Source of the DNA: Melioribacteraceae bacterium
GTDB lineage: Bacteria > Bacteroidota > Ignavibacteria > Ignavibacteriales > Melioribacteraceae
Direction of reading: 5' to 3'
DNA: 64,000 nucleotides
Assembly: GCA_016927595.1 (NCBI GenBank)
Contig: JAFGMI010000012.1
Location: forward strand, 62,001-126,000
This document shows positions 1-64,000 of the stretch, in pieces. The notes under the pieces are model-generated. The model was not told the DNA's origin. It saw nothing but the letters and a program-made list of their open reading frames with translations, and did not search any database. Position 1 is the first letter of the stretch. Every line of letters starts with the position of its first letter. Both the position numbers and the translations under genes were made by a program.

Positions 1-153
1 TTCTTAATTTGGAGAGTATTCGATATTATTAAACCCTTTCCTGCAAACGCCGCTGAAAAAATAAAAGGCGGCACAGGCGTGATGCTCGATGATGTTATTG
101 CAGGAATTTATACTTTTCTTTTAATGCAGATTATGCTTTACTTTATTTACTAA
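1..153 (+). CDS. pgpA: Phosphatidylglycerophosphatase A, C-terminal part (cut by window edge)
   Basis: The last 50 codons of a gene entering from the left edge, ending at TAA 151-153. The peptide reads FLIWRVFDIIKPFP, then a stretch with G-V-M-L-D-D-V-I-A-G. Both blocks match the C-terminal half of PgpA, a membrane enzyme that dephosphorylates phosphatidylglycerophosphate to phosphatidylglycerol; the acidic MLDD block is part of its conserved core. The extreme C-terminus is hydrophobic, consistent with a final membrane segment. It lies 20 bases upstream of cinA, and a pgpA-cinA neighbourhood is common in bacteria. The family call rests on these short motifs only, since the N-terminal part is outside the window. 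Confidence 0.8.
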   Translation, partial: FLIWRVFDIIKPFPANAAEKIKGGTGVMLDDVIAGIYTFLLMQIMLYFIY

Positions 154-173
154 TTTAATTTGAGAATGTAACT

Positions 174-1430
174 ATGAAAGCAATTCTGATATCCGTGGGG
201 GACGAACTTTTAATTGGTCAGACTGTAAATACAAATGCTTCTTTCATCAGTGAAAAACTTACGGAAAATGGCATCATCGTAGTTAAGCATATTGTTGTAG
301 GCGATAATGAAGATATAATGCTGAAAAGTTTTGACGAAGCCATAAAAAAAAGTGACCTGGTTGTTGTGACAGGTGGTCTCGGGCCCACGCACGATGACGT
401 TACCCGCAAGGCAGTTGTTAAATTTTTTAATACAGAACTAATTCTCAATAGCGATGTACTTGCCGATATTCAAGATATGTTTTCCAGGCGAGGACGTGAA
501 GTAACATCAACAAATAAAGACCAGGCATTCGTGCCTAAGAATGCAACTGTTATCCGAAACAGCAGGGGAACTGCACCCGGAATATGGATAGAGGAAAATA
601 AAAAAATATTTGTGGTTATGCCCGGTGTTCCTTACGAGATGAAAGAGATGATGGAAAGTACCGTCCTGCCCAACTTAAGAGAAAAATTAAGCACCAAAAG
701 TAAAACAACTGTTACGACTAATCTTCTGACTACCGGAATTCCCGAATCAATTTTATATGAGCGTTTAGGTAATCTTGATGAATTACTCGAGGGGGCATCT
801 CTCGCTTTTCTTCCAAATCAATTCGGCGTAAAGCTGCGCCTTACCATTAAATCTAAATCACTGGAAGAAGCAAGCGATAAACTGCTTCATATCGAGCAGA
901 AAATCAGAGGAATCGTAGGAAGATTTATTTATGGCAAGGATACTGACACATTAGAGAGTGTTGTTGGTAAGTTATTAAACGACAGAGGGCTTCGTATTGC
1001 AGTTGCCGAATCATGTACAGGTGGTTTAATAAGTGCCAGACTTACGAATATCAGTGGCAGCAGCAGTTATTTTGAGCGTGCTTTTATTACATACAGCAAC
1101 GGAGCTAAAGTCGAGCATCTTAATATTGATGAGGATCTGATTCAAAAGTACGGTGCAGTTAGTCTTGAAGTAGCAAGATTAATGGCGGATGGTGTGAAAG
1201 CAGTAAGCGGTACGGATATCGGTTTGTCGGCTACGGGTATAATGGGTCCTACAGGAGCTACGCCGGATAAGCCTGTAGGTTTGGTTTTTATCGGCATCTG
1301 TGACGAAAAAATATGTACTGCACGTGAATTTAAATTCGGTGATGATAGAATATTGAATAAGGACAGAACTTCGCAGGCAGCGTTGGAAATGTTGCGGAGA
1401 AATCTGTTGGGAATTCCTTATGAAGAATAG
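174..1430 (+). CDS. cinA: CinA: competence/damage-inducible protein A, NMN deamidase family
   Basis: A 418-residue protein of normal CinA length with two domains. The N-terminal molybdopterin-binding-like (MoCF/COG1058) domain has GDELLIGQ near residue 9 and TGGLGPTHDD near residue 66. The C-terminal PncC amidohydrolase domain has AESCTGG at about 278-284. In the family the C-terminal domain deamidates nicotinamide mononucleotide to nicotinate mononucleotide for pyridine nucleotide salvage, and the N-terminal domain has ADP-ribose pyrophosphatase activity in some members. The ATG at 174 opens directly on the family N-terminus. Its end overlaps thpR by 11 bases and recA follows, a conserved cinA-thpR-recA order that gave the gene its competence name. 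Both domains look intact. Confidence 0.95.
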   Translation: MKAILISVGDELLIGQTVNTNASFISEKLTENGIIVVKHIVVGDNEDIMLKSFDEAIKKSDLVVVTGGLGPTHDDVTRKAVVKFFNTELILNSDVLADIQDMFSRRGREVTSTNKDQAFVPKNATVIRNSRGTAPGIWIEENKKIFVVMPGVPYEMKEMMESTVLPNLREKLSTKSKTTVTTNLLTTGIPESILYERLGNLDELLEGASLAFLPNQFGVKLRLTIKSKSLEEASDKLLHIEQKIRGIVGRFIYGKDTDTLESVVGKLLNDRGLRIAVAESCTGGLISARLTNISGSSSYFERAFITYSNGAKVEHLNIDEDLIQKYGAVSLEVARLMADGVKAVSGTDIGLSATGIMGPTGATPDKPVGLVFIGICDEKICTAREFKFGDDRILNKDRTSQAALEMLRRNLLGIPYEE

Positions 1431-1974
1431 ACTCTTCATTGCTCTTGAGATTCCGGATACTGTAAAAGATGCGATAATTAAACTAAGAGATTTTGTCTAT
1501 CCGAATGATGGTAAGGTCAGATGGGAATCTTCTGATAAACTGCATATCACTCTGAAATTTTTAGGAAACGTTCAGGATATTCTTATACCGAAAATTATAG
1601 AAGAAATTTATAGAATATCCGATGATGCCGGTGCATTCAGGGTTTGTTTCAACAGGTTTGGTATGTTTGAACGAAACGGTAAACCTTCGGTAATATGGGC
1701 TGGTACAAGACCTGAAGGCGAACTGATGAAACTGCAATTTAAAATCGATGACTCAATGAGTAAAATGGGGTTCAGCAAGGAATCAAAAAAATTTAAATCT
1801 CACTTAACTCTATTAAGGGTAAAAGGTGGGGAAAATTATAATTATCTCATTAAATTTAAAAATTATAAATATGACGACATTATATTTTCAGCGGATGAAA
1901 TAAGTTTAATTAAAAGTGTTCTCAAGCCTGCAGGCTCGGAGTACACAAAAATCTCAGGTTTTAATTTGAATTAA
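1420..1974 (+). CDS. thpR: RNA 2',3'-cyclic phosphodiesterase (LigT/ThpR family)
   Basis: A 184-residue member of the 2H phosphoesterase superfamily. Both catalytic H-x-T-x motifs are visible, HITL at residues 42-45 and HLTL at 128-131, each followed by hydrophobic strands as expected. These enzymes hydrolyse 2',3'-cyclic phosphate RNA ends to 2'-phosphates and were first named for in vitro tRNA half ligation. The ATG at 1420 overlaps the cinA stop by 11 bases, so the two are probably translationally coupled. recA follows 10 bases downstream. The biological RNA substrate in this organism cannot be told from sequence. Confidence 0.93.
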
Positions 1975-1984
1975 TGGAGGATGT

Positions 1985-3043
1985 ATGAGTAGTGATAAAG
2001 ATGCTAAACAAAAAATACTTGAGGAAACCATATATTCCATAGAAAAAACATATGGAAAAGGCTCAATAATGAGATTAGGCGACGGTGTTATAAACAAAGT
2101 CGATTCAATTTCAACGGGATCCGTTTCATTAGATTACGCACTAGGTATTGGCGGCGTGCCCAGGGGTAGGATAGTCGAGATTTATGGTCCTGAATCATCG
2201 GGAAAAACAACAGTGTGCCTCCATATTATAGCGGAAGCGCAAAAAAAAGGTGGACTTGCAGCATTTATTGACGCAGAGCACGCACTTGATATAAATTATG
2301 CAAAGAGACTTGAAGTTGATGTTAAAAATTTGTTGCTATCGCAGCCAGATTACGGTGAACAGGCTTTGGAAATTGTCGACACTCTGGTCAGAAGTAATGC
2401 ACTCGATGTAATTGTAATTGATTCTGTTGCAGCGCTCGTGCCGCGTTCGGAAATTGAAGGTGAAATGGGCGATGCGCAAATGGGCGTGCAGGCTCGTTTA
2501 ATGTCGCAGGCACTTCGTAAGATAACCGGAGCAGTAAACCGATCCAGAACGTGTGTAATATTTACTAACCAGCTCCGCAGTAAAATAGGGGTCATGTTCG
2601 GTAATCCTGAGACGACAACAGGAGGTAATGCACTTAAATTTTATTCATCTGTCAGAATGGATATCAGAAGAATTGCAGCGATTAAAAACGGCGAGGAAGT
2701 TGTTGGCAACAGAACAAAAGTTAAAGTTGTCAAAAGTAAAGTCGCTCCACCGTTTAAGCAGGTTGAATTCGATATAATGTATAATGAAGGTATCAGCAAA
2801 GCAGGCGATCTGATTGATCTTGCAGTCGATCAGGGAATAGTTAAAAAGAGCGGTGCATGGTTTACTTTCGGAGAAGACAGATTCCAGGGTCGTGAACAGT
2901 TCAGGACAAAATTAAAAGAAGATACTGAACTAGGGAATAGGCTTGAGACAGAAGTGAAAACAAAACTAGGTATGCTTGATCCTGAAGATAAAAATCCGGA
3001 AGAAAAAACGGAAGAAACTAAAGATAACAAAAAGAAAAAGTGA
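1985..3043 (+). CDS. recA: Recombinase A (RecA)
   Basis: A 352-residue RecA of ordinary length that forms filaments on ssDNA, drives strand exchange and triggers LexA-type self-cleavage. Walker A is GPESSGKT at residues 68-75; the Walker B region ([12 protein letters not shown]) and the [13 protein letters not shown] loop are intact, and no intein is present. The C-terminal tail is rich in Lys and Glu, as is usual. A strong Shine-Dalgarno (GGAGG, 1976-1980) precedes the ATG by four bases. It sits between thpR and recX and its TGA overlaps the recX GTG. No LexA-type operator was recognised upstream; the promoter may lie before cinA. Confidence 0.98.
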
Positions 3044-3627
3044 AATTAAGGAAAGCTAAAAGAAAATTCAGCTGGTCACAGTATGAACCCGACGAGTCTT
3101 CGTCCCCGGTAATCTCGGATGTAAAAACAGTATCCTCCAATGAGGAGCCGGGTAATGAAAAAAAACAATTTGTAAAAGCTAAAAATTCGGCTCTCAAATT
3201 TTTGGGATTACGGGCGCATACTGAATATGAACTCAGGCAAAAGCTTCTCAAAAAAGAATTTAATCCGGAAATTGTTGACAAGGTTATATCGGAGTTGAGA
3301 AGTTATGATTTTCTAAATGATACAAAATTTGCATCCGATTTTATTTCAAGTAAAATAAAAATTAAAAAAGACGGACTTTACAAAATTTCAAAGCAACTGA
3401 GTCTTAAAGGAATCGACAAGCAGATTGTAAAAGATCTGATTTCCCAATACGTTGATGAAGATAAGTTGAAAGAAAATGCAGTGAGATTGTGCAGGGATAA
3501 AATAAAATATTTATCCGGGAAAGAGTTGAGCAGGGATAAATTAAAGCAGAGACTCATTTTATATTTACAGAACAAAGGGTATTCAACCGATATAATAATC
3601 AGCGCATTCAAGGAACTGGAATTATAA
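3040..3627 (+). CDS. recX: Regulatory protein RecX
   Basis: A 195-residue protein starting with GTG inside the recA stop (GTGA overlap), which points to translational coupling. RecX binds RecA filaments and limits their growth. The first 45 residues are basic and low-complexity. The core from about residue 46 ([19 protein letters not shown]) has the three-helix repeat pattern of the family, including a segment with FLNDTKFA and a later KGID/GYS unit. Identification rests on these helical repeats and the fixed position after recA. The N-terminal extension is a little longer than in short RecX proteins and is probably unstructured. Confidence 0.92.
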
Positions 3628-3697
3628 GCTCAGGTATAAAATATAATTATTATCATTCGAATTCTTTGATTATTTTTGAAATCAAAATTTTCTGATT

Positions 3698-4867
3698 ATG
3701 ACAAAGTTTTCAGGCATAGACTACTATCAAATTGAATCACAATTTACAGACGAAGAAATTCTGGTCCGCAACTCTGTGCGCGAATTTGTTGACAACGAAG
3801 TAATACCCGTAATAGAAGGACATTATCAGAACGGAACCTTCCCCGAGCATTTGATAAAAAAATTAGCTGAACTTGGATTATTTGGAATAACACTTCCTTC
3901 AAAATATGGATGTGCCGAGATGAATAATGTTGCTTACGGTCTTGCGATGCAGGAATTGGAGAGAGGAGACAGCGGCTTACGAAGTTTTGTTTCAGTTCAG
4001 AGTTCATTAGTGATGTATCCAATCTATACATTTGGAAGCGAGGAGCAGAAAGATTTCTGGCTCCCAAAACTTGCTGCAGCTGAAAAGATAGGCTGCTTCG
4101 GATTAACTGAACCGGATTACGGGTCTAATCCCGGCGGAATGATAACAAATGCAAAAAAAGCTGACGGTGGTTATATTCTTAATGGCGCAAAGATGTGGAT
4201 TACGAACGGATCCATTGCTGATGTTGCAATAGTATGGGCTAAACTTAACGGAGAAATAAAGGGATTCCTTGTTGAAAAGGAATTCGAAGGTTTTTCAGCT
4301 CCTGAAATGAAGGGTAAACATTCCCTCAGAGCCTCGATAACTTCGGAACTGATATTTCAGGATGTTTTTGTACCCGAATCAAATATTTTGCCGAAAGCAT
4401 CAGGATTAAAATTTCCTTTAATGTGTCTGAATCAGGCACGATACAGTATTGCCTGGGGCGTTGTTGGTTCCATGATGGCTTGTTATGAATCCGCATTGAA
4501 TTATTCGAAATCGAGGATTCAATTCGGTAAACCTATTGCATCCTATCAATTAACACAGCAAAAACTGGCTTATATGGCTACAGAGATAACAAAATCTCAG
4601 CTCATGAATTATCATCTCGCCAGATTAAAGGATACCGATCGTGTGAAACACACGCAAATTTCAATGGCAAAACTAAACAACTGCGAAGTCGCATTAAATA
4701 TTGCACGTACTTCCCGTGAAATTCTCGGCGCAAACGGTATTTTAAGTGAATATCCGGTAATGCGCCACGCGAATAATCTGGAATCGGTAAAAACCTATGA
4801 AGGCACCCACGAGATGCATACTCTGATTATCGGTGAAGATCTTACTGGCATTTCTGCATTTGAATAA
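3698..4867 (+). CDS. gcdH: Acyl-CoA dehydrogenase, glutaryl-CoA dehydrogenase type
   Basis: A 389-residue flavoprotein of the acyl-CoA dehydrogenase superfamily. It has [16 protein letters not shown] (flavin/substrate region) and the YEGT motif with the catalytic base Glu at residue 368. The segment DSGLRS with Arg95, followed by VSVQSSLVM, matches the glutaryl-CoA dehydrogenase signature, where this Arg binds the substrate's second carboxylate. Known members oxidise and decarboxylate glutaryl-CoA to crotonyl-CoA in lysine and aromatic degradation. No other gene of that pathway is nearby, so the substrate is inferred. It starts with ATG 70 bases after recX and probably has its own weak promoter; a TATTTTTG element lies at 3671-3678. 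Confidence 0.85.
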
Positions 4868-4887
4868 ATTTATTAACCGGAGAAGTG

Positions 4888-6363
4888 ATGGCTAAATCTA
4901 AAATTGAATTTGAAGGTTTAACATTTGATGATATTTTACTTATACCCTTAAAATCGGAAATACTGCCGCGAGAAACGGACGTTTCAACTCTTCTTACACC
5001 TGAAATTAAACTTAATATTCCTCTCTTATCGGCTGCCATGGATACAGTAACTGAGGCTGAGATGGCAATTGCTATGGCTGCTCAGGGTGGTATGGGCGTT
5101 ATTCACAAAAATATGTCGGTACAGCGCCAGGCTGATGAAGTTGACAAGGTAAAAAGATCTGAAAGCGGTATGATTCATAAACCTATTACTCTTTCTCCCG
5201 ATAAAACAGTTGCCGACGCATTGGAACTAATGTCGAAGTACAGAATATCCGGAATACCAATTGTCGATTCAGACGGCAAGCTCATTGGTATTTTAACGAA
5301 CAGGGACTTACGATTCGAGCTGAATGTCAAACTGAAAATTAAAGACGTAATGACTAAGGAAAATCTTCGCACAGCACCTGTCGGGACGACATTAGAAAAG
5401 GCGGAAAGTCTGCTTCAGAAATACCGTATAGAAAAGTTACCCGTTGTTGATAAAAACGGTGTCCTGAAAGGTCTGATAACATTTAAAGATATTTCTAAAA
5501 AGAAAAAATTCCCGGATGCATGTAAGGATGAACTAGGAAGACTTCGCGTCGGTGCAGCAGTTGGTGTTACAAGGGATACAATTGAAAGAGTTGAAGCCCT
5601 TGTAGATGCACATGTTGATGCAATATTTGTTGATACTGCTCACGGACATTCTAAAGGAGTTCTTGAGACTGTAAGCCAGATTAGAAAGAAATTTAAGGAT
5701 TTGCAGCTGATTGCCGGGAATATTGTCACAAAAGAAGCTGCGCTGGAACTTGTAAGGAGAGGAGTTGATGCTGTTAAAGTTGGAATTGGAGCAGGTTCGA
5801 TTTGCACTACAAGAGTTGTTGCTGGCGTAGGAGTACCGCAGATAAGCGCGATTCTTGAGGTTTCCGAAGCTTTAAAAGGTAAAGGGATACCTGTAATTGC
5901 TGACGGAGGTGTTAAACAAACTGGCGATGTACCGAAGGCTATTGCTGCCGGAGCTGATACGGTTATGATAGGAGGAATGTTTGCAGGTGTTGATGAAACA
6001 CCCGGTGAAAAGGTGTTATTCGAGGGTAGAAGTTTTAAAGTTTACAGAGGTATGGGTTCTATAGGAGCTATGAAGGAAGGTAGTAAAGACAGGTACTTTC
6101 AGGACATGGAGGATGATATTAAAAAACTTGTACCTGAAGGTGTTGAGGGGAGAGTACCTTACAAAGGACCCTTATCGGATACTGTTTATCAATTTATCGG
6201 CGGTTTGAGAGCAGCAATGGGATACTGCGGAGTGAAAAGTATTGAAGAACTTAAAAACAATTCAAAATTTGTAAAGATAAGTTCAGCATCATTGAAAGAA
6301 AGTCATCCGCATGATGTTATCATAACAAAAGAATCGCCGAATTATCATTCACAAAATTATTAA
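4888..6363 (+). CDS. guaB: Inosine-5'-monophosphate dehydrogenase
   Basis: A 491-residue IMP dehydrogenase that catalyses the NAD-dependent step from IMP to XMP in GTP synthesis. The catalytic loop GSICTTR carries Cys306, and two CBS domains (residues about 95-205) are inserted in the TIM barrel as in typical GuaB. The flap region and the GGMFAGVDE phosphate-binding stretch are present. The frame could begin at GTG 4885, but ATG 4888 is preferred because GGAG at 4879-4882 then sits five bases upstream. purD lies nearby with one glycosyltransferase between, so purine genes are loosely grouped here. Confidence 0.97.
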
Positions 6364-6376
6364 TACTGGTTGAATC

Positions 6377-7660
6377 ATGTTCAAAGCTCTTGTAATTGCA
6401 TATTATTATCCGCCGATGGGATTAAGCGGTGTACAGCGGACATTAAAATTTACAAAATACATGAGCAGGTATAATTGGGAACCGACAGTTATTACAACTG
6501 GCGAGACGGCTTATTATGCTCATGATATTTCACTCCTCGAAGAGGTTAACAATGCAAATATTAATGTACTTCGGACTGGCGCACTTGATGTAAATTCCGT
6601 GCTGGCAAAATATGGTACAGTAAAAATGCCCAATGAAAAATTGAGAAAGTTTTTAAGCAAGATTTCAAAAACTTTTTTCATCCCGGATAATAAAGTGTCA
6701 TGGTCACACAGAGCATATCAACTAGCTGTTGAACAGATTAAAAAGGAAAAGTACGACGTAATCTTCGTCTCAATCCCTCCATTTTCGAGTTTCACAACTG
6801 CTAAAAGACTTAAAGCAGAATTTGATATACCGTTGATAGTAGATTACAGAGATTTATGGTATGGTAACCATTTCGCTTATTATCCGACTCCGTACCACAG
6901 GATTCAACATAAAAAATTAGAAGATTCGGCATTAAGATCAGCAGACCATATAATAGCCGTCAACAGACTGGTAAAAGAAAAATTAATTTCAACATACAAG
7001 TTCCTTAATTTTGAAGACATAACTATAATACCGCATGGATTTGATCCTCAGGATTTTGAAGGCATCGAACCGGAAAAAAATGAATCGCTGAAAAGGAAAA
7101 TGAAAATATTATACTCAGGAATTTTTTATGAAAATATTACTCCGGAATATTTTCTAAAAGCATTTAAGTTATTGACAATAGAAAATCCTGAGATAGCTGA
7201 GAATATTGAACTTCATTTTGCCGGACATTTCAGAAGAGAAAACGAACAACTTGTAAACAAACTCAGGCTACACAGGTTCATACACAACCACGGCTATCTG
7301 AATCATAAAGATGTTGTAAGGAAACTGCTTTCAGCTGATTTACTGTGGGTAATGCTCGGGGAAGGTTATAATATGAGCATGGTTTCGCTGGGTAAAATTT
7401 TCGAATATTTCGGTTCAAAGAAACCGGTATTAGTTTGTGCACCGGAAGGAGCTACCAGAATGGCTGCTAAGGAATACGGCAGCGCATATTTTGCCGAACC
7501 GAGGGATATAAAAGGCATAAAAGAAAGGCTTATAAGTATTCATGAGGATTTTGTCAGCAATAATTTCCCGCCTTACGATGAGGAGTTTATCTCAAAGCAT
7601 AACCGCGATATTCTTACACAGCAACTGACAAAACAATTCCAATTTTTTATTAGAGATTAG
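6377..7660 (+). CDS. Glycosyltransferase, family 4-like (GT-B fold)
   Basis: A 427-residue protein with the two-domain layout of GT-B glycosyltransferases. The N-terminal half starts with a Rossmann strand followed by YYYPPMGLSGVQR, typical of GT4-type enzymes, and has the DYRDLW segment seen in family members from Bacteroidetes. The C-terminal half has KILYSGIFYEN, a nucleotide-sugar-domain strand, and GYLNHKDVVRKLLSAD. No signal peptide or membrane segment is visible, so it is probably cytoplasmic and acts in surface polysaccharide or glycolipid synthesis. It sits between guaB and purD, 13 bases after the former and one base before the latter, so it is likely cotranscribed with purine genes although no functional link is obvious. 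Donor and acceptor are unknown. Confidence 0.75.
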   Translation: MFKALVIAYYYPPMGLSGVQRTLKFTKYMSRYNWEPTVITTGETAYYAHDISLLEEVNNANINVLRTGALDVNSVLAKYGTVKMPNEKLRKFLSKISKTFFIPDNKVSWSHRAYQLAVEQIKKEKYDVIFVSIPPFSSFTTAKRLKAEFDIPLIVDYRDLWYGNHFAYYPTPYHRIQHKKLEDSALRSADHIIAVNRLVKEKLISTYKFLNFEDITIIPHGFDPQDFEGIEPEKNESLKRKMKILYSGIFYENITPEYFLKAFKLLTIENPEIAENIELHFAGHFRRENEQLVNKLRLHRFIHNHGYLNHKDVVRKLLSADLLWVMLGEGYNMSMVSLGKIFEYFGSKKPVLVCAPEGATRMAAKEYGSAYFAEPRDIKGIKERLISIHEDFVSNNFPPYDEEFISKHNRDILTQQLTKQFQFFIRD

Positions 7661-7661
7661 T

Positions 7662-8951
7662 ATGAATGTTTTAATCATCGGTTCAGGCGGTAGAGAACAT
7701 GCACTCGCTTATAAGATCAGAGAATCGAAGGACCTAGATAAGCTTTATATATCACCTGGCAATCCCGGCACAGCTATCCTGGGTGAAAATGTTACATTAG
7801 ATAATTCCAATTTCAGAGCAGTTAAATCGTTCTGTATTAAGAACAGCATTGACCTTGTAGTTATAGGACCAGAGCAACCGTTAGTTAATGGTATGGCTGA
7901 TCATCTTAAATCAAGCGGGATTAATGTTTTCGGACCAGAAAAAACTGCTGCCGAGATTGAAGGGAATAAATCATTCAGCAAAATGCTCATGAAGAAATAT
8001 TCTATTCCGACTGCTGATTTCAGGATATTTACTATTAATCAGCAACAGCAGGCGTTTGATTATTTGAATCAAGTTGATTACCCGGTTGTGATAAAGGCAT
8101 CAGGACTTGCAGCAGGAAAAGGTGTCTTAATCTGCAATAATATTTCAGAAGCGGTGTCCGCAATTAAAAATATGTTTGCGGAAAACCTGTTTGGTGAATC
8201 AGGTCATACTATTGTAATAGAAGAATTCATGGAAGGTCTCGAAGCTTCTATTTTTGCCATAAGTGATGGTAACGAATACTTAATTCTTCCGCCTTCTCAA
8301 GATCATAAGAGAATATTAGATAATGATGAAGGCAAAAATACTGGAGGAATGGGAGCGTACGCTCCGGCACCACTTATTACAGACGAACTTATGAAAGTTA
8401 TAGACGATAATATTATTAAGAAAACGTTGAATGCACTTAAATCGGAGGGTCGTATTTTTATAGGCTGCCTTTATGCCGGAATTATGATTACTAAAAACGG
8501 ACCTAAAGTAGTGGAATTTAATTGTAGATTTGGGGATCCTGAGACACAGGTTGTACTGCCGGTACTTGAAGGCAACTTGCTTGAATTGTTATACAGCGCA
8601 TCAATCGGAAAAATAAATAAAAATGCAGTTAAAATGACAGGAGCATGCGCTGTTTGCGTTGTTGCATCTTCTGAAGGATATCCGGATAAGTATGAAAAAG
8701 GATTTATAATAAGCGGACTTGAAGAAATTGATAAAAGCGATACTATTGTTTTCCATGCTGGTACAAAACAAAAGGATACCATGATTCTAACTGATGGGGG
8801 CAGGGTAATAGGCGTTACAAATATTAATAAATCAGGGAATATAAAAGCTTGTAAACAAAAGGTTTATCATGAATTAGGTAAAATATATTATAATGGTATG
8901 TATTATCGTAAAGATATTTCCGATAAAGCAGATATGAAGATATCACCGTAG
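7662..8951 (+). CDS. purD: Phosphoribosylamine–glycine ligase (GARS)
   Basis: A 429-residue ATP-grasp ligase that joins 5-phosphoribosylamine and glycine in de novo purine synthesis. The N-terminal block IGSGGREHALAYK is diagnostic. The ATP-grasp region has KASGLAAGKGVLIC, and the metal-binding FNCRFGDPETQ stretch is intact. Length is normal for a monofunctional PurD. Its ATG is one base after the glycosyltransferase stop, so it belongs to the same transcript. The gene ends against the convergent HIT gene with an eight-base gap and no visible terminator. Confidence 0.97.
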   Translation: MNVLIIGSGGREHALAYKIRESKDLDKLYISPGNPGTAILGENVTLDNSNFRAVKSFCIKNSIDLVVIGPEQPLVNGMADHLKSSGINVFGPEKTAAEIEGNKSFSKMLMKKYSIPTADFRIFTINQQQQAFDYLNQVDYPVVIKASGLAAGKGVLICNNISEAVSAIKNMFAENLFGESGHTIVIEEFMEGLEASIFAISDGNEYLILPPSQDHKRILDNDEGKNTGGMGAYAPAPLITDELMKVIDDNIIKKTLNALKSEGRIFIGCLYAGIMITKNGPKVVEFNCRFGDPETQVVLPVLEGNLLELLYSASIGKINKNAVKMTGACAVCVVASSEGYPDKYEKGFIISGLEEIDKSDTIVFHAGTKQKDTMILTDGGRVIGVTNINKSGNIKACKQKVYHELGKIYYNGMYYRKDISDKADMKISP

Positions 8952-8959
8952 TTATTCAA

Positions 8960-9307
8960 TCAACCGGGAGGCCATTTCATCTGTCTGCCACCTAACAAAT
9001 GCATATGCAAATGATACACTTCCTGCCCTCCATTGCTCCCGCAGTTAAAGACCAATCTGAATCCATTTTCGCTTATGTTTTCAGCTTCTGCAATTTTATT
9101 GGCGGCTTCAACCAATTCACCCAGAAGTTTTGCGTGCTCCGCACCTTTAATCTCTTTTATAGTCGGGATTTCAATTTTGGGTATTATTAAAATATGAACA
9201 GGTGCCTGAGGATTGATATCACGGAAAGCGAGAACACTTTCTGTCTCGTAGACGATATCTGCCGGTATTTCCCTGGAAATAATTTTCGAAAAAATGGTTT
9301 TTCCCAT
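8960..9307 (-). CDS. HIT family protein (HinT-like purine nucleoside phosphoramidase)
   Basis: A 115-residue histidine triad protein. The triad is H99-L-H101-M-H103 in YHLHMHLLGG, followed by the C-terminal W-P-P-G often seen in HinT proteins. The early IFSKIISREIPADIVYE block is typical of the HinT branch, whose members hydrolyse AMP-lysine and other adenosine phosphoramidates. Length matches HinT. It is encoded two bases downstream of the NtrC-type regulator on the same strand, so it probably shares its transcript, though no functional link is known. Confidence 0.93.
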   Translation of the reverse strand: MGKTIFSKIISREIPADIVYETESVLAFRDINPQAPVHILIIPKIEIPTIKEIKGAEHAKLLGELVEAANKIAEAENISENGFRLVFNCGSNGGQEVYHLHMHLLGGRQMKWPPG

Positions 9308-9308
9308 T

Positions 9309-10673
9309 TTAATTTCCTTTTTCTATATCATATTTCTTCATTTTGCTGTAGAGATGGCTGCGTTGTATATCAAGTATTTCAGAAGTTTTACTGATATTCC
9401 AGTCATTTGCTTCAAGTTGTTTCAGTATAAAAGCTCTTTCAGCTTTTTCCTTAAACTCCTGGAAAGAGTTGGAGGTGTCAAATAATCCTTCCAATTCGTA
9501 TTTTGAAGCTGGTATTAAATTCGTTATGTCTTTATCACTTATTTCAGACTTGGGTACCATAATTACAATACGTTCCACAAGATTCCGTAATTCCCTTACA
9601 TTGCCTGTCCAGTTTTGTTTCTGTAAAAGTTGTACTGCCGGCTTAGTAATTTTAACGAGAGGGAATCCGTTCTTTTTACATATCTGCTCCAAAAAATAAT
9701 CAACAAGTATTGGAATATCTTCCTTGCGCTCGCGGAGTGGGGGAACATTTATCGGAATAACGTTCAGCCTGTGATAAAGATCCTCCCGGAATCTTTCATT
9801 TTCAATTTCATCCTGAAGGTTTTTATTAGTAGCTGCAATAACACGAACATCGACATCAATTTTATTGTTTCCGCCTACCCGCTCAATCTTGCCATCCTCA
9901 ATTGCACGTAAAACTTTTGCCTGTGCCTGAAGACTCATATCTCCAATCTCATCCAAAAAAAGCGTGCCGCCATTAGCTAATTCAAACTTACCTATACGTT
10001 TGTTTGACGCTCCGGTGAATGAACCTTTTTCATGTCCGAAAAGTTCAGATTCTATAAGCTCGTTGGGAATAGCAGCGCAGTTTACTTCTACGAGTGCATT
10101 ATTCGCTCTGTTACTCTGCTTGTGAATAGCTCTGGCAACAAGTTCTTTGCCGGTGCCATTCTCACCTGTAATTAAAACGCGGGCTTCTGTTTTTGCGACT
10201 CGTGAAATTGTTGTATGTATTTCTTTAATTAAACTACTTTCTCCTAACATGTTGTCAGAAGTCTCAAGATTGGCTTTGAGCATTCTGTTTTCTTGCAAGA
10301 GATTCGATTTTTCAACTGAGTTGCGGACACTAATTACCAGTTTTTCCCGGTCAATAGGTTTTTCGATAAAATCAAAAGCACCCATTTTGGTTGCTTTTAC
10401 CGCATTTTCCAGGCTGCTGAAAGCTGAAATCATAATAACATTAATAGTCATATTTTTTCCTTTGAGCTTGTTAAGAAGCTCAAAACCGTTCATTCCAGGC
10501 ATTTGAATGTCGAGAAGAAGTGTGTCAAAACTGTTTTCCTCAAGAATTTTTAATGCCGCGGAGGAATCAGTTGAGTATTCGACTTCGTAGTTTTCATACT
10601 CAAGGATCATTTTAATACTCTCGCAGATTTCGCGTTCATCATCAATTATAAGAATTTTGTTCATTTGGCTCAC
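9309..10673 (-). CDS. Sigma-54-dependent response regulator, NtrC family
   Basis: A 454-residue three-domain regulator. The receiver domain (1-120) has the acidic pair D11-D12 and phospho-acceptor Asp55 in LLLDIQMPG. The AAA+ domain has Walker A GENGTGKE (170-177), Walker [12 protein letters not shown] (235-245) and the sigma-54 contact loop as GSFTGA (217-222) in place of the usual GAFTGA. The C-terminus (about 410-450) is a Fis-type helix-turn-helix ending in [13 protein letters not shown]. It should activate sigma-54 promoters once phosphorylated. The GTG at 10673 overlaps the stop of the upstream exported protein (GTGA); an ATG three codons later is an alternative start. No histidine kinase is adjacent, so its sensor is unknown. 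Confidence 0.95.
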
Positions 10674-11332
10674 ATCATAATTTTATAATCAAGCAGATAA
10701 TAAATTATTAAAACATCCGAAGGCAGTATTTGTATATCTTCATTAATTACAACACCAAAAAGCCCGCCAAGCATATTGACCTGCAAATCCCTGAAATCCA
10801 CAGCACCTTCGACCTTAAAACTATGCTCAAACAACTCCACGAAAATACTCATAAATTTAGATAAATTAAACGAGTTGAGATTGTATGAAATAAAAGCATT
10901 TCCGAAAAAATGCGACAGTTTATCTTTATCGGTTGCAGTATTCTGTGAATTATAGAAAATATTTGAAGGAAGGTTAACTAATTTTCGTTTGAATAATTCC
11001 AGGGAAGTTGAAGGAAGCGGAATTTGTACGATTCCTATAACAGGGATCTCAAGCGGCATTGAAAAATATGGCAGTGTTGCAAACGTTAATAATAATAATG
11101 CTTCGGATTTGTTATTACCCGTCATTTTAAGTGATATATTATATAATGAATCAACCAAGTCAAATGGAGTATTATTTTGCTTAAGATCGCTGAAAGAATC
11201 TGATGCAATATATTCAGCAAGTTCGGTCAGCGTATCGTTAAAATGAGCAGTTGAATTTATCTGTGCATTTAGAGAATTAAAGTCTGTAGAGATTAACATA
11301 ACAATGAAGAGAATTCCGAAATTTTTCTTCAT
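10670..11332 (-). CDS. Exported protein with DUF2279/VanZ-like motif, coupled to the NtrC-type regulator
   Basis: A 220-residue protein with an N-terminal signal sequence (hydrophobic 6-16, likely cleavage after LNAQ at 21-24). No named family was recognised at once. Its second half carries DKLSHFFGNAF (137-147), then VELFE (165-169), then DLQVNMLGG (182-190). The same order of short motifs appears in the DUF2279 protein at 52864-53826 (DKVGHFFG, ELFIE, GDALFDVLGS), so a distant relationship is plausible. Hydrophobic stretches around 80-110 and 185-215 suggest membrane association. The stop overlaps the regulator's GTG start, so the two are translated together. Function is unknown; a signalling or envelope role is only a guess from context. 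Confidence 0.6.
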   Translation of the reverse strand: MKKNFGILFIVMLISTDFNSLNAQINSTAHFNDTLTELAEYIASDSFSDLKQNNTPFDLVDSLYNISLKMTGNNKSEALLLLTFATLPYFSMPLEIPVIGIVQIPLPSTSLELFKRKLVNLPSNIFYNSQNTATDKDKLSHFFGNAFISYNLNSFNLSKFMSIFVELFEHSFKVEGAVDFRDLQVNMLGGLFGVVINEDIQILPSDVLIIYYLLDYKIMM

Positions 11333-11346
11333 TGATTCCAGCTTTC

Positions 11347-12846
11347 CTAATTTCTATCATCAACAAGAAATACTAAACCTGCAGCAGCAAACATTGATAT
11401 GCCGCCTAGAACAAGCGCGTAAACAGCCTGATCTGCGAAAAGATTCGTTACAAAGAATCCCAGTATTGCTGCAGCGGTTATTTGGGGAATAACAATGAAA
11501 AAATTAAATATACCCATATAGACACCCATCTTTTCAGCGGGCAGCGAACCGGTTAGTATAGCGTAGGGCATAGCAAGTATTGAAGCCCAAGCAAGACCGA
11601 TTCCAAGTTCGGCTAAAAGTAACAGATTGGGATCCTTTATAACGTAAAATGACAATAAACCAATACCGCCGCAGATCAGACTTATTGCATGAACGACCTT
11701 TCTGCTCGTCTTCTTTGACATCCAGACTAAAAGAAAAGCCATTACTGCTGCAAAACCATTATAAACTGCCATCAAAACGCCAACCCAGTCAGCACCTTCA
11801 TTATAGAGTGCCGAAGTAGTGCTGGTTGCGCCGTAAACATGTCGGGTTACTGCAGGGGTTGTATATATCCACATTGCAAATAAAGCAAACCATGAAAAGA
11901 ATTGAACGTATGACAGTTGAATCATTGTTTTTGGCATATTGTAGAGATCATTCATTATAATTACCATTCCGCTCGCATTTTTACTCAAACCGGTAAAAAA
12001 GCCAGCTAGAATCTGAAGAACACCAAATAGGGCAATTCCGCCAAATAATACTCCGAGTCCGTAATCGATATAAATTAAAAAATAAAACAAAAGGAATAAT
12101 AAAATGCCTGCAAGTGTCCATATAATACCATTTCTGTATAATTTTGCTGAAGGTACAAGTGATTTAGCATCTGAATCAATATTAGAGGTTTGATGTTTAC
12201 TTCGGGCAAAATCGGCTAATTGCTTAGGTGAATATTCTTTTGTACTTGTCACTGTCCATAAAACAGCAAGCAAGAATACAAATCCGCCAATGTAGAATGA
12301 AAATTTAACCGAGTCGGGGATTTCTCCTTCCGGGGCAACATTGCTTATTCCGAACCAGTTAGTCATTACGTAAGGGAGAGCTGATGCAACAATTGCTCCG
12401 GTTCCTATAAAAAAACTCTGCATCGAAAATCCGATGGTACGTTGTTCTGATGGGAGCATATCGCCTACAAACGCTCTGAAAGGTTCCATCGAAATGTTGA
12501 TTGAAGCATCCATTATCCATAACATACCAGCCGCGAACCAGAGTACAGGGGAATTGGGCATAATCAGCAAAGCTGCTGAAGCCAGTATAGCACCAACAAG
12601 GAAGTAAGGACGTCTTCGTCCCAACCGGTTCCAGGTTCTGTCGCTCATATGACCTATAATCGGCTGAACGATAAGACCTGTGATCGGAGCTGCAATCCAG
12701 AGAATCGGAATCTCATTAATATCGGCACCGAGTGTTTCAAATATTCTGCTTACATTTGCATTTTGAAGTGCGAATCCGAATTGTATGCCTAAAAAACCGA
12801 AACTCATATTCCAGATCTGCCAGAAACTTAAACGGGGTTTAGTCAT
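11347..12846 (-). CDS. MFS transporter, SLC45 (sucrose/maltose symporter-like) family
   Basis: A 499-residue integral membrane protein with about twelve hydrophobic helices. Between the second and third helices it has GHMSDRTWNRLGRRRPYF, the loop signature of the glycoside-cation symporter/SLC45 branch (eukaryotic sucrose transporters and bacterial maltose-type relatives). The first helix NMSFGFLGIQFGFALQ also fits that branch. It would import a disaccharide with protons. A soluble loop of about 40 residues lies in the middle (around 205-240). It is transcribed away from the PabB-PabC gene across a 135-base divergent region and is followed after 14 bases by the exported DUF2279-like protein. 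The exact sugar cannot be read from sequence, and no glycosidase is nearby. Confidence 0.85.
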   Translation of the reverse strand: MTKPRLSFWQIWNMSFGFLGIQFGFALQNANVSRIFETLGADINEIPILWIAAPITGLIVQPIIGHMSDRTWNRLGRRRPYFLVGAILASAALLIMPNSPVLWFAAGMLWIMDASINISMEPFRAFVGDMLPSEQRTIGFSMQSFFIGTGAIVASALPYVMTNWFGISNVAPEGEIPDSVKFSFYIGGFVFLLAVLWTVTSTKEYSPKQLADFARSKHQTSNIDSDAKSLVPSAKLYRNGIIWTLAGILLFLLFYFLIYIDYGLGVLFGGIALFGVLQILAGFFTGLSKNASGMVIIMNDLYNMPKTMIQLSYVQFFSWFALFAMWIYTTPAVTRHVYGATSTTSALYNEGADWVGVLMAVYNGFAAVMAFLLVWMSKKTSRKVVHAISLICGGIGLLSFYVIKDPNLLLLAELGIGLAWASILAMPYAILTGSLPAEKMGVYMGIFNFFIVIPQITAAAILGFFVTNLFADQAVYALVLGGISMFAAAGLVFLVDDRN

Positions 12847-12981
12847 ATATCTTCCTGGTTATCAATTTATTTCTTTATAAAGATAATAAAAGAGAAGTCA
12901 ATTATTATAAAATATAATACAAAATTCTTCCCTTAATTTAATAGTTTTACTTTGTATTAATTCACAATGCATAACTTGTAA

Positions 12982-14817
12982 ATGAGATTCGATAAAATCC
13001 TGGAAAAGATACTGGCAAGTAAAGGAAATGCTTTCTTCTATACACCAAATCTGTACGATGATTCAAAATCATTCCTTTTCCTGAATCCCATAACTGAAGT
13101 TTCGGTTTCCAATAAAAGTGATCTGAAAAGTTTTTTTGAAGAACTCGATTCTATTAACAGTCCAGCATATGTCATGCTCAAATATGAATTTGGTTTTTTA
13201 CTCGAAGAGAAGCTGAATAGAATGTTGTCTGAAAAGCATGATATACTGGGAGTTCTGCGTAAATTTAATGTAAAAGATTTTGTAACACTGGATTCAGATG
13301 AAATTGAATTCGATTACATGGACTACAAAGAGCATAAAATTGAAAATTTTAAACTGGGTACATCATTTGAAGAATTTAGTGGGAGCGTAAATAAAGTTAA
13401 AAAACACATATCTGAAGGTGACACATATCAGGTGAATTATACAACAGGAGGCACATTTGATTTAAAAGGCGATGTTCATTCATTATTATTCAACCTGATA
13501 TTTAATCAATCCGGGAAATACATAGCTTTGATAAACGATTTCCCTAATCTTATAATATCTGTATCGCCGGAATTATTTTTTGCGAAACAAGGGACTCAAA
13601 TTACAGCCAGACCGATGAAGGGGACAATCAGGAGAGGGAAAAATATTTCTGAGGACTTAGCAAACAAAGAAGAACTGAAGGAGAGCGAAAAGGATAGAGC
13701 TGAAAATATAATGATAGTGGATTTACTTCGAAATGATCTGGGAAGGATTTCGGAATTTGAAACAGTGAATACTGAATTAAAGTATGCAGTTGAAAAATAT
13801 GAATCGGTGTTTCAGCTGACATCAACAATTAATGCAAACCTTAAAACCGACAGTATAGTTGAAGTAATAAGAAATATTTTCCCCTGCGGATCAATAACCG
13901 GCGCGCCTAAAATTCGTACGATGGAAATTATCAATGAAATAGAAAAAAATGATAGGGGTTATTACACAGGGACAATCGGTTTGGTAAAAGAAGATTATGC
14001 AGTATTCAACGTACCGATAAGGACAATCGAAGTGAATTTGGAAACCATGAATGGCAGAATAGGGCTTGGTTCTGGTATTGTCTGGGATAGTGATGTTTCA
14101 GCTGAATACGAGGAAATAAAAACCAAATCTTTATTTCTTACTAACCCCGACCCTTATTTTGAGATTTTTGAAACCATACTTATTGAAAACGGAGAGATTT
14201 TTTTAAGAGATTATCATTTGAACCGATTAAAGGAAGCGGCAGATTATTTCCTTTTTAAATTCGATTCAGAGAAACTCACTGATACCCTCGACCGGATAAT
14301 CGATAAATCCAAAGAGAATAAATTCATCATAAAAATCGGATTGAGTAAATGGGGACGTATATGCTACTCAAAAAGAGAACCTTTAAAACAGGGATATTCA
14401 GAACGAGTAGTATTATCGGATAAAAAAATAAACAGCGGTGACAAATTCCAGTATTTTAAGACAACAAACCGAAAGCTATACGATTCTGAATACGAAAAAG
14501 CCCGAAAATCAGGGTTTTATGATTCAATTTTTCTAAATGAGAACGGTGATGTAGCAGAAGGTTCAATTACGAATATAGCAGTATTAAAAGGTGATAAGTA
14601 TTATACACCTCCAGTCGGATCGGGAATACTTAACGGATGTTACAGACAATATTGGCTCGATTCAGGAAATGAACTGATTGAGAAAAAATTGACACTGAAT
14701 GAGGTGATCAACGCTGATAAGCTAATTCTTTTCAACTCTGTCCGTAAAATAATCTTAATTTCAGAATTACACATCGAAAATAAAATTATAAAGTATTTCA
14801 ATGATTTAGATTCATAA
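12982..14817 (+). CDS. pabBC: Aminodeoxychorismate synthase component I fused to aminodeoxychorismate lyase (PabB-PabC)
   Basis: A 611-residue bifunctional protein of the folate pathway. Residues about 120-385 form the chorismate-binding domain, with PMKGT (211-215) whose Lys213 is the PabB-type nucleophile, absent from anthranilate synthase, and GSITGAPK (303-310). Residues about 395-611 are a class IV aminotransferase-like PabC, with the PLP lysine probably Lys493 in YFKTTNR and an EGSITNIAV block. Together they convert chorismate to 4-amino-4-deoxychorismate and then to 4-aminobenzoate. The glutaminase subunit PabA is not in the window. Such fusions are known in several phyla. The ATG at 12982 gives a normal N-terminus. 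Confidence 0.92.
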   Translation: MRFDKILEKILASKGNAFFYTPNLYDDSKSFLFLNPITEVSVSNKSDLKSFFEELDSINSPAYVMLKYEFGFLLEEKLNRMLSEKHDILGVLRKFNVKDFVTLDSDEIEFDYMDYKEHKIENFKLGTSFEEFSGSVNKVKKHISEGDTYQVNYTTGGTFDLKGDVHSLLFNLIFNQSGKYIALINDFPNLIISVSPELFFAKQGTQITARPMKGTIRRGKNISEDLANKEELKESEKDRAENIMIVDLLRNDLGRISEFETVNTELKYAVEKYESVFQLTSTINANLKTDSIVEVIRNIFPCGSITGAPKIRTMEIINEIEKNDRGYYTGTIGLVKEDYAVFNVPIRTIEVNLETMNGRIGLGSGIVWDSDVSAEYEEIKTKSLFLTNPDPYFEIFETILIENGEIFLRDYHLNRLKEAADYFLFKFDSEKLTDTLDRIIDKSKENKFIIKIGLSKWGRICYSKREPLKQGYSERVVLSDKKINSGDKFQYFKTTNRKLYDSEYEKARKSGFYDSIFLNENGDVAEGSITNIAVLKGDKYYTPPVGSGILNGCYRQYWLDSGNELIEKKLTLNEVINADKLILFNSVRKIILISELHIENKIIKYFNDLDS

Positions 14818-14836
14818 ACTAATTGTTAGCAGGTAA

Positions 14837-14869
14837 ATGCTTGAATTAAAGCATCAATTTATTTTTTTT
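14837..14869 (+). terminator. Weak possible terminator after the PabB-PabC gene
   Basis: A six-base-pair hairpin (ATGCTT at 14837-14842 and AAGCAT at 14849-14854, loop of six) is followed seven bases later by eight T residues (14862-14869). The stem is short and AT-rich and the T-run is not immediately adjacent, so this may be chance. It is placed where the transcript would be expected to end before the isoprenoid/PTS operon. Confidence 0.25.
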
Positions 14870-14905
14870 CATATTTTCTTAATACATATTTACTCCGTGT
14901 GAATA

Positions 14906-15949
14906 ATGACACAAACTAAACAGGAAATTTCTAAAAGGAAGCAGGACCATCTCGAAATCTGTCTATCAGAGGATGTTGACTACAGAAAAACAAACGGCTT
15001 TGAGAGGTACGATTTCCCGCATTTCGCAACTACGGAAGTTGTTTATAATGAAATAGATATTAGCACAACTTTTTTCAAACGGAAAATAGACTATCCTTTT
15101 CTGATCTCTTCAATGACAGGAGGTACCGGAAAAGCAAAAGATATTAATTACAGATTGGCTCTTGCTGCAAAAGAATTGAATATTCCGATAGGTGTTGGCA
15201 GTCAGAGACTAACACTTGAAGATGATAAATTCAAGGACTCGTTTGATGTATTAAAGAAATTTTCAGATTCAATACCGGTTTTGAGCAACATTGGTGCCGC
15301 GCAGGTGGCAAAATTAAAAAAACTGGATAGTATTAAAAAAATAACCGATCAGATTAATGCTTCGGCATTAATCATACATTTAAACCCGCTTCAGGAAATC
15401 ATCCAGAAAAATGGTGAGCCGGACTTTTCAGGACTGATAAAAAATATTAAAAGAATAGTAAAGAAAATTGGTATTCCTGTAATTGCCAAAGAAGTTGGTG
15501 CGGGAATAAGTGCGAAAGCTGCCGAATATCTTCTTGAAGCAGGAGTAAAAGGAATTGATGTTGCAGGAGCCGGCGGAACCAGTTGGTCTGCTGTCGAATT
15601 ATTAAGAAATAAGCGGAGTAATGATAGTATTTTCTGGAATTGGGGTTTACCGACTTCTTACTGCATCAGGACGGTAAATGAATTAAGAAAAAAATATAAT
15701 TTCGTATTGATCAGTTCGGGTGGAATAAATTCGGCCGATGAAATTGCAAAATCCGTTGCACTGGGTGCCGACTTAACGGCATCAGCAAAAAAGGTTTTAA
15801 TCATTCTAAATGAAGGCGGAGTTGAAGGCTTAATTGAATATGTTAAAGCGATGTTTGAAGATGTAAAAAAAATAATGTATTTAACGGGTTGTGAATCTCT
15901 TAAAAAACTGAAAAAATTAATTCTTATTCGCAAAGAGGAATTATTTTGA
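14906..15949 (+). CDS. fni: Type 2 isopentenyl-diphosphate delta-isomerase
   Basis: A 347-residue FMN-dependent isomerase interconverting IPP and DMAPP. Diagnostic features are RKQDHLEICL near the N-terminus, SSMTGGTGKA in the middle of the first half, IGVGSQRL, and the phosphate/FMN-binding DVAGAGGTSWS and ISSGGI segments. It is unrelated to the type 1 (Nudix) enzyme. The gene overlaps the polyprenyl synthase by four bases, so substrate balance and prenyl chain assembly are encoded together. The ATG at 14906 gives the normal start of the family. Confidence 0.96.
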   Translation: MTQTKQEISKRKQDHLEICLSEDVDYRKTNGFERYDFPHFATTEVVYNEIDISTTFFKRKIDYPFLISSMTGGTGKAKDINYRLALAAKELNIPIGVGSQRLTLEDDKFKDSFDVLKKFSDSIPVLSNIGAAQVAKLKKLDSIKKITDQINASALIIHLNPLQEIIQKNGEPDFSGLIKNIKRIVKKIGIPVIAKEVGAGISAKAAEYLLEAGVKGIDVAGAGGTSWSAVELLRNKRSNDSIFWNWGLPTSYCIRTVNELRKKYNFVLISSGGINSADEIAKSVALGADLTASAKKVLIILNEGGVEGLIEYVKAMFEDVKKIMYLTGCESLKKLKKLILIRKEELF

Positions 15950-16932
15950 ACAATATTGATCCGTATAAGATTTATTCAAAGCAAAAGAGTATTATAGAAA
16001 AAAGACTTTTCGGTTTACTGAAGGGTAGTAAACCTGATTCGTTATATGAACCTTGCAGATATATACTGCATAGCGGTGGTAAAAGAGTTCGCGCACTGCT
16101 GATTTTACTCAGCGTTAAGGCTGCGGGAGCTCAATATTCAAAAGGTTACAATGCGGCAGTGGCAGTTGAAATACTTCATAACTTTACACTTGTTCATGAT
16201 GATATAATGGATAATGCCGATAAAAGACGTGGCATGCCGACTCTGCATAAAAAATATGATATAAGTACGGCAATTCTCGCGGGCGATAATCTAATTGCTG
16301 TTGCATACATGAACCTTCTGAAAGATGCCGGACCATATGCAGGAAATATTGTTAAGTCTTTTACTAAAGGTATTATTGAAGTTTGCGAAGGTCAGAGCCT
16401 TGATAAAGAGTTCGAACTCAGGAATAATGTTACACTGCAAGAATATCTTATTATGATAAAGAAAAAGACTGCTGCATTGGCTGAAATGTGCTGTTTAATC
16501 GGCGGTCAGATCGGTGGCGGTACAAACAAGCATTTGAGAATGCTTAAAACTTTTGGTAGAAATCTCGGGATTGCGTTCCAGCTGCAGGATGATCTGCTTG
16601 ATATAACAGGAGATGAAACAGAGTTCGGGAAAGTTGTTGGCGGCGATCTGATAGAGGGCAAGAAAACTTATCTCTTTTTAAAAGCTCTTGAGATAGCTGC
16701 AGGTAATAATAAAACAATGCTGCTTGAGGTAATCAAGAAGAATGGTATCAGGAAAAATCAGGTCGGAAAGTATAAAGAATTATACAATAAACTCGATATT
16801 ATAAAATTAACAAAGCAGGAAGTCTTCAGGTATACTCAGAAAGCGGTAAGCGCTGCCCGAAAGATTGAGGATGATGAGGCTCGGCACATGATGATATGGC
16901 TTGCAGAATCACTTGTGGAACGCAGTAAATAA
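15946..16932 (+). CDS. Polyprenyl synthetase (trans-isoprenyl diphosphate synthase)
   Basis: A 328-residue all-helical prenyltransferase that condenses IPP onto an allylic diphosphate. The first aspartate-rich motif is DDIMD (85-89) in LVHDDIMDNADKRRG, and the second is DDLLD in QLQDDLLDITGDE. The G-G-K-R basic site for IPP (44-47) is present. The first motif lacks the two-residue insertion of bacterial type II farnesyl synthases, which suits a geranylgeranyl or longer-chain product, but chain length cannot be fixed from sequence. The start is TTG within the fni stop (TTGA overlap), preceded by AGAGGAA. The last base of its stop is the first base of the HPr gene. Confidence 0.9.
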   Translation: MNNIDPYKIYSKQKSIIEKRLFGLLKGSKPDSLYEPCRYILHSGGKRVRALLILLSVKAAGAQYSKGYNAAVAVEILHNFTLVHDDIMDNADKRRGMPTLHKKYDISTAILAGDNLIAVAYMNLLKDAGPYAGNIVKSFTKGIIEVCEGQSLDKEFELRNNVTLQEYLIMIKKKTAALAEMCCLIGGQIGGGTNKHLRMLKTFGRNLGIAFQLQDDLLDITGDETEFGKVVGGDLIEGKKTYLFLKALEIAAGNNKTMLLEVIKKNGIRKNQVGKYKELYNKLDIIKLTKQEVFRYTQKAVSAARKIEDDEARHMMIWLAESLVERSK

Positions 16933-17198
16933 TGATTGAAGAAAAAGTAAAAATTATAAATAATGCCGGTCTGCATACAAGACCTGCTGCCACTATCGTA
17001 AAAATTGCTGCGAAGTATAAATCGGATTTTTTTATCAACAAGGACGGCATGGAGATAAACGGGAAAAGTATAATAGGAGTAATGACACTTGCTGCAGCCA
17101 AAGGTTCTGCACTTTCATTAAGATTTGACGGTGAGGATGAAGAAGAACAGAGCAAAGAAATTCTGGACTATTTTAAAAGAGGATTTGACGAGTTATAA
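16932..17198 (+). CDS. ptsH: Phosphocarrier protein HPr
   Basis: An 88-residue HPr. The histidine phosphorylated by Enzyme I is exactly His15 in AGLHTRPA, and the regulatory serine is exactly Ser46 in NGKSIIGVM, the site used by HPr kinase/phosphorylase. An hprK gene is present at 61472-62479 in this window. The start codon overlaps the polyprenyl synthase stop by one base and ptsI follows after two bases. No PTS permease (EIIB/EIIC) is nearby. The intact Ser46 argues for a signalling role rather than only sugar uptake. Confidence 0.97.
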   Translation: MIEEKVKIINNAGLHTRPAATIVKIAAKYKSDFFINKDGMEINGKSIIGVMTLAAAKGSALSLRFDGEDEEEQSKEILDYFKRGFDEL

Positions 17199-17200
17199 GA

Positions 17201-18958
17201 ATGAAAAAATCTGAGGATAATATTATAAGGGGAATCGCCGCTGCCCCCGGAATTACCATTGCCAAAGCGTTTCTTTACTCCAAAGAAACTGAATCCATCA
17301 CTGTTGAGGATATAAGCGATATACATGAGGCTAAATCAAATCTAAGTGAAGCACTTGAAAAATCCAAACATGAACTGAGAAAAATCTTCGAGCTGGCAGT
17401 TGATAAACTTGGAGAAAAAAGAGCGGCGATATTTGATGCACAGATAATGATACTTGAGGATCAGATACTTATTAAAAATCTTTTTGAGAGGATTGAAAAA
17501 GAAAAAAAATCACCTGAGTTCATAGTTCACGATGAGATAACAAAATATCAGAATATTATGAATGCTTCCACCGAGTTTTACATGAAGGAACGTTCACAGG
17601 ATATTGAAGATATCAAAAACAGAATCATTCGGAACCTCAAGAAAAAAAAGTGGAAATCCAAGATCAGCAACGATGTTATTGTAATAACAGACACGATAAC
17701 TCCCGCTGACACCGTCTTATTTACAAGAGTTAATGTAAAGGGATATGTAACTAATTTCGGCGGTATCACATCGCACGCTGCTATTGTTGCCAGATCGCTT
17801 AACATACCGGCAGTAGTAGGAGCACACGATGCAACAGCTAAGATTGATTCGGACGATCTGATAATTCTTGACGGATATCATGGTGAAGTAATTGTAAATC
17901 CTTCCGAAGTGCAGCTTGATTTTTATAACGATAAAATAAAACAGCTTAACGATCTTGACAGCGAGCTGCTTAAATTAAAAGATGAAAAAGCAGTTACAAC
18001 AGACGGTTTTACTATAAACGTTTTGGCAAACCTTGATGTTGACGCCGAAATTGAGTTTGTTCTTTCTCATGGAGCTGAAGGTATTGGCTTAATCAGAACT
18101 GAACAGCTTTTTAACGTGTTGGAAAATTTTCCCGACGAAGAAACTCAGTATAGAACGTATAAAGGGCTATCGAATAAGTTTTATCCTAAGCAAATTACGA
18201 TAAGAGCGTTTGATATAGGTGGAGATAAAGTGCTTCCGCTTGATGTCAAAGAACCGAATCCGATGCTCGGATGGAGGGGTATAAGATTTCTTCTCGATCA
18301 TGTAAATTTATTCAAAACTCAGATAAGAGCAATTCTCAGAGCTTCGGTTAATAATAACATCAGATTTATGATCCCGATGGTATCATCGCTTACAGAAGTA
18401 AAGAAAACAAAAGCGCTTATTGAAGTATGCAAGCAGGAATTGGCTCAGGAAAATAAAAAATACTCGGCTTTCGTTGACTTCGGTATAATGGTAGAAGTAC
18501 CGTCTGCAACTCTGCTATTGAGAGAATTCGGAAGGGAAGTGTCGTTTTTCAGTATTGGAACAAACGATCTGATCCAATATCTGCTTGCTGTCGACAGAGG
18601 GAACGATATAATCAGTGATTCGTATGATGAGTTTCATCCGGCGGTAATAAGAGCACTGGAATATATTATGCATCAGGCGAAAGCTACAAATACCCACGTT
18701 AATATTTGCGGTGAGATGGCATCTGACCATTATGCCGTTCCGATTATTGTCGGTCTTGGCTTCAATTCGATAAGCATAAATGCTTCTTCAATTCCTTACA
18801 TAAAAAAAATAATCAGGAGTTTTTCGTACAAGGAATGCAGAGAACTGCTTAAAGAATGTCTGAAATTAGAGACTGAGGAAGAGATTAAATCCAAGATAAA
18901 ATCTTTTTATAACACGCGGCTTAAAGAAGACATCGATGAAATTTTCAAATCGGAATAA
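17201..18958 (+). CDS. ptsI: PTS Enzyme I (phosphoenolpyruvate–protein phosphotransferase)
   Basis: A 585-residue Enzyme I of typical length. The phospho-histidine is His192 in GGITSHAAIVARS. The PEP-binding barrel has IRTEQLFN, a GWRGIRF block, and the active-site cysteine in NICGEMASD near residue 500. It phosphorylates HPr at His15 using PEP. It directly follows ptsH, and with fni and the polyprenyl synthase forms a tight operon with overlaps or gaps of at most two bases. Without visible EII components in the window, its phosphate flux may serve regulation. Confidence 0.96.
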   Translation: MKKSEDNIIRGIAAAPGITIAKAFLYSKETESITVEDISDIHEAKSNLSEALEKSKHELRKIFELAVDKLGEKRAAIFDAQIMILEDQILIKNLFERIEKEKKSPEFIVHDEITKYQNIMNASTEFYMKERSQDIEDIKNRIIRNLKKKKWKSKISNDVIVITDTITPADTVLFTRVNVKGYVTNFGGITSHAAIVARSLNIPAVVGAHDATAKIDSDDLIILDGYHGEVIVNPSEVQLDFYNDKIKQLNDLDSELLKLKDEKAVTTDGFTINVLANLDVDAEIEFVLSHGAEGIGLIRTEQLFNVLENFPDEETQYRTYKGLSNKFYPKQITIRAFDIGGDKVLPLDVKEPNPMLGWRGIRFLLDHVNLFKTQIRAILRASVNNNIRFMIPMVSSLTEVKKTKALIEVCKQELAQENKKYSAFVDFGIMVEVPSATLLLREFGREVSFFSIGTNDLIQYLLAVDRGNDIISDSYDEFHPAVIRALEYIMHQAKATNTHVNICGEMASDHYAVPIIVGLGFNSISINASSIPYIKKIIRSFSYKECRELLKECLKLETEEEIKSKIKSFYNTRLKEDIDEIFKSE

Positions 18959-18978
18959 AATAGTGTCGATTTTTTACA

Positions 18979-19008
18979 TTGTTTATTAGACCTCAGTTAC
19001 TAATTTTG
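18979..19008 (+). promoter_or_regulatory. Candidate Bacteroidetes-type promoter before the protease/Omp85 operon
   Basis: TTG at 18979-18981 is separated by 19 bases from TAATTTTG at 19001-19008, matching the TTTG / TAnnTTTG (-33/-7) pattern described for the primary sigma factor of Bacteroidetes. It lies 25 bases upstream of the ATG at 19034, leaving a short leader. The same spacing recurs before mnmA. Supported by pattern only. Confidence 0.4.
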
Positions 19009-19033
19009 TCCCGACTTATTTACAATAAAATTA

Positions 19034-21862
19034 ATGGTTCTTCTTTTGCATTCTTTTCTTAAAAAATATGTACTATTAATTTTCGTGCTCCCTACAGTGC
19101 TTAATGCACAATTTTATTTCTTTGGCAGGAATAAAATTCAATACGAAGATTTTGAATGGAAAGTTCTGAAAACCGAACACTTCGATATCTATTACTATAA
19201 TGATTTTGAAGAGATGGCTGAAATCGGCGCATCTTATGCAGAAAAAGCTTTTGAAGAGTATAAACAAAAATTCAACTATATAGTAACCTACCGTATCCCG
19301 CTGATCTTTTATAATACTCATTTACATTTTCAGCAGACCAATACCAGACCCGGTTTTATTCCGGAAGGAGTAGGCGGATTTTTTGAATTTTTAAAAGGTA
19401 GGGTGGTTATCCCTTTTCTCGGTTCGCTTAAAAGTTTTGAGCATGTAATCAGGCATGAACTTGTACACGTATTTACAATCACTAAACTGATGAACAGCTA
19501 TTCATCTCATAGAGTGGCTATGGAAACCTATCCACCACTTTGGTTTATTGAAGGACTTGCTGAATATTGGTCTACTCAATGGGATTCGCAGGGAGAAATG
19601 GTAATGAGAGACGCTGTTCTGAATGGTATTTATAATAATTTGTACGATATGCAGAAAGTACACGGAACGTTTATTATGTACAAGGCTGGACAGAAGTTTC
19701 TTGAGTTTGTTTCGGAAGAATACGGGGAAAATAAAATTCTGCACCTTCTGGATAATGATTGGCGGTTCAAAAAATTTAATGATTTAATGGAATTTGTTTT
19801 CGGAGATAATATCGAAAACATTAATAGCAAGTTCGAATATTTCCTTAAAAAGAATTACTATCCTTTGTATCTGGATCACGTTCCCCACAAACTTAACAGC
19901 ATTAAATTAACGGAATTCGGATTCAATTTTTCTCCCGGATTTTATGATGATGGGAAAAGCAGGTCCGTTTATTTTATCGGTAACCATGATGGCTACTCCT
20001 CTTTGTACAGATTGGCACTTGATTCAACTTTTAATCCTATTGATGAACCAGAACTTGTAATAAGAGGGGAGAAGGAAGCAATATATGAATCCTTCCATTT
20101 GTTGAAACCTTCGCTTGCTGTTTCCTCAAAAGGTATTCTGGCATTTATTACAAAATCTGGAGCGAACGATAAAATTCATTTTTATTCCATTGAACAACAG
20201 GAATTAGTCAAGAGGTTTTCGAATGAGGAAATCATATCTATCCAGGACCCTGACTTTTCAAGTGACGGTACGCTGCTGATATTTACTGGAATCGACTGGA
20301 AAGGATACAATGATTTATACAGCTATAATTTGCATACAAATGAGTTGTCAAGACTAACAAATGATTATTATTCTGAATCTTCACCCAGGTTCAATAATGA
20401 TGATTCAAAAATTTATTTTATATCCGACAGAACTGAAGGTATTTACAAACAAACAAACAATATTTTTGAATTTGATTTAACGACCTATCAGATCAAGTAT
20501 CAGACATATCTGGATTCTGATATTAAAACTCTGTCAGTGAATAAATTTACTGATGAGTTGTTTTTTACATCAGATTATGACGGGATAGAGAAAATATGGA
20601 AACTTGTATTTGATAAAAACGAAGTACCGGCTGGCATGTTAAATATTACCAGTAACCTGACGACAATTTTTGATTTCATTTTTGTTGATTCGGATAAGAT
20701 AATAACCTCAGCCATAGAGGAATTTTCATTTCAGTTTTATTTAAATGAAGTAAATGAAATTGAAGATTCTGCTGAAACTTATGTAACATTCGAATTCGAC
20801 ATTAAAGGCAGACCGTGGGAACCCGATAAAATTGTTATTACTTCCGAAAAAGACCGGTATGAATACGGCAAGGAATATACACTTGATTATGCGGTAAGTC
20901 AGGTTACAACCGATCCTGTTTTTGGAACCAGAGGCGGTGCGTTGCTTACACTCAGCGATCTTCTGGGTGATGACAGGTACCTCTTCCTTATATATAACAC
21001 CGCTGAAATAAAGGATGAAATCTTAAAAAACTTCAATGTGGCAATTAGCAGGGTCAATACGAAATTCCGGACAAATTACGGGTATGGAGTATTCCACTTT
21101 AACGGGAGAAGATACGATATCAGAGAATCCGAACAATACTTTTATGAACGAAGTTTCGGAGGTTATCTGAGCGTGGTATATCCTTTTTCACAATTCCAAA
21201 GAATTGAATCGAGTGTTGTGGTTACAAATTCTGATAAAGAATTATTTTCCGATATCCTTCGCAGGAAAGCTCTGCTCATAACGAATACAATGTCGTTTGT
21301 TCATGATAATTCGATCTGGGGACCTACGGGACCTCTTGACGGCTCAAGATTCAAATTACTGCTTGCTTATACAAGTGATGTTAAATACAGCAACGTTAAT
21401 TATTACTCTTTCATCGCTGATTACAGAAATTACTTCAGATTAAGTTATAGAAGTGCACTTGCATTTCGGGTATCGCTGTTTTATAATCATGGCAAGGAAG
21501 CCCGGAGATATTTTGCAGGCGGCAGCTGGGACCTGAGAGGATGGAGGAGATTTTCGATACGAGGCGAAAAAATGTGGCTTTCTTCAATTGAGTACCGTTT
21601 TCCATTAATCGACCAGTTTTATATGAAGCTTCCTTTCCTCTCTCTCGGATTTGCTAATATCAGAGGCGCTGCATTTGTTGATGCAGGATCTGCGTGGGAT
21701 GAAGAATACAACGATACAATCGGCAGTGTGGGTGTGGGTTTTAGAATAAATTTCCTGAACGCATTGACTCTTCGTTATGATATCGGGAAAAAAATAAAAA
21801 ATAATTTCAGTGATATACAAGAAGGAATGTTTTCTCAGTTCTTTTTTGGTTGGGATTTTTAA
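19034..21862 (+). CDS. Gluzincin peptidase – TolB-like propeller – Omp85 (BamA-like) barrel fusion
   Basis: A 942-residue exported protein with a signal peptide (about 1-25, cleaved near LNAQ). Residues about 35-285 resemble peptidase MA/M1-type gluzincins: the zinc motif HELVH is at 141-145 and a Glu-rich WFIEGLAEYWS follows at 170-180, supplying the third ligand (Glu173 or Glu177). Residues about 290-600 have TolB/WD40-like repeats such as DPDFSSDGTLLIF and SSPRFNNDDSKIYFISD. Residues about 640-942 form a beta-barrel like the Omp85/D15 C-terminus, with FAGGSWDLRGWRR corresponding to the conserved RGF/RGW loop and a final strand ending in F-F-F-G-W-D-F. This suggests an outer-membrane protein carrying a periplasmic protease and a propeller. 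It heads an operon with a propeller lipoprotein and a PEGA-like protein. Function unknown; OM protein processing or transport is inferred. Confidence 0.75.
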   Translation: MVLLLHSFLKKYVLLIFVLPTVLNAQFYFFGRNKIQYEDFEWKVLKTEHFDIYYYNDFEEMAEIGASYAEKAFEEYKQKFNYIVTYRIPLIFYNTHLHFQQTNTRPGFIPEGVGGFFEFLKGRVVIPFLGSLKSFEHVIRHELVHVFTITKLMNSYSSHRVAMETYPPLWFIEGLAEYWSTQWDSQGEMVMRDAVLNGIYNNLYDMQKVHGTFIMYKAGQKFLEFVSEEYGENKILHLLDNDWRFKKFNDLMEFVFGDNIENINSKFEYFLKKNYYPLYLDHVPHKLNSIKLTEFGFNFSPGFYDDGKSRSVYFIGNHDGYSSLYRLALDSTFNPIDEPELVIRGEKEAIYESFHLLKPSLAVSSKGILAFITKSGANDKIHFYSIEQQELVKRFSNEEIISIQDPDFSSDGTLLIFTGIDWKGYNDLYSYNLHTNELSRLTNDYYSESSPRFNNDDSKIYFISDRTEGIYKQTNNIFEFDLTTYQIKYQTYLDSDIKTLSVNKFTDELFFTSDYDGIEKIWKLVFDKNEVPAGMLNITSNLTTIFDFIFVDSDKIITSAIEEFSFQFYLNEVNEIEDSAETYVTFEFDIKGRPWEPDKIVITSEKDRYEYGKEYTLDYAVSQVTTDPVFGTRGGALLTLSDLLGDDRYLFLIYNTAEIKDEILKNFNVAISRVNTKFRTNYGYGVFHFNGRRYDIRESEQYFYERSFGGYLSVVYPFSQFQRIESSVVVTNSDKELFSDILRRKALLITNTMSFVHDNSIWGPTGPLDGSRFKLLLAYTSDVKYSNVNYYSFIADYRNYFRLSYRSALAFRVSLFYNHGKEARRYFAGGSWDLRGWRRFSIRGEKMWLSSIEYRFPLIDQFYMKLPFLSLGFANIRGAAFVDAGSAWDEEYNDTIGSVGVGFRINFLNALTLRYDIGKKIKNNFSDIQEGMFSQFFFGWDF

Positions 21863-23004
21863 TGAAGAATTATCTGCTGCATCTTTTATTATTTATTTTG
21901 TTCCTTTCATGCGGGAAACCGATCATAATAAAATTTAATGGTGAAAGGAAAGAGGAAGTAGTTACCTATAGCAGTTTTTTAGACGGAAAAAGATTTTTTA
22001 TAGATAAATCAATATCGCCGGATTTTGAGGACTGGATTGTCTACGAAACAAGCGGGAGTTTTTCAAATTCTTCTATTATTAAATATGACAAAGCGTTATT
22101 TTCCGGGGATTTATCCGGCAATATTTATTATTTCAGTGATTCTTCAGACAGCAGGAGAGGTGTACTGAAGCATAAAGGTTCGATTGAAATATCACCTGTT
22201 ATAATTAAAGGACAATTAATCTTTGCCGTTAATGAATTCAATCAAAAATATTCGACAATATATTTTTACAGCATTGGAACGGGAAAATATTTAAAAGAAA
22301 TTAAGTTATACGATAATCTGCAGAATGAATTTGCAGTTTTGGACGATTCTTTTTTTGTTCTTACACAAAATGGACTCCTGATCAAATATGGTTCTTCAGG
22401 AAAAAAGGAATGGCAGCTGGAATTAGATGCTGAGGTATATTCCGATCCGATAATTAACGATGGAAAACTGTTTATTCTTACTTCTGATGGTTTTCTTAAA
22501 ATAATAAGCGGCGGAAAGGGTAATCTCATCAAATCGCTTAAATTGTCTGAATCGTTTGAATCTGCTCCATATGTCTGTAAAAGTTATATTGTTGCATGCG
22601 ATACATATGGAAATGTTTTTAAATATGATTATAACGGCGAACAGTTGCATTGGGAAAGTCATATTGGTTCAAAAATTTTAGCTGAACCGGTTGGAAATAA
22701 CAGCAGGGAAATATTCATTGCTGATTTGTCTGGAAAACTCACTAAACTTAGCGGGGACGACGGCAGGATAGTATGGCAGTATAATTCTTCAGGCATCTTA
22801 AATACTGCTCCGCTAGTTTTTAATAACTTAATAATTCAGACTGATCAAAACAAAAAGGTACATCTGATTGATCTGAACGGGAATTCAGTAAAGATCATTT
22901 CGTTTCCCGGAAGGATAAAAATGAAACCTGCTTTTATAGATGGGGTTTTATTTATCGGAGGAGATGACGGGCTGATATATTCATATAAGGTAAATCCATT
23001 GTGA
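21862..23004 (+). CDS. PQQ-type beta-propeller lipoprotein (BamB-like)
   Basis: A 380-residue protein beginning at ATG 21862, which shares one base with the preceding stop (TAATG). The signal sequence ends LFLSC with Cys17 as the probable lipidated residue. The rest consists of repeated blade-like units of the PQQ/quinoprotein propeller type, for example IVWQYNSSGILNTAPLV and LHWESHIGSKILAEPVG, in which a Trp strand is followed by a separate, pairwise pattern. BamB is a lipoprotein of the same fold that assists the BamA barrel. The location directly behind an Omp85-like barrel is therefore suggestive, but the fold alone does not prove the role. A secreted quinoprotein enzyme is unlikely because no catalytic cluster is seen. 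Confidence 0.7.
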   Translation: MKNYLLHLLLFILFLSCGKPIIIKFNGERKEEVVTYSSFLDGKRFFIDKSISPDFEDWIVYETSGSFSNSSIIKYDKALFSGDLSGNIYYFSDSSDSRRGVLKHKGSIEISPVIIKGQLIFAVNEFNQKYSTIYFYSIGTGKYLKEIKLYDNLQNEFAVLDDSFFVLTQNGLLIKYGSSGKKEWQLELDAEVYSDPIINDGKLFILTSDGFLKIISGGKGNLIKSLKLSESFESAPYVCKSYIVACDTYGNVFKYDYNGEQLHWESHIGSKILAEPVGNNSREIFIADLSGKLTKLSGDDGRIVWQYNSSGILNTAPLVFNNLIIQTDQNKKVHLIDLNGNSVKIISFPGRIKMKPAFIDGVLFIGGDDGLIYSYKVNPL

Positions 23005-23732
23005 GACACTGCAGATACATACTGCTTTTATTTATTTTAATTGTCGAGAATATTGTCGCTCAGAACCTCTATAACCTAGTGGTAACTACTAATAGAGCTG
23101 AATCGTCAATTTATATCGATAATGAATTATGCGGATCAGGCAGTTGCATAATATCGGTTTTAGAAGGGACTTATCTGATCACGGTAATAGAGAATCATCT
23201 GATATGGAATGCTCAGACGATTATTGATACAATTAAAATTAGCGATGCAGGGCACAATGTTGTTAAAGAATACCATTTCAAAAACAAAGTCAGACTTACT
23301 ACAAATCCGTTTGATGCCTCAGTTTATTTTAACAATAAGTTTTTTGCATATACGCCGTGCCTAGTACCACGGGGGATTAAATTGATAGATATTAAAAAAG
23401 AGAATTACAGATATCAGTCAAAAAATTTAGAAAATACAGGAAATATTGTTGATATTGATTTAACTCCGCTTGAAAAAATAAAAAATAAAGATGATTCATT
23501 TATAAGTTCCGGATGGTTCCCTGTACTTTTGGGGACTGCCTGTGCGCTGGGTGCCGCTGCTGCCTATTACAAACTTGAAGCGGATAAAAATTTTGATAAG
23601 TATTATAAGACTAATAACCGGAATTTATTGGAAAAAGTTGATAAGTATGATATGTACAGCGGAGTAGCTTTTGGCTTATTGCAAATAAATTTCGGATATT
23701 TGGCGTATAAATTTCTATTTGATAGCCAGTAA
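23001..23732 (+). CDS. Exported PEGA-domain-like protein with C-terminal hydrophobic helices
   Basis: A 243-residue protein starting with GTG in the stop of the previous gene (GTGA). A signal peptide ends at about residue 21 (IVAQ). Two PEGA-like beta units follow: one with SSIYIDNELCGSG near 35-47, and one with ASVYFNNKFFAYTP near 105-118, each with the pattern of a small loop presented on a strand followed by a G-x-Y/I-x-I segment. The C-terminal part has hydrophobic stretches (VLLGTACALGAAAAYY and GVAFGLLQINFGYLAYKF) that could be membrane helices flanking a charged loop. PEGA domains are found in envelope proteins, but the function here is unknown. It closes the three-gene envelope operon. 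Confidence 0.6.
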   Translation: MRHCRYILLLFILIVENIVAQNLYNLVVTTNRAESSIYIDNELCGSGSCIISVLEGTYLITVIENHLIWNAQTIIDTIKISDAGHNVVKEYHFKNKVRLTTNPFDASVYFNNKFFAYTPCLVPRGIKLIDIKKENYRYQSKNLENTGNIVDIDLTPLEKIKNKDDSFISSGWFPVLLGTACALGAAAAYYKLEADKNFDKYYKTNNRNLLEKVDKYDMYSGVAFGLLQINFGYLAYKFLFDSQ

Positions 23733-23763
23733 GACGGTAAATGTGTCCTGCCTCAAAGAAGTT

Positions 23764-23792
23764 TTGTTAACAATAATTTAATTTAATATAAA
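23764..23792 (+). promoter_or_regulatory. Candidate sigma-70-type promoter for the T9SS-tail surface protein
   Basis: TTGTTA (23764-23769), a 17-base spacer, then TATAAA (23787-23792), about 63 bases before the ATG at 23855. The region is AT-rich, so chance matches are likely. Placement upstream of a gene that appears monocistronic supports it. Confidence 0.35.
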
Positions 23793-23854
23793 TTGAAATT
23801 GACGTTAAGAAGAGTTTAATTAAAATTAATTATAAAAAACATTTGGAGAACAAA

Positions 23855-26752
23855 ATGAAAAGATTTCTTTCGTTTTTAATACTTCTATCATTTGTGGGGA
23901 ATTCATATTCTCAGATTTCAATGACACTCGGGGATGTGACAAGTACCTCTGGTGCAAATATTAGCGTGCCATTAAATGTTGAAAATTTTAATAATATTGG
24001 TTCCATATCTTTGAAGATTACATTCACTCCAGGTGTAATCAGCTATGTGGAGCTTCAGAACAGTCAATTCCAACCTATTGCTCTGAGTCACAATTCGAGT
24101 TCTGTTTCTATAGGATGGTTTAGTTTATCACCATTGAATGCAGGTACAGGAAAATTAATGGATATTATATTTCACTATAATGGCGGCACATCCGATATTG
24201 TATTTGATGCTGCCTGTCAAATAGCTGATGGTATCGGTGCAACATTAAATGTAACTTACAATAATGGTTCGATATCAGAAGGACAAGGCGGAGGTATTGG
24301 GACACCATTGCTTCAATCTCCTTCTAATGGTTCAGCAGATATTTCCCTGACTCCGACACTTGATTGGTCTGATGTTACAGGTGCTGATGAATACGAATTA
24401 CAATTATCAACCAGCGATGTGTTTTTTGATACCATCATTGACTTAACTGGAATCACTTCATCCGGATATACAATCGGGTCTTCAGTTCTTGAAAACTCTA
24501 TGGAGTATTATTGGCGCGTAAGGGCAATGGATGATTCTCAAACTGGAGACTGGAGTTCTGTTTTTAGTTTTACAACTGAAAGCGGAACGATTCCAACCGG
24601 TATTTCAATTACGATTGGAAATATCACTGCATCCCCAAATACACGAGTTACTGTCCCAATAAATGTTACAGATTTTAATGACATCGGTTCTATTACATTG
24701 AAAATAGGTTTTGATACAAGCAAAGTTACTTTTGTAGGAATAGAAAACGCTGCTGCTACCGGTTTTCAAGCTCTTTTTTCGGGGAATAATCTTAGTATAG
24801 GCTGGTTTAGTTTATCGCCTCTGAATTTGGGGAATGGCAAATTATTAGATCTCGTTTTTGATTATACAGAAAGTAATGTTCCGGTTAACTTTTTAAGTGG
24901 TACTGAAATTACGAATAGTTCTAACCAGATATTAAATACAACCTTAACCTCTGGCGTAATAACTGAAGGAGAACCGCTGCCTTTAGTTCCAACACTTAAT
25001 TTACCAGCTGATGATTCTGTTGGAGTAAGTTTAACTCCCACACTGGGCTGGGCAATAACAGCAAATGCTGTGAGCTACTCAGTTCAACTTTCTGCAGACA
25101 GTAATTTTGTTAGCACTATAATTGACCAAGAAGGAATTACAGCAATTACTCTTGCTGTTTCTTCAGATTTGTTAAATTATAATACCAAATATTTTTGGCG
25201 AGTAAAAGCAACAAATACAATGGGATCGAGTAACTGGAGTGAAGTCTGGAGTTTTAGAACATTGCTTGAACCATTATCAGCACCTATTCTCGCTTCACCT
25301 ACAAACGATGCTGTCGGTATAAGTATCAATCCCACACTAATATGGAATAGTGTAAATGGAGCAACGAGTTACAATATTCAATTATCTGTATCAAGTGAAT
25401 TCTCAGATTTGATTATTAATGAATCCCAGGTAACCACCATTGAATATGAAGTTACAGGATCGTTGCTGAGTCATTCGACAAAATATTTTTGGCGCGTAAG
25501 TGCAAACGGAGCTCCCGGTACAAGTGCATATAGTGAGATATGGAATTTCACCACAATATTGACAACTCCAACACATGTATCACCAGCTGATGAAACTGAA
25601 GATGTTTCACTGACACCGTCTTTAGACTGGAACGATGTAGCATCAGCAACATCTTATAGAATTCAGATATCGCTTCCTCCAGACTTTTCAGAATTATCTA
25701 TAGACCAATCTGATCTTTCAGTTTCGACATACACTGTTTTATCTGGAGTTCTTCAGGAAAACACAACTTATTATTGGAGAGTTAAAGCATCGGCGAATGA
25801 AAATTCAAGCAGCTGGAGCGATGCCTGGTCTTTTACCACCATGCTGGTTCCACTGGATACCCCGACCCTTGTTTCTCCGGTAAACAATACATTAGATATT
25901 GATCCGGAAGCAGTTACACTTGATTGGAATGATGTTACTGATGCAGTTAGTTATACATTAAATGTTTCTACAGATGCAGGTTTTACTAATAATATTATTT
26001 CTCAAGCATCAATTTCAGGTTCATCTTATAGTATTGCATCGGGAGTACTCAATTATGAACAAGATTATTTCTGGAGGGTGAAAGCGGTAGGAAACGGCAA
26101 AGAAAGTGGCTGGTCTGGCTCTTTTAAATTCACTACTTTAATTCAGCCTCTGCAGGCGCCAGCATTAATTGCTCCTGCTGACGGTGTTTCGAATTTAATT
26201 TTAACTCCTACTCTCGATTGGAGTAACGTTGCAACCGCAACAAGCTACGGACTACAAGTAGCAAGCGATTCTGATTTTAACAATAAAGTAATTGACGCAA
26301 CAAGTTTAGGTGAATCTCAATATGCAATATTGGCAGGAACACTTACCGGTTCCACAACTTATTACTGGCGTGTGAATGCTGCCAGGGAAGGTGAAACTTC
26401 GGATTGGAGTGTCGTAAGATCTTTTACTACTGAACCTCCTACTGGTGTTACTACATTTATGAGCGGAATTCCAGAATCTTACACCTTGTTCCAGAATTAT
26501 CCGAATCCGTTCAATCCGAATACTAAAATACGATATGCATTACCCGAAGCTTCTGAAGTATCAATAAAGATTGTTGATATGTTAGGCAGGGAAGTAAGTG
26601 ATTTGTTCAATGGTTTTCAGTCAGCTGGTTTTTATGAGTTAAACTGGAACCCTGTAAGCATATCTAGCGGTACATATATCTACAGAATTAATGTAAAATC
26701 TGAATCAGGCAAAGAATTTTCGGATTTCAAGAAAATGATATTCATGAAGTAA
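23855..26752 (+). CDS. Secreted cohesin-like/fibronectin type III multidomain protein with T9SS sorting tail
   Basis: A 965-residue exported protein. ATG 23855 is preferred over TTG 23843 because GGAG (23845-23848) lies six bases upstream of it. After a signal peptide (about 1-22), the order is a cohesin-like domain (about 25-145), FnIII unit 1 (150-243), a second cohesin-like domain (247-372) and FnIII units 2-6 (about 376-860). The C-terminal sorting domain (about 871-965) has YPNPFNPNT, then MLGREV and a final Lys. The two cohesin-like domains share an identical SIGWFSLSPLN stretch, showing recent duplication. Each FnIII unit has TPTLDWxxV and YYWRVxA motifs. It should be secreted by the type IX system and held at the cell surface. 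No catalytic domain is visible; adhesion or scaffold use is inferred. A promoter and a terminator flank it, so it is monocistronic. Confidence 0.85.
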   Translation: MKRFLSFLILLSFVGNSYSQISMTLGDVTSTSGANISVPLNVENFNNIGSISLKITFTPGVISYVELQNSQFQPIALSHNSSSVSIGWFSLSPLNAGTGKLMDIIFHYNGGTSDIVFDAACQIADGIGATLNVTYNNGSISEGQGGGIGTPLLQSPSNGSADISLTPTLDWSDVTGADEYELQLSTSDVFFDTIIDLTGITSSGYTIGSSVLENSMEYYWRVRAMDDSQTGDWSSVFSFTTESGTIPTGISITIGNITASPNTRVTVPINVTDFNDIGSITLKIGFDTSKVTFVGIENAAATGFQALFSGNNLSIGWFSLSPLNLGNGKLLDLVFDYTESNVPVNFLSGTEITNSSNQILNTTLTSGVITEGEPLPLVPTLNLPADDSVGVSLTPTLGWAITANAVSYSVQLSADSNFVSTIIDQEGITAITLAVSSDLLNYNTKYFWRVKATNTMGSSNWSEVWSFRTLLEPLSAPILASPTNDAVGISINPTLIWNSVNGATSYNIQLSVSSEFSDLIINESQVTTIEYEVTGSLLSHSTKYFWRVSANGAPGTSAYSEIWNFTTILTTPTHVSPADETEDVSLTPSLDWNDVASATSYRIQISLPPDFSELSIDQSDLSVSTYTVLSGVLQENTTYYWRVKASANENSSSWSDAWSFTTMLVPLDTPTLVSPVNNTLDIDPEAVTLDWNDVTDAVSYTLNVSTDAGFTNNIISQASISGSSYSIASGVLNYEQDYFWRVKAVGNGKESGWSGSFKFTTLIQPLQAPALIAPADGVSNLILTPTLDWSNVATATSYGLQVASDSDFNNKVIDATSLGESQYAILAGTLTGSTTYYWRVNAAREGETSDWSVVRSFTTEPPTGVTTFMSGIPESYTLFQNYPNPFNPNTKIRYALPEASEVSIKIVDMLGREVSDLFNGFQSAGFYELNWNPVSISSGTYIYRINVKSESGKEFSDFKKMIFMK
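24985..26436 (+). repeat. Five tandem FnIII-like protein repeats (about 95 codons each)
   Basis: Units start near 24985, 25281, 25566, 25856 and 26157. Each has the sequence order P-x-L-x-x-P-x-x, T-P-T/S-L-D-W-x-x-V, S-Y-x-x-Q-x-S and Y-F/Y-W-R-V. A sixth, related unit (24304-24587) is separated from them by the second cohesin-like domain. Similarity is clear at the protein level but the DNA has diverged, so the copies are old. Confidence 0.8.
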
Positions 26753-26760
26753 ATAAATAT

Positions 26761-26786
26761 CCGGCTGGGTGAAAAAACTCAGCCGG
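26761..26786. terminator. Hairpin terminator between convergent genes
   Basis: A ten-base-pair stem, CCGGCTGGGT (26761-26770) with ACTCAGCCGG (26777-26786), closes a six-base A-rich loop with one G-U pair. On the plus strand it is followed by AATCTTTTAATT; on the minus strand by an AT-rich run. It lies nine bases past the surface-protein stop and 16 bases before the polA stop, so it probably ends transcription from both sides. Confidence 0.75.
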
Positions 26787-26801
26787 AATCTTTTAATTCT
26801 A

Positions 26802-29576
26802 TCAGTGGGCTTCAAGCCAGTTATCTCCAATTCCGCTGTCAACTACTACAGGAACTTTGAGCGGCAAAGCATTTTCCATAACACTGACAATTACTTTTTT
26901 GAGTTCCTGCAGTTCGTCTTTATGCGCATCAAATATAAGTTCATCGTGTACCTGCAGAATCATTTTTGTTTTACACTTTCTTTTATTCAGTTCATCATGG
27001 ATTCTTATCATAGCAATTTTTATCATATCAGCAGCGGTACCTTGGATAGGCATATTAATCGCAACTCTTTCCTCGAATTGTCTTACAACCCTGTTATTAC
27101 TATTGATATTTTTCAGGTATCTTCGTCTGCCTAACAGCGTTTCGGAATATCCGTTCTCTCTGGCAAAAACAATTGATTCATCCATGAACTTTTTAACATT
27201 CTTAAAAGTATTGAAGTAATTATCAATAATTTCCTTTGCATGCGATTGAGTAATTCCTAGTCTAGTCTTCAATCCGAATGCTCCAATACCATAAAGAATA
27301 CCGAAGTTAACCTCTTTTGCTTTTCTTCTCATATCGGATGTTACTTCATCAGGCTTTACCTGGAAAACCAGTGCTGCAGTGCTCTTATGAATATCCTCTC
27401 CTTCGGAAAATGCTTTCATCAAGCCGGGATCTTCACAAATGCTAGCCATTATTCGCAATTCAATCTGACTGTAATCAGCGCTGAAAATTTTATAATTTTT
27501 ATTGGTCGGGATAAAAGCTTTTCTAATCTCTCTGCCGAGTTCAGTTCGTATAGGTATATTCTGTAAGTTGGGATTTATACTAGATAGTCTGCCTGTTGAG
27601 GTAACGGTCTGATTAAACGATGTATGCAACCTTCCTGTTTTTTTGTGGATCAATTTCGGGAGTGCATCTGTGTAGGTCGATTTTAATTTTGCAACCTGTC
27701 TGTATTCAAGCAGCAGGTCAATTATTTCACTCTGACCTTTAAGCGCTTCGAGCGAACGGGCATCGGTAGAGTAGCCACTTTTAGTTTTCTTTGTAGGTTG
27801 CAGTCCTAATTTATCGAATAGTATAGATTGCAATTGCTTGGTTGAATTGATATTAAATTCCCCACCGGCAAATGTATAAATTTTTGCAGTGCAGGAAATC
27901 ATGTTCTCCTCAAGTTCTTTACTTTGATTAAACAAAGCTTCCGTATCTATTTTAACACCTGTTCTCTCCATGTCTTCAAGAACTGCTACAAGAGGAAATT
28001 CAACTTCATAGGAAATACGTTCAAGTTTTTCATACTTGAGTTTCTCGGAGAACTTCTCAAACAGCCGGAAGGTAATATCCGCATCTTCGCAGGAATAATT
28101 GGATAACTCTTCCAGATCTGCTTCGAAAATCTTTTCAGGATCTTTTTTATCACCGATGAGTGTTGTAATAGAGATTGGTTTGTAATCAAGATATTTGCGT
28201 GCCAGCTCGTCCATGCTGTGTTTCTGGTCAGCATCCAGAATATAACTTGCCAGCATTGTATCGAAGTAAAATCCATTTACATTTATTCCGTGAGTCCTTA
28301 AAACTGCGATATCAAATTTACCGTTCTGGCATATTTTTTTAATCTTTTCGTTTTCAAACAAATCCTTGAAAATATTAATAAATTTTCTGATTGATAGTCT
28401 GCCGCTTAAATCAGAATGAAATAGTTTCTGATCATCCGATTCCGGCTGCAATGCTACGAAGTAAGCCTCATTAGCAGTTGTTGAAAAAGCGATACCTGCA
28501 AGTTGTGCTGTTAATACATCTAGAGAATTTGTTTCTACATCAAATACAAATTTTTCTGCATTCGATAGTCTTTCACATAGTTTAACAGCATCAATCTCTG
28601 TCAGGATTAATTTATAATCGGTTCTCGATTGATCAAATGATCCCGGATCCGATATATTCTGATCGATGTCCTCAAAAACGGACTTTTTCTTACTGAAAAT
28701 TTTCTGAAGTTTGCTTCCGAATGTTGTAAACTCCAGCTCTCTGAATATTTCCATTAGTAATTCGTAGTTTGGTTCCGTGAATTTTGCTTCTTCAAAGTGG
28801 ATTGTAATAGGTACATCAGTTTTTATTGTGGCTAGTTTCTTTGATAGAAATGCATTCACTTTATTTTCTAACAATTTGTTTTTTACACCTTTCTTTTCAA
28901 TATGATCTATGTTTTTATAAATATTCTCAATGGTACCGAATTCTTTTATTAGCGGAGTAGCGGTTTTCGGTCCTATACCTGCCACGCCGGGGATATCATC
29001 AGAGGAATCTCCAACTAATGCCAGGTAATCCACCATTTGAGACGGATTAAAATCGTATAATTCGTTTACCTTTGATTCATCGATAATTATAATCTCATCT
29101 GTTGATTTGCCAGGTTTGATAACGTGGGTATTTTTAGTTATTAATTGTACATAATCTTTATCGGGAGTAACAGCATATGAATGAAGACCTTTCTTCTCAG
29201 CCATAAGGACAGCTGTTCCGATCAGATCGTCGGCTTCAAATCCGGGTTTAATTAACAATGGAATGTTGAAAGCTGAGACTATGTCCCTGATACGTCCGAT
29301 TTGCGGTATCATATCCTCCGGCATCTCGGCGCGAGATGATTTGTATTTGTCAAATATTTCATGACGAAAAGTTTTTTCTTTTGAATCAGTGGCAACAACA
29401 AGATAATCAGGATTCGTATCTTCAATTATTTTGAACAGCTGATTCAGAAATCCGAATACCGCCGATGTGGGCTCTCCTTTGGAACTGGAAAGCGGACGAC
29501 TGATAAAAGCGAAATAGCCTTTATACGCAAGAGCCATTGCGTCTATTATAACGAAAGTTTCTTTTGGTTTTGCCAT
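26802..29576 (-). CDS. polA: DNA polymerase I
   Basis: A 924-residue Pol I with all three activities. The N-terminal 5' nuclease starts FVIIDAMALAYKGYFAF and has DDIPGVAGIGPKTA. The 3'-5' exonuclease domain keeps its acidic motif in FDVETNSLDV, so proofreading is likely intact, unlike Taq Pol I. The polymerase domain has DYSQIELRIMA, KEVNFGILYG and QVHDELIFDA. The ATG at 29576 is preferred over an upstream TTG at 29588. Pol I removes RNA primers and fills gaps in replication and repair. It is monocistronic, divergent from the EEP gene and convergent with the surface protein across a shared terminator. Confidence 0.97.
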   Translation of the reverse strand: MAKPKETFVIIDAMALAYKGYFAFISRPLSSSKGEPTSAVFGFLNQLFKIIEDTNPDYLVVATDSKEKTFRHEIFDKYKSSRAEMPEDMIPQIGRIRDIVSAFNIPLLIKPGFEADDLIGTAVLMAEKKGLHSYAVTPDKDYVQLITKNTHVIKPGKSTDEIIIIDESKVNELYDFNPSQMVDYLALVGDSSDDIPGVAGIGPKTATPLIKEFGTIENIYKNIDHIEKKGVKNKLLENKVNAFLSKKLATIKTDVPITIHFEEAKFTEPNYELLMEIFRELEFTTFGSKLQKIFSKKKSVFEDIDQNISDPGSFDQSRTDYKLILTEIDAVKLCERLSNAEKFVFDVETNSLDVLTAQLAGIAFSTTANEAYFVALQPESDDQKLFHSDLSGRLSIRKFINIFKDLFENEKIKKICQNGKFDIAVLRTHGINVNGFYFDTMLASYILDADQKHSMDELARKYLDYKPISITTLIGDKKDPEKIFEADLEELSNYSCEDADITFRLFEKFSEKLKYEKLERISYEVEFPLVAVLEDMERTGVKIDTEALFNQSKELEENMISCTAKIYTFAGGEFNINSTKQLQSILFDKLGLQPTKKTKSGYSTDARSLEALKGQSEIIDLLLEYRQVAKLKSTYTDALPKLIHKKTGRLHTSFNQTVTSTGRLSSINPNLQNIPIRTELGREIRKAFIPTNKNYKIFSADYSQIELRIMASICEDPGLMKAFSEGEDIHKSTAALVFQVKPDEVTSDMRRKAKEVNFGILYGIGAFGLKTRLGITQSHAKEIIDNYFNTFKNVKKFMDESIVFARENGYSETLLGRRRYLKNINSNNRVVRQFEERVAINMPIQGTAADMIKIAMIRIHDELNKRKCKTKMILQVHDELIFDAHKDELQELKKVIVSVMENALPLKVPVVVDSGIGDNWLEAH

Positions 29577-29601
29577 AATACCAATCAAATAGTAAAAAAT
29601 G

Positions 29602-29632
29602 ATTATAATAAATTAATTTATTATTCTTACAA
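29602..29632 (-). promoter_or_regulatory. Candidate promoter for polA
   Basis: Read on the minus strand, TTGTAA (29627-29632) is followed after 19 bases by a perfect TATAAT (29602-29607), about 26 bases upstream of the polA ATG. The spacing is two bases longer than optimal and the region is strongly AT-rich, so the call is tentative. Confidence 0.3.
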
Positions 29633-29691
29633 TTGTTGTTAATTTCTCAAACAGGAATCTGATTTCTAAAATAAATTAAAAGATTATCATT

Positions 29692-30723
29692 ATGAAGAAA
29701 ACTCTTTTTATCCTCAGCTTATTATTATCTACGCTTATTTTATATTCTCAGGAGGTCTCACAGGATACTATTTACATAGCATCATGGAACGTTGAGAATC
29801 TTTTTGACAATTTTGATGATCCCGGGAAGAACGACGAAGAATGGCTTTCTGAAAGTGAGAGAGCATGGACAAATCAAAGAATTGACAGTAAAATGATGAA
29901 TCTTGCTCGTGTTATTAAAGGTATGAATAACTTGAAAGGACCTGATATAATCGGTTTTCAGGAAGTTGAGCACAAACATTTACTGGATACCTTGTTCGCA
30001 AGGTATTTTGAAAAGGATAAATATGCAGTTGCATATGCTGAATCACCCGACAACCGCGGCATCGACTGTGGAATGGTTTATAACACTCTTCTTTTTGATT
30101 ACATATGTACCGAGAATATACCAGTAATTCTTCATGACAAATATCCGACTCGCGATATACTTCACGTAAAACTTCTGTTAAAATCTGAAGATCTAATTCT
30201 ACATACTTTCGTAAATCACTGGCCATCCAGAAGAGGCGGTCTGGAAAAATCTGAACCAAATAGACTGGCTGCAGCAGGCACGCTCCGTAAACTTGTGGAT
30301 TCATTGAATAGTAGTGACGATTACCCGGCTATAATTATTATGGGCGATTTCAATGATGAACCTGATAACAGTTCTATCAAAGATATACTTGGTGCGGCTT
30401 ACTTTAAGTGCGATTCAAGCTACACCACAGATATTACCTTATTCAATCTATCAGCCGATGAATTTATTAACGGTAACGGAACGTATCTTTACAGGGGCGA
30501 CTGGAATATGTTGGATCAAATAATAATTTCCAATAAACTCGTCAGTTTTAGAAATTTACGATACGTTTGTGATTCTTTTGAAATAATTAAACCGGCAGAA
30601 ATTATCACTCAATCGGGCAGATATAAGGGAGCTAGTATACCGACATTCGGAGGGAAATCATATCTTGGTGGCTATAGTGATCATTTCCCGGTTGGTATTA
30701 AATTAAAAATAATAAAGGATTAG
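29692..30723 (+). CDS. Exported endonuclease/exonuclease/phosphatase (EEP) family protein
   Basis: A 343-residue protein with a signal peptide (hydrophobic 4-17, cleavage near YSQ). It carries the ordered EEP motifs WNVENLFDNFDD, GFQEVE with the metal-binding Glu, GDFNDEP with the catalytic Asp/Asn pair, and SDHFP at the C-terminus with the Asp-His pair. Family members cleave DNA, RNA or phosphoesters; bacterial exported members of this sub-type are often annotated as extracellular nucleases or endonuclease I-like. Export suggests nucleic acid scavenging outside the cytoplasm, which is inference. An SDR gene follows one base downstream. Confidence 0.85.
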   Translation: MKKTLFILSLLLSTLILYSQEVSQDTIYIASWNVENLFDNFDDPGKNDEEWLSESERAWTNQRIDSKMMNLARVIKGMNNLKGPDIIGFQEVEHKHLLDTLFARYFEKDKYAVAYAESPDNRGIDCGMVYNTLLFDYICTENIPVILHDKYPTRDILHVKLLLKSEDLILHTFVNHWPSRRGGLEKSEPNRLAAAGTLRKLVDSLNSSDDYPAIIIMGDFNDEPDNSSIKDILGAAYFKCDSSYTTDITLFNLSADEFINGNGTYLYRGDWNMLDQIIISNKLVSFRNLRYVCDSFEIIKPAEIITQSGRYKGASIPTFGGKSYLGGYSDHFPVGIKLKIIKD

Positions 30724-30724
30724 T

Positions 30725-31411
30725 ATGAAAAGAATTTTCTTGCTTTTTGGTTCAACAGGTGATCTTGGGAGTGGTGTTCTTGAAAGAATGTTGAAAAAGA
30801 ATTTTGACAGGATATATCAGTTTAACAGAAAAGATATTACTGTCGATAATGACCCGAATAAAATTGAGGCTGTAAGAATACCGGATTTTACATCGGAAGA
30901 TGATATGGTTAGTGCCTATGACAAGGTTGTAGTTGATTCCGAAACATTATTGTTTGCGTTTTCAACTGTAGGGGGTTTTTACGCTAATGATTTTATAGAA
31001 ACAGAATACAGCGACTGGAAAAACAGTTTCGATCTTAATTTAAACACATCGTTTCTTATAGCCCGAGGATTTTTATACAAGGTCAGGGAATGTGCAGGCG
31101 GATCAATCTGTTTTACTTCAGCAATGACGAGTCTGAAAGCAGAGGAGAAAAAAAGTGCCTATGGGGCATCGAAATCCGCACTCAATTATCTGGTTAAAAC
31201 CATTGCATTGGAAGCTGTAAAATACAAAGCAACGGCAAATGTTGTTGCACCATACATTCTCGATACACCGGAAAACAGACAATGGGTTGACGATCCCGGT
31301 AAAATGGTTAAGCCTTCAGATATTGGAGATTTGTTGGGTGATATTTTTGACAATTATAATATAATTAATGGCAATATAATTGAACTGACTGGGGACATTC
31401 GTAGTAGATGA
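30725..31411 (+). CDS. Short-chain dehydrogenase/reductase (SDR)
   Basis: A 228-residue classical SDR. The nucleotide-binding turn is GSTGDLGSGV near residues 9-18, the catalytic Ser lies in CFTSAMTS, and the active-site pair is in AYGASKSAL (Y-x-x-x-K). It should reduce or oxidise a carbonyl/hydroxyl with NAD(P)H. The protein is slightly shorter than most SDRs, with a reduced region after the active-site helix. It follows the EEP gene by a single base and is likely cotranscribed. The substrate is unknown and the neighbours give no clue. Confidence 0.85.
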   Translation: MKRIFLLFGSTGDLGSGVLERMLKKNFDRIYQFNRKDITVDNDPNKIEAVRIPDFTSEDDMVSAYDKVVVDSETLLFAFSTVGGFYANDFIETEYSDWKNSFDLNLNTSFLIARGFLYKVRECAGGSICFTSAMTSLKAEEKKSAYGASKSALNYLVKTIALEAVKYKATANVVAPYILDTPENRQWVDDPGKMVKPSDIGDLLGDIFDNYNIINGNIIELTGDIRSR

Positions 31412-31460
31412 TTATGGTGTTTGTGGAGTAAATTCAGACAAATGTGGGCTAAATTATTTA

Positions 31461-31489
31461 TTGACTTTTACACCCTAAATATATACTAT
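31461..31489 (+). promoter_or_regulatory. Candidate sigma-70-type promoter for exbB-exbD-exbD
   Basis: TTGACT (31461-31466), an exact 17-base spacer, then TACTAT (31484-31489), about 70 bases before the exbB ATG at 31560, which has a strong GGAGG Shine-Dalgarno sequence upstream. This is the best -35/-10 match seen in the window. Confidence 0.55.
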
Positions 31490-31559
31490 TAACAGGCTCA
31501 TTTTGAATATTTAACAACATTTAGAATTAATAAATAATCAACTTTGGAGGTTATCTCTC

Positions 31560-32243
31560 ATGCAAATTTCAGAAATCATAGGGTTCTTTTCTTATCTTAT
31601 TGCACAAGCCGAAGATGCAGGTGTTTTAAGTTACCTTCAAGAGAAATTTAATGCTGGCGGCGGTTTTATGTGGCCTATTTTGGCATCTTTGGTTATCGGC
31701 TTAGGTTTCTGTTTAGAAAGGATCTGGACTCTCTCTCGTGCAAGTATGAATACAAAAAAATTCATAATTAAAGTAAAAGACGCTTTGACAAAAGGCGGTG
31801 TTGAAGAAGCAATGAAAGTCTGTGAAAACACACGCGGTTCTATCGCTTCCGTTTTCCATGCTGGTCTTTTAAGAGCTGATGAAGGTGTTGAAGCAGCTGA
31901 AAAAGCCATTATGGCCTATGGAGCCATCGAAATGGGCTTCCTTGAAAGAGGTCTGATCTGGATTTCAACTTTTATTACTATTGCACCTATGCTTGGGTTT
32001 ACAGGTACAGTACAAGGTATGATCGAAGCTTTTGATGCTATCGCTGAAGCCGCACAGATTTCACCCGGTATAGTTGCCAGCGGTATCTCTGTAGCGCTGC
32101 TTACAACGTTATTCGGTCTTATCACGGCTATGATTCTTCAGATATTCTATAATTACTTTGTTGCGAGAATTGACAAACTTGTTGCAGATATGGAAGAGAG
32201 TTCAATCGAATTGATCGATGCACTCTACGAAATGAAGAAATAA
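31560..32243 (+). CDS. exbB: MotA/TolQ/ExbB proton channel family protein
   Basis: A 227-residue inner-membrane protein with three main hydrophobic segments (around 36-55, 135-160 and 175-200). The conserved channel block near the second segment reads APMLGFTGTVQGMIEAF, and the third has GISVALLTTLFGLITA. ExbB/TolQ forms a pentameric channel that converts proton-motive force into movement of outer-membrane partners. It is followed by two ExbD-type genes, the usual Bacteroidetes/Chlorobi order. No tonB gene is next to them. Expression is probably from the promoter at 31461-31489. Confidence 0.93.
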   Translation: MQISEIIGFFSYLIAQAEDAGVLSYLQEKFNAGGGFMWPILASLVIGLGFCLERIWTLSRASMNTKKFIIKVKDALTKGGVEEAMKVCENTRGSIASVFHAGLLRADEGVEAAEKAIMAYGAIEMGFLERGLIWISTFITIAPMLGFTGTVQGMIEAFDAIAEAAQISPGIVASGISVALLTTLFGLITAMILQIFYNYFVARIDKLVADMEESSIELIDALYEMKK

Positions 32244-32273
32244 TTTTCAAAATAAAATAACAAGAAGATTAAA

Positions 32274-32807
32274 ATGGTTAAAATAAAAAAAGGCGGAACT
32301 AAAACTGCTGAGATTCCTACCAGTTCGATGGCGGATATAGCATTCTTGCTGCTGCTGTTTTTCCTTGTTGCAACGGTTATTGATGTTGATACGGGAATCG
32401 GTATAACGCTGCCTGAATATCAGGAAACGCCGGATAATGTTGTACCAATCTCGCAAGACAGGATGGCTGCGCTTTTAATAAACGAGAACGGCGATGTGCT
32501 TCTGAATAAGGAAATTATTTCAATCCCTCAGATTAAAGATAAATTAATATCTAAAATTGAAAGTAAGATTGATCTGCCCAGCAATAAAAAGCTGGTCGTT
32601 TCTATTAAAACTGACAGGAAGACAAATTATAATTTGTTCATGCAGGCTTTCGATCAGGTGAAAATAGCATACAGGGATGTAAAAAATAATCTTTCAATGA
32701 ATATGTTCGGTGTTGAATTCGATGATTTGGCAGAAGAACAGCAGGAAGAAATAAAGAATAAAGTGCCTGAAGTAATTTCATTCGCTGAACCCGAAAAAAT
32801 TAAATAA
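32274..32807 (+). CDS. exbD: ExbD/TolR family protein (first copy)
   Basis: A 177-residue protein with a short cytoplasmic N-terminus, one membrane helix (about 19-37) and a periplasmic domain. The proton-carrying aspartate is Asp21 in SSMADIAFLLLLFF. The periplasmic part is about 40 residues longer than in the second ExbD gene, with an extra region ending in an acidic C-terminus. It partners with ExbB to use proton-motive force. It is spaced 30 bases after exbB and 13 bases before the second exbD. Confidence 0.93.
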   Translation: MVKIKKGGTKTAEIPTSSMADIAFLLLLFFLVATVIDVDTGIGITLPEYQETPDNVVPISQDRMAALLINENGDVLLNKEIISIPQIKDKLISKIESKIDLPSNKKLVVSIKTDRKTNYNLFMQAFDQVKIAYRDVKNNLSMNMFGVEFDDLAEEQQEEIKNKVPEVISFAEPEKIK

Positions 32808-32820
32808 GGAATAGTTTATT

Positions 32821-33234
32821 ATGAAATTCGCAAAGAAGAGAGCATCCACTAAACAGGAAATCCCAACTGCTTCGATGCCGGATATTGTTTTTATGTTGCT
32901 GTTGTTTTTTATGGTTACTACAACATTACGCGAAGTTGATGTTATGGTTCAGTTTAAATTACCCGAAGCCGAAGCTATTCAAAAGATAGAGAACAAAAGG
33001 CTCATCTCTTATATATGGATTGGAAATGATGGTCGTATACAGCTTAATGATAATCTGGTAAAATTGGAAGAAGTAAGAGAAATTATGTATAATAAACGAG
33101 TTGACCTGCCGAATGTTATAGTTTCACTGAGAATTGATAAAAATTCCGAAATGGGTATTGTAATGGATATTCAGCAGGAACTTAGAAAAGCTGATGCGAG
33201 AAGAGTGAATTATTCAGCAATGTTGAAACAATAG
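32821..33234 (+). CDS. exbD: ExbD/TolR family protein (second copy)
   Basis: A 137-residue ExbD-type protein. The membrane helix (about 20-39) contains Asp21 in ASMPDIVFMLLLFF, at the same position as in the first copy. The periplasmic domain is of normal short length and ends in DARRVNYSAMLKQ. Paired ExbD genes are typical of this phylum and the two may form a heteromer. The operon ends with a strong terminator 25 bases downstream. Confidence 0.93.
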   Translation: MKFAKKRASTKQEIPTASMPDIVFMLLLFFMVTTTLREVDVMVQFKLPEAEAIQKIENKRLISYIWIGNDGRIQLNDNLVKLEEVREIMYNKRVDLPNVIVSLRIDKNSEMGIVMDIQQELRKADARRVNYSAMLKQ

Positions 33235-33258
33235 TTAAACAATATTTTGTTAATTTTG

Positions 33259-33294
33259 GGCAGGTTGTATATCTTATAACCTGCCTTTTTTTTT
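33259..33294 (+). terminator. Strong Rho-independent terminator after the exb operon
   Basis: An eight-base-pair GC-rich stem (GGCAGGTT 33259-33266, AACCTGCC 33278-33285) is followed directly by nine T residues (33286-33294). It ends the exbB-exbD-exbD transcript 25 bases past the last stop. The YqeY gene starts ten bases later, so that gene may be read by leak-through or from a promoter inside this region. Confidence 0.9.
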
Positions 33295-33303
33295 GAGGTT
33301 TTT

Positions 33304-33750
33304 ATGACTTTAAAGGAAAAAATCAGTAACGATCTTAAAGAAGCGATGAAGTCGGGGGACAAAACAAGACTGGCTACAGTGCGCTCAATTCGTGCTTTGA
33401 TTCTTGAATTTGAAAAAAGCGGCTCTGATTCTGAAATGAATCCGGATGATGAAATCAATCTCTTGACATCCGCAGCAAAAAAACGCAAGGACTCTATTGA
33501 ACAGTACGAAAAAGCCGGCAGGATTGATCTTGCAGATCAGGAAAAAGCTGAACTGGAAATACTAACTGCTTATCTGCCTGCCCAGATGGATCCCGACGAA
33601 CTTTACTCTGAAGTAAAAAAACTGGCTGAGGAATTAGGGGTAAGTAATAAATCAGATTTCAAGATTCTGATGCCTAAGGCTATTCAGAAATTTAAGGGTA
33701 AAGCAGACGGAAAATTAGTTAAAGAAATAGTAGAGAAAGTTTTGGAATAA
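33304..33750 (+). CDS. GatB/YqeY domain protein
   Basis: A 148-residue YqeY-type protein, similar to the tail domain of the GatB subunit of the amidotransferase that makes Gln-tRNA. The start MTLKEKISNDLKEAMKSGDKTRLATVR, given here only as a description of the first helix, and the later EILTAYLPAQMDPDEL block are characteristic of the family. Stand-alone members are thought to bind tRNA or assist aminoacylation, but their role is not settled. It is followed after two bases by a CvpA-like gene and then mutS2, a common neighbourhood. Confidence 0.9.
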   Translation: MTLKEKISNDLKEAMKSGDKTRLATVRSIRALILEFEKSGSDSEMNPDDEINLLTSAAKKRKDSIEQYEKAGRIDLADQEKAELEILTAYLPAQMDPDELYSEVKKLAEELGVSNKSDFKILMPKAIQKFKGKADGKLVKEIVEKVLE

Positions 33751-33752
33751 CA

Positions 33753-34286
33753 TTGAATTATCTTGACTATCTAATTATTGCAGTTATAATTCTGGGTTTT
33801 ATACTCGGTTTTAAAGACGGTCTAGTTCGTAAAATTATAGGCGTGCTTGGATTAATAATAGGCGTAGCTCTGGCATTCGAATACTCCGATGATATTGCTG
33901 TTTATCTGGCACCGTTTCTTAACGACGAAATTTATTTAGCCGAGTTGTTTTCAGGTTTTCTGATTTTTTTCATTACAATGATCCTTTTTGCTATTTTAAA
34001 ACGGATTATTCATCCATTCGATAAAGTAAACAGGTTTATGAATCAACTTTTAGGGGGTATAGCCGGCGCAGTCCAGATAATATTTTTCATAAGCGGTTTT
34101 TTACTTCTTATGAATGTGTTCAGTTACCCGGATAAATCCGACAGATCCGAATCATTATTATATGATATCACTTATAGTGTAATTCCTTCTACCATTGACC
34201 TGTTTATGGGAAAGGACTCTAAAGCTCAAAATATTATTAAAGACTATATCGAGGAGAAAGAATCTACTCCTCAACCGGTGAATTAA
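33753..34286 (+). CDS. CvpA family membrane protein
   Basis: A 177-residue protein with four hydrophobic segments (about 4-20, 26-45, 62-82 and 97-118). The N-terminus NYLDYLIIAVIILGFILGFKDG is typical of CvpA, named for colicin V production; the family function is unresolved, with suggestions of peptidoglycan or envelope roles. The start is TTG two bases after the YqeY stop, with GGAA upstream. It is followed by mutS2 after one base, and cvpA-mutS2 pairs are widely conserved. Confidence 0.87.
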   Translation: MNYLDYLIIAVIILGFILGFKDGLVRKIIGVLGLIIGVALAFEYSDDIAVYLAPFLNDEIYLAELFSGFLIFFITMILFAILKRIIHPFDKVNRFMNQLLGGIAGAVQIIFFISGFLLLMNVFSYPDKSDRSESLLYDITYSVIPSTIDLFMGKDSKAQNIIKDYIEEKESTPQPVN

Positions 34287-34287
34287 T

Positions 34288-36639
34288 ATGAAGATGAACA
34301 AAAAAAGTCTTGAACTTCTTGAATTTCAAAAAGTCATTGAAGAAATAAAAAAGTATGCACTCACATCACTTGGAATAATTGAGATAGAAAATATACATCC
34401 TCTTAATGACCGGAATATTATTCTAAAGGAAAGTGAATATGTAACAGAAGCAAAGAAACTATTAATTCAGCTTGATATTCCTCCGATCGAATTCTTGCCG
34501 GATTTAAGAGAGTCCTTATCCAGAAGTAACGTAGAAGGTTCCGCCTTAACGATTAAGCAGATAATGGATATCAAAAAGCTCGCAGAGATTTCAAGAAGAA
34601 TTTATCAATACCTGAAATCAGGAGACCCAGAGGGAATATTTTACCGCGACTATTCACAGTCATTATTCGTTGATAAGGTATTCGAACATCAGTTGACGGA
34701 AATATTTACAGACAGCGGTGAAATAAAAGATAATGCTACGCAAACTCTCCGAGATATTCGCAGACAGATTATTGAAAAAAGCGAACAACTTAGAAAATCT
34801 GTTGGCAGAATATTAAAAAAACTTTCTGAATCATATCTGGTCCAGGAAGAATATGTTACATTACGTGACGGAAGAATTGTTGTCCCGATTAAATCGGAAC
34901 ATAAGAGACATGTAAGAGGATTTATCCATTCGGAATCTGCAACAGGTCAAACCGTTTATATTGAACCAGAAGAAACACTTGATCTGAATAACGAAATATT
35001 GTCGCTTAGTTTTGCTGAAAAAAGAGAGATTGATAGAATACTTAAAAGTATTACTATGAAAATTGGTCAAGTATCGGCTGAACTTACAGGATCTTTATCT
35101 ACGATAGGAAAAATTGATTCGATTTTTGCAAAGGCAAGATATTCTACTGAGATTATCGGAAGCTTTCCAACAATAGATGATAAGAAACCGTTTAATATTA
35201 TTCAAGGAAGACATCCGATTCTTCTCAAAAAAATAAAAAGAAGTGAGACCATTCCTCTCGAGTTAAAGATAGAAAACCAGAAGGTTATACTAATTACCGG
35301 ACCAAACGCTGGTGGCAAAACTGTGGTGTTAAAAACAGTTGGTCTTTTGACACTTATGGTGCAAGCAGGCTTACACATTCCGGCAGATCCGGATTCAAAC
35401 TTTTGGATATTCAATCAGGTGCTTCTTGATATCGGCGATCAACAGTCGATTGAAGACGATTTAAGTACATTCAGTTCCCATTTAAGCAACATAAACTACC
35501 TGATTAATAACGCTGATCACAGAACCTTAATTCTTCTCGATGAATTAGGGACTGGTACCGATCCGGCGGAAGGTGCTGCACTTGCAACGTCAATATTGGT
35601 TAAACTGAGAGATCTGGGCACAACGGTTTTTGCAACGACACATCACGGCACACTGAAAATTATTGCAAGTGAAATGGAAGGATTCCAAAACGCTTCGATG
35701 CTGTTTGATTCCAAGGAGTTGAAACCGACTTATATTTTTTCGCAGGGGATGCCGGGTTCGAGTTATGCATTTGAAGTGGCCAAGAGAATAGGGTTAGATG
35801 ACGATCTGCTTGAAACTGCCAAACAGTATATGGACAGCAGCAAGACAAAGGTAGAAGAATTTTTAATTGACCTTGAGAAGAAGTCAAATGATCTAAAGGA
35901 TAAACTTGCTCAATATGAAAGAGAAAATTCAAGACTGAAGGGGCTTACAAATCTTTATTCTGAAAAGATAGATAAACTTGAAAAAGAAAAAAATGTAATA
36001 TTAAAAAAAGCAAAAGAAGATGCAGAATTGTACCTGAAGAACGTTAACAGGCAGGTGGAAGCTGCAATAAAAAAAATAAAGGAATCAAATGCAGAGAAGG
36101 AAGTTATTAAAGCTGAAAAGCAGACTATTGAAGAATTGAAAAAGAAGACGAATAAAATATTTACAGAAAATAACTCAAAAACAGGTTTTAAAAAGGAAAG
36201 AGAATTAGCTGTCGGTGATTTTGTAAAAATTAAAGGAACTGAGACAACAGGCAAATTAATTGAAATAGACGGGACGAAAGGAGTTATCTTATCTGGCAGC
36301 ATTAAGGTAAAATCAAAATTAGAGAAGCTTGAATACACGGATGAAAAAGATGTCAATTTACCGGTTCAGTCGAAATATCATTTGTCTTCAAATATTAATT
36401 CACTTAGATTAGACATAAGGGGAAAGAAACCGGATGAAGCCGAATTCGAAGTAATAAAATACATTGACGAAGCATATAGTAATGATATAAGAAGTGTGGA
36501 AATCCTTCATGGTAAAGGAAGCGGCTCGTTAAAAAATACTGTGAAATTACTGCTTGAGAAACATGAAGCAGTTAAAGAATTTCACTATGCAAATATTGAA
36601 TACGGGGGTGATGGTATAACTATTGTTGAATTAAATTAG
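34288..36639 (+). CDS. mutS2: Endonuclease MutS2
   Basis: A 783-residue MutS2 of standard length. The ATPase core has Walker A GPNAGGKT near residues 337-344 and the signature LILLDELGTGTDPAEG. A long coiled-coil connects it to the C-terminal Smr domain, which contains LDIRGKKPDEAE and ILHGKGSGSLK, the expected nuclease motifs. MutS2 acts on branched or recombination intermediates and, in some bacteria, on collided ribosomes. It is preceded by cvpA after one base and followed directly by the biotin carboxylase gene. The DNA-mismatch domain of MutS is absent, as expected for this family. Confidence 0.96.
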   Translation: MKMNKKSLELLEFQKVIEEIKKYALTSLGIIEIENIHPLNDRNIILKESEYVTEAKKLLIQLDIPPIEFLPDLRESLSRSNVEGSALTIKQIMDIKKLAEISRRIYQYLKSGDPEGIFYRDYSQSLFVDKVFEHQLTEIFTDSGEIKDNATQTLRDIRRQIIEKSEQLRKSVGRILKKLSESYLVQEEYVTLRDGRIVVPIKSEHKRHVRGFIHSESATGQTVYIEPEETLDLNNEILSLSFAEKREIDRILKSITMKIGQVSAELTGSLSTIGKIDSIFAKARYSTEIIGSFPTIDDKKPFNIIQGRHPILLKKIKRSETIPLELKIENQKVILITGPNAGGKTVVLKTVGLLTLMVQAGLHIPADPDSNFWIFNQVLLDIGDQQSIEDDLSTFSSHLSNINYLINNADHRTLILLDELGTGTDPAEGAALATSILVKLRDLGTTVFATTHHGTLKIIASEMEGFQNASMLFDSKELKPTYIFSQGMPGSSYAFEVAKRIGLDDDLLETAKQYMDSSKTKVEEFLIDLEKKSNDLKDKLAQYERENSRLKGLTNLYSEKIDKLEKEKNVILKKAKEDAELYLKNVNRQVEAAIKKIKESNAEKEVIKAEKQTIEELKKKTNKIFTENNSKTGFKKERELAVGDFVKIKGTETTGKLIEIDGTKGVILSGSIKVKSKLEKLEYTDEKDVNLPVQSKYHLSSNINSLRLDIRGKKPDEAEFEVIKYIDEAYSNDIRSVEILHGKGSGSLKNTVKLLLEKHEAVKEFHYANIEYGGDGITIVELN

Positions 36640-36645
36640 TTGAAG

Positions 36646-38136
36646 ATGTTTAAAAAAATTCTGATTGCCAACAGAGGCGAAATAGCTGTAAGGATTATTA
36701 ACGCATGCAAGGAATTGGGTATTAAAGCCTGCGTGATATATTCTGAAGCTGATAAAGACAGTCTGCATGTTTTGAAATCGGATGAAGCTTATTATATAGG
36801 TCCGGCGCCCGCCAGAGAATCATACCTTAATATTGATAAAATTATTGACACCGTTAAAAAGAATAAAATAGAAGCTGTACATCCGGGCTATGGATTCCTT
36901 GCCGAAAATGCCCGCTTTATAAAACGTATTGAGAGCGAAGGAGTTACTTTTATAGGACCACCTGCAGCTGTTGTAGAATTGATGGGTGAAAAAACTGCGG
37001 CAAGAAGGTTTGTGCAGGAGGCAGGCGTGCCTATAGTCCCCGGTACAACCCAATCAATAAAGAATAATAAACAACTGAAGGAAATTGCTTCTGAAATCGG
37101 ATTCCCGATTATTCTTAAAGCTGCAGCGGGAGGTGGCGGCAAGGGGATGAGGATTGTAAGGAATGCAGAAGAACTTGAAGAATCATTTGAGAGAGCCGGA
37201 AGCGAATCGCTCAAAGCATTCGGTGATGACAGAATATATATCGAAAAGTACATTGTGAACCCGAAACATATTGAGGTACAGGTTTTAAGCGACAAACAAG
37301 GGAACCATCTTCATCTGTTCGAGAGGGAATGTTCAATACAGAGGAGGCATCAAAAAATTATTGAAGAAGCTCCATCTTCGAGCATCAATGAAAAATTGAG
37401 GGAGAGAATAACAACTGCTGCAATCAGTATTACTAAGGCATGCAATTACCTCAATGCGGGCACAATTGAAATGCTCCTTGATGAAAATAACAACTTCTAT
37501 TTTTTAGAAATGAATACACGATTACAAGTTGAACATCCGGTTACTGAATTAATTACCGGAGTAGACATTGTAAAAGAACAAATCAGTATAGCAGCCGGCA
37601 ATCCGATATCCTTCAGGCAATCCGAATTAAAAATGAGCGGATGTGCTGTCGAATGCAGGATCAATGCAGAGGATCCCCACGAGAATTTTCTCCCGTCTAC
37701 AGGAACCATTTCAGACTTAACGCTCCCCAATATCCCGGGGATAAGAATCGACAATGGAATCAGAAACGGTTATACTATTACTTCAGTTTATGATTCTTTG
37801 ATGATGAAGGTTATAAGCTGGGATAAAAGCAGAAGTGATAGTATAAAAAAGATGCAGTACGCTCTTAAAAATTTATCTTTATCAGGAATAATCTGCAATA
37901 TACCGCTGCATCTTCGTGTGCTTAATTCCGATGAGTTCATTTTGTCGAGACATAGTATAAATTTTCTGGAAGGTGCATACGACCATTTAACGTCTTTCAG
38001 TGAAGTATCTGAGGGTAAAAATGTAGCTGCGTCAGCTATACTAGGCGCATATATCAAATATCAGAGGAGTAAATTAGCTCCGTCGAAGATTGGAAATAAC
38101 GACCAAAACAAATGGACAAATTCTGATGAATTATAA
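36646..38136 (+). CDS. accC: Biotin carboxylase subunit of an acyl-CoA/acetyl-CoA carboxylase
   Basis: A 496-residue ATP-grasp biotin carboxylase. The start MFKKILIANRGEIAVRI is at ATG 36646; an upstream in-frame TTG at 36640 is unlikely. The ATP-binding glycine loop AAAGGGGKGMR and the catalytic EMNTRLQVEHPVTE segment are intact. It carboxylates biotin using ATP and bicarbonate. The biotin carrier gene overlaps its end by 11 bases. No carboxyltransferase subunit is nearby, so the final acceptor (acetyl-CoA, propionyl-CoA or other) is not determined. The length (498 rather than about 450) is in the range of the acyl-CoA/pyruvate carboxylase type rather than the classic AccC. Confidence 0.88.
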   Translation: MFKKILIANRGEIAVRIINACKELGIKACVIYSEADKDSLHVLKSDEAYYIGPAPARESYLNIDKIIDTVKKNKIEAVHPGYGFLAENARFIKRIESEGVTFIGPPAAVVELMGEKTAARRFVQEAGVPIVPGTTQSIKNNKQLKEIASEIGFPIILKAAAGGGGKGMRIVRNAEELEESFERAGSESLKAFGDDRIYIEKYIVNPKHIEVQVLSDKQGNHLHLFERECSIQRRHQKIIEEAPSSSINEKLRERITTAAISITKACNYLNAGTIEMLLDENNNFYFLEMNTRLQVEHPVTELITGVDIVKEQISIAAGNPISFRQSELKMSGCAVECRINAEDPHENFLPSTGTISDLTLPNIPGIRIDNGIRNGYTITSVYDSLMMKVISWDKSRSDSIKKMQYALKNLSLSGIICNIPLHLRVLNSDEFILSRHSINFLEGAYDHLTSFSEVSEGKNVAASAILGAYIKYQRSKLAPSKIGNNDQNKWTNSDEL

Positions 38137-38623
38137 TATCATGGTTAATGAAAAATCATTTAAATTAGAAATGCAGTCGGGAAATTCGTACAAAATTGAT
38201 GAAATAGTGCATAATACTAACGTTACAAAATCAACTGACAATAATTATATTTTAAATAATTCTGAAGGTGTTACTGAAGTAACTCATGTGAAATCAATAA
38301 ACAATGAATTTGTATTTTTAATTGAAGGTGAGTATTATTTTGTTAAAATAAGATCAAAACTTGAGGAATTAAGCGAGAATATTCTTGCAAATGTTTATGA
38401 GCAGAGTGGTATAAAAGAGATCAAATCGCCAATGCCGGGTATGATATTAAAAATCGAGAAAAAAATTGGTGAGATTGTAGAAAAGGGAGATTATCTCTAC
38501 ATTCTTGAAGCGATGAAAATGGAAAACAGGATTAAATCGCATGTGAGCGGTACAGTAACTAAAATCATGAAGAAAACAGGCGAATCAATTGAGAAGAATG
38601 AGATACTTATGGTAATTGAATAA
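38126..38623 (+). CDS. Biotin carboxyl carrier protein (biotin/lipoyl attachment domain)
   Basis: A 165-residue protein starting at ATG 38126, overlapping the biotin carboxylase stop by 11 bases. The C-terminal domain has EAMKMEN, with Lys131 as the biotin attachment site, and a preceding MPGMILKIEKKIGE strand pair typical of biotinyl domains. The first 95 residues form a separate beta-rich region that is not like E. coli AccB, matching the small carriers of propionyl-CoA or oxaloacetate carboxylase systems. It works with the preceding biotin carboxylase. The intergenic region that follows is long (314 bases). Confidence 0.9.
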   Translation: MNYNIMVNEKSFKLEMQSGNSYKIDEIVHNTNVTKSTDNNYILNNSEGVTEVTHVKSINNEFVFLIEGEYYFVKIRSKLEELSENILANVYEQSGIKEIKSPMPGMILKIEKKIGEIVEKGDYLYILEAMKMENRIKSHVSGTVTKIMKKTGESIEKNEILMVIE

Positions 38624-38937
38624 CCGTTGAATATTTTCTTTTGTAAATCATTTAATTATATTCATCAAAACAAATTTGTTTTTAGGGTAGAACAAAAAAA
38701 GGTTTTTCCAGGCTTTCTTGGATACTGGTTCCTTTAAACGTATGCAAATGAGTTTAGCAAGGTTATACTGACTGTTTACAAATATGAAATACGAATCAAA
38801 CTTTGAATCGATATCCATTGCACCTTTAGCACGACCTGAATAAATAGTAAACAAATTTAATGATGGCACAAAAAAATTAAATAACAAAGTAAATTAATTT
38901 ATAAGGATTTCCCGAAATCCTTTTTAATGAGAGTAAA
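38624..38937. other. Intergenic region of 314 bases with a doubtful reverse ORF and a hairpin
   Basis: The longest gap between confident genes in the window. It holds a minus-strand open frame of 79 codons (38648-38887, TTG start) with protein-like composition, including segments FDSYFIFVNSQYNLAK and RLKEPVSKKAWKNL, but no recognised domain, no good ribosome binding site, and a start inside an AT-rich tract. It may be a remnant of a degraded gene or chance. The right end carries a short hairpin (38903-38922). No tRNA, riboswitch or repeat was recognised. The plus-strand promoter for the SPOR gene is expected here but no convincing one was seen. Confidence 0.4.
38903..38925 (+). terminator. 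Possible hairpin just before the SPOR lipoprotein gene
   Basis: An eight-base-pair stem AAGGATTT (38903-38910) and AAATCCTT (38915-38922) with a four-base CCCG loop, followed by three T residues. The hairpin ends 15 bases before the ATG at 38938. It could stop the upstream carboxylase transcript or act in the leader of the next gene, for example as a structure affecting translation. Confidence 0.35.
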
Positions 38938-39423
38938 ATGAAAAATCTAGTATTTATACTTATCCTTTTTCTTTTGATTTTCATATACGGTTGTTCACAA
39001 TCTCAGGAAACTGCAAGATCTCAGGAAACTTTAAATGACAGTACAAATGTATACGTTTTCGACGATGTACAACTGGATGTTAAAGAAGAGACAGATATTG
39101 TACCGGAAAAAAATGAGATGGTTGAAGAAAATGAAGCTGAAGACACTAAAGAAACCGAACCTACTATATCTCAGCAGCCTGAAAAAGTAGAATTTTACAT
39201 AGTCCAGGTTGGGGCGTTTACCAGCGAAGAAAGAGCTAAAAAATTTATTGAAGAGAATCAGAAACTGGTTGATAGTGAACTGAACTATCACTTTAGTGAT
39301 AAGGTAAAACTTCATGTTGTTCAGTTACCACCGTTCAGAACCCGTGAAGAAGCGGAAGCTGCGAGAAATCGTTTATGGCAAACAGCACAGTTCAAAGATG
39401 CATTCATAGTACCAATTGAATAG
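38938..39423 (+). CDS. SPOR-domain lipoprotein
   Basis: A 161-residue lipoprotein. The signal ends FIYGC with Cys19 as the lipid-anchored residue. An acidic low-complexity linker (about 20-80, rich in Glu and Thr) follows, then a C-terminal SPOR domain (about 86-161) that begins FYIVQVGAFTSEERAKKF and contains the repeated V-x-x-L-P-P-F pattern. SPOR domains bind peptidoglycan whose stem peptides have been removed, typically at the division site. The protein is probably anchored in the outer membrane or inner leaflet and binds the cell wall. It starts an operon-like run of eight plus-strand genes. Confidence 0.88.
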   Translation: MKNLVFILILFLLIFIYGCSQSQETARSQETLNDSTNVYVFDDVQLDVKEETDIVPEKNEMVEENEAEDTKETEPTISQQPEKVEFYIVQVGAFTSEERAKKFIEENQKLVDSELNYHFSDKVKLHVVQLPPFRTREEAEAARNRLWQTAQFKDAFIVPIE

Positions 39424-39424
39424 T

Positions 39425-40102
39425 ATGTCACCTTTATTATATAATGCCCTTGTTGCAGTTGCAAGTGTAGTCTATGTATTTGCAGTAGTTGCCTTAATGG
39501 ATTTGTTAGTTCGTAAAGGATTTCCACAGGATATATCCCGCAAAATAGTACATATAGCCGCATCCTCATGGCTTATTTTCTGGGTGTTATACGATTCAAC
39601 TCACTGGAGTTTTTATTTCAACATTGCACCGGCTGCCATCTGGTTCGTTTTATTAATAATCAAAGGTTTTTCAGCTGATGAAAATGATGAAGCGGTTAAA
39701 ACAATGACCAGAACGGGAGACAGAAAAGAACTGTTGAAAGGTCCGCTCTATTTTACAATAATTATGATGATTATGGGAACTGTTTATTATAATTCTCAGA
39801 TCTCTGCTATTACAATGGGTATATTGGGCTGGGGTGATGGTCTTGCTCCATTATTTGGGAAAAAGTTCGGCAGGCATACGTATAATTTCGTTTGTGAGAA
39901 AACCTGGGAAGGGAGTCTTGCTTTTCTCATATTTGGAATTGTTGGTGCATTTGTGTACAGTGTAATTTTATTCGGTGAACTGAATATGGTTCTTATTACC
40001 ATATGCGCTGTTTTAACAACAATAATAGAAGCATTAAGTCCGAAAAATGCAGATAATCTTCTCATCCCGGCAGCATGCCTTATCTTATTTTACTTGATAT
40101 AA
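39425..40102 (+). CDS. Polyprenol/phytol kinase-like membrane protein (CTP-dependent kinase family)
   Basis: A 225-residue integral membrane protein with six or more hydrophobic helices, starting at ATG 39425, one base after the SPOR gene stop. The motif RKIVHIAASSW after the first helix and the later GWGDGLAPLFGKKFGRH and EKTWEGSLAFL blocks are typical of the phosphatidate cytidylyltransferase/dolichol kinase/VTE5 superfamily. In plants and some bacteria such proteins phosphorylate phytol or farnesol. Here it may recycle prenols into the pool that feeds polyprenyl synthase (15946), but a cytidylyltransferase activity is equally possible. An alternative start three codons upstream (TTG 39416) overlaps the previous gene. 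Confidence 0.7.
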   Translation: MSPLLYNALVAVASVVYVFAVVALMDLLVRKGFPQDISRKIVHIAASSWLIFWVLYDSTHWSFYFNIAPAAIWFVLLIIKGFSADENDEAVKTMTRTGDRKELLKGPLYFTIIMMIMGTVYYNSQISAITMGILGWGDGLAPLFGKKFGRHTYNFVCEKTWEGSLAFLIFGIVGAFVYSVILFGELNMVLITICAVLTTIIEALSPKNADNLLIPAACLILFYLI

Positions 40103-40128
40103 TACTTTAATAAATTGTAATTGAATAC

Positions 40129-40136
40129 TAAATTTG
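40129..40136 (+). promoter_or_regulatory. Possible TAnnTTTG promoter element before ssb
   Basis: TAAATTTG at 40129-40136 matches the Bacteroidetes -7 consensus. The -33 element is poor (TTTA instead of TTTG, at the right spacing). It lies 38 bases before the GTG start of ssb. Tentative. Confidence 0.25.
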
Positions 40137-40173
40137 TTATCTAAGTTTAATTAAAAAAATGGAAGAGGTATAA

Positions 40174-40602
40174 GTGGCATTTTCATTGAATAAAGTAATG
40201 CTAATAGGTAACCTGGGACAGGACGCCGAGCACAGATTTACCACTAACAATGTATCGGTAACTTCCTTCTCAATAGCAACTACTAACAGTTACAAGGGGA
40301 AAGACGGCAACTGGGTTAATGAAACAACCTGGCATAATGTCGTTGCGTATGGTTTATCGGATTTCTATAAAGATGCCTTGAAAAAAGGACGTAAGGTGTA
40401 TGTTGAGGGAAGAATTAGTAAACGGGACTATACCGATAAAGACGGTATTAAAAGATATGTAACGGAAGTTATTGCAGAGCGGTTTAACGGTATTATTCCG
40501 TTGGATCAGAGGGACGGAATTGATAACGGATCTCAAAACGGAGATTTTGTATCTAATAAGGATAATATTGAGACTAATCCTGATGATGATCTTCCGTTCT
40601 AG
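40174..40602 (+). CDS. ssb: Single-stranded DNA-binding protein
   Basis: A 142-residue SSB. The OB-fold begins LNKVMLIGNLGQDAEHRF and includes ETTWHNVVAYG. The C-terminal tail is acidic and ends DDDLPF, the conserved tip that docks SSB-interacting proteins. The start codon is GTG with GAAGAGG 12 bases upstream. The next gene encodes a CNNM/CorC protein, and ssb followed by gldE, a protein of the same family, is the arrangement known from Bacteroidetes. Confidence 0.97.
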   Translation: MAFSLNKVMLIGNLGQDAEHRFTTNNVSVTSFSIATTNSYKGKDGNWVNETTWHNVVAYGLSDFYKDALKKGRKVYVEGRISKRDYTDKDGIKRYVTEVIAERFNGIIPLDQRDGIDNGSQNGDFVSNKDNIETNPDDDLPF

Positions 40603-40644
40603 TTCCAACAATTTTGTGCAACAATATGAGGATTAAAAGAGTTT

Positions 40645-41919
40645 TTGGATATTGATGCGTTTTACCAGTTTGTCTTTCTGATTATTACTATCCTTTTTTC
40701 AGCTTTCTTTTCAGGGTCGGAGGTTTCTTTATTTTCATTAGACAAGAAAAAAATATTTGAACTTAAAGACGGGAACACCCTAGTTAATTATATCTATCAA
40801 CTCATAGATGCTCCGAGAAGATTACTGGTTACTATATTACTGGGTAATACATTATTTAATGTCGCAGCTTCAATACTGAGTGTATCCCTTGCGCTGAAAT
40901 TTGCTGAATTATATCATATATCGGTTGATGTAATTTTAATAGTACAGATCGTTGTGCTTACAATAATAATACTATTAATTGGGGAAGTAACACCTAAAAT
41001 AATTGCTGCAAAAAATCCCCTCCTTTTTGCAAAGATTGTGAGTATACCACTTTATTGGATCAGTGTAATACTTTTTCCGATCAGCAAGATACTTACCGAT
41101 ATAATAAAAGTTTCAACGTCGAAGATAAGATTCGATAAATCATCGACTGTAATTCTATCATCCGAAATTTCCGACCTGGCTGATTTAGGAATGGAAAAAG
41201 GCACACTGGAAGATGGTGAACACGAAATTATACACGGACTGGTTACATTCAAAACCATATTAGCCCGTGAAATAATGACTCCCCGCGTTGATATTGTGGC
41301 AATTCCTGTTACTGCTACTTACGAGGAAGTAATTGATATAATTATTAACTCAGGGCATTCGAGATTACCATTGTACCAGGATAGTCTCGACGATATTATA
41401 GGCGTGATTTATGCAAAGGATCTTCTGCCGTATATCGGCAATGAACAATTGAAAAAGAATTTATTCCTCAGAAAAATCGCAAGGAAATCGGTATTTATAC
41501 CTGAAACCAAACACATAAATGAATTGCTGCAGGAATTCAGGGAAAGTAATACTCACATGGGAATTGTTGTTGATGAATACGGCGGCACTTCAGGTCTTAT
41601 TTCACTCGAAGATATTCTTGAAGAGATAGTTGGCGAAATAAGGGATGAATACGATGTCGAGGAAAATGAAATAACAAGAGTCAATGATAGTACATATCTT
41701 CTTTTGGGAAAAGTTCCAATTGATGAAATGAATGAGTTGTTCGAGCAGGATTTCGGTTCAGAGAATGATGACTATGATACAGTAGGCGGTTTCATTTTCA
41801 ACCACGCCGGATCAATTCCTCAAAAAGGTTATTCGTTTGAATTTCACAAATACAAATTTACTGTTGAGGAAGTTGAGAATAACCGAATAAATATTGTAAG
41901 AGTCGAAAAAATTAATTAA
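40645..41919 (+). CDS. CNNM/CorC (DUF21-CBS) transporter-associated protein, GldE-like
   Basis: A 424-residue protein in three parts. The N-terminal DUF21 domain has four hydrophobic helices (about 8-150) with the start FSAFFSGSEVSLFSLDK. Two CBS domains follow (about 200-330), containing REIMTPRVDIVAIP and VVDEYGGTSGLISLEDILEEIVGEI. The C-terminal CorC/HlyC domain (about 340-420) has YDTVGGFIF. The family includes CorC-type Mg/Co efflux modulators and GldE of Bacteroidetes gliding. The start is TTG, 42 bases after ssb, matching the Bacteroidetes ssb-gldE order. No other gliding gene is in the window, so a gliding role is not claimed. Confidence 0.88.
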   Translation: MDIDAFYQFVFLIITILFSAFFSGSEVSLFSLDKKKIFELKDGNTLVNYIYQLIDAPRRLLVTILLGNTLFNVAASILSVSLALKFAELYHISVDVILIVQIVVLTIIILLIGEVTPKIIAAKNPLLFAKIVSIPLYWISVILFPISKILTDIIKVSTSKIRFDKSSTVILSSEISDLADLGMEKGTLEDGEHEIIHGLVTFKTILAREIMTPRVDIVAIPVTATYEEVIDIIINSGHSRLPLYQDSLDDIIGVIYAKDLLPYIGNEQLKKNLFLRKIARKSVFIPETKHINELLQEFRESNTHMGIVVDEYGGTSGLISLEDILEEIVGEIRDEYDVEENEITRVNDSTYLLLGKVPIDEMNELFEQDFGSENDDYDTVGGFIFNHAGSIPQKGYSFEFHKYKFTVEEVENNRINIVRVEKIN

Positions 41920-42297
41920 ATGAAAAAAGGGTGTATTCTTAAATCAATATTTATTTTTGTAATAGTTGGCGGATCAGTAGTATATATTGTAAGAGAATAC
42001 GGACGAGGGTTTTATGAATCCTCAAAGGAGAAATTCGTTTCGTCTGTACTCAACGAAATAGAAGATCAGATGGAAAGAATATCAGCTCACAGTTTAGATA
42101 CCCAACTTTATAATTCGATTATGAACAGGATAAAAGATATAAAAGACTCGAAAGTTGATGACGTTAAACTTCAAATGAAATTATTATTCGGCGATGTGGA
42201 AACACTAGTATCCTTATCAAACGAAAAAATAAAAGAAAATGAATTATTAAAAAATACAATCAGGAAATATGAAGGAAGAAAGGAAAACAGAAATTAA
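41920..42297 (+). CDS. Small single-pass membrane protein with charged coiled-coil-like tail
   Basis: A 125-residue protein of unrecognised family. Residues about 8-23 form a hydrophobic helix (ILKSIFIFVIVGGSVVYIV). The rest is polar and helical in character, with heptad-like runs of Leu/Ile/Met and a Lys/Glu-rich end that suggests a coiled coil. The ATG directly follows the CNNM stop, and its 3' end overlaps the MCE gene by 29 bases in another frame. The placement suggests it acts with the MCE/MlaD protein at the inner membrane, which is inference. No homologous domain was recognised. Confidence 0.65.
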   Translation: MKKGCILKSIFIFVIVGGSVVYIVREYGRGFYESSKEKFVSSVLNEIEDQMERISAHSLDTQLYNSIMNRIKDIKDSKVDDVKLQMKLLFGDVETLVSLSNEKIKENELLKNTIRKYEGRKENRN

Positions 42298-43177
42298 AGT
42301 CGGAATAACCGTCCTTGCAGCTGTTATATTGTTTATATGGATACTCGGATGGGCCAAGAATTTTACATTTTCTGAGAAGCACTATGAAATCAGGGTCGGG
42401 TTTAATTCAGTGGCAGGACTCAGTGAAGGCGATCAGGTAACGATAAACGGAGTAAAAAAAGGTTATGTTGAAAAGATCGAACTGATTGACAATGATGCTA
42501 TTACTACTTTAAAAATCGAGAATGATGTTGTTCTCTACAGTGATGCTAAGTTCAGCGTAATGATGCTCGATCTGATGGGGGGTAAGAAGGTTGAAATCAA
42601 TCCCGGTGCTTCAGGGTTGCAGATCGATTTATCAGAATCGCATAACGGCAGGTTTCTCGGAGATATATCGTCTGCTATGGCTGCCCTCAGCAGTGTAGAA
42701 GGTGATGTTATTATTTTGATCAGGGAAGTTAAGGACGCTGTCGAAAAAATGAACTCCCGTTATCTGTCGGGTGATTTTCATGATAGAATAAGTAATACAC
42801 TTAGCAATACTGATAGACTTCTGAGCAATATAAATGATCTTATAACTAATAACTCAGATGCAATTAGCAGCGTATTGGTTAAAACAGATACCTTATTATC
42901 CTCTACCAATAATTTAATGTCGAGCAGCCGCGATAGTATTGCAAAGGCAATTGAAAATCTGAATCATACACTTAAAGTAACTTCCGGATTTGTTGATGCT
43001 GTAAGTGAACTGATTGCCGAAACAAGAGACAAACGCAACAATTTAGGCAAAGCATTATACGATGATAAGTTGCTTGATAATCTTGAAAAAACGCTAAAGG
43101 ATACCAATGAACTTTTAAAAATACTGCTTGATCAAATTAAGAACGAAGGGATAAATGTTGATGCGAACATATTCTAA
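42269..43177 (+). CDS. MCE/MlaD family protein (lipid transport substrate-binding component)
   Basis: A 302-residue protein with an N-terminal hydrophobic anchor (about 12-28) and a single MCE domain (about 37-110) containing VGFNSVAGLSEGDQVTINGVKKGYV, given in part as VAGLSEGDQV. The C-terminal half is a long polar helical region (about 125-300) rich in Ser, Asn and Asp, as in MlaD/PqiB-type proteins that form tunnels or needles. MCE proteins carry phospholipids between inner and outer membranes. The ABC partners (MlaE/MlaF) are not in the window, so the system is split in this genome or the protein works with others. It overlaps both its neighbours. Confidence 0.88.
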   Translation: MKEERKTEIKVGITVLAAVILFIWILGWAKNFTFSEKHYEIRVGFNSVAGLSEGDQVTINGVKKGYVEKIELIDNDAITTLKIENDVVLYSDAKFSVMMLDLMGGKKVEINPGASGLQIDLSESHNGRFLGDISSAMAALSSVEGDVIILIREVKDAVEKMNSRYLSGDFHDRISNTLSNTDRLLSNINDLITNNSDAISSVLVKTDTLLSSTNNLMSSSRDSIAKAIENLNHTLKVTSGFVDAVSELIAETRDKRNNLGKALYDDKLLDNLEKTLKDTNELLKILLDQIKNEGINVDANIF

Positions 43178-44849
43178 ATACTTAACCGGATTTGTAATTG
43201 CATTATTTATCAACGGAGTTACATACGCATCAAAGTATCCTTCACACGGCAGTAAAGCAATGGTTGTAAGTGAAAGCAGTTATGCTACTGATGTTGGTTT
43301 GCAGATACTAAAATCTGGTGGAAACGCCATTGATGCTGCTGTTGCAGTTGCTTTCACTTTATCTGTAACATATCCCGAAGCCGGCAACATTGGCGGAGGC
43401 GGTTTTATGGTAATACATCTCGCAGATGGCAGGAATACGACAATAGATTTCCGCGAGAAGGCGCCTGCAAATGCATTCAGGGATATGTATATGAATGATA
43501 AAGGTGTATTTGAACAGTCATTAAGTCTTCTGGGATGGTCTGCAGCAGGAGTCCCAGGAAGTGTAGCCGGGTTACTATACGCTCATCAAAAATATGGTAC
43601 AAAACCTTTAAAAGAGTTGATAGACCCTGCCATAAATTACGCTGAAAATGGATTCAGACTGGATTATTCATTATCCGGGTTGCTGAATATTTACAAAAAA
43701 TATTTTGTAAAATTTGAATCCACTGCAGAAATATTTGTGAAAGATACTTTGTGGAAAGAAGGGGATTTATTAGTGCAAAAGGATCTGGCAAATACATTAA
43801 AACTGATTCGGGATAATGGACGATCCGGATTTTACAGCGGTAAAATAGTAGATATGATTGTAAAGCAGTCTGAATCCAATAATGGCTACTTTTCAAAAGA
43901 AGACTTTGAAAAATACCACCCGGTTGAGAGAAAAGTTGTTACAGGATATTATAAAGATTACAAGATAGTGTCGATGGGTCCCGCTTCCTCTGGCGGTATT
44001 TCACTGATACAGGCTTTGAATGCTCTTGAAAATATCAGTATAACAGATGATATGTGGGGCGGAAGCTATTACATTTCGACTCTCAGCGAGATTCTGAAAT
44101 ACGTCTATGCAAACAGGTCTGAACATCTTGGTGACATCGATTTTTATCCGGTACCACAAGAGTTCCTTGTTTCGGAAAATTACGGGAAAGAAGTTGCATC
44201 AAGAATTAAATATAGACCTGTTCCTTCAGAAGAGATTTCTGCGGTGGATATTAACATTAACGAAGGGGCAGAGACAACGCATTTTTGTGTACTTGATGAG
44301 TTTGGTGACGCCGTTTCTCTCACAACCACTATAAACGGGTTATTCGGTAATAAAGTTATTGTAGATGGTGCAGGTTTTTTCCTGAATAATGAGATGGATG
44401 ATTTCAGTGCTAATCCGGGTGTCCCGAACAGCGATGGTCTTTTGGGCAGCCAGGCTAATTCAATTCAGCCGGGTAAAAGAATGCTCAGTTCCATGACACC
44501 ATCAATAATCCTTAAAGATGATAAGCCTGTATTATTGATTGGCGCACGGGGAGGCAGTACGATTATTACAACGGTTCTTCAATCCATCATAAATGTAATC
44601 GAGTTCGGAATGAATATACAGGAGGCAATTGATGCACCCCGTTTTCATCATCAATGGATGCCTGACCAGATTGACTATGAAAAATTCACACTCTCAAATG
44701 ATGTTAAAAAGAATTTAGTTGATATGGGATTTATTCTGGGAAGAGAAAGAACTCTTGGTAAAGCCACAGGAATTCAGGTCGATTACAAAAACAACATCAT
44801 TTATGGAGCTTGTGATTCCAGGGGTGATGGTAAAGCGGCAGGTTATTAG
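43155..44849 (+). CDS. ggt: Gamma-glutamyltransferase/glutathione hydrolase
   Basis: A 564-residue exported member of the Ntn-hydrolase family. A signal peptide covers about 1-24 (ending in TYAS). The autoprocessing nucleophile is Thr374 in AETTHFCV (E. coli Thr391 equivalent). The small subunit also has MLSSM (oxyanion Ser pair) and the GGSTI block. It transfers the gamma-glutamyl group of glutathione and similar compounds to water or amino acids in the periplasm. The ATG at 43155 overlaps the MCE gene by 23 bases. An ATG two codons later is also possible. Glutathione may not be present in this phylum, so the true substrate is open. Confidence 0.92.
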   Translation: MLMRTYSKYLTGFVIALFINGVTYASKYPSHGSKAMVVSESSYATDVGLQILKSGGNAIDAAVAVAFTLSVTYPEAGNIGGGGFMVIHLADGRNTTIDFREKAPANAFRDMYMNDKGVFEQSLSLLGWSAAGVPGSVAGLLYAHQKYGTKPLKELIDPAINYAENGFRLDYSLSGLLNIYKKYFVKFESTAEIFVKDTLWKEGDLLVQKDLANTLKLIRDNGRSGFYSGKIVDMIVKQSESNNGYFSKEDFEKYHPVERKVVTGYYKDYKIVSMGPASSGGISLIQALNALENISITDDMWGGSYYISTLSEILKYVYANRSEHLGDIDFYPVPQEFLVSENYGKEVASRIKYRPVPSEEISAVDININEGAETTHFCVLDEFGDAVSLTTTINGLFGNKVIVDGAGFFLNNEMDDFSANPGVPNSDGLLGSQANSIQPGKRMLSSMTPSIILKDDKPVLLIGARGGSTIITTVLQSIINVIEFGMNIQEAIDAPRFHHQWMPDQIDYEKFTLSNDVKKNLVDMGFILGRERTLGKATGIQVDYKNNIIYGACDSRGDGKAAGY

Positions 44850-44850
44850 A

Positions 44851-45234
44851 ATGATACTTGGAGTCGGTATAGACATTATTGAAATAGAAAGGATTAGGAA
44901 AAGTATTGATAATTACGGCGAGAAATTTCTTAATAAAATTTATACCAATAATGAACTTGAATACAGTTCGCAGAAAGTTAATAAATATCAGCATCTGGCT
45001 GCAAGGTTCGCCGCAAAGGAAGCAATAGCTAAAGCTTTATCTTATTCAGGGGAAGAAGGATTTAACTGGAAAGATATTGAAATTTACAATGAGAAAAACG
45101 GTATGCCAAAGGTAAAGTTGTTTAATAAACTCAACAACCTTTTGGGAAGCGATAAGATAATACATATCTCTATGAGCCATTCAGAAAATTATGTTACTTG
45201 TTTTGCTCTGCTCGAACTGAAAGAAGGTAACTAA
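44851..45234 (+). CDS. acpS: Holo-[acyl-carrier-protein] synthase
   Basis: A 127-residue phosphopantetheinyl transferase of normal AcpS size. The start is ATG 44851, one base after the ggt stop; the long open frame beginning upstream is read through the ggt gene in another phase. Diagnostic motifs are LGVGIDIIEIERI with the Mg-binding Asp, and AARFAAKEAIAKAL with the second acidic residue. It loads the 4'-phosphopantetheine arm from CoA onto ACP for fatty acid synthesis. It ends four bases into the stop of the convergent histidine kinase. Confidence 0.96.
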   Translation: MILGVGIDIIEIERIRKSIDNYGEKFLNKIYTNNELEYSSQKVNKYQHLAARFAAKEAIAKALSYSGEEGFNWKDIEIYNEKNGMPKVKLFNKLNNLLGSDKIIHISMSHSENYVTCFALLELKEGN

Positions 45235-46292
45235 TCTATTGCTTTCGAAGGAAGGGTTACAATGAATCTCGACCCCTTTCCTGATGTTGATTCCACTGAA
45301 ATATCACCGTTATTTTTACTTAAAAACTCTTTGCACAGTATCAGTCCCAATCCCGTTCCGCGCTCTCCCGCAGTTCCGTTCGATGAAAATTTACTGTCAA
45401 TGTTAAACAGCCTGCCGAGAGTATCTTTGTTAATACCAATGCCGTTATCTTCAACAACAATTCTGCTATGGTCACCATTATGATCGGAATAGATTTTTAC
45501 TGTTCCTCCTTCATTTGTAAACTTGACTGCATTTGTTACTAAATTTCGCAAGACAGTTAGTATCATTTCTTCATCGGCATACACGGTATCATCATTACTT
45601 ACATCGTTTATAAATGTTATACCCTTAAGCTGAGCGGATAATTTCGAGTGTTTTAATATACCATTAGTAAGGTCTTTTAATTTTAAAATCTTTTTATCCA
45701 GTTTAATATCATCCATCTGTGTTTTTGACCAGGCAAGGAGATTTTCCAGAAGGAAATATGTGTTTTCCCCGGAATTATAAACATCATCTATAAGCGCAAG
45801 AATTTCATCTTTACTGAAAGAATCGCTGTCCTCTTTAATCATACTGGTTGTGCCTATAATGGCAGCGAATGGATTTCTCAGATCGTGTGCAAGAATAGCA
45901 AAAAACTGATTTTTTGTTCTTATTTCGTTTATTTTTTGGTCAAGATCATGGTAAGCTTTTTTTAATTTTTGTGTCAGTTCGAAAGATTCCAGTATAATAG
46001 GAATCCATAATATAAAACCTGTGAAGAGACTGAAACTGCCGAATGTATAACCGATAATTTTTTCGAGTATTGCCTGTAATGGTGTTGGTCCAATAATTAC
46101 ATAAGCGGCTAATTCAGAAAATTCATCAGTAATATCAATAAGGCTTCCGAAAAAAAGCAGTCCGAATCCCAGAACAATAAATATCCAGCCTCTCTGCTTT
46201 AAGATATTAACTTTCCTGCCTTTATAAACCATAAACACGAATATCAAACCAAAGAACGCGGCACGAATTATTTCAAGCAGAATTATATCCAT
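45231..46292 (-). CDS. Membrane histidine kinase (orphan sensor)
   Basis: A 353-residue sensor kinase. The first 105 residues contain about three or four hydrophobic segments (5-22, 36-52, 60-78 and 82-101), so sensing is likely in or near the membrane. The kinase region starts with the phospho-accepting His136 in FFAILAHDLRNPFAAI, followed by the ATP-binding domain with N-box LVTNAVKF and G-boxes VVEDNGIGI and GTGLGLIL. No response regulator is adjacent; the NtrC-type regulator at 9309-10673 is far away. It is convergent with acpS and divergent from mnmA across a 150-base region. Confidence 0.9.
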   Translation of the reverse strand: MDIILLEIIRAAFFGLIFVFMVYKGRKVNILKQRGWIFIVLGFGLLFFGSLIDITDEFSELAAYVIIGPTPLQAILEKIIGYTFGSFSLFTGFILWIPIILESFELTQKLKKAYHDLDQKINEIRTKNQFFAILAHDLRNPFAAIIGTTSMIKEDSDSFSKDEILALIDDVYNSGENTYFLLENLLAWSKTQMDDIKLDKKILKLKDLTNGILKHSKLSAQLKGITFINDVSNDDTVYADEEMILTVLRNLVTNAVKFTNEGGTVKIYSDHNGDHSRIVVEDNGIGINKDTLGRLFNIDSKFSSNGTAGERGTGLGLILCKEFLSKNNGDISVESTSGKGSRFIVTLPSKAID

Positions 46293-46376
46293 TCAAGTAA
46301 TCATACTTAAAATTAAATTGAATAAAAAATAAGTGATTATCAGACAATATGAAAGCGCATTTATTATTTAACATTT

Positions 46377-46406
46377 TTGTGAACTTTCTGAGTATATTTA
46401 TGTTTG
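46377..46406 (+). promoter_or_regulatory. Candidate Bacteroidetes-type promoter before mnmA
   Basis: TTG (46377-46379, inside a TTTTTG run), 19 bases, then TATGTTTG (46399-46406), a full match to TAnnTTTG with the same spacing as the site at 18979-19008. It lies 36 bases upstream of the mnmA start. Confidence 0.45.
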
Positions 46407-46442
46407 TAAAAACGACACATTATCTCAATAGAAAGGAATATT

Positions 46443-47543
46443 TTGAACGAAAAAAGAGTAATTGTTGCAATGAGCGGCGGTGTTGATTCCTCTGTTGCTG
46501 CAGCCTTACTGCATAATGAAGGCTATGAAGTTATCGGAATTACCATGAAAACATGGGGATTTATGGAAGTAGGCGGGGCACCCAAACATGAATCCGGGTG
46601 CTGTTCGCTCGATGCCATTTTTGATGCGAAAAATGTTGCAAGTAAATTCGGTATACCGCATTACACAGTTGATTTTACAAAAGCATTTGAAGATGCAGTA
46701 ATAGAAAATTTTATAGATGAGTACATACATGGAAGGACTCCCAATCCTTGTGTAGTATGCAACAGAAAGATAAAATGGGAAGAGTTACTTTCTAAAGCTG
46801 ACTCGCTTGATGCTAAATATGTGGCAACAGGTCATTATTCGAAAATCGAATATAATGAACAGAATCAAAGGTATTGTCTGCGCCGATCTGAGGATGACAG
46901 GAAAGACCAGACATATGCACTATGGGGAATAACTCAGGAAAGTCTAAGCCGGACACTGCTTCCTCTCGGTGAATATACAAAGCCGAAAATTAGAGAATTA
47001 GCTGAGAAATATGGTCTTAAAACAGCAAACAAACCCGACAGTCAGGAGATATGCTTTGTTGCTGATAATAATTATGAACGATTTCTGCGCGAACGTGTTC
47101 CGGATTTGATTAATAAAATTGACAGTGGCGATATAATCTTTAAAGGTAAAAAAGTCGGGGAGCACAAAGGTATACCATTCTATACTGTAGGACAACGGAA
47201 AGGTTTAGGTATCGCTCTGGGAAAACCTGTTTATGTTAAGGAAATAGACTATGATAATAATATAATTGAAGTTGGGGAAAAAGATGATATTCTTGATAAC
47301 ATGGTTTATGCAACGGATGCTAACTACATAAGTATAGATAAGTTAGAGCCTGCTTCTTTGGTAATAGCAAAAATACGATATAACGACAAAGGAACGCCCG
47401 CACAGGTTATCGAAGCAGATTCGCATTGTTTTAAGTTGAAATTTTTATATCCCAAAAGCGCCGTTACTCCGGGTCAATCTGTGGTTGTCTATGATGATAA
47501 TGGGTATCTTCTTGCAGGAGGTATAATTACAAAGTCAAATTAA
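46443..47543 (+). CDS. mnmA: tRNA-specific 2-thiouridylase MnmA
   Basis: A 366-residue enzyme that thiolates U34 of tRNAs for Lys, Glu and Gln using ATP and a persulfide. The pyrophosphatase loop AMSGGVDSSVAAALL is at residues 9-23. The catalytic Cys106 lies in NPCVVCNRKIK (Cys103 and Cys106), and the second, persulfide-accepting Cys is in DSQEICF near residue 203. The start is TTG with GAAAGGAA upstream, giving the normal N-terminus. It is probably monocistronic and driven by the element at 46377-46406. Confidence 0.96.
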   Translation: MNEKRVIVAMSGGVDSSVAAALLHNEGYEVIGITMKTWGFMEVGGAPKHESGCCSLDAIFDAKNVASKFGIPHYTVDFTKAFEDAVIENFIDEYIHGRTPNPCVVCNRKIKWEELLSKADSLDAKYVATGHYSKIEYNEQNQRYCLRRSEDDRKDQTYALWGITQESLSRTLLPLGEYTKPKIRELAEKYGLKTANKPDSQEICFVADNNYERFLRERVPDLINKIDSGDIIFKGKKVGEHKGIPFYTVGQRKGLGIALGKPVYVKEIDYDNNIIEVGEKDDILDNMVYATDANYISIDKLEPASLVIAKIRYNDKGTPAQVIEADSHCFKLKFLYPKSAVTPGQSVVVYDDNGYLLAGGIITKSN

Positions 47544-47628
47544 ACAATCGTTGGACACAGCCTTGTTATAGAATATAAAAATTTATAATATTAGATCGAT
47601 ATTTAAAAAAATACTTTATTAGAGGGGA

Positions 47629-48167
47629 ATGTCTTCGAATCTAATCATAAACAAAACGGCGCTTTAAATGCCAGAGTTTTACTATTAAATCAAAGTTACG
47701 AACCAATATCAATCTGCAACGTAAAAAAAGCTATTATACTTTTATTACTGGACAAAGCAGAATTAGTTAAAGACAACAGCAATAAAGTTCTGCACTCTGC
47801 AACTCAAAATTTCCAATGGCCGTCAGTTATAAGGTTGAATAATTATATCAAGTTGCCTTATAAAGATATAATACTTACCAGAAAAAATATTCTCAGAAGA
47901 GATAAACACAAATGTGCATACTGCGGCAGAAGTGATTTGCCACTTACAATTGATCATGTACGCCCTAAAGCAAGGGGAGGAAACGATAGCTGGGAGAACC
48001 TTGTATCAGCCTGTCTGCCCTGCAACAACAAAAAAGGTGACCGGACACCTGATGAAGCCGGAATAAAACTGCGTATCAAACCGTATAAACCAAATTATAT
48101 CATGTTTATCATTAATTCAGTTACACGGATTGATGAAAACTGGAAGCCTTTCCTCTATCAATCATAA
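47629..48167 (+). CDS. HNH endonuclease; start unclear, possible frameshift near 47662
   Basis: The C-terminal region (from 47835 on) has a clear HNH fold: CAYCGRSDLPLTIDH, an N-rich ENLVSACLPCNNKKG zinc-ribbon, and the final GDRTP block. The typical relatives start with a sequence like RVLVLNQ, and here the same reading frame continues upstream without a stop to 47607 and contains ARVLLLNQSYEPIS at 47670-47711. There is no ATG, GTG or TTG in that frame before 47835. An ATG at 47629 in another frame reads MSSNLIINKTAL and ends in TAA at 47665. A one-base change in the T run at 47663-47665 would join it to give about 179 residues. The true start may thus be hidden by an indel, a programmed shift or an assembly error; TTG 47835 would give a 110-residue protein. 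Confidence 0.7.
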
Positions 48168-48247
48168 TCAAAACCTGTTTTTCTGATTAGAAATTTCATT
48201 ATCTTTAATCTTATTTAAAAAAAATTTCTGAAAAAACAATTGGTATT

Positions 48248-49228
48248 ATGGCAAAAAAAAGAATTTTAAGTGGTATGAGACCCACCGGAAAGCTTCATTT
48301 GGGACATTATGTCGGTGCTTTGGAAAACTGGATTAAACTGCAGAATGAATACAACAGCTTTCACCTGATTGCAGATTATCATGTATTAACCACAGATTTA
48401 AATACAGATGAAATTTACCATAATTCTATTGAAATGGTTATTGACTGGCTGGCATCGGGACTTGATCCGGATAAAAGCCCTTTTTTCAGGCAGTCTCAAA
48501 TTAAAGAGCATGCCGAACTGAATTTATTGTTTTCTATGCTGATTACCAAAGCCAGGCTTGAACGAAATCCGACTCTTAAGGAACAGATAAGAGATTTAAA
48601 TATAGACAATATTATTTTCGGACATTTAGGCTATCCGGTCCTGCAATCTGCAGATATTCTGCTTTATAAAGGGAATGCAGTGCCTGTTGGAGAAGATCAG
48701 GTTCCTCATGTTGAAATTACACGCGAAATAGCACGTAAATTCAATAATCAGTACGGTGAAGTATTCCCGGAACCCGAGCCGCTTCTCACCAAATTTGCGC
48801 GTCTCCCGGGTTTGGACGGCGATGCCAAAATGAGTAAATCGCTTAATAATACAATACTGCTATCAGATAAACCTGACATTGTGCAGCAGAAACTCCGGAA
48901 AGCCGTAACTGATCCTCTGAAAGTGCGTAAAAATGATCCGGGCAGACCGGAAGTATGTTTGGTTTTCACCTATCATAATAGATTTAATCCCGGGGAAGTA
49001 AAAGAAATAGAAGCCGGATGCAGATCCGGGGAACTGGGATGTGTAGAATGTAAAACAAAATGTACTAAAATGATTAACGAATTCCTTGAGCCGATAATTG
49101 ATAGGAGAATGAAATTGGAAAATGATTTAAGCAAGGTTAAGGACATACTTGTCGATGGTGAAAAAAGAGCAAAGGATGTTGCAGTATCTACTATGGATGA
49201 TGTACATAAAGCAATGAAAATGGGTTAG
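48248..49228 (+). CDS. trpS: Tryptophanyl-tRNA synthetase
   Basis: A 326-residue class I synthetase of normal length. The HIGH-type motif is PTGKLHLGHYVGAL (residues 12-25) and the KMSKS loop is intact (about 195). A conserved GEDQVPHVEITREIA block precedes it. A C-terminal CxxxxxxCxxCK-type cluster (GCRSGELGCVECKTKC) occurs around 259-273, as in many bacterial TrpS enzymes. It charges tRNA-Trp and is followed after four bases by scpA. Confidence 0.97.
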   Translation: MAKKRILSGMRPTGKLHLGHYVGALENWIKLQNEYNSFHLIADYHVLTTDLNTDEIYHNSIEMVIDWLASGLDPDKSPFFRQSQIKEHAELNLLFSMLITKARLERNPTLKEQIRDLNIDNIIFGHLGYPVLQSADILLYKGNAVPVGEDQVPHVEITREIARKFNNQYGEVFPEPEPLLTKFARLPGLDGDAKMSKSLNNTILLSDKPDIVQQKLRKAVTDPLKVRKNDPGRPEVCLVFTYHNRFNPGEVKEIEAGCRSGELGCVECKTKCTKMINEFLEPIIDRRMKLENDLSKVKDILVDGEKRAKDVAVSTMDDVHKAMKMG

Positions 49229-49232
49229 AGAA

Positions 49233-49955
49233 TTGTATAAAATTAAGCTGCAAAATTTCGAGGGTCCGCTTGATCTGCTTCTTTTTTTTATTAAGAGGGA
49301 TGAACTGGATATATATGATATCCCGATCTCCTATATTACCGAAGAGTTCATGAAGTATATTGAGCTGATGGAGAAACTTGATCTGGAAGTTGCGGGTGAT
49401 TTTATTCTAATGGCTGCTACATTAATGCAGATTAAGGCTAAGATGCTTTTACCCAAGGAGAGGGATGAAAAAGGAGAAGAGATCGATCCTAGAGCTGATT
49501 TGATTGCTGCTTTGCTGGAATATAAACGATATAAAGAAATGGCTGAGGAGCTTTCAATCAGCGAATCCAATCAAAGAAAGCTTAGCTTCCGCGGTTATTA
49601 TTCAGCGGATAATAAAGAAGCCCCTGAGGACTTGAACCTGCTGTTGAAGAACGTTACACTATATGACCTGATGAAGGCTTTTAAAGCAGCACTTGCTGAA
49701 AGACCCAGGGAAGCTGTTCACCAGATTCAGAGACTTAATGTCACTATAGAAGAGCAGATTGAATTTATCATTAACTCGCTTGATAAGAGCAACGAAATTA
49801 GTTTTATACAATTAGTTATCGAGATGCGCGAAAAGATCAGAATCATTGTCACATTTGTTGCCCTGCTCGAATTGGTAAAAATGGGAAGAATCGGGTTGAA
49901 AGAATCGGGCAGTTTCAATGATTTTATTATTTACGGTCTGGAAGAAAATGGATAA
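49233..49955 (+). CDS. scpA: Segregation and condensation protein A
   Basis: A 240-residue kleisin. The N-terminal FEGPLDLLLFFIKRDELDIYDIPI, quoted here only as FEGPLDLLLFFIKRDELD, is diagnostic of ScpA, and the C-terminal winged-helix region ends in LLELVKMGRIGLKESG. ScpA bridges the SMC dimer and ScpB in chromosome organisation. The start is TTG five bases after the trpS stop; SD support is weak. It overlaps scpB by eight bases. Confidence 0.95.
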   Translation: MYKIKLQNFEGPLDLLLFFIKRDELDIYDIPISYITEEFMKYIELMEKLDLEVAGDFILMAATLMQIKAKMLLPKERDEKGEEIDPRADLIAALLEYKRYKEMAEELSISESNQRKLSFRGYYSADNKEAPEDLNLLLKNVTLYDLMKAFKAALAERPREAVHQIQRLNVTIEEQIEFIINSLDKSNEISFIQLVIEMREKIRIIVTFVALLELVKMGRIGLKESGSFNDFIIYGLEENG

Positions 49956-50619
49956 TATATATATATCGGTTATTGAATCGCTTATTTTTTCTTCTGATGA
50001 ACCCATATCTCCATCAGAGGTTATAAGGGCTATACAGGAAATCGACGGCGAAGATATAAGCATAACAAAAGAAGACATCGAAAAAACGGTTGATGAACTG
50101 AATGAAAAATATACTGCCGGAGAAAGATCATTCCAGATACTGCGGCTTGCCAACGGATTTACACATGCAACACGTCCGGAATATGCAAAATATGTGGGTT
50201 ATCTCTCATCTGTAAAAAGTAAAAGAAGATTAAGTCACGCTGCTCTTGAAACGTTGGCTATTATTGCTTACAAACAACCGATTACTAAGCCAGAAATTGA
50301 ACAAATAAGAGGAGTTAATTCAGACTATATGCTGAACACTCTGCTTGAAAAAAATCTCGTTACAATTAAAGGAAGAGCCGATACTGTGGGCAGACCCTTA
50401 CTCTATGTAACAACTGATGAATTCTTAAAGTACTTCGGGTTAAACAAAATAGAGGATTTACCGAAACCACGTGAAATAGATGAGATAATGCAGGATGAAG
50501 ATTTTATTGAACAGAAAAGAAAAATTATGATGAATGAAATTGAAGAAATTATTGAAAATGAAACTGGTGAAGCTGATAACCGCGGATCTGAAAATACGAG
50601 CGGAAAAGATGAGGCTTAA
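49948..50619 (+). CDS. scpB: Segregation and condensation protein B
   Basis: A 223-residue ScpB with two winged-helix domains, starting at ATG 49948 inside the end of scpA; an upstream open frame is shared with scpA and is not used. Core motifs are SVIESLIFSSDEPI at the start and HAALETLAIIAYKQPITKPEIEQIRGVNSDYM, quoted in part as ALETLAIIAYKQPITK. It binds the ScpA kleisin and SMC. The C-terminal 40 residues are acidic and disordered, and overlap the rluB start by 11 bases. Confidence 0.95.
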   Translation: MDNIYISVIESLIFSSDEPISPSEVIRAIQEIDGEDISITKEDIEKTVDELNEKYTAGERSFQILRLANGFTHATRPEYAKYVGYLSSVKSKRRLSHAALETLAIIAYKQPITKPEIEQIRGVNSDYMLNTLLEKNLVTIKGRADTVGRPLLYVTTDEFLKYFGLNKIEDLPKPREIDEIMQDEDFIEQKRKIMMNEIEEIIENETGEADNRGSENTSGKDEA

Positions 50620-51316
50620 TAAATATCTTTCTGAATCGGGAGTTGCATCAAGAAGGAAAGCCGATGAACTTATCGGGCAGAGGAGAGTAACAGTAAATAA
50701 CAATATTATTACGATATTGGGTTTACAGGTCGATCCTGAGAAAGATGATATAAGAGTCGATGGAGAAAAAATAAAGCCTGAAAAAAAAATATACTATCTT
50801 CTCAATAAACCTAAAGGCTATGTAACAACTACCAGTGATGAGAAAGGAAGAAAAACCGTTCTGGATTTGGTAAGGACAAATACAAAAATATTTCCTTGCG
50901 GACGACTTGATTACAATACAACCGGAGTTCTTATTTTAACTAATGACGGTGAATTTGCTAATTTTATTATGCATCCTTCCAACAAGATCAGAAGGGAGTA
51001 TTTAACGAAACTTAGTGCCCCTTTATTACGTGAGCATAAAATAAGATTTGAAAAAGGTATTGTACTTGATGGACGAAGGAGTTATTTCAGTGATATTACT
51101 TTCCCAGTTCAGAACAATTACAGATGGGTAAAGGTAACTACTGTTGAAGGCAGAAATCATTTCGTAAAAAGAATGTTCAAAGCTTTGGGATACAGTGTTC
51201 AGGAACTCAAACGGGTTTCGTATGGTACCTTCAATGCGGATAATATGAAAACGGGGCAATCACGTATTATCGATAAAAAAGAAATAACAGAATTTATGAA
51301 AGCATATTCAAATTAA
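50609..51316 (+). CDS. rluB: rRNA pseudouridine synthase, RluB/RsuA family
   Basis: A 235-residue pseudouridine synthase starting at ATG 50609, which overlaps scpB by 11 bases. The N-terminal S4 RNA-binding domain (MRLNKYLSESGVASRRKADEL) is followed by a catalytic domain with CGRLDYNTTGVLIL, whose Asp is the catalytic residue, and a RRKVKR-like C-terminus with NHFVKRMF. Family members modify 23S rRNA U2605 (RluB) or related sites. The scpA-scpB-rluB order is common in bacteria. The target site is inferred from the synteny and family. Confidence 0.92.
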   Translation: MRLNKYLSESGVASRRKADELIGQRRVTVNNNIITILGLQVDPEKDDIRVDGEKIKPEKKIYYLLNKPKGYVTTTSDEKGRKTVLDLVRTNTKIFPCGRLDYNTTGVLILTNDGEFANFIMHPSNKIRREYLTKLSAPLLREHKIRFEKGIVLDGRRSYFSDITFPVQNNYRWVKVTTVEGRNHFVKRMFKALGYSVQELKRVSYGTFNADNMKTGQSRIIDKKEITEFMKAYSN

Positions 51317-51328
51317 TCGGAGGATTCT

Positions 51329-52840
51329 TTGGATCAGAATAATGTAAACGTTGATGTCAACGATTTAATTAAGCGCAGACTTGAAGAACTTGAGAAATTA
51401 TCTGAACAGAATTTTGAAACATACGCATATGAATATGATGTTGATTCATTTTCGTCGATCATAAAAAGCAATTATGCAGAACTTGAAGGGCAGGATGTAA
51501 AGATTGCAGGCAGAATAATGGCAATAAGAAGAATGGGGAAAGCTTCATTTGCACATATTCAGGACAAACATGGGAGGATACAAATTTATTTAAAGAGAGA
51601 TGACATCGGCGATTCTTACAACGCATTCAAATTGCTGGATATAGGCGATATAATAGGAATTACAGGTTACGTGTTCAAAACAAAAACAGGTGAAATATCA
51701 GTACATGCCAGGGAACTAAAACTCCTGGCAAAATCAATACGACCTATCCCAATCGCTAAAGAGGTGGTTGATGAGAACGGCAATAGAACCGTATACGATC
51801 AGTTCGCAGACAGGGAATTGCGTTACAGGCAGAGATATGTCGACCTAATAGTAAATCCTGATATTAAGGAAGTATTTAAAAAGCGCTCGGCTATAGTATC
51901 ACATATCAGAAAGTTTCTGGATGAGAACGAATTTATAGAAGTTGAAACTCCTGTTTTACAGCCGTTATACGGCGGGGCAGCAGCGCGACCTTTTATTACG
52001 CATCACAATACGTTGGATATGAGACTCTATTTGAGAATTGCTGATGAGTTATACTTGAAGAGATTAATCGTAGGCGGATTCGATCGCGTTTATGAAATAT
52101 CCAAGGATTTCAGAAACGAGGGTATCGATAAAACACATAATCCGGAATTTACAATGCTTGAATTATATGTGGCTTATAAAGATTATAACTGGATGATGGA
52201 ATTTGTTGAACAGATGGTAGGGAATGTCTGTAAAGAGGTTTTCGGAAAAATGGAATTTGAAGTAGAGGGTAAAAAAATAGATTTCACCGGACCATGGAAA
52301 AGAGTATCTATGGTGAATGAAATCCAGAAACATACCGGTATAAATGTTATCAGTAGCTCAAAAGAAGCACTGCAAAAGGAATTGAAAGAAAGAGGTATTG
52401 AACTTAATGGTGGTGAGAGTAAAGGGAAGATGATCGACCAACTATTTGAGGCTACTATACAACCCGGTTTAATTCAGCCGACTTTTGTTATGGACTATCC
52501 TGTTGAATTATCTCCGCTAGCTAAAAAGCACCGGAGCAAGGAAGGTCTTGTGGAGAGATTCGAAGGTTTTATCCTCGGCAGGGAGATATGCAATGCATTC
52601 AGTGAACTGAATGATCCGATAGATCAGCGTCAAAGATTTGAAAGTCAAGCCCGTATGGGTGAAGAAGGTGACGAGGAGGCTCATTTGATTGATGAAGATT
52701 ATATAAAGGCAATGGAGTACGGAATGCCTCCCACTGCAGGATTGGGTGTAGGCATTGATAGACTGGTAATGCTCTTAACAAATCAACCGTCAATCAGGGA
52801 TGTTATACTATTCCCTCATATGCGACCTGACAAAGGATAG
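51329..52840 (+). CDS. lysS: Lysyl-tRNA synthetase, class II
   Basis: A 503-residue class II LysRS. The N-terminal OB-fold anticodon domain contains [23 protein letters not shown]. Motif 2 has [17 protein letters not shown] and motif 3 has [17 protein letters not shown]. It begins at TTG 51329 with a GGAGG Shine-Dalgarno at the preferred distance (CGGAGGATTCT upstream), so the TTG is well supported. It follows the pseudouridine synthase by 12 bases. The enzyme is of the normal length for bacterial class II LysRS. Confidence 0.97.
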
Positions 52841-52863
52841 TTGTTTATGTCACCGGTCGTTTA

Positions 52864-53826
52864 ATGCTCAGATTAAATTTAATAGCGATAATTTTTTTAA
52901 TGTCAGCATGCTTCACACGTGCTCAGCATTTTACTGATTCATCAGATTTTAATAATATTAATATCAAACCCCTCTCACTTTATGAAACTCAATATCTGAT
53001 GAGTAATATTTCATCAATGACTGCGAAGGGACTTACTACATATAATCCACTTGAATCAAAAATAAATTACAACAGATTATTGCTTTTCGGTGGAGTTGCA
53101 TTAGGAGTTGGGACAGTTGTACATATTTATCAGTCAAATGCATGGTGGCAGGAACAAAGTAGTAAATTCAGGATAGTAAATGATTGGAATTACGCATTGT
53201 GGATTGATAAAGTAGGTCATTTCTTCGGAACTCATTTGCTGGCTCATGCCTTTTCCGGTGCATATGATGCGGCTCAGATTCAGGCTGAAGAATCAGCTGT
53301 TCTTTCAGCTGTTTCGGCGCTTGCGTTTGAGTTGTTCATTGAAATAGAGGATGGTTTCGGACCGGATTGGGGTTTCAGCCCCGGCGATGCTTTGTTCGAT
53401 GTTCTGGGTTCAGGCTTTTACGTTTCACAGTATTACTATCCTTTTTTAAAAAATATTCAGCCGAAAATAAGTTACTATCCTTCTGAGGAGTTCAGAGAGG
53501 GAAGGCATAAATCAGGTATTATAATTGATGATTATGAGGGGCAGATTTACTGGATGGGTATTCGGGTGAAGAATATTTTACCTTATCAAATGGCAAAGTA
53601 TTGGCCTTCATATTTAATGATTTCTGTTGGAATGGGTGTCTCAGATCTGGATGGGAAAGGGAATGGTATAAGAGAATTCTATGTTTCATTGGATTTGGAC
53701 ACTGAACAGATTCCGTTGTATGGAGGATTCTGGCAATTCGTAAAAAATACTCTTAACTATATTCATTTCCCGATGCCTGGTATTCGTATCACACCGAAGA
53801 CAGCTTTTTTTGCAGTAGTATTTTAA
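52864..53826 (+). CDS. DUF2279 family exported protein
   Basis: A 320-residue protein with an N-terminal signal (about 4-20). The cleavage could be at AQ (20-21), or lipidation could occur at Cys16 in LMSAC. A hydrophobic helix lies near 72-88. The core DKVGHFFGTHLLAH (115-128), ELFIEIEDGFGPDWGFSPGD (156-175) and FDVLGSGFYV are typical of DUF2279, which belongs to a VanZ/YfiM-like group of envelope proteins of unknown role. It precedes a family 2 glycosyltransferase by eight bases, suggesting a link to surface polysaccharide. A shorter protein with a similar motif order is encoded at 10670-11332. Confidence 0.82.
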   Translation: MLRLNLIAIIFLMSACFTRAQHFTDSSDFNNINIKPLSLYETQYLMSNISSMTAKGLTTYNPLESKINYNRLLLFGGVALGVGTVVHIYQSNAWWQEQSSKFRIVNDWNYALWIDKVGHFFGTHLLAHAFSGAYDAAQIQAEESAVLSAVSALAFELFIEIEDGFGPDWGFSPGDALFDVLGSGFYVSQYYYPFLKNIQPKISYYPSEEFREGRHKSGIIIDDYEGQIYWMGIRVKNILPYQMAKYWPSYLMISVGMGVSDLDGKGNGIREFYVSLDLDTEQIPLYGGFWQFVKNTLNYIHFPMPGIRITPKTAFFAVVF

Positions 53827-53834
53827 GGTAGAAT

Positions 53835-54563
53835 TTGAAATTCAGTATTATAATACCCACTCTAAATGAAGAGAATTTACTTCCGAATCTTCTTGGCCAG
53901 ATTGTGTCAGATAAACTGAAAGCTAAATACGATTACGAAATAATTGTCTCTGACGGGGGGAGTAATGATTATACAGTTGAATATGCGCTTAAATATTGTG
54001 ATAAAGTAGTTGTGCATAAAGAAAAATGTAAACAGAATATATCAGAGGGAAGGAATAAGGGTGCTGAAGTTGCTGAAGGTGAATGGTTGATATTTTTAAA
54101 TGGTGATGTTATAATATCTGATGTTGATCTTTTTTTCAGACTATTAACAGAATTATCATCAGACAATAAATATGCTGGTATCACTTTGAAAGTAGATGTA
54201 GAGGACAAAGAAAAAACGATGAGCGATAAAATATTTCTTACCTTTTATGATTACTATTTTCATTTTCTGAATATTGTTGGAGTCGGAATGGGCAGAGGTG
54301 AATGTCTCATTTTGTCAAAAAATTCGTTTAAAGAACTTAATGGGTTTAATAGTAATCTAGCAGCCGGTGAAGATTTTGATCTTTTCAAACGTCTCAGAAG
54401 GAAAGGAAAAATTTATTATTCACACAAACTATGTGTTTACGAATCACCAAGGCGTTACAGGAAGTATGGTCACTTAAAAATATTTTTTACCTGGCTTGCG
54501 AACAGCATTTTTGTAATATTTAAGAATAAGTCTTTATCGAAAGAATGGGAAGAAGTACGTTAA
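53835..54563 (+). CDS. Glycosyltransferase family 2
   Basis: A 242-residue GT-A fold enzyme starting with TTG 53835. The N-terminal IIIPTLNEENLLPNLL and the SDGGSNDYT strand-turn, followed by the acidic metal-binding NGDVII, are typical. The later GAGEDFDLFKRLRRKG type segment (here AGEDFDLFKRLRRKGK) is also common to the family. A C-terminal hydrophobic stretch (IFFTWLANSIFVIF) suggests membrane attachment. It transfers a sugar from an activated donor to an unknown acceptor, probably a lipid or polysaccharide, and is followed directly by a Wzi-like outer-membrane barrel. Confidence 0.85.
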   Translation: MKFSIIIPTLNEENLLPNLLGQIVSDKLKAKYDYEIIVSDGGSNDYTVEYALKYCDKVVVHKEKCKQNISEGRNKGAEVAEGEWLIFLNGDVIISDVDLFFRLLTELSSDNKYAGITLKVDVEDKEKTMSDKIFLTFYDYYFHFLNIVGVGMGRGECLILSKNSFKELNGFNSNLAAGEDFDLFKRLRRKGKIYYSHKLCVYESPRRYRKYGHLKIFFTWLANSIFVIFKNKSLSKEWEEVR

Positions 54564-56240
54564 ATGAACCTTAAAAAGATAATAATATTGTTTTTTATTC
54601 CTTTCGCCATAACCTTTGCACAAATTGGCTACGTCGATGTTAATGAACGGGTTTATTCGTTCCTAAGCAGGATGAATACTTTAAACCTGCTGGAAAACTA
54701 CAGTGAATTTGTTCAGCCGAAGTCAGCCAGAGAAATAGCTTCGCAACTTATAACTTTAGCAAATAAAAAAAATCTTCTTAATCCGGTAGATAAAAAAATA
54801 CTAGATGAACTTTTGACTGACTACGAATATGTAATGAGAGATTCGGTAAGTTTTTACTCCAGTTTATTAACTGAAATGGATTATAATCATTTTTACACTT
54901 CTTCTCCAAAATATCTTTTCTTTTCATACGATTCGGGTGGATTTAGTTTTTATTCAAATCTCATAATCAATAATCAATACATATTTAACAGCAATCCTAC
55001 GAATCATAAAAACCGAACAGTAAATATTATTAAATATGGCGGGATTGTTGGAGGCACCCTCTACAATAATCTGGGCTATAGAATCAAAGCTACTAACGGA
55101 ACATTTTTCGGGAATAGAAATCTTGCAGAATTGACTGGCAGTCTGAAGTACAACTTTAAGTTCAGATATGATCAGATTGAATCAGGGGGGGTAGATTATT
55201 TTGATGAAACCGAAGGATACTTTTACGGCGATTGGGAACATTTTAGATTTAAAATCGGGCGAGACAGGCTGAATATTGGTTACGGTGAGATTAAAAGTAT
55301 AATAGGAAATAACGCGCCTAATTTTGATTTTGTTCAGTTAGAAATGAATTACGGAATGTTTAATTTTTCCTTTTTCCATGGGAAATTACTCGGAAGGCAG
55401 ACCGAATATTTTCATCCTGTGCAGGGTCAGATAAAAACAATCACGGATAAATATTTCGGTTACCATCGGATGGAATTGAATTTCGGAAGACATTTAAAAC
55501 TTGGAGCAGGCGAAATTATTATCTATTCCAAAAGATCAATCGATTTTTCATATCTGAATCCTTTTAACTTTTATAAAAGTGTTGAACATGCAAATCAGGA
55601 CAGAGATAATTCGATGCTCTTTTTCGATTTCAGAAACAATTCGTTTAAAGGATTAAAACTATATGCGACTATTCTGCTTGACGATATAAATTTCGAAAAA
55701 ATAGGGACAAATTTTTACGGAAATCAGATGATGCTCGATGTCGGAGGGAAGATTATTCCGGGCTACAGGATAATTCCGGTAGAAATCGAAATGCAATATT
55801 TAAGAATTGATCCTTACCTATATACACACCGGATTAATGAAAATAATTTCACAAATAACGGTTTTATTATTTCCGATAACTTTGAACCTAACAGTGAAAA
55901 CTATCGTTTAGGTATAACATCCGATATCCACCACAGAATTAATTTCGGATTAAATTTTATTTATACTGTTCATGGTAGTAATATTTTGTATTCCGACGGG
56001 AGTATAAAAACTAATGTTGGCGGAGATATAAATATAGGTCACAGGGTAGGCGATCAGGATAAAGTTCAGTTTCTGGATGGGCAAAGGGAATATTCAAGGG
56101 TATATAATCTGTTTGTCAATTCAGAATTTATAAAGAATTATTTTCTGAGATTTGATTTGAAGTATATAAGTGATTCACCGGCATACGGTGCGGATAGTGA
56201 AGAACTATTCTCTACTTTCACCATAAATATAAAAATATAA
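54564..56240 (+). CDS. Outer-membrane beta-barrel protein, capsule assembly Wzi-like
   Basis: A 558-residue exported protein with a signal peptide (1-19, ending FAQ). A helical N-terminal region (about 25-95) precedes a large barrel with alternating aromatic strands such as FRFKIGRDRLNIGYGEIKSI and FSYLNPFNFYKSVEHANQDRD. This is the pattern of the Wzi family, which anchors capsule or exopolysaccharide at the cell surface. The assignment rests on these segments and on the position directly behind a glycosyltransferase, so it is moderate. It has no recognisable catalytic motif. Confidence 0.65.
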   Translation: MNLKKIIILFFIPFAITFAQIGYVDVNERVYSFLSRMNTLNLLENYSEFVQPKSAREIASQLITLANKKNLLNPVDKKILDELLTDYEYVMRDSVSFYSSLLTEMDYNHFYTSSPKYLFFSYDSGGFSFYSNLIINNQYIFNSNPTNHKNRTVNIIKYGGIVGGTLYNNLGYRIKATNGTFFGNRNLAELTGSLKYNFKFRYDQIESGGVDYFDETEGYFYGDWEHFRFKIGRDRLNIGYGEIKSIIGNNAPNFDFVQLEMNYGMFNFSFFHGKLLGRQTEYFHPVQGQIKTITDKYFGYHRMELNFGRHLKLGAGEIIIYSKRSIDFSYLNPFNFYKSVEHANQDRDNSMLFFDFRNNSFKGLKLYATILLDDINFEKIGTNFYGNQMMLDVGGKIIPGYRIIPVEIEMQYLRIDPYLYTHRINENNFTNNGFIISDNFEPNSENYRLGITSDIHHRINFGLNFIYTVHGSNILYSDGSIKTNVGGDINIGHRVGDQDKVQFLDGQREYSRVYNLFVNSEFIKNYFLRFDLKYISDSPAYGADSEELFSTFTINIKI

Positions 56241-56253
56241 TATGGAATATTAG

Positions 56254-57840
56254 ATGAACTCAAGCTCAATAAAAATACCTGCAATAATAATTATTCTATT
56301 GACGGGTATAATTATCGGTACGCAGCTTCGGAAACTATTTCCTTCAGATGATCTGACGAAAAGTATTGATAAATACGCAGACGTACTTACCCTGACCGAT
56401 AAATACTACCTAGAGAATATTGATACAGAGGGACTTACGGAAGCAGCGATAAACGGAATGTTTGAATCGCTGGATCCTCATACTTCTTATATTCCGGTAA
56501 AAGAACAGGAATTTTCGGACGAGCAGTTCAGAGGGAATTTTGAGGGAATAGGCGTTGAGTTTCAGATTATTAATGATACAATCACAGTTGTATCACCAAT
56601 TACTGGAGGACCCAGCGAAGCACTTGGTATATTTGCCGGTGATAGGATAATTGAAATAGACGGTGAGGACTGTATAGGATATGACAATACTAAGGTAATA
56701 AATTCACTAAGAGGAGATAAGGGAAGTAAAGTAAAAATAACTATTTACAGACCATCTACCGGGGAAATTCTTCAGTATGAAATTATTAGAGATAAAATCC
56801 CGCTTTATTCTGTTGATACATATTTTATGACAAATGATTCGATAGCATATTTAAGCGTAAGCAGATTCGCTCACACGACTTATGCCGAAATTATTCAGGC
56901 ACTCGACAAGCTTAAGAAGTCCGGGATGAAAAGAATAATACTTGATCTCAGAAACAACCCCGGCGGTCTTATGGAACAAGCAATTGAAATCGCAGATCTT
57001 TTTATCAGCAATGATAAGTTGATAGTATATACGGAAGGCAGGGTTGCTGATTTCAACGAGAAATTTTATGCAGGAGCCGCCTATGAATATGAAAATATGC
57101 CTCTTGTATTATTGGTTAACCGGGGTAGTGCATCGGCAAGCGAGATAGTTGCAGGTGCCATCCAGGATTGGGACCGTGGAGTGATTGTGGGTGAAAGAAC
57201 ATTCGGTAAGGGTCTTGTACAGAGACCATTTATTCTGAGTGATAAATCTGCAGTCCGCATTACTGTGTCAAAATATTATACTCCTCTTGGAAGAGCAATC
57301 CAAAGATCATATGAAAACGGGAAAACCGAATATTATATGGATGCTCAATTAAGAGAGGATGATTCATTAAATGTTGACCAGGATTCTACCATCAATTCAT
57401 TTGTTACAAATTCAGGAAGGGTATTATATGACGGGGGCGGAATTAAACCGGATATAGAGAAAAAATCCGGGGTGCTCACAGAATTATCCGGACTGCTCAG
57501 ACGAAATAATTTATACTATAAATTTATACGACATTACCTTGATATTAACAATAAAGACATTCTGAACACGTATTCGGATTACAAACAATTTGATAAACAA
57601 TTCAGATTTAGAGTTGAAGACGAAAATAAATTTAAGGATTATATTGCTGAAGAGATTGATGATATTAAATGGGAAGATTATGAAAAGGACAGGGAATATA
57701 TTCTTGCCAGATTGAAGGCTTATGCAGCAAGAGAATACTGGAAAAATAACGGCTGGTTTTATGTGTTGCTCCAGCAGGATGATGTTTTTCTGGAAGCTAT
57801 TGATATAATAAGTAAAAGTGAAATATTTAATATCCAATGA
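56254..57840 (+). CDS. S41 family C-terminal processing peptidase (CtpA-like)
   Basis: A 528-residue serine protease with an N-terminal hydrophobic anchor (about 8-24). A PDZ domain (about 97-165) has GIGVEFQIIND and a ligand-binding groove. The catalytic dyad is Ser294 in GSASASEIV and Lys319 in TFGKGLVQ, spaced 25 residues as in other tail-specific proteases. A C-terminal extension of about 170 residues (after 355) is longer than usual. CtpA-type proteases clip periplasmic proteins at their C-terminus. It may act on envelope proteins, perhaps the neighbouring barrel. It is followed by a 71-base gap. Confidence 0.93.
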   Translation: MNSSSIKIPAIIIILLTGIIIGTQLRKLFPSDDLTKSIDKYADVLTLTDKYYLENIDTEGLTEAAINGMFESLDPHTSYIPVKEQEFSDEQFRGNFEGIGVEFQIINDTITVVSPITGGPSEALGIFAGDRIIEIDGEDCIGYDNTKVINSLRGDKGSKVKITIYRPSTGEILQYEIIRDKIPLYSVDTYFMTNDSIAYLSVSRFAHTTYAEIIQALDKLKKSGMKRIILDLRNNPGGLMEQAIEIADLFISNDKLIVYTEGRVADFNEKFYAGAAYEYENMPLVLLVNRGSASASEIVAGAIQDWDRGVIVGERTFGKGLVQRPFILSDKSAVRITVSKYYTPLGRAIQRSYENGKTEYYMDAQLREDDSLNVDQDSTINSFVTNSGRVLYDGGGIKPDIEKKSGVLTELSGLLRRNNLYYKFIRHYLDINNKDILNTYSDYKQFDKQFRFRVEDENKFKDYIAEEIDDIKWEDYEKDREYILARLKAYAAREYWKNNGWFYVLLQQDDVFLEAIDIISKSEIFNIQ

Positions 57841-57911
57841 ATAAAATTGTGACCACAGACATTTTATAAGTTTAGAATTAACAATAGATTACACTGGTTT
57901 TAAGAGGATTA

Positions 57912-58457
57912 ATGAATAAAAGTATCAAAGGTAAGCTTTTCCCTTACATGGGATTATCTCCGAAGATTCACGATTCGGTTTTTATTGCGGAAGGAGTTAA
58001 GATAATAGGTGATGTAAGTATCGGTGAAGATTCCAGTATATGGTATAATTCAGTTATTAGAGGAGATGTACATTACGTTAAAATAGGTAAAATGACAAAC
58101 GTTCAGGACCTTTGTATGTTTCATGTTACAAACAGTAAATATCCCCTTAACATTGGGAATTATGTTACGATAGGTCATAGTGTAAATCTTCATGGATGCA
58201 CTGTTCAGGATAAATCAATGATAGGTATAGGGGCGATTGTTTTAGATGGTGCTGTTGTTGAGTCTAATTCCATTGTCGCAGCCGGTTCCGTAGTCAAACC
58301 AAATTTTATGGTTCCTTCAGGTAAACTCGTCGCAGGAGTGCCTGCAAAAATCATACGGGATTTAAGTGAGGAAGAGATACTGGATTTAACAAACTCTGCT
58401 AAACGTTACAGGGATTATTCCCTTGTTACATTTGAGTCATTAAATTCTATTGAGTAA
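57912..58457 (+). CDS. Gamma carbonic anhydrase family protein (YrdA/PaaY-like)
   Basis: A 181-residue left-handed beta-helix protein. The hexapeptide repeats (for example IGEDSSIWYNSVIRGD and IGNYVTIGHSVNLHGC) and the His residues in FHVT, TIGH and LHG are the expected zinc-ligand region. Family members include gamma carbonic anhydrases and uncharacterised homologues. The first motif reads HVTN rather than the more usual HVTH, so one of the flanking His residues is not conserved. The activity as carbonic anhydrase is not proven. It is followed by an MBL hydrolase after three bases. Confidence 0.87.
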   Translation: MNKSIKGKLFPYMGLSPKIHDSVFIAEGVKIIGDVSIGEDSSIWYNSVIRGDVHYVKIGKMTNVQDLCMFHVTNSKYPLNIGNYVTIGHSVNLHGCTVQDKSMIGIGAIVLDGAVVESNSIVAAGSVVKPNFMVPSGKLVAGVPAKIIRDLSEEEILDLTNSAKRYRDYSLVTFESLNSIE

Positions 58458-58460
58458 TAG

Positions 58461-59318
58461 ATGTTGCTGAAATTCTGGGGAACCAGAGGTTCCATACCGG
58501 TACCGGGAAAAAATACACTCAAATACGGCGGTAATACACCGTGCGTTCAGGTTACTCTTGATACCGGCGAAATAATATTATTTGATGCCGGTTCTGGTAT
58601 TCGTGAATTTGGGAATGAATTGCTGCATAATGTAGAATTAAAAGATTTATCTATATTTATTTCACATACACACTGGGATCATATCCAGGGATTACCCTTT
58701 TTTGCACCTTTGTTTTACAGCGATTATAATATAAATTTAATGCTTAGTGAAAAAGAAGAAGGCGAACTGAATGATATTATAGAAGGGCAGATAAATAGTA
58801 CCTTTTTCCCGATCACTTCCGATTCCCTGCAGGCAAAAATAACATATAAGAGTATCGTAGAGAATATCCCTTTATATTTTAATAAAGCGGTCATAACTCC
58901 TAAAGCGGTTAAACACTCGAAAGGTACGCTAGCATATAAAATTAGGGAGAATGATAAAACAATCGTTTACATGACCGATAATGAGATTGAATTTTCCTCC
59001 GATAACGGAGTTGTTTCGTTGCAAAGTGTCCTGGAAAGAAACGGGGATTTAATTGAATTCTGTGAGGGTGTTGATTATTTGATTCACGATTGTATGTATC
59101 TCTATGACGATTATAAGCAGAACTGGGGTCATTCAAATCATCTGACACTTTCATATTTCAGTCATCTTGCAAAAGTTAAGAATCTTGTCATATTTCATTA
59201 TGATCCTGATTATGACGATTACAAAGTGGATAATTTATTGCATGAAACGCAAGTGGAATTGGCAAAGTTAAATTCAGAAGTCAGTGTATTAGCAGCTTAC
59301 GAAGGTTTAATTATATAG
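58461..59318 (+). CDS. MBL-fold metallo-hydrolase
   Basis: A 285-residue metallo-beta-lactamase fold protein. The opening FWGTRGSIPVPGK and YGGNTPCVQV segment identifies a sub-family related to RNase Z/PhnP type hydrolases. The metal-binding motif is ISHTHWDHIQGLPF (H-x-H-x-D-H) and a later KHSKG/DCMYLYDD region supplies further ligands. The substrate, possibly a phosphodiester or cyclic nucleotide, is unknown. It lies between the carbonic anhydrase-like gene and ybeY. Confidence 0.87.
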   Translation: MLLKFWGTRGSIPVPGKNTLKYGGNTPCVQVTLDTGEIILFDAGSGIREFGNELLHNVELKDLSIFISHTHWDHIQGLPFFAPLFYSDYNINLMLSEKEEGELNDIIEGQINSTFFPITSDSLQAKITYKSIVENIPLYFNKAVITPKAVKHSKGTLAYKIRENDKTIVYMTDNEIEFSSDNGVVSLQSVLERNGDLIEFCEGVDYLIHDCMYLYDDYKQNWGHSNHLTLSYFSHLAKVKNLVIFHYDPDYDDYKVDNLLHETQVELAKLNSEVSVLAAYEGLII

Positions 59319-59322
59319 TTTT

Positions 59323-59784
59323 ATGAGAAACTTACGAATCGAACAGGAAAAGAAAATTAAAGTTGATAAAATCCTTATCCATTCACTAATTCGTGAATTA
59401 AAATCAATTGAAAAATTCAGAATAGAATCGCTTCAAATTAATTTTGTCCATTCTTCTACGATGATTAAAATAAACGGCGAATATTTGGGACATAATTATT
59501 CTACTGATATATTAACATTTAATTATTCCGGAAATACGGAAAATCTGGATGGGGAAATATTTATATGCATTTCTGTTGCACTTGAAAATGCCCTCAGGTA
59601 TAAAGTAAATTTAGACCAGGAAATTTTAAGATTGATTATACATGGTCTCTTACATATGATCGGATTAGATGACAAGAGTCCGCAGGATAGGCAAATAATG
59701 AAAAGAAAGGAAAATGCGCTGGTAAGTCTCTTTGAAATTGAGTATAAAAATATTATAATTGAATATGACTGCGAAGATTGTTGA
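59323..59784 (+). CDS. ybeY: Endoribonuclease YbeY (rRNA maturation)
   Basis: A 153-residue metalloprotein that matures 16S rRNA. The metal motif is HGLLHMIGLDDKSP: His107 and His111 are present, but the third position (117), a His in E. coli, is Asp. The same Asp is found in Bacteroidetes YbeY proteins, so the site is probably functional. The preceding LGHNYSTDILTF (E. coli H-x-x-T/S-D-V-L-S-F) segment and the STDILTF strand are also conserved. It overlaps the Smg-like gene by 20 bases. Confidence 0.92.
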   Translation: MRNLRIEQEKKIKVDKILIHSLIRELKSIEKFRIESLQINFVHSSTMIKINGEYLGHNYSTDILTFNYSGNTENLDGEIFICISVALENALRYKVNLDQEILRLIIHGLLHMIGLDDKSPQDRQIMKRKENALVSLFEIEYKNIIIEYDCEDC

Positions 59785-60220
59785 AGTATTAGCCCGTATC
59801 CTTGACGGAATTAATAAGAATATTCCCCTTGAGGAGTTGAATAATCAACTTTCAAGGACAAAAGAATTTGATAAACAAACACTCAGCGCTGCATTTAGCC
59901 TTGTTTATGATAAAGTTTTATCGGGTAAAATTCTAAAAGATAAAATCGACTCAGGTCCGAAGAAAATAAGACTTCTGACAACGGAAGAAAAGGATTTTAT
60001 GGGAATAGATAACTATAATTATATATTGCATTTATTGAATATCGGATTAATCGATTCCGTTGATATGGAAATAATATTAGAACAATTAATGTTATTCCCG
60101 GAAAATACTATAACCAGAGAAGATATTAATTGGATTATTCTTATTTCACTTGTAGATTTCAATTCTAAAATACTACCCGGCAGCAGAATTTTACTTTACT
60201 CTTCAGATACAATAAACTGA
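59765..60220 (+). CDS. smg: Smg/DUF494 family protein
   Basis: A 151-residue protein starting at ATG 59765 inside ybeY. The middle block RLLTTEEKDFMGIDNYNYILHLL and the C-terminal ITREDINWIILISLVD, each given here in part, match the conserved core of the Smg (DUF494) family: a T-E-E turn, a helix with L-x-x-G, then a W-I/V-I strand. The function of Smg is unknown; in E. coli it lies near def/fmt/topA. Here xerD follows directly. The N-terminus is less conserved. Confidence 0.8.
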   Translation: MTAKIVEVLARILDGINKNIPLEELNNQLSRTKEFDKQTLSAAFSLVYDKVLSGKILKDKIDSGPKKIRLLTTEEKDFMGIDNYNYILHLLNIGLIDSVDMEIILEQLMLFPENTITREDINWIILISLVDFNSKILPGSRILLYSSDTIN

Positions 60221-60270
60221 TCAAGAAGAGTTAATTAAAAATTTTAAAATTTTTTTGCCGAGAATACGCA

Positions 60271-61158
60271 ATCGAAACCGAAATAAATAAAAATATTAGT
60301 GATTTTCTGAAAGAAATTTACGGTATAAAAGGATTATCAAGGAATACCTGCCTTGCATATTCTCGTGATTTGGCTCAATTTGAAACTTTTATCAATGAAT
60401 TGAAGATTAGCCGATTAAACTCCATTTCTATAAGACATACTAGAAATTTTATTATTAGTCTAAGTGAAAAAGGGTTATCAAGAAACTCTATTGCAAGGAA
60501 ATTGGCAAGTTTAAGGGGATTTTTCGAATATTTGGTGCGAAACAGCATTATTGAGACAAGTCCGCTTAAACAAATTAAAAACCCTAAGGTAAGAAGACAA
60601 ATACCCGAAACGTTAAGTCTTGACTCTTTCCTTAAAATTATTAAATTCCTAGTAGACCAAAATACAGAAGAGAGTTTACTGAAAGCTGCTGTTTTTGAAC
60701 TATTATACGGGTGCGCATTAAGAGTCTCGGAAGTGTGCTCTCTCAGTTATTATGATATAGATTTGGAAAAATCTCTCATCAAAGTAACTGGCAAGGGCTC
60801 AAAACAAAGAATAATACCTTTGGGGGATAAGTCAAAAGTAATACTTTCAAGTTACCTTTCAATCATTAATAAAAAGGGTACCGATAAATTTTTTACAACT
60901 TCAACTGGAAACAGAATCTACTCAAGATTTGTTCAAAAGTTTGTGAAAGAACTTATCGGTAAATTCAGTGATATAAGTAAAAAAAGTCCGCACGTTTTAA
61001 GACATAGTGCTGCAACGCATATGCTTGACAGAGGTGCCGATCTGATGAGTGTTAAAGAACTGCTGGGACATGAAAACTTATCAACAACTCAAATCTATAC
61101 TCATGTTAGCGTAGAACGATTAAAAAAAACATACAAAAAAGCTCACCCAAAATCATAA
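60271..61158 (+). CDS. xerD: Tyrosine recombinase XerD/XerC; true start is a non-standard codon or disrupted
   Basis: The catalytic domain is complete, with R in GCALRVSEVCSL, K in GKGSKQRIIPL, HVLRHSAATHM, and GHENLSTTQIYTHV bearing the nucleophilic Tyr. The usual N-terminal core-binding domain starts about 24 residues before NTLxAYRRDL; here the frame upstream of the TTG at 60370 reads IYGIKGLSRNTCLAYSRDL, extending the match. There is no ATG, GTG or TTG from the in-frame stop at 60232 up to 60370. ATC at 60271 gives the family's normal length (295 aa), ATT at 60241 gives 305, and TTG 60370 would give only 262 and lose the start of the domain. XerD resolves chromosome dimers at dif. No dif site was seen here. 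Confidence 0.87.
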   Translation: METEINKNISDFLKEIYGIKGLSRNTCLAYSRDLAQFETFINELKISRLNSISIRHTRNFIISLSEKGLSRNSIARKLASLRGFFEYLVRNSIIETSPLKQIKNPKVRRQIPETLSLDSFLKIIKFLVDQNTEESLLKAAVFELLYGCALRVSEVCSLSYYDIDLEKSLIKVTGKGSKQRIIPLGDKSKVILSSYLSIINKKGTDKFFTTSTGNRIYSRFVQKFVKELIGKFSDISKKSPHVLRHSAATHMLDRGADLMSVKELLGHENLSTTQIYTHVSVERLKKTYKKAHPKS

Positions 61159-61169
61159 AGGAGTGCTAT

Positions 61170-61475
61170 ATGAATATCAACATCACTTCGAGAAAATTCA
61201 AAGCTAAAGATTCATTAAAATCACATATTAAAAATGAACTGGAATATCTTAACAAATTTAATGACGATATTCTCGATGCAGATGTAATTCTACATTTTAC
61301 ACATTTAAAAGATAGTATTAAAACAGCTGAAGTAAAACTACAGATACCGGGTAGAACATTGATGGTAAAAGAATCAACGGAGGAATTTGCAAAATCAGTA
61401 TCATTAGCAGTCAATAAACTTGCTCGTCAGCTTAAAGCAGTTAAATCTAAGAGAAAATCCCGTCTCAAAGCATGA
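61170..61475 (+). CDS. hpf: Ribosome hibernation-promoting factor (short HPF/YfiA)
   Basis: A 101-residue protein with the beta-alpha-beta-beta-beta-alpha pattern of HPF: MNINITSRKFKAKDSL start, LDADVILHFT strand and the basic helix KSVSLAVNKLARQLKAVKSKRK. It has the short form without the C-terminal dimerisation domain. HPF binds the 30S subunit and inactivates ribosomes in stationary phase. A strong AGGAG precedes the start (ATG 61170). It overlaps hprK by four bases (ATGA) and hpf-hprK is a known arrangement. Confidence 0.92.
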   Translation: MNINITSRKFKAKDSLKSHIKNELEYLNKFNDDILDADVILHFTHLKDSIKTAEVKLQIPGRTLMVKESTEEFAKSVSLAVNKLARQLKAVKSKRKSRLKA

Positions 61476-62479
61476 AGATAAAGGATAACATCTTAAAGCG
61501 TGACAGTATTACAGTAGAATACTTTTACACGCATACCCGTGACAGATTTAAAGTGAAACTGCTCACGAAACCTCACGGATTCGATAGAATTATTGCAGAT
61601 CAGAATCTTCACAGACCCGGGCTTGCTCTAGCCGGGTTTGTTGAATTGTTTTCGTTCAGCAGAGTGCAGATTTTCGGCAATACGGAAATAAGATATCTTA
61701 ACAACCTGAAAGTCAAGGATAGAATAACTTCTCTTAAACGACTTTTTGAATTCGAAATTCCATGCATTGTTATAACCGACGGAAATAAGCCGGTTGAGGA
61801 ATTGTTGGATCTGGCAAATGAATATCAGGTTTCTGTATTCGGTACAGAATATTCGACTACAAAAGCCGTTTACTTTCTAAGCGATTTTCTTGATGACCAA
61901 TTCGCTCCGAGAATATCATTACACGGTTCGTTTGTGGATGTGTATGGGGTTGGAATGCTGTTCACGGGGAAATCCGGTATTGGAAAAAGCGAAGTTGCAC
62001 TCGATCTTGTGGAAAGAGGTCATAGGCTGGTTGCCGATGATTTAGTGATTTTAACTAAAAAGGGGGAAGGAATCTTAATGGGTTCCGGAACCGATCTGGT
62101 GAAACACTTTATGGAAATAAGAGGCATCGGAATTATTGATATAAAAAGTATGTTTGGTGTCAGGGCGATCAGATTCCAGAAAAGGCTGGAAGTAGTACTT
62201 GATCTTGAAATCTGGAATGACAATTCGAATTATACCAGGACTGGTCTGGACGGAAGCACAAGAAATATACTCGATGTTGAAATTCCCTGTGTAAAGGTAC
62301 CTATTGTGCCTGGGAAAAATATTACAGTAATATCGGAAGTAATTGCATTGAATTATCTTTTGCAACATTACAATTATGATGCGGCAAAAGTTTTTCAGGA
62401 TAAATTGAATCAGAGAATATTAGAAAAATCAAAGGATATTGACAGAGCAATTGATTATTTTGAGCACGATTTTGAATAA
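61472..62479 (+). CDS. hprK: HPr kinase/phosphorylase
   Basis: A 335-residue bifunctional enzyme that adds and removes phosphate at Ser46 of HPr. The ATP loop is GKSGIGKSE (166-174), followed by GHRLVADDLV. The preceding LHGSFVDVYGVGML and the later MEIRGIGIIDI, which matches the HprK signature region (MEIRGLGIIN-like), are present. It starts at ATG 61472 in the hpf stop. The target HPr with Ser46 is encoded at 16932-17198. In the absence of PTS permeases, this supports a regulatory PTS with ATP- or PPi/Pi-sensing output. Confidence 0.95.
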   Translation: MKIKDNILKRDSITVEYFYTHTRDRFKVKLLTKPHGFDRIIADQNLHRPGLALAGFVELFSFSRVQIFGNTEIRYLNNLKVKDRITSLKRLFEFEIPCIVITDGNKPVEELLDLANEYQVSVFGTEYSTTKAVYFLSDFLDDQFAPRISLHGSFVDVYGVGMLFTGKSGIGKSEVALDLVERGHRLVADDLVILTKKGEGILMGSGTDLVKHFMEIRGIGIIDIKSMFGVRAIRFQKRLEVVLDLEIWNDNSNYTRTGLDGSTRNILDVEIPCVKVPIVPGKNITVISEVIALNYLLQHYNYDAAKVFQDKLNQRILEKSKDIDRAIDYFEHDFE

Positions 62480-62544
62480 TACATTATGTTTTTTTGCTAT
62501 TGCTTTAAATTATACTAATCGTTAATTTCGCATCCGAATTTATT

Positions 62545-63483
62545 ATGAAAAACTTTTATTACTTTTCCAAAAATAAGCTGAAATTTGTCGAAATAAGAAA
62601 CTTTTATAAAAAGTTTCTATTTCTTCTGTTATTTTTCTCTTTTCTAATCTCGTTTTTTCTCTTCGGGGCATACTTTATTATTAATGAGTTTGTCAATCCT
62701 GATGCCGAGGTTAAAACTCTGCAGGCTGAAAATAGGGAATTAAAGCAGAAACTGACATTTTTTGCTGATAAATTTGAAGATTTTGAAAATCAACTTGCCG
62801 AGCTTTCGGAGACAAATGATGAATTACGCCTGGTCGCAAATCTCGATCCACTTGAGGATGAAGATCGTACATTCGGAACAGGAGGCAGCATTCTCGAAAA
62901 TATAAATCTTTCAACGTCCGAAGGTGTGGATTCTCTCTTAAACGATCTCAACGGCTATGTAGACAAGATAATTCTTTCACTAAATTTTGAGAAAAATAAT
63001 TATTCAGAAATAAAAACCACTTTAGAAAATAACAGCAAGCTTTATGATGCAATACCTGCACTCAAACCTACAATCGGCAGGTACGGCGATAAATTCGGAA
63101 TGCGCTATCATCCTATTCTTAAGATCCGTAGAATGCATTATGGAATAGATATACTTGCAAATCGTGGTACTGAAGTCTATGCCCCTGGGGCGGGTGTCGT
63201 TGAATTTGTAGGTAGAAAAGGGGGGCACGGTAATACTGTAATTATCAATCACGGATTCGGTTACAAAACCTTATATGCTCACCTGTCCAAGTTCAAAGTT
63301 AAAAAGGGACAATCGGTTAAAAGAGGTGATTTAATTGCTCTGTCAGGAAGCTCAGGTTCTCTTGCCACTGGTCCCCATCTTCACTACGAAGTAACGCACA
63401 ACGGTATTGCGTTAGACCCCAGAAATTTTATTTTTGACGACGTAAAAATTTTTGAATTCAAAAAACAACTTGCATCTAAATAA
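62545..63483 (+). CDS. M23 family metallopeptidase (LytM/NlpD-like), membrane-anchored
   Basis: A 312-residue protein with an N-terminal transmembrane helix (about 27-50), a coiled-coil region (about 55-100) and a C-terminal LytM domain (about 185-305). The zinc-binding motif parts are HYGIDILA (H-x-x-x-D) and HLHYEV. The intact metal residues suggest an active endopeptidase cutting peptidoglycan cross-links, in contrast to EnvC/NlpD-type activators that have lost them. The coiled coil may mediate regulation by a division or envelope complex. It is preceded by a 65-base region with an AT-rich promoter-like sequence. Confidence 0.92.
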   Translation: MKNFYYFSKNKLKFVEIRNFYKKFLFLLLFFSFLISFFLFGAYFIINEFVNPDAEVKTLQAENRELKQKLTFFADKFEDFENQLAELSETNDELRLVANLDPLEDEDRTFGTGGSILENINLSTSEGVDSLLNDLNGYVDKIILSLNFEKNNYSEIKTTLENNSKLYDAIPALKPTIGRYGDKFGMRYHPILKIRRMHYGIDILANRGTEVYAPGAGVVEFVGRKGGHGNTVIINHGFGYKTLYAHLSKFKVKKGQSVKRGDLIALSGSSGSLATGPHLHYEVTHNGIALDPRNFIFDDVKIFEFKKQLASK

Positions 63484-63501
63484 AAGTTAGGAGTATACTG
63501 A

Positions 63502-63729
63502 ATGATCTGGACCGTTGAACTCGCCTCTTACCTGGATGATGCTCCATGGCCGGCAACTAGAGACGAATTGCTCGATTATGCTGATAGAATAGGGGCACCT
63601 ATTGAGGTCCTTGAAAATCTTAAAGAAATTGAAGATAGCGAGGAAGTATTTGAAAGTATTGAAGATATATGGCCCGATTACCCCAGTGATGAAGAATTCT
63701 TTTATAATGATGATGATGATTATAATTAA
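63502..63729 (+). CDS. DUF2795 family small acidic protein
   Basis: A 75-residue protein with the DUF2795 core: a short helix (VELASYLDDAPWPATRDELLDYADRIG, given here only partly) followed by an E-D rich second half ending in D-D-D-D-Y-N. The PATxxELxxxA pattern and the later EVLENLKEI are characteristic. The function is unknown; family members are small and have been seen near DNA replication or stress genes in other bacteria. A strong AGGAG lies 10 bases before ATG 63502. holB follows 11 bases downstream. Confidence 0.8.
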   Translation: MIWTVELASYLDDAPWPATRDELLDYADRIGAPIEVLENLKEIEDSEEVFESIEDIWPDYPSDEEFFYNDDDDYN

Positions 63730-63740
63730 CCAACCATATA

Positions 63741-64000
63741 ATGTCTAATTTTCTCGATAGAGTAACTGGTCAATCAAAGGCAATTACTCATCTAAAAAAA
63801 AATATCAGTTCCAACCGTATTCCTCATGCCTTTCTCTTTACCGGACCGAGAGGAACAGGTAAATATTTTACTGCAATACAATTTATAAATGAGATATACG
63901 TAAATAGTGGTTATATAAATTTCAATGAGCAACGTATATCAAATTTAGAGGAACCGTTTATAAAATTTATTACTGCATTACCGCGTTCTAAAAATGAAAG
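63741..64000 (+). CDS. holB: DNA polymerase III subunit delta' (start only; cut by window edge)
   Basis: The first 86 codons of a gene that continues past the right edge, starting at ATG 63741. The N-terminus has VTGQSKAITHLKKNI and then PHAFLFTGPRGTGKYFTA, the Walker A of the clamp-loader AAA+ family. The delta' subunit (HolB) is the stator of the clamp loader. The gamma/tau subunit has a similar start, but the short spacing and the sequence RIPHAFLFTGPRGTGK are more typical of delta'. The C-terminal part is outside the window. Confidence 0.8.
   Translation, partial: MSNFLDRVTGQSKAITHLKKNISSNRIPHAFLFTGPRGTGKYFTAIQFINEIYVNSGYINFNEQRISNLEEPFIKFITALPRSKNE

Follow-up and report, generated by a model that had tools for sequence, protein, structure and literature searches.

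The 64,000-nucleotide stretch of DNA analysed here (the window) encodes ORF1, a 942-residue protein in which a zinc peptidase, a TolB-like propeller and an Omp85 outer-membrane barrel are, by profile and predicted fold, joined in one chain. It heads a group of three overlapping genes; the next two encode a propeller lipoprotein and a PEGA-type protein. The initial annotation had proposed this three-domain architecture, with HELVH at residues 141-145 and an LRGW loop. The architecture is borne out by Pfam profiles, by conservation and by a model of the peptidase segment, and both motifs are present, HELVH at the residues named. The features are as follows, with approximate domain boundaries.

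19034..21862, + strand: ORF1, 942 aa, three-domain protein
ORF1 N-terminus: hydrophobic, a signal peptide predicted from the sequence
ORF1 residues about 26-290: gluzincin peptidase, from profile and predicted fold
19454..19468, + strand: HELVH zinc motif, ORF1 residues 141-145
19550..19552, + strand: E173 of ORF1, proposed third zinc ligand, within WFxEGLAEY
ORF1 residues about 300-560: TolB-like propeller, from profile
ORF1 residues about 605-942: Omp85 barrel, from sequence profiles
21533..21544, + strand: LRGW, ORF1 residues 834-837, Omp85 loop-6 type motif
21862..23004, + strand: ORF2, 380 aa, PQQ/BamB-like propeller lipoprotein with lipobox Cys17
23001..23732, + strand: ORF3, 243 aa, two PEGA-type stretches, hydrophobic N-terminus and weakly hydrophobic C-terminal segment

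Domains and conserved residues of ORF1

Scored against Pfam, ORF1 exceeds the cut-offs for Omp85 (PF01103; 51.7 bits against 24) and PD40 (23.2 against 20.9), and taken alone stays under that for Peptidase_MA_2 (23.0 against 32.4). The propeller profile matches solved TolB at 1.1e-17. ORF1 belongs to clade A, one of three clades of such proteins. When 48 of the 58 aligned clade A proteins were scanned singly (E<=0.01; ten of the closest relatives were left out), Peptidase_MA_2 was found in all 48, the window's included, PD40 in 46 and Omp85 in 39. POTRA was absent among the 20 Pfam families matched in these 48 members at E<=0.01; the same library recovered it in the separate BamA, with four POTRA stretches, that is coded elsewhere in ORF1's genome.

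The putative active site is invariant. All 100 proteins compared, drawn from the three clades and including the window's, have H141, E142, H145, E173 and Y216, and peptidase segments with as little as 21% identity to ORF1 still keep all five. The gluzincin pattern, HExxH with a downstream Glu, was thus found in every protein of this set. The EGLAEY stretch begins at residue 173, and its second Glu, E177, is Gln throughout the 21 clade C proteins, which makes E177 unlikely as a zinc ligand. Judging by its sequence, the ORF1 peptidase would have zinc-dependent catalytic activity.

The model of the peptidase segment, built from 3 sequences, has a mean pLDDT of 70.2 and a pTM of 0.74. By name, all 50 of the structure matches listed by VIA-align are gluzincins (Z 11.7-15.0, identity 11-19%), headed by M30 (Z 15.0), M9 (up to 14.5) and M1 (up to 12.8); mostly helical models may reach Z near 14 through a common arrangement. 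Foldseek returned no match for the same model at E<=0.001 (best 3.2e-3), and M61 appeared among its matches only. The segment is predicted to have a gluzincin-type fold, sharing with M9, M30, M1 and M61 both the HExxH plus downstream Glu and a similar predicted fold. We know of no matched gluzincin that is fused to an Omp85 barrel, as the ORF1 peptidase is.

Within the barrel, R835 of LRGW is kept in 58 of 58 clade A alignment rows, and LRG together with many further residues is strongly conserved in this clade. A barrel-only profile matched solved BamA chains (E 3.3e-5) and 9ccg, another POTRA/Omp85 protein (E 7.5e-6). By hhalign, a single BamA sequence reached 33% probability (E 4.6e-4) and the control PorV 0.3%, a likeness that is no more than suggestive. 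The full-length AlphaFold model is poor (pLDDT 43.3, 3 sequences); it contains about 15-16 strands at 636-940, with pLDDT below 50 over most of the region. Both structure models were built from the window and two related loci (L005 and L006) only. Since the full-length model is poor, the barrel assignment rests on sequence profiles, which place a barrel at the C-terminus of ORF1 as in other members of the Omp85 superfamily. Neither of the outcomes that would have refuted the initial annotation occurred: the gluzincin fold that it expected in the first 250 residues emerges from a usable segment model, with a weak Foldseek signal, and the barrel, which structure prediction did not show, is supported by profiles.

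Operon partners, paralogs and distribution

The stop codon of ORF1 (21860-21862) and the ATG of ORF2 have one base, 21862, in common, and the GTG start of ORF3 at 23001 overlaps the ORF2 stop. ORF2 matches PQQ_2 (PF13360; 60.6 bits, cut-off 27.6) and carries Cys17 directly after FLS, and ORF3 matches PEGA (PF08308; 42.1 bits, cut-off 20.8), which confirms the annotated propeller lipoprotein and exported PEGA-like protein downstream of ORF1. In the ORF2 family, the lipobox Cys and a PQQ_2 match, the latter independent of the neighbour profiles, occur in 52 of 52 alignment rows; one row (L113) is an opposite-strand gene adjoining a clade B gene. Acidic residues are scarce at positions C+1 to C+6 (none in 42 proteins, one in 10, two or more in 0), a pattern that differs from the surface lipoproteins of PMC12578637. 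Among solved structures, BamB chains are matched by the ORF2 profile at 4.2e-46 at best, with other PQQ propellers matching better, and the score for the BamB equivalog TIGR03300 is 70 bits, where 285.2 are required. The term 'BamB-like' is therefore right for the fold family and does not hold in the sense of a BamB ortholog. It is a BamB-like lipoprotein in a phylum in which the presence of BamB has been called unclear (PMC12578637).

In 59 of 62 related loci an ORF2-type gene follows the ORF1 homologue, and in 53 all three genes are found together, so that the three-gene order is conserved in related genomes; some of the 62 loci also served to train the neighbour profiles. Three loci (L068-L070) have no recognisable partners and three others (L065-L067) have no ORF3 type, while L062, L071 and L081 were counted in this survey and are missing from the clade A alignment and tree. 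PEGA is matched by only 23 of 47 ORF3-type proteins. ORF2- or ORF3-type partners were found at none of the 40 clade B and C loci. Upstream of ORF1, the conserved neighbours encode PtsI, HPr and a polyprenyl synthase, joined in many relatives by a phosphoglucose-isomerase-sized gene; these are not envelope-assembly genes.

Clades B and C are paralogs with contexts of their own. In 18 of the 20 loci fetched, and also in ORF1's own genome, the clade C gene stands behind porV and a gene for a T9SS M6-like protein. Of 20 clade B loci, 12 have the clade B gene behind RNase R and 8 have it behind a TamB-like gene; the TamB-like call reaches 50 bits where the equivalog cut-off is 825. These positions, which the initial annotation could not take in, are the strongest contextual support for the proposed role. 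Pfam Omp85 was reached by 4 of 21 proteins in a mostly clade B alignment (locus L092 was put there by length and is placed in clade A by the tree), and the clade C protein of ORF1's genome was missed in one scan and scored 27.4 bits in another; the paralog barrels are therefore divergent. Homology of ORF3 to the clade C partner DUF5683 was rejected (hhalign probability 3%).

Across 296 genomes of the phylum, PorV was found in 198 of the 199 with a family match and in 30 of the 97 without one, counts that are not complete and that ignore kinship between genomes. A peptidase-profile search covering the 30 genomes with PorV and no match, one further genome (G002) and 19 genomes with neither PorV nor a protein-level match gave four weak or interrupted matches among the 30 and one match at 2.4e-9 in G036, one of the 19. 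Because 30 of 228 PorV-positive genomes have no protein-level match and G036 matches without PorV, the family does not qualify as a general component of the T9SS. No relatives were found on viral contigs. Two plasmid records contain relatives: a Salinibacter plasmid encodes a peptidase and propeller with no recognised barrel, which indicates that the soluble part can stand alone, and the second has a 15% stretch in the barrel part. A single-sequence scan of genome contigs, the only genome search reaching outside Bacteroidota, gave two loci.

Relation to known Omp85 proteins and proteases

A non-POTRA subfamily named 'WD40-Omp85' was defined by Heinz and Lithgow in 2014 and proposed to be a BamA-BamB-like fusion (PMC4104836). 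Its members, like ORF1, carry a TolB-like propeller ahead of an Omp85 barrel, and ORF1 has the defining traits, an N-terminal propeller most like TolB and a non-POTRA architecture. The ORF1 group is probably identical with this subfamily. The propeller-barrel part of ORF1 is therefore already known, and the 'possible new outer-membrane module' of the initial annotation was in this respect already named; the main text of PMC4104836 does not contain the word 'peptidase' and its section on the subfamily gives no operon partners, whereas ORF1 has both. Beyond WD40-Omp85, this analysis adds a peptidase domain, an operon that is conserved, and two clades of paralogs, each in a context of its own. 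Among the matches listed in a literature search, no paper dealt with the peptidase domain of ORF1-type proteins. PF00149 is, we take it, the family of calcineurin-like metallophosphoesterases. The 'Metallo' subfamily of Heinz and Lithgow, described as Omp85-metalloproteases, is based on PF00149 (PMC4104836) and resembles ORF1 in its metalloprotease label, whereas the ORF1 domain is of gluzincin type.

ORF1 and ORF2 recall BamA and BamB of E. coli in pairing an Omp85 barrel with a PQQ-propeller lipoprotein; compared with them, ORF1 is without POTRA and has an added peptidase, and ORF2 lies far under the BamB equivalog cut-off. We know of neither a propeller in PlpD nor a BamB-like gene partnering it. 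PlpD, a patatin-Omp85 protein, is like ORF1 in having an enzyme fused N-terminally to the barrel, and its enzyme domain is described as periplasmic; the enzyme is of patatin type and accompanied by POTRA, whereas ORF1 has a gluzincin and no matched POTRA (PMC11116518). The E. coli proteases BepA, YcaL and LoiP have been linked to outer-membrane protein biogenesis (PMC13067283). BepA is a zinc protease, as the peptidase of ORF1 is predicted to be, and is tied to outer-membrane protein assembly, but it is a separate protein of family M48, whereas the predicted ORF1 protease is barrel-fused and from another peptidase family.

A proposed role at the outer membrane

The reading that we tentatively favour, giving it nearly an even chance, is that ORF1 works beside BamA as an accessory station for outer-membrane assembly or export and brings a periplasmic protease of its own. 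Every Omp85 protein examined earlier than PlpD is reported to promote outer-membrane protein assembly or protein translocation (PMC11116518), and the sister copies beside secretion genes, together with the operon, suggest that protein cutting is coupled to the building or export of surface proteins. The C-terminal barrel would sit in the outer membrane, and the propeller and active zinc peptidase would hang from it into the periplasm, at the position that POTRA takes in BamA. As a BamB-like scaffold, the ORF2 lipoprotein would dock from the periplasm, with ORF3 as a further envelope partner; we infer that the three may form a physical complex. The barrel would be the place where outer-membrane or exported clients are handled, and the peptidase would cleave them, maturing them or clearing those that stall.

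A broader picture, which we consider doubtful, is that ORF1 and its paralogs represent three ancient Bacteroidota sisters, protease-coupled Omp85 machines that would each serve one outer-membrane route: T9SS cargo with PorU/PorV, a TamB-like bridge, and the BamB-like lipoprotein with PEGA. Cleavage would then be built into translocation or assembly. More generally, an Omp85 protein in which a conserved protease takes the place of POTRA would tie proteolysis directly to outer-membrane protein assembly or protein translocation. The BAM and T9SS machineries of this phylum are under active study, and within the class searched the family offers PorU and PorV a candidate partner.

Alternatively, ORF1 could be a quality-control protease, with the barrel mainly an anchor and the gluzincin degrading misfolded outer-membrane proteins as BepA does. 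We regard this as unlikely, since conservation of the barrel in clade A, at LRG and at many further positions, goes beyond the apparent need of an anchor, and the gene usually comes with the same two partners. It would nonetheless fit the conserved active site, the periplasmic enzyme domain that PlpD keeps on its barrel (PMC11116518), the ties of BepA, YcaL and LoiP to outer-membrane protein biogenesis (PMC13067283) and the barrel-less Salinibacter relative.

A TAM-like device transporting lipid or polymer, with the peptidase in a regulatory role, is suggested by the position of clade B genes behind RNase R and the TamB-like gene. This is improbable: no ORF in the window approaches TamB in size, the longest reaching 969 aa, and the two clade B genes are separated by RNase R, which speaks against a simple two-part pump.

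It is highly improbable that the peptidase is a dead structural module and ORF1 merely a BamA-BamB-like fusion, as the main text of PMC4104836, which describes WD40-Omp85 with no mention of a protease, and the Peptidase_MA_2 score of ORF1 under the cut-off might suggest, given that the five active-site residues are kept throughout at domain identities down to about 21%. An equally remote reading, that the barrel places a surface-exposed or nutrient peptidase outside the cell to digest external protein, draws on M9 collagenases and M30 lugdulysin being among the closest folds of the matches listed, and is countered by PlpD, the studied enzyme-Omp85 fusion, whose enzyme domain stays periplasmic (PMC11116518), and by the secretion and TamB-like genes in the paralog neighbourhoods.

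Domain architecture of the ORF1 family

The initial annotation proposed a three-gene layout, and it was borne out in the sequence:

19034-21862 (+), ORF1, 942 residues, peptidase/propeller/Omp85 fusion with HELVH at residues 141-145 and LRGW at 834-837
21862-23004 (+), ORF2, 380 residues, BamB-like propeller lipoprotein
23001-23732 (+), ORF3, 243 residues, PEGA-like protein

ORF1 and ORF2 overlap by one base, and ORF3 also overlaps ORF2. A protein search with ORF1 recovered matches in 199 of 296 phylum genomes, an even draw from a larger group. A score gap separates close orthologs (best match of at least 418 bits) from genomes carrying only longer paralogs (∼260 bits or less); by row count, close orthologs occur in 70 of the 296 genomes, the window genome included. 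Three groups emerge from a maximum likelihood tree of 100 proteins, built by a quick method with SH-aLRT support values: clade A, the window type (58 rows and the protein of locus L092; 99% support), clade B (20; 100%) and clade C (21; 100%). The window's own genome encodes three family members: besides the window's on contig C14, a 1074-aa protein on C24 and a 1033-aa protein on C29.

The Pfam Peptidase_MA_2 score of ORF1 alone is 23.0, under the cut-off of 32.4, and relatives were therefore tested. The family matched all 48 clade A proteins scanned singly (window included) and 21 of 21 further proteins (20 from clade B and L092). Residues H141, E142, H145, W170, E173, G174, A176 and Y216 are invariant in all 100 aligned proteins; since position E177 is Gln in clade C, the alignment points to E173 as the likely third zinc ligand. 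Modelling residues 26-300 from three input sequences gave a structure with pLDDT 70.2 and pTM 0.74. The 50 entries listed for it by VIA-align were M30, M9 and M1-type proteins, exactly the families the zinc motif would predict; the best match listed has Z 15.0 over 239 residues at 3.5 A, a score to be read with caution, as helical models may reach high Z through common arrangement. Foldseek gave no match at E 0.001 or better (best 3.2e-3), the same families heading its list with weak E-values, and a profile from 28 peptidase segments matched collagenase ColG at E 0.0084. The family matches in relatives, the invariant motif residues and the gluzincin-type model matches support the proposed gluzincin peptidase.

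The suggested TolB-like propeller was likewise recovered, the clade A profile matching solved TolB at 1.1e-17. The Omp85 barrel is supported by sequence profiles; the full-length model is too poor (pLDDT 43.3) to show a 16-strand barrel. ORF1 scores 51.7 against the Pfam Omp85 cut-off of 24, and model positions 36-322 of 325 are covered in the own-genome search. A barrel-only profile matched solved BamA (E 3.3e-5) and the POTRA-domain protein 9ccg (E 7.5e-6), jointly spanning residues ∼698-930. No Pfam POTRA family matched in ORF1 or the 48 scanned clade A proteins; the same library detects four POTRA stretches in the own-genome BamA. Barrels of the clade B and C paralogs are more divergent: Omp85 matched 4 of 21 proteins (20 from clade B and L092), and the own clade C protein scored 27.4 bits in the genome search only, a separate domain scan giving no match. 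The loop-6 type motif is mostly LRG(Y/F) in clade B and mostly MKG(Y) in clade C.

The operon around ORF1

Neighbours were counted at 62 clade A loci, across every reading frame and with the window left out; the set comprises 60 of the 69 other orthologs, plus L005 and L006 from a separate contig scan. Downstream on the same strand, 59 loci have an ORF2-type gene and 53 an ORF3-type gene; of the nine loci lacking the latter, three are at contig ends. All three genes occur together at 53 of 62 loci, confirming the claimed gene order, with neighbour profiles trained on part of the very loci counted. Independent support comes from Pfam PQQ_2, found in all 52 aligned ORF2-type rows, including the window's and L113, an opposite-strand gene adjoining a clade B gene. 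PEGA matched 23 of 47 ORF3-type proteins, a type defined by our own profile. Neither gene type was found in 20 clade B or 20 clade C loci. The lipobox cysteine is kept in 52/52 ORF2-type rows, each with at most one acidic residue in the six following positions; this argues for a predicted periplasm-facing lipoprotein.

Genes upstream of ORF1 (polyprenyl synthase, HPr, PtsI) are often kept too, and part of the neighbourhood conservation may therefore be simple synteny. Many relatives carry an upstream gene of ∼345 aa; both scanned examples are phosphoglucose-isomerase-like. The HPr gene (16932-17198; PTS-HPr, 89 bits) adjoins that of PtsI (PTS enzyme I), the two spanning 16932-18958, and the pair is kept ahead of ORF1 in many relatives. 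At 23843-26752 the operon adjoins a gene whose 969-aa product combines cohesin-like domains with several fn3-like repeats and ends in a T9SS sorting tail; other genes occupy that place in most relatives listed.

Possible role and relation to known systems

Quite possibly, ORF1 is an accessory Omp85 station whose protease is active in the periplasm and whose partner is the BamB-like lipoprotein ORF2. The station and protease would handle client proteins during assembly or export. The chief alternative, a protease for quality control that uses the barrel as its anchor, seems rather unlikely to us. The enzyme domain of PlpD is periplasmic according to PMC11116518, a precedent that supports the proposed topology for the quality-control protease as well as for the accessory station. 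A POTRA-bearing BamA is encoded separately in the same genome, so the core assembly role does not belong to ORF1.

The suggestion of a new module holds in part. The propeller-Omp85 combination has already been named WD40-Omp85 and described as reminiscent of a BamA-BamB fusion (PMC4104836), but the word 'peptidase' is absent from that paper's main text, and among the papers listed by a literature search covering few subscription papers, none could be recognised as describing the peptidase domain, an operon of the ORF1-ORF2-ORF3 type or the porU-porV-linked paralog.

Paralogs and a barrel-less relative

Of 119 class genomes, 87 have a strong clade C match (row count). Among 20 fetched clade C loci, hand-picked from the matches and not random, the gene stands behind porV and a T9SS-dependent M6-like gene in 18 (exceptions L174 and L175) and is followed directly by a DUF5683-type gene in 17; the own-genome arrangement is the same. 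There (L126:86-10454, contig C29) the order is porU, porV, T9SS M6-like gene, peptidase/propeller/Omp85 paralog, DUF5683, a cluster type conserved in most fetched relatives. It is possible that this cluster is an unrecognised T9SS accessory. PorV occurs in 228 of 296 phylum genomes: in raw counts that ignore kinship, 198 of 199 with a family match versus 30 of 97 without. All listed genomes lacking both belong to one family (f24); G036, an f24 genome without PorV, nonetheless has a peptidase-profile match.

In 20 hand-picked clade B loci, the gene follows RNase R in 12 and has a recognisable TamB-like gene ahead of it in eight, own genome included in both. At L095:382-10207 (own genome, contig C24), the clade B paralog stands in tight tandem with the genes for a TamB-like protein and RNase R. 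A relative on Salinibacter ruber plasmid pSR116 (L194:4929-6830) has the peptidase and a PD40 propeller, with no Omp85 match; it is annotated 'basic secretory protein-like protein' and is followed by a serine-carboxypeptidase-like gene.
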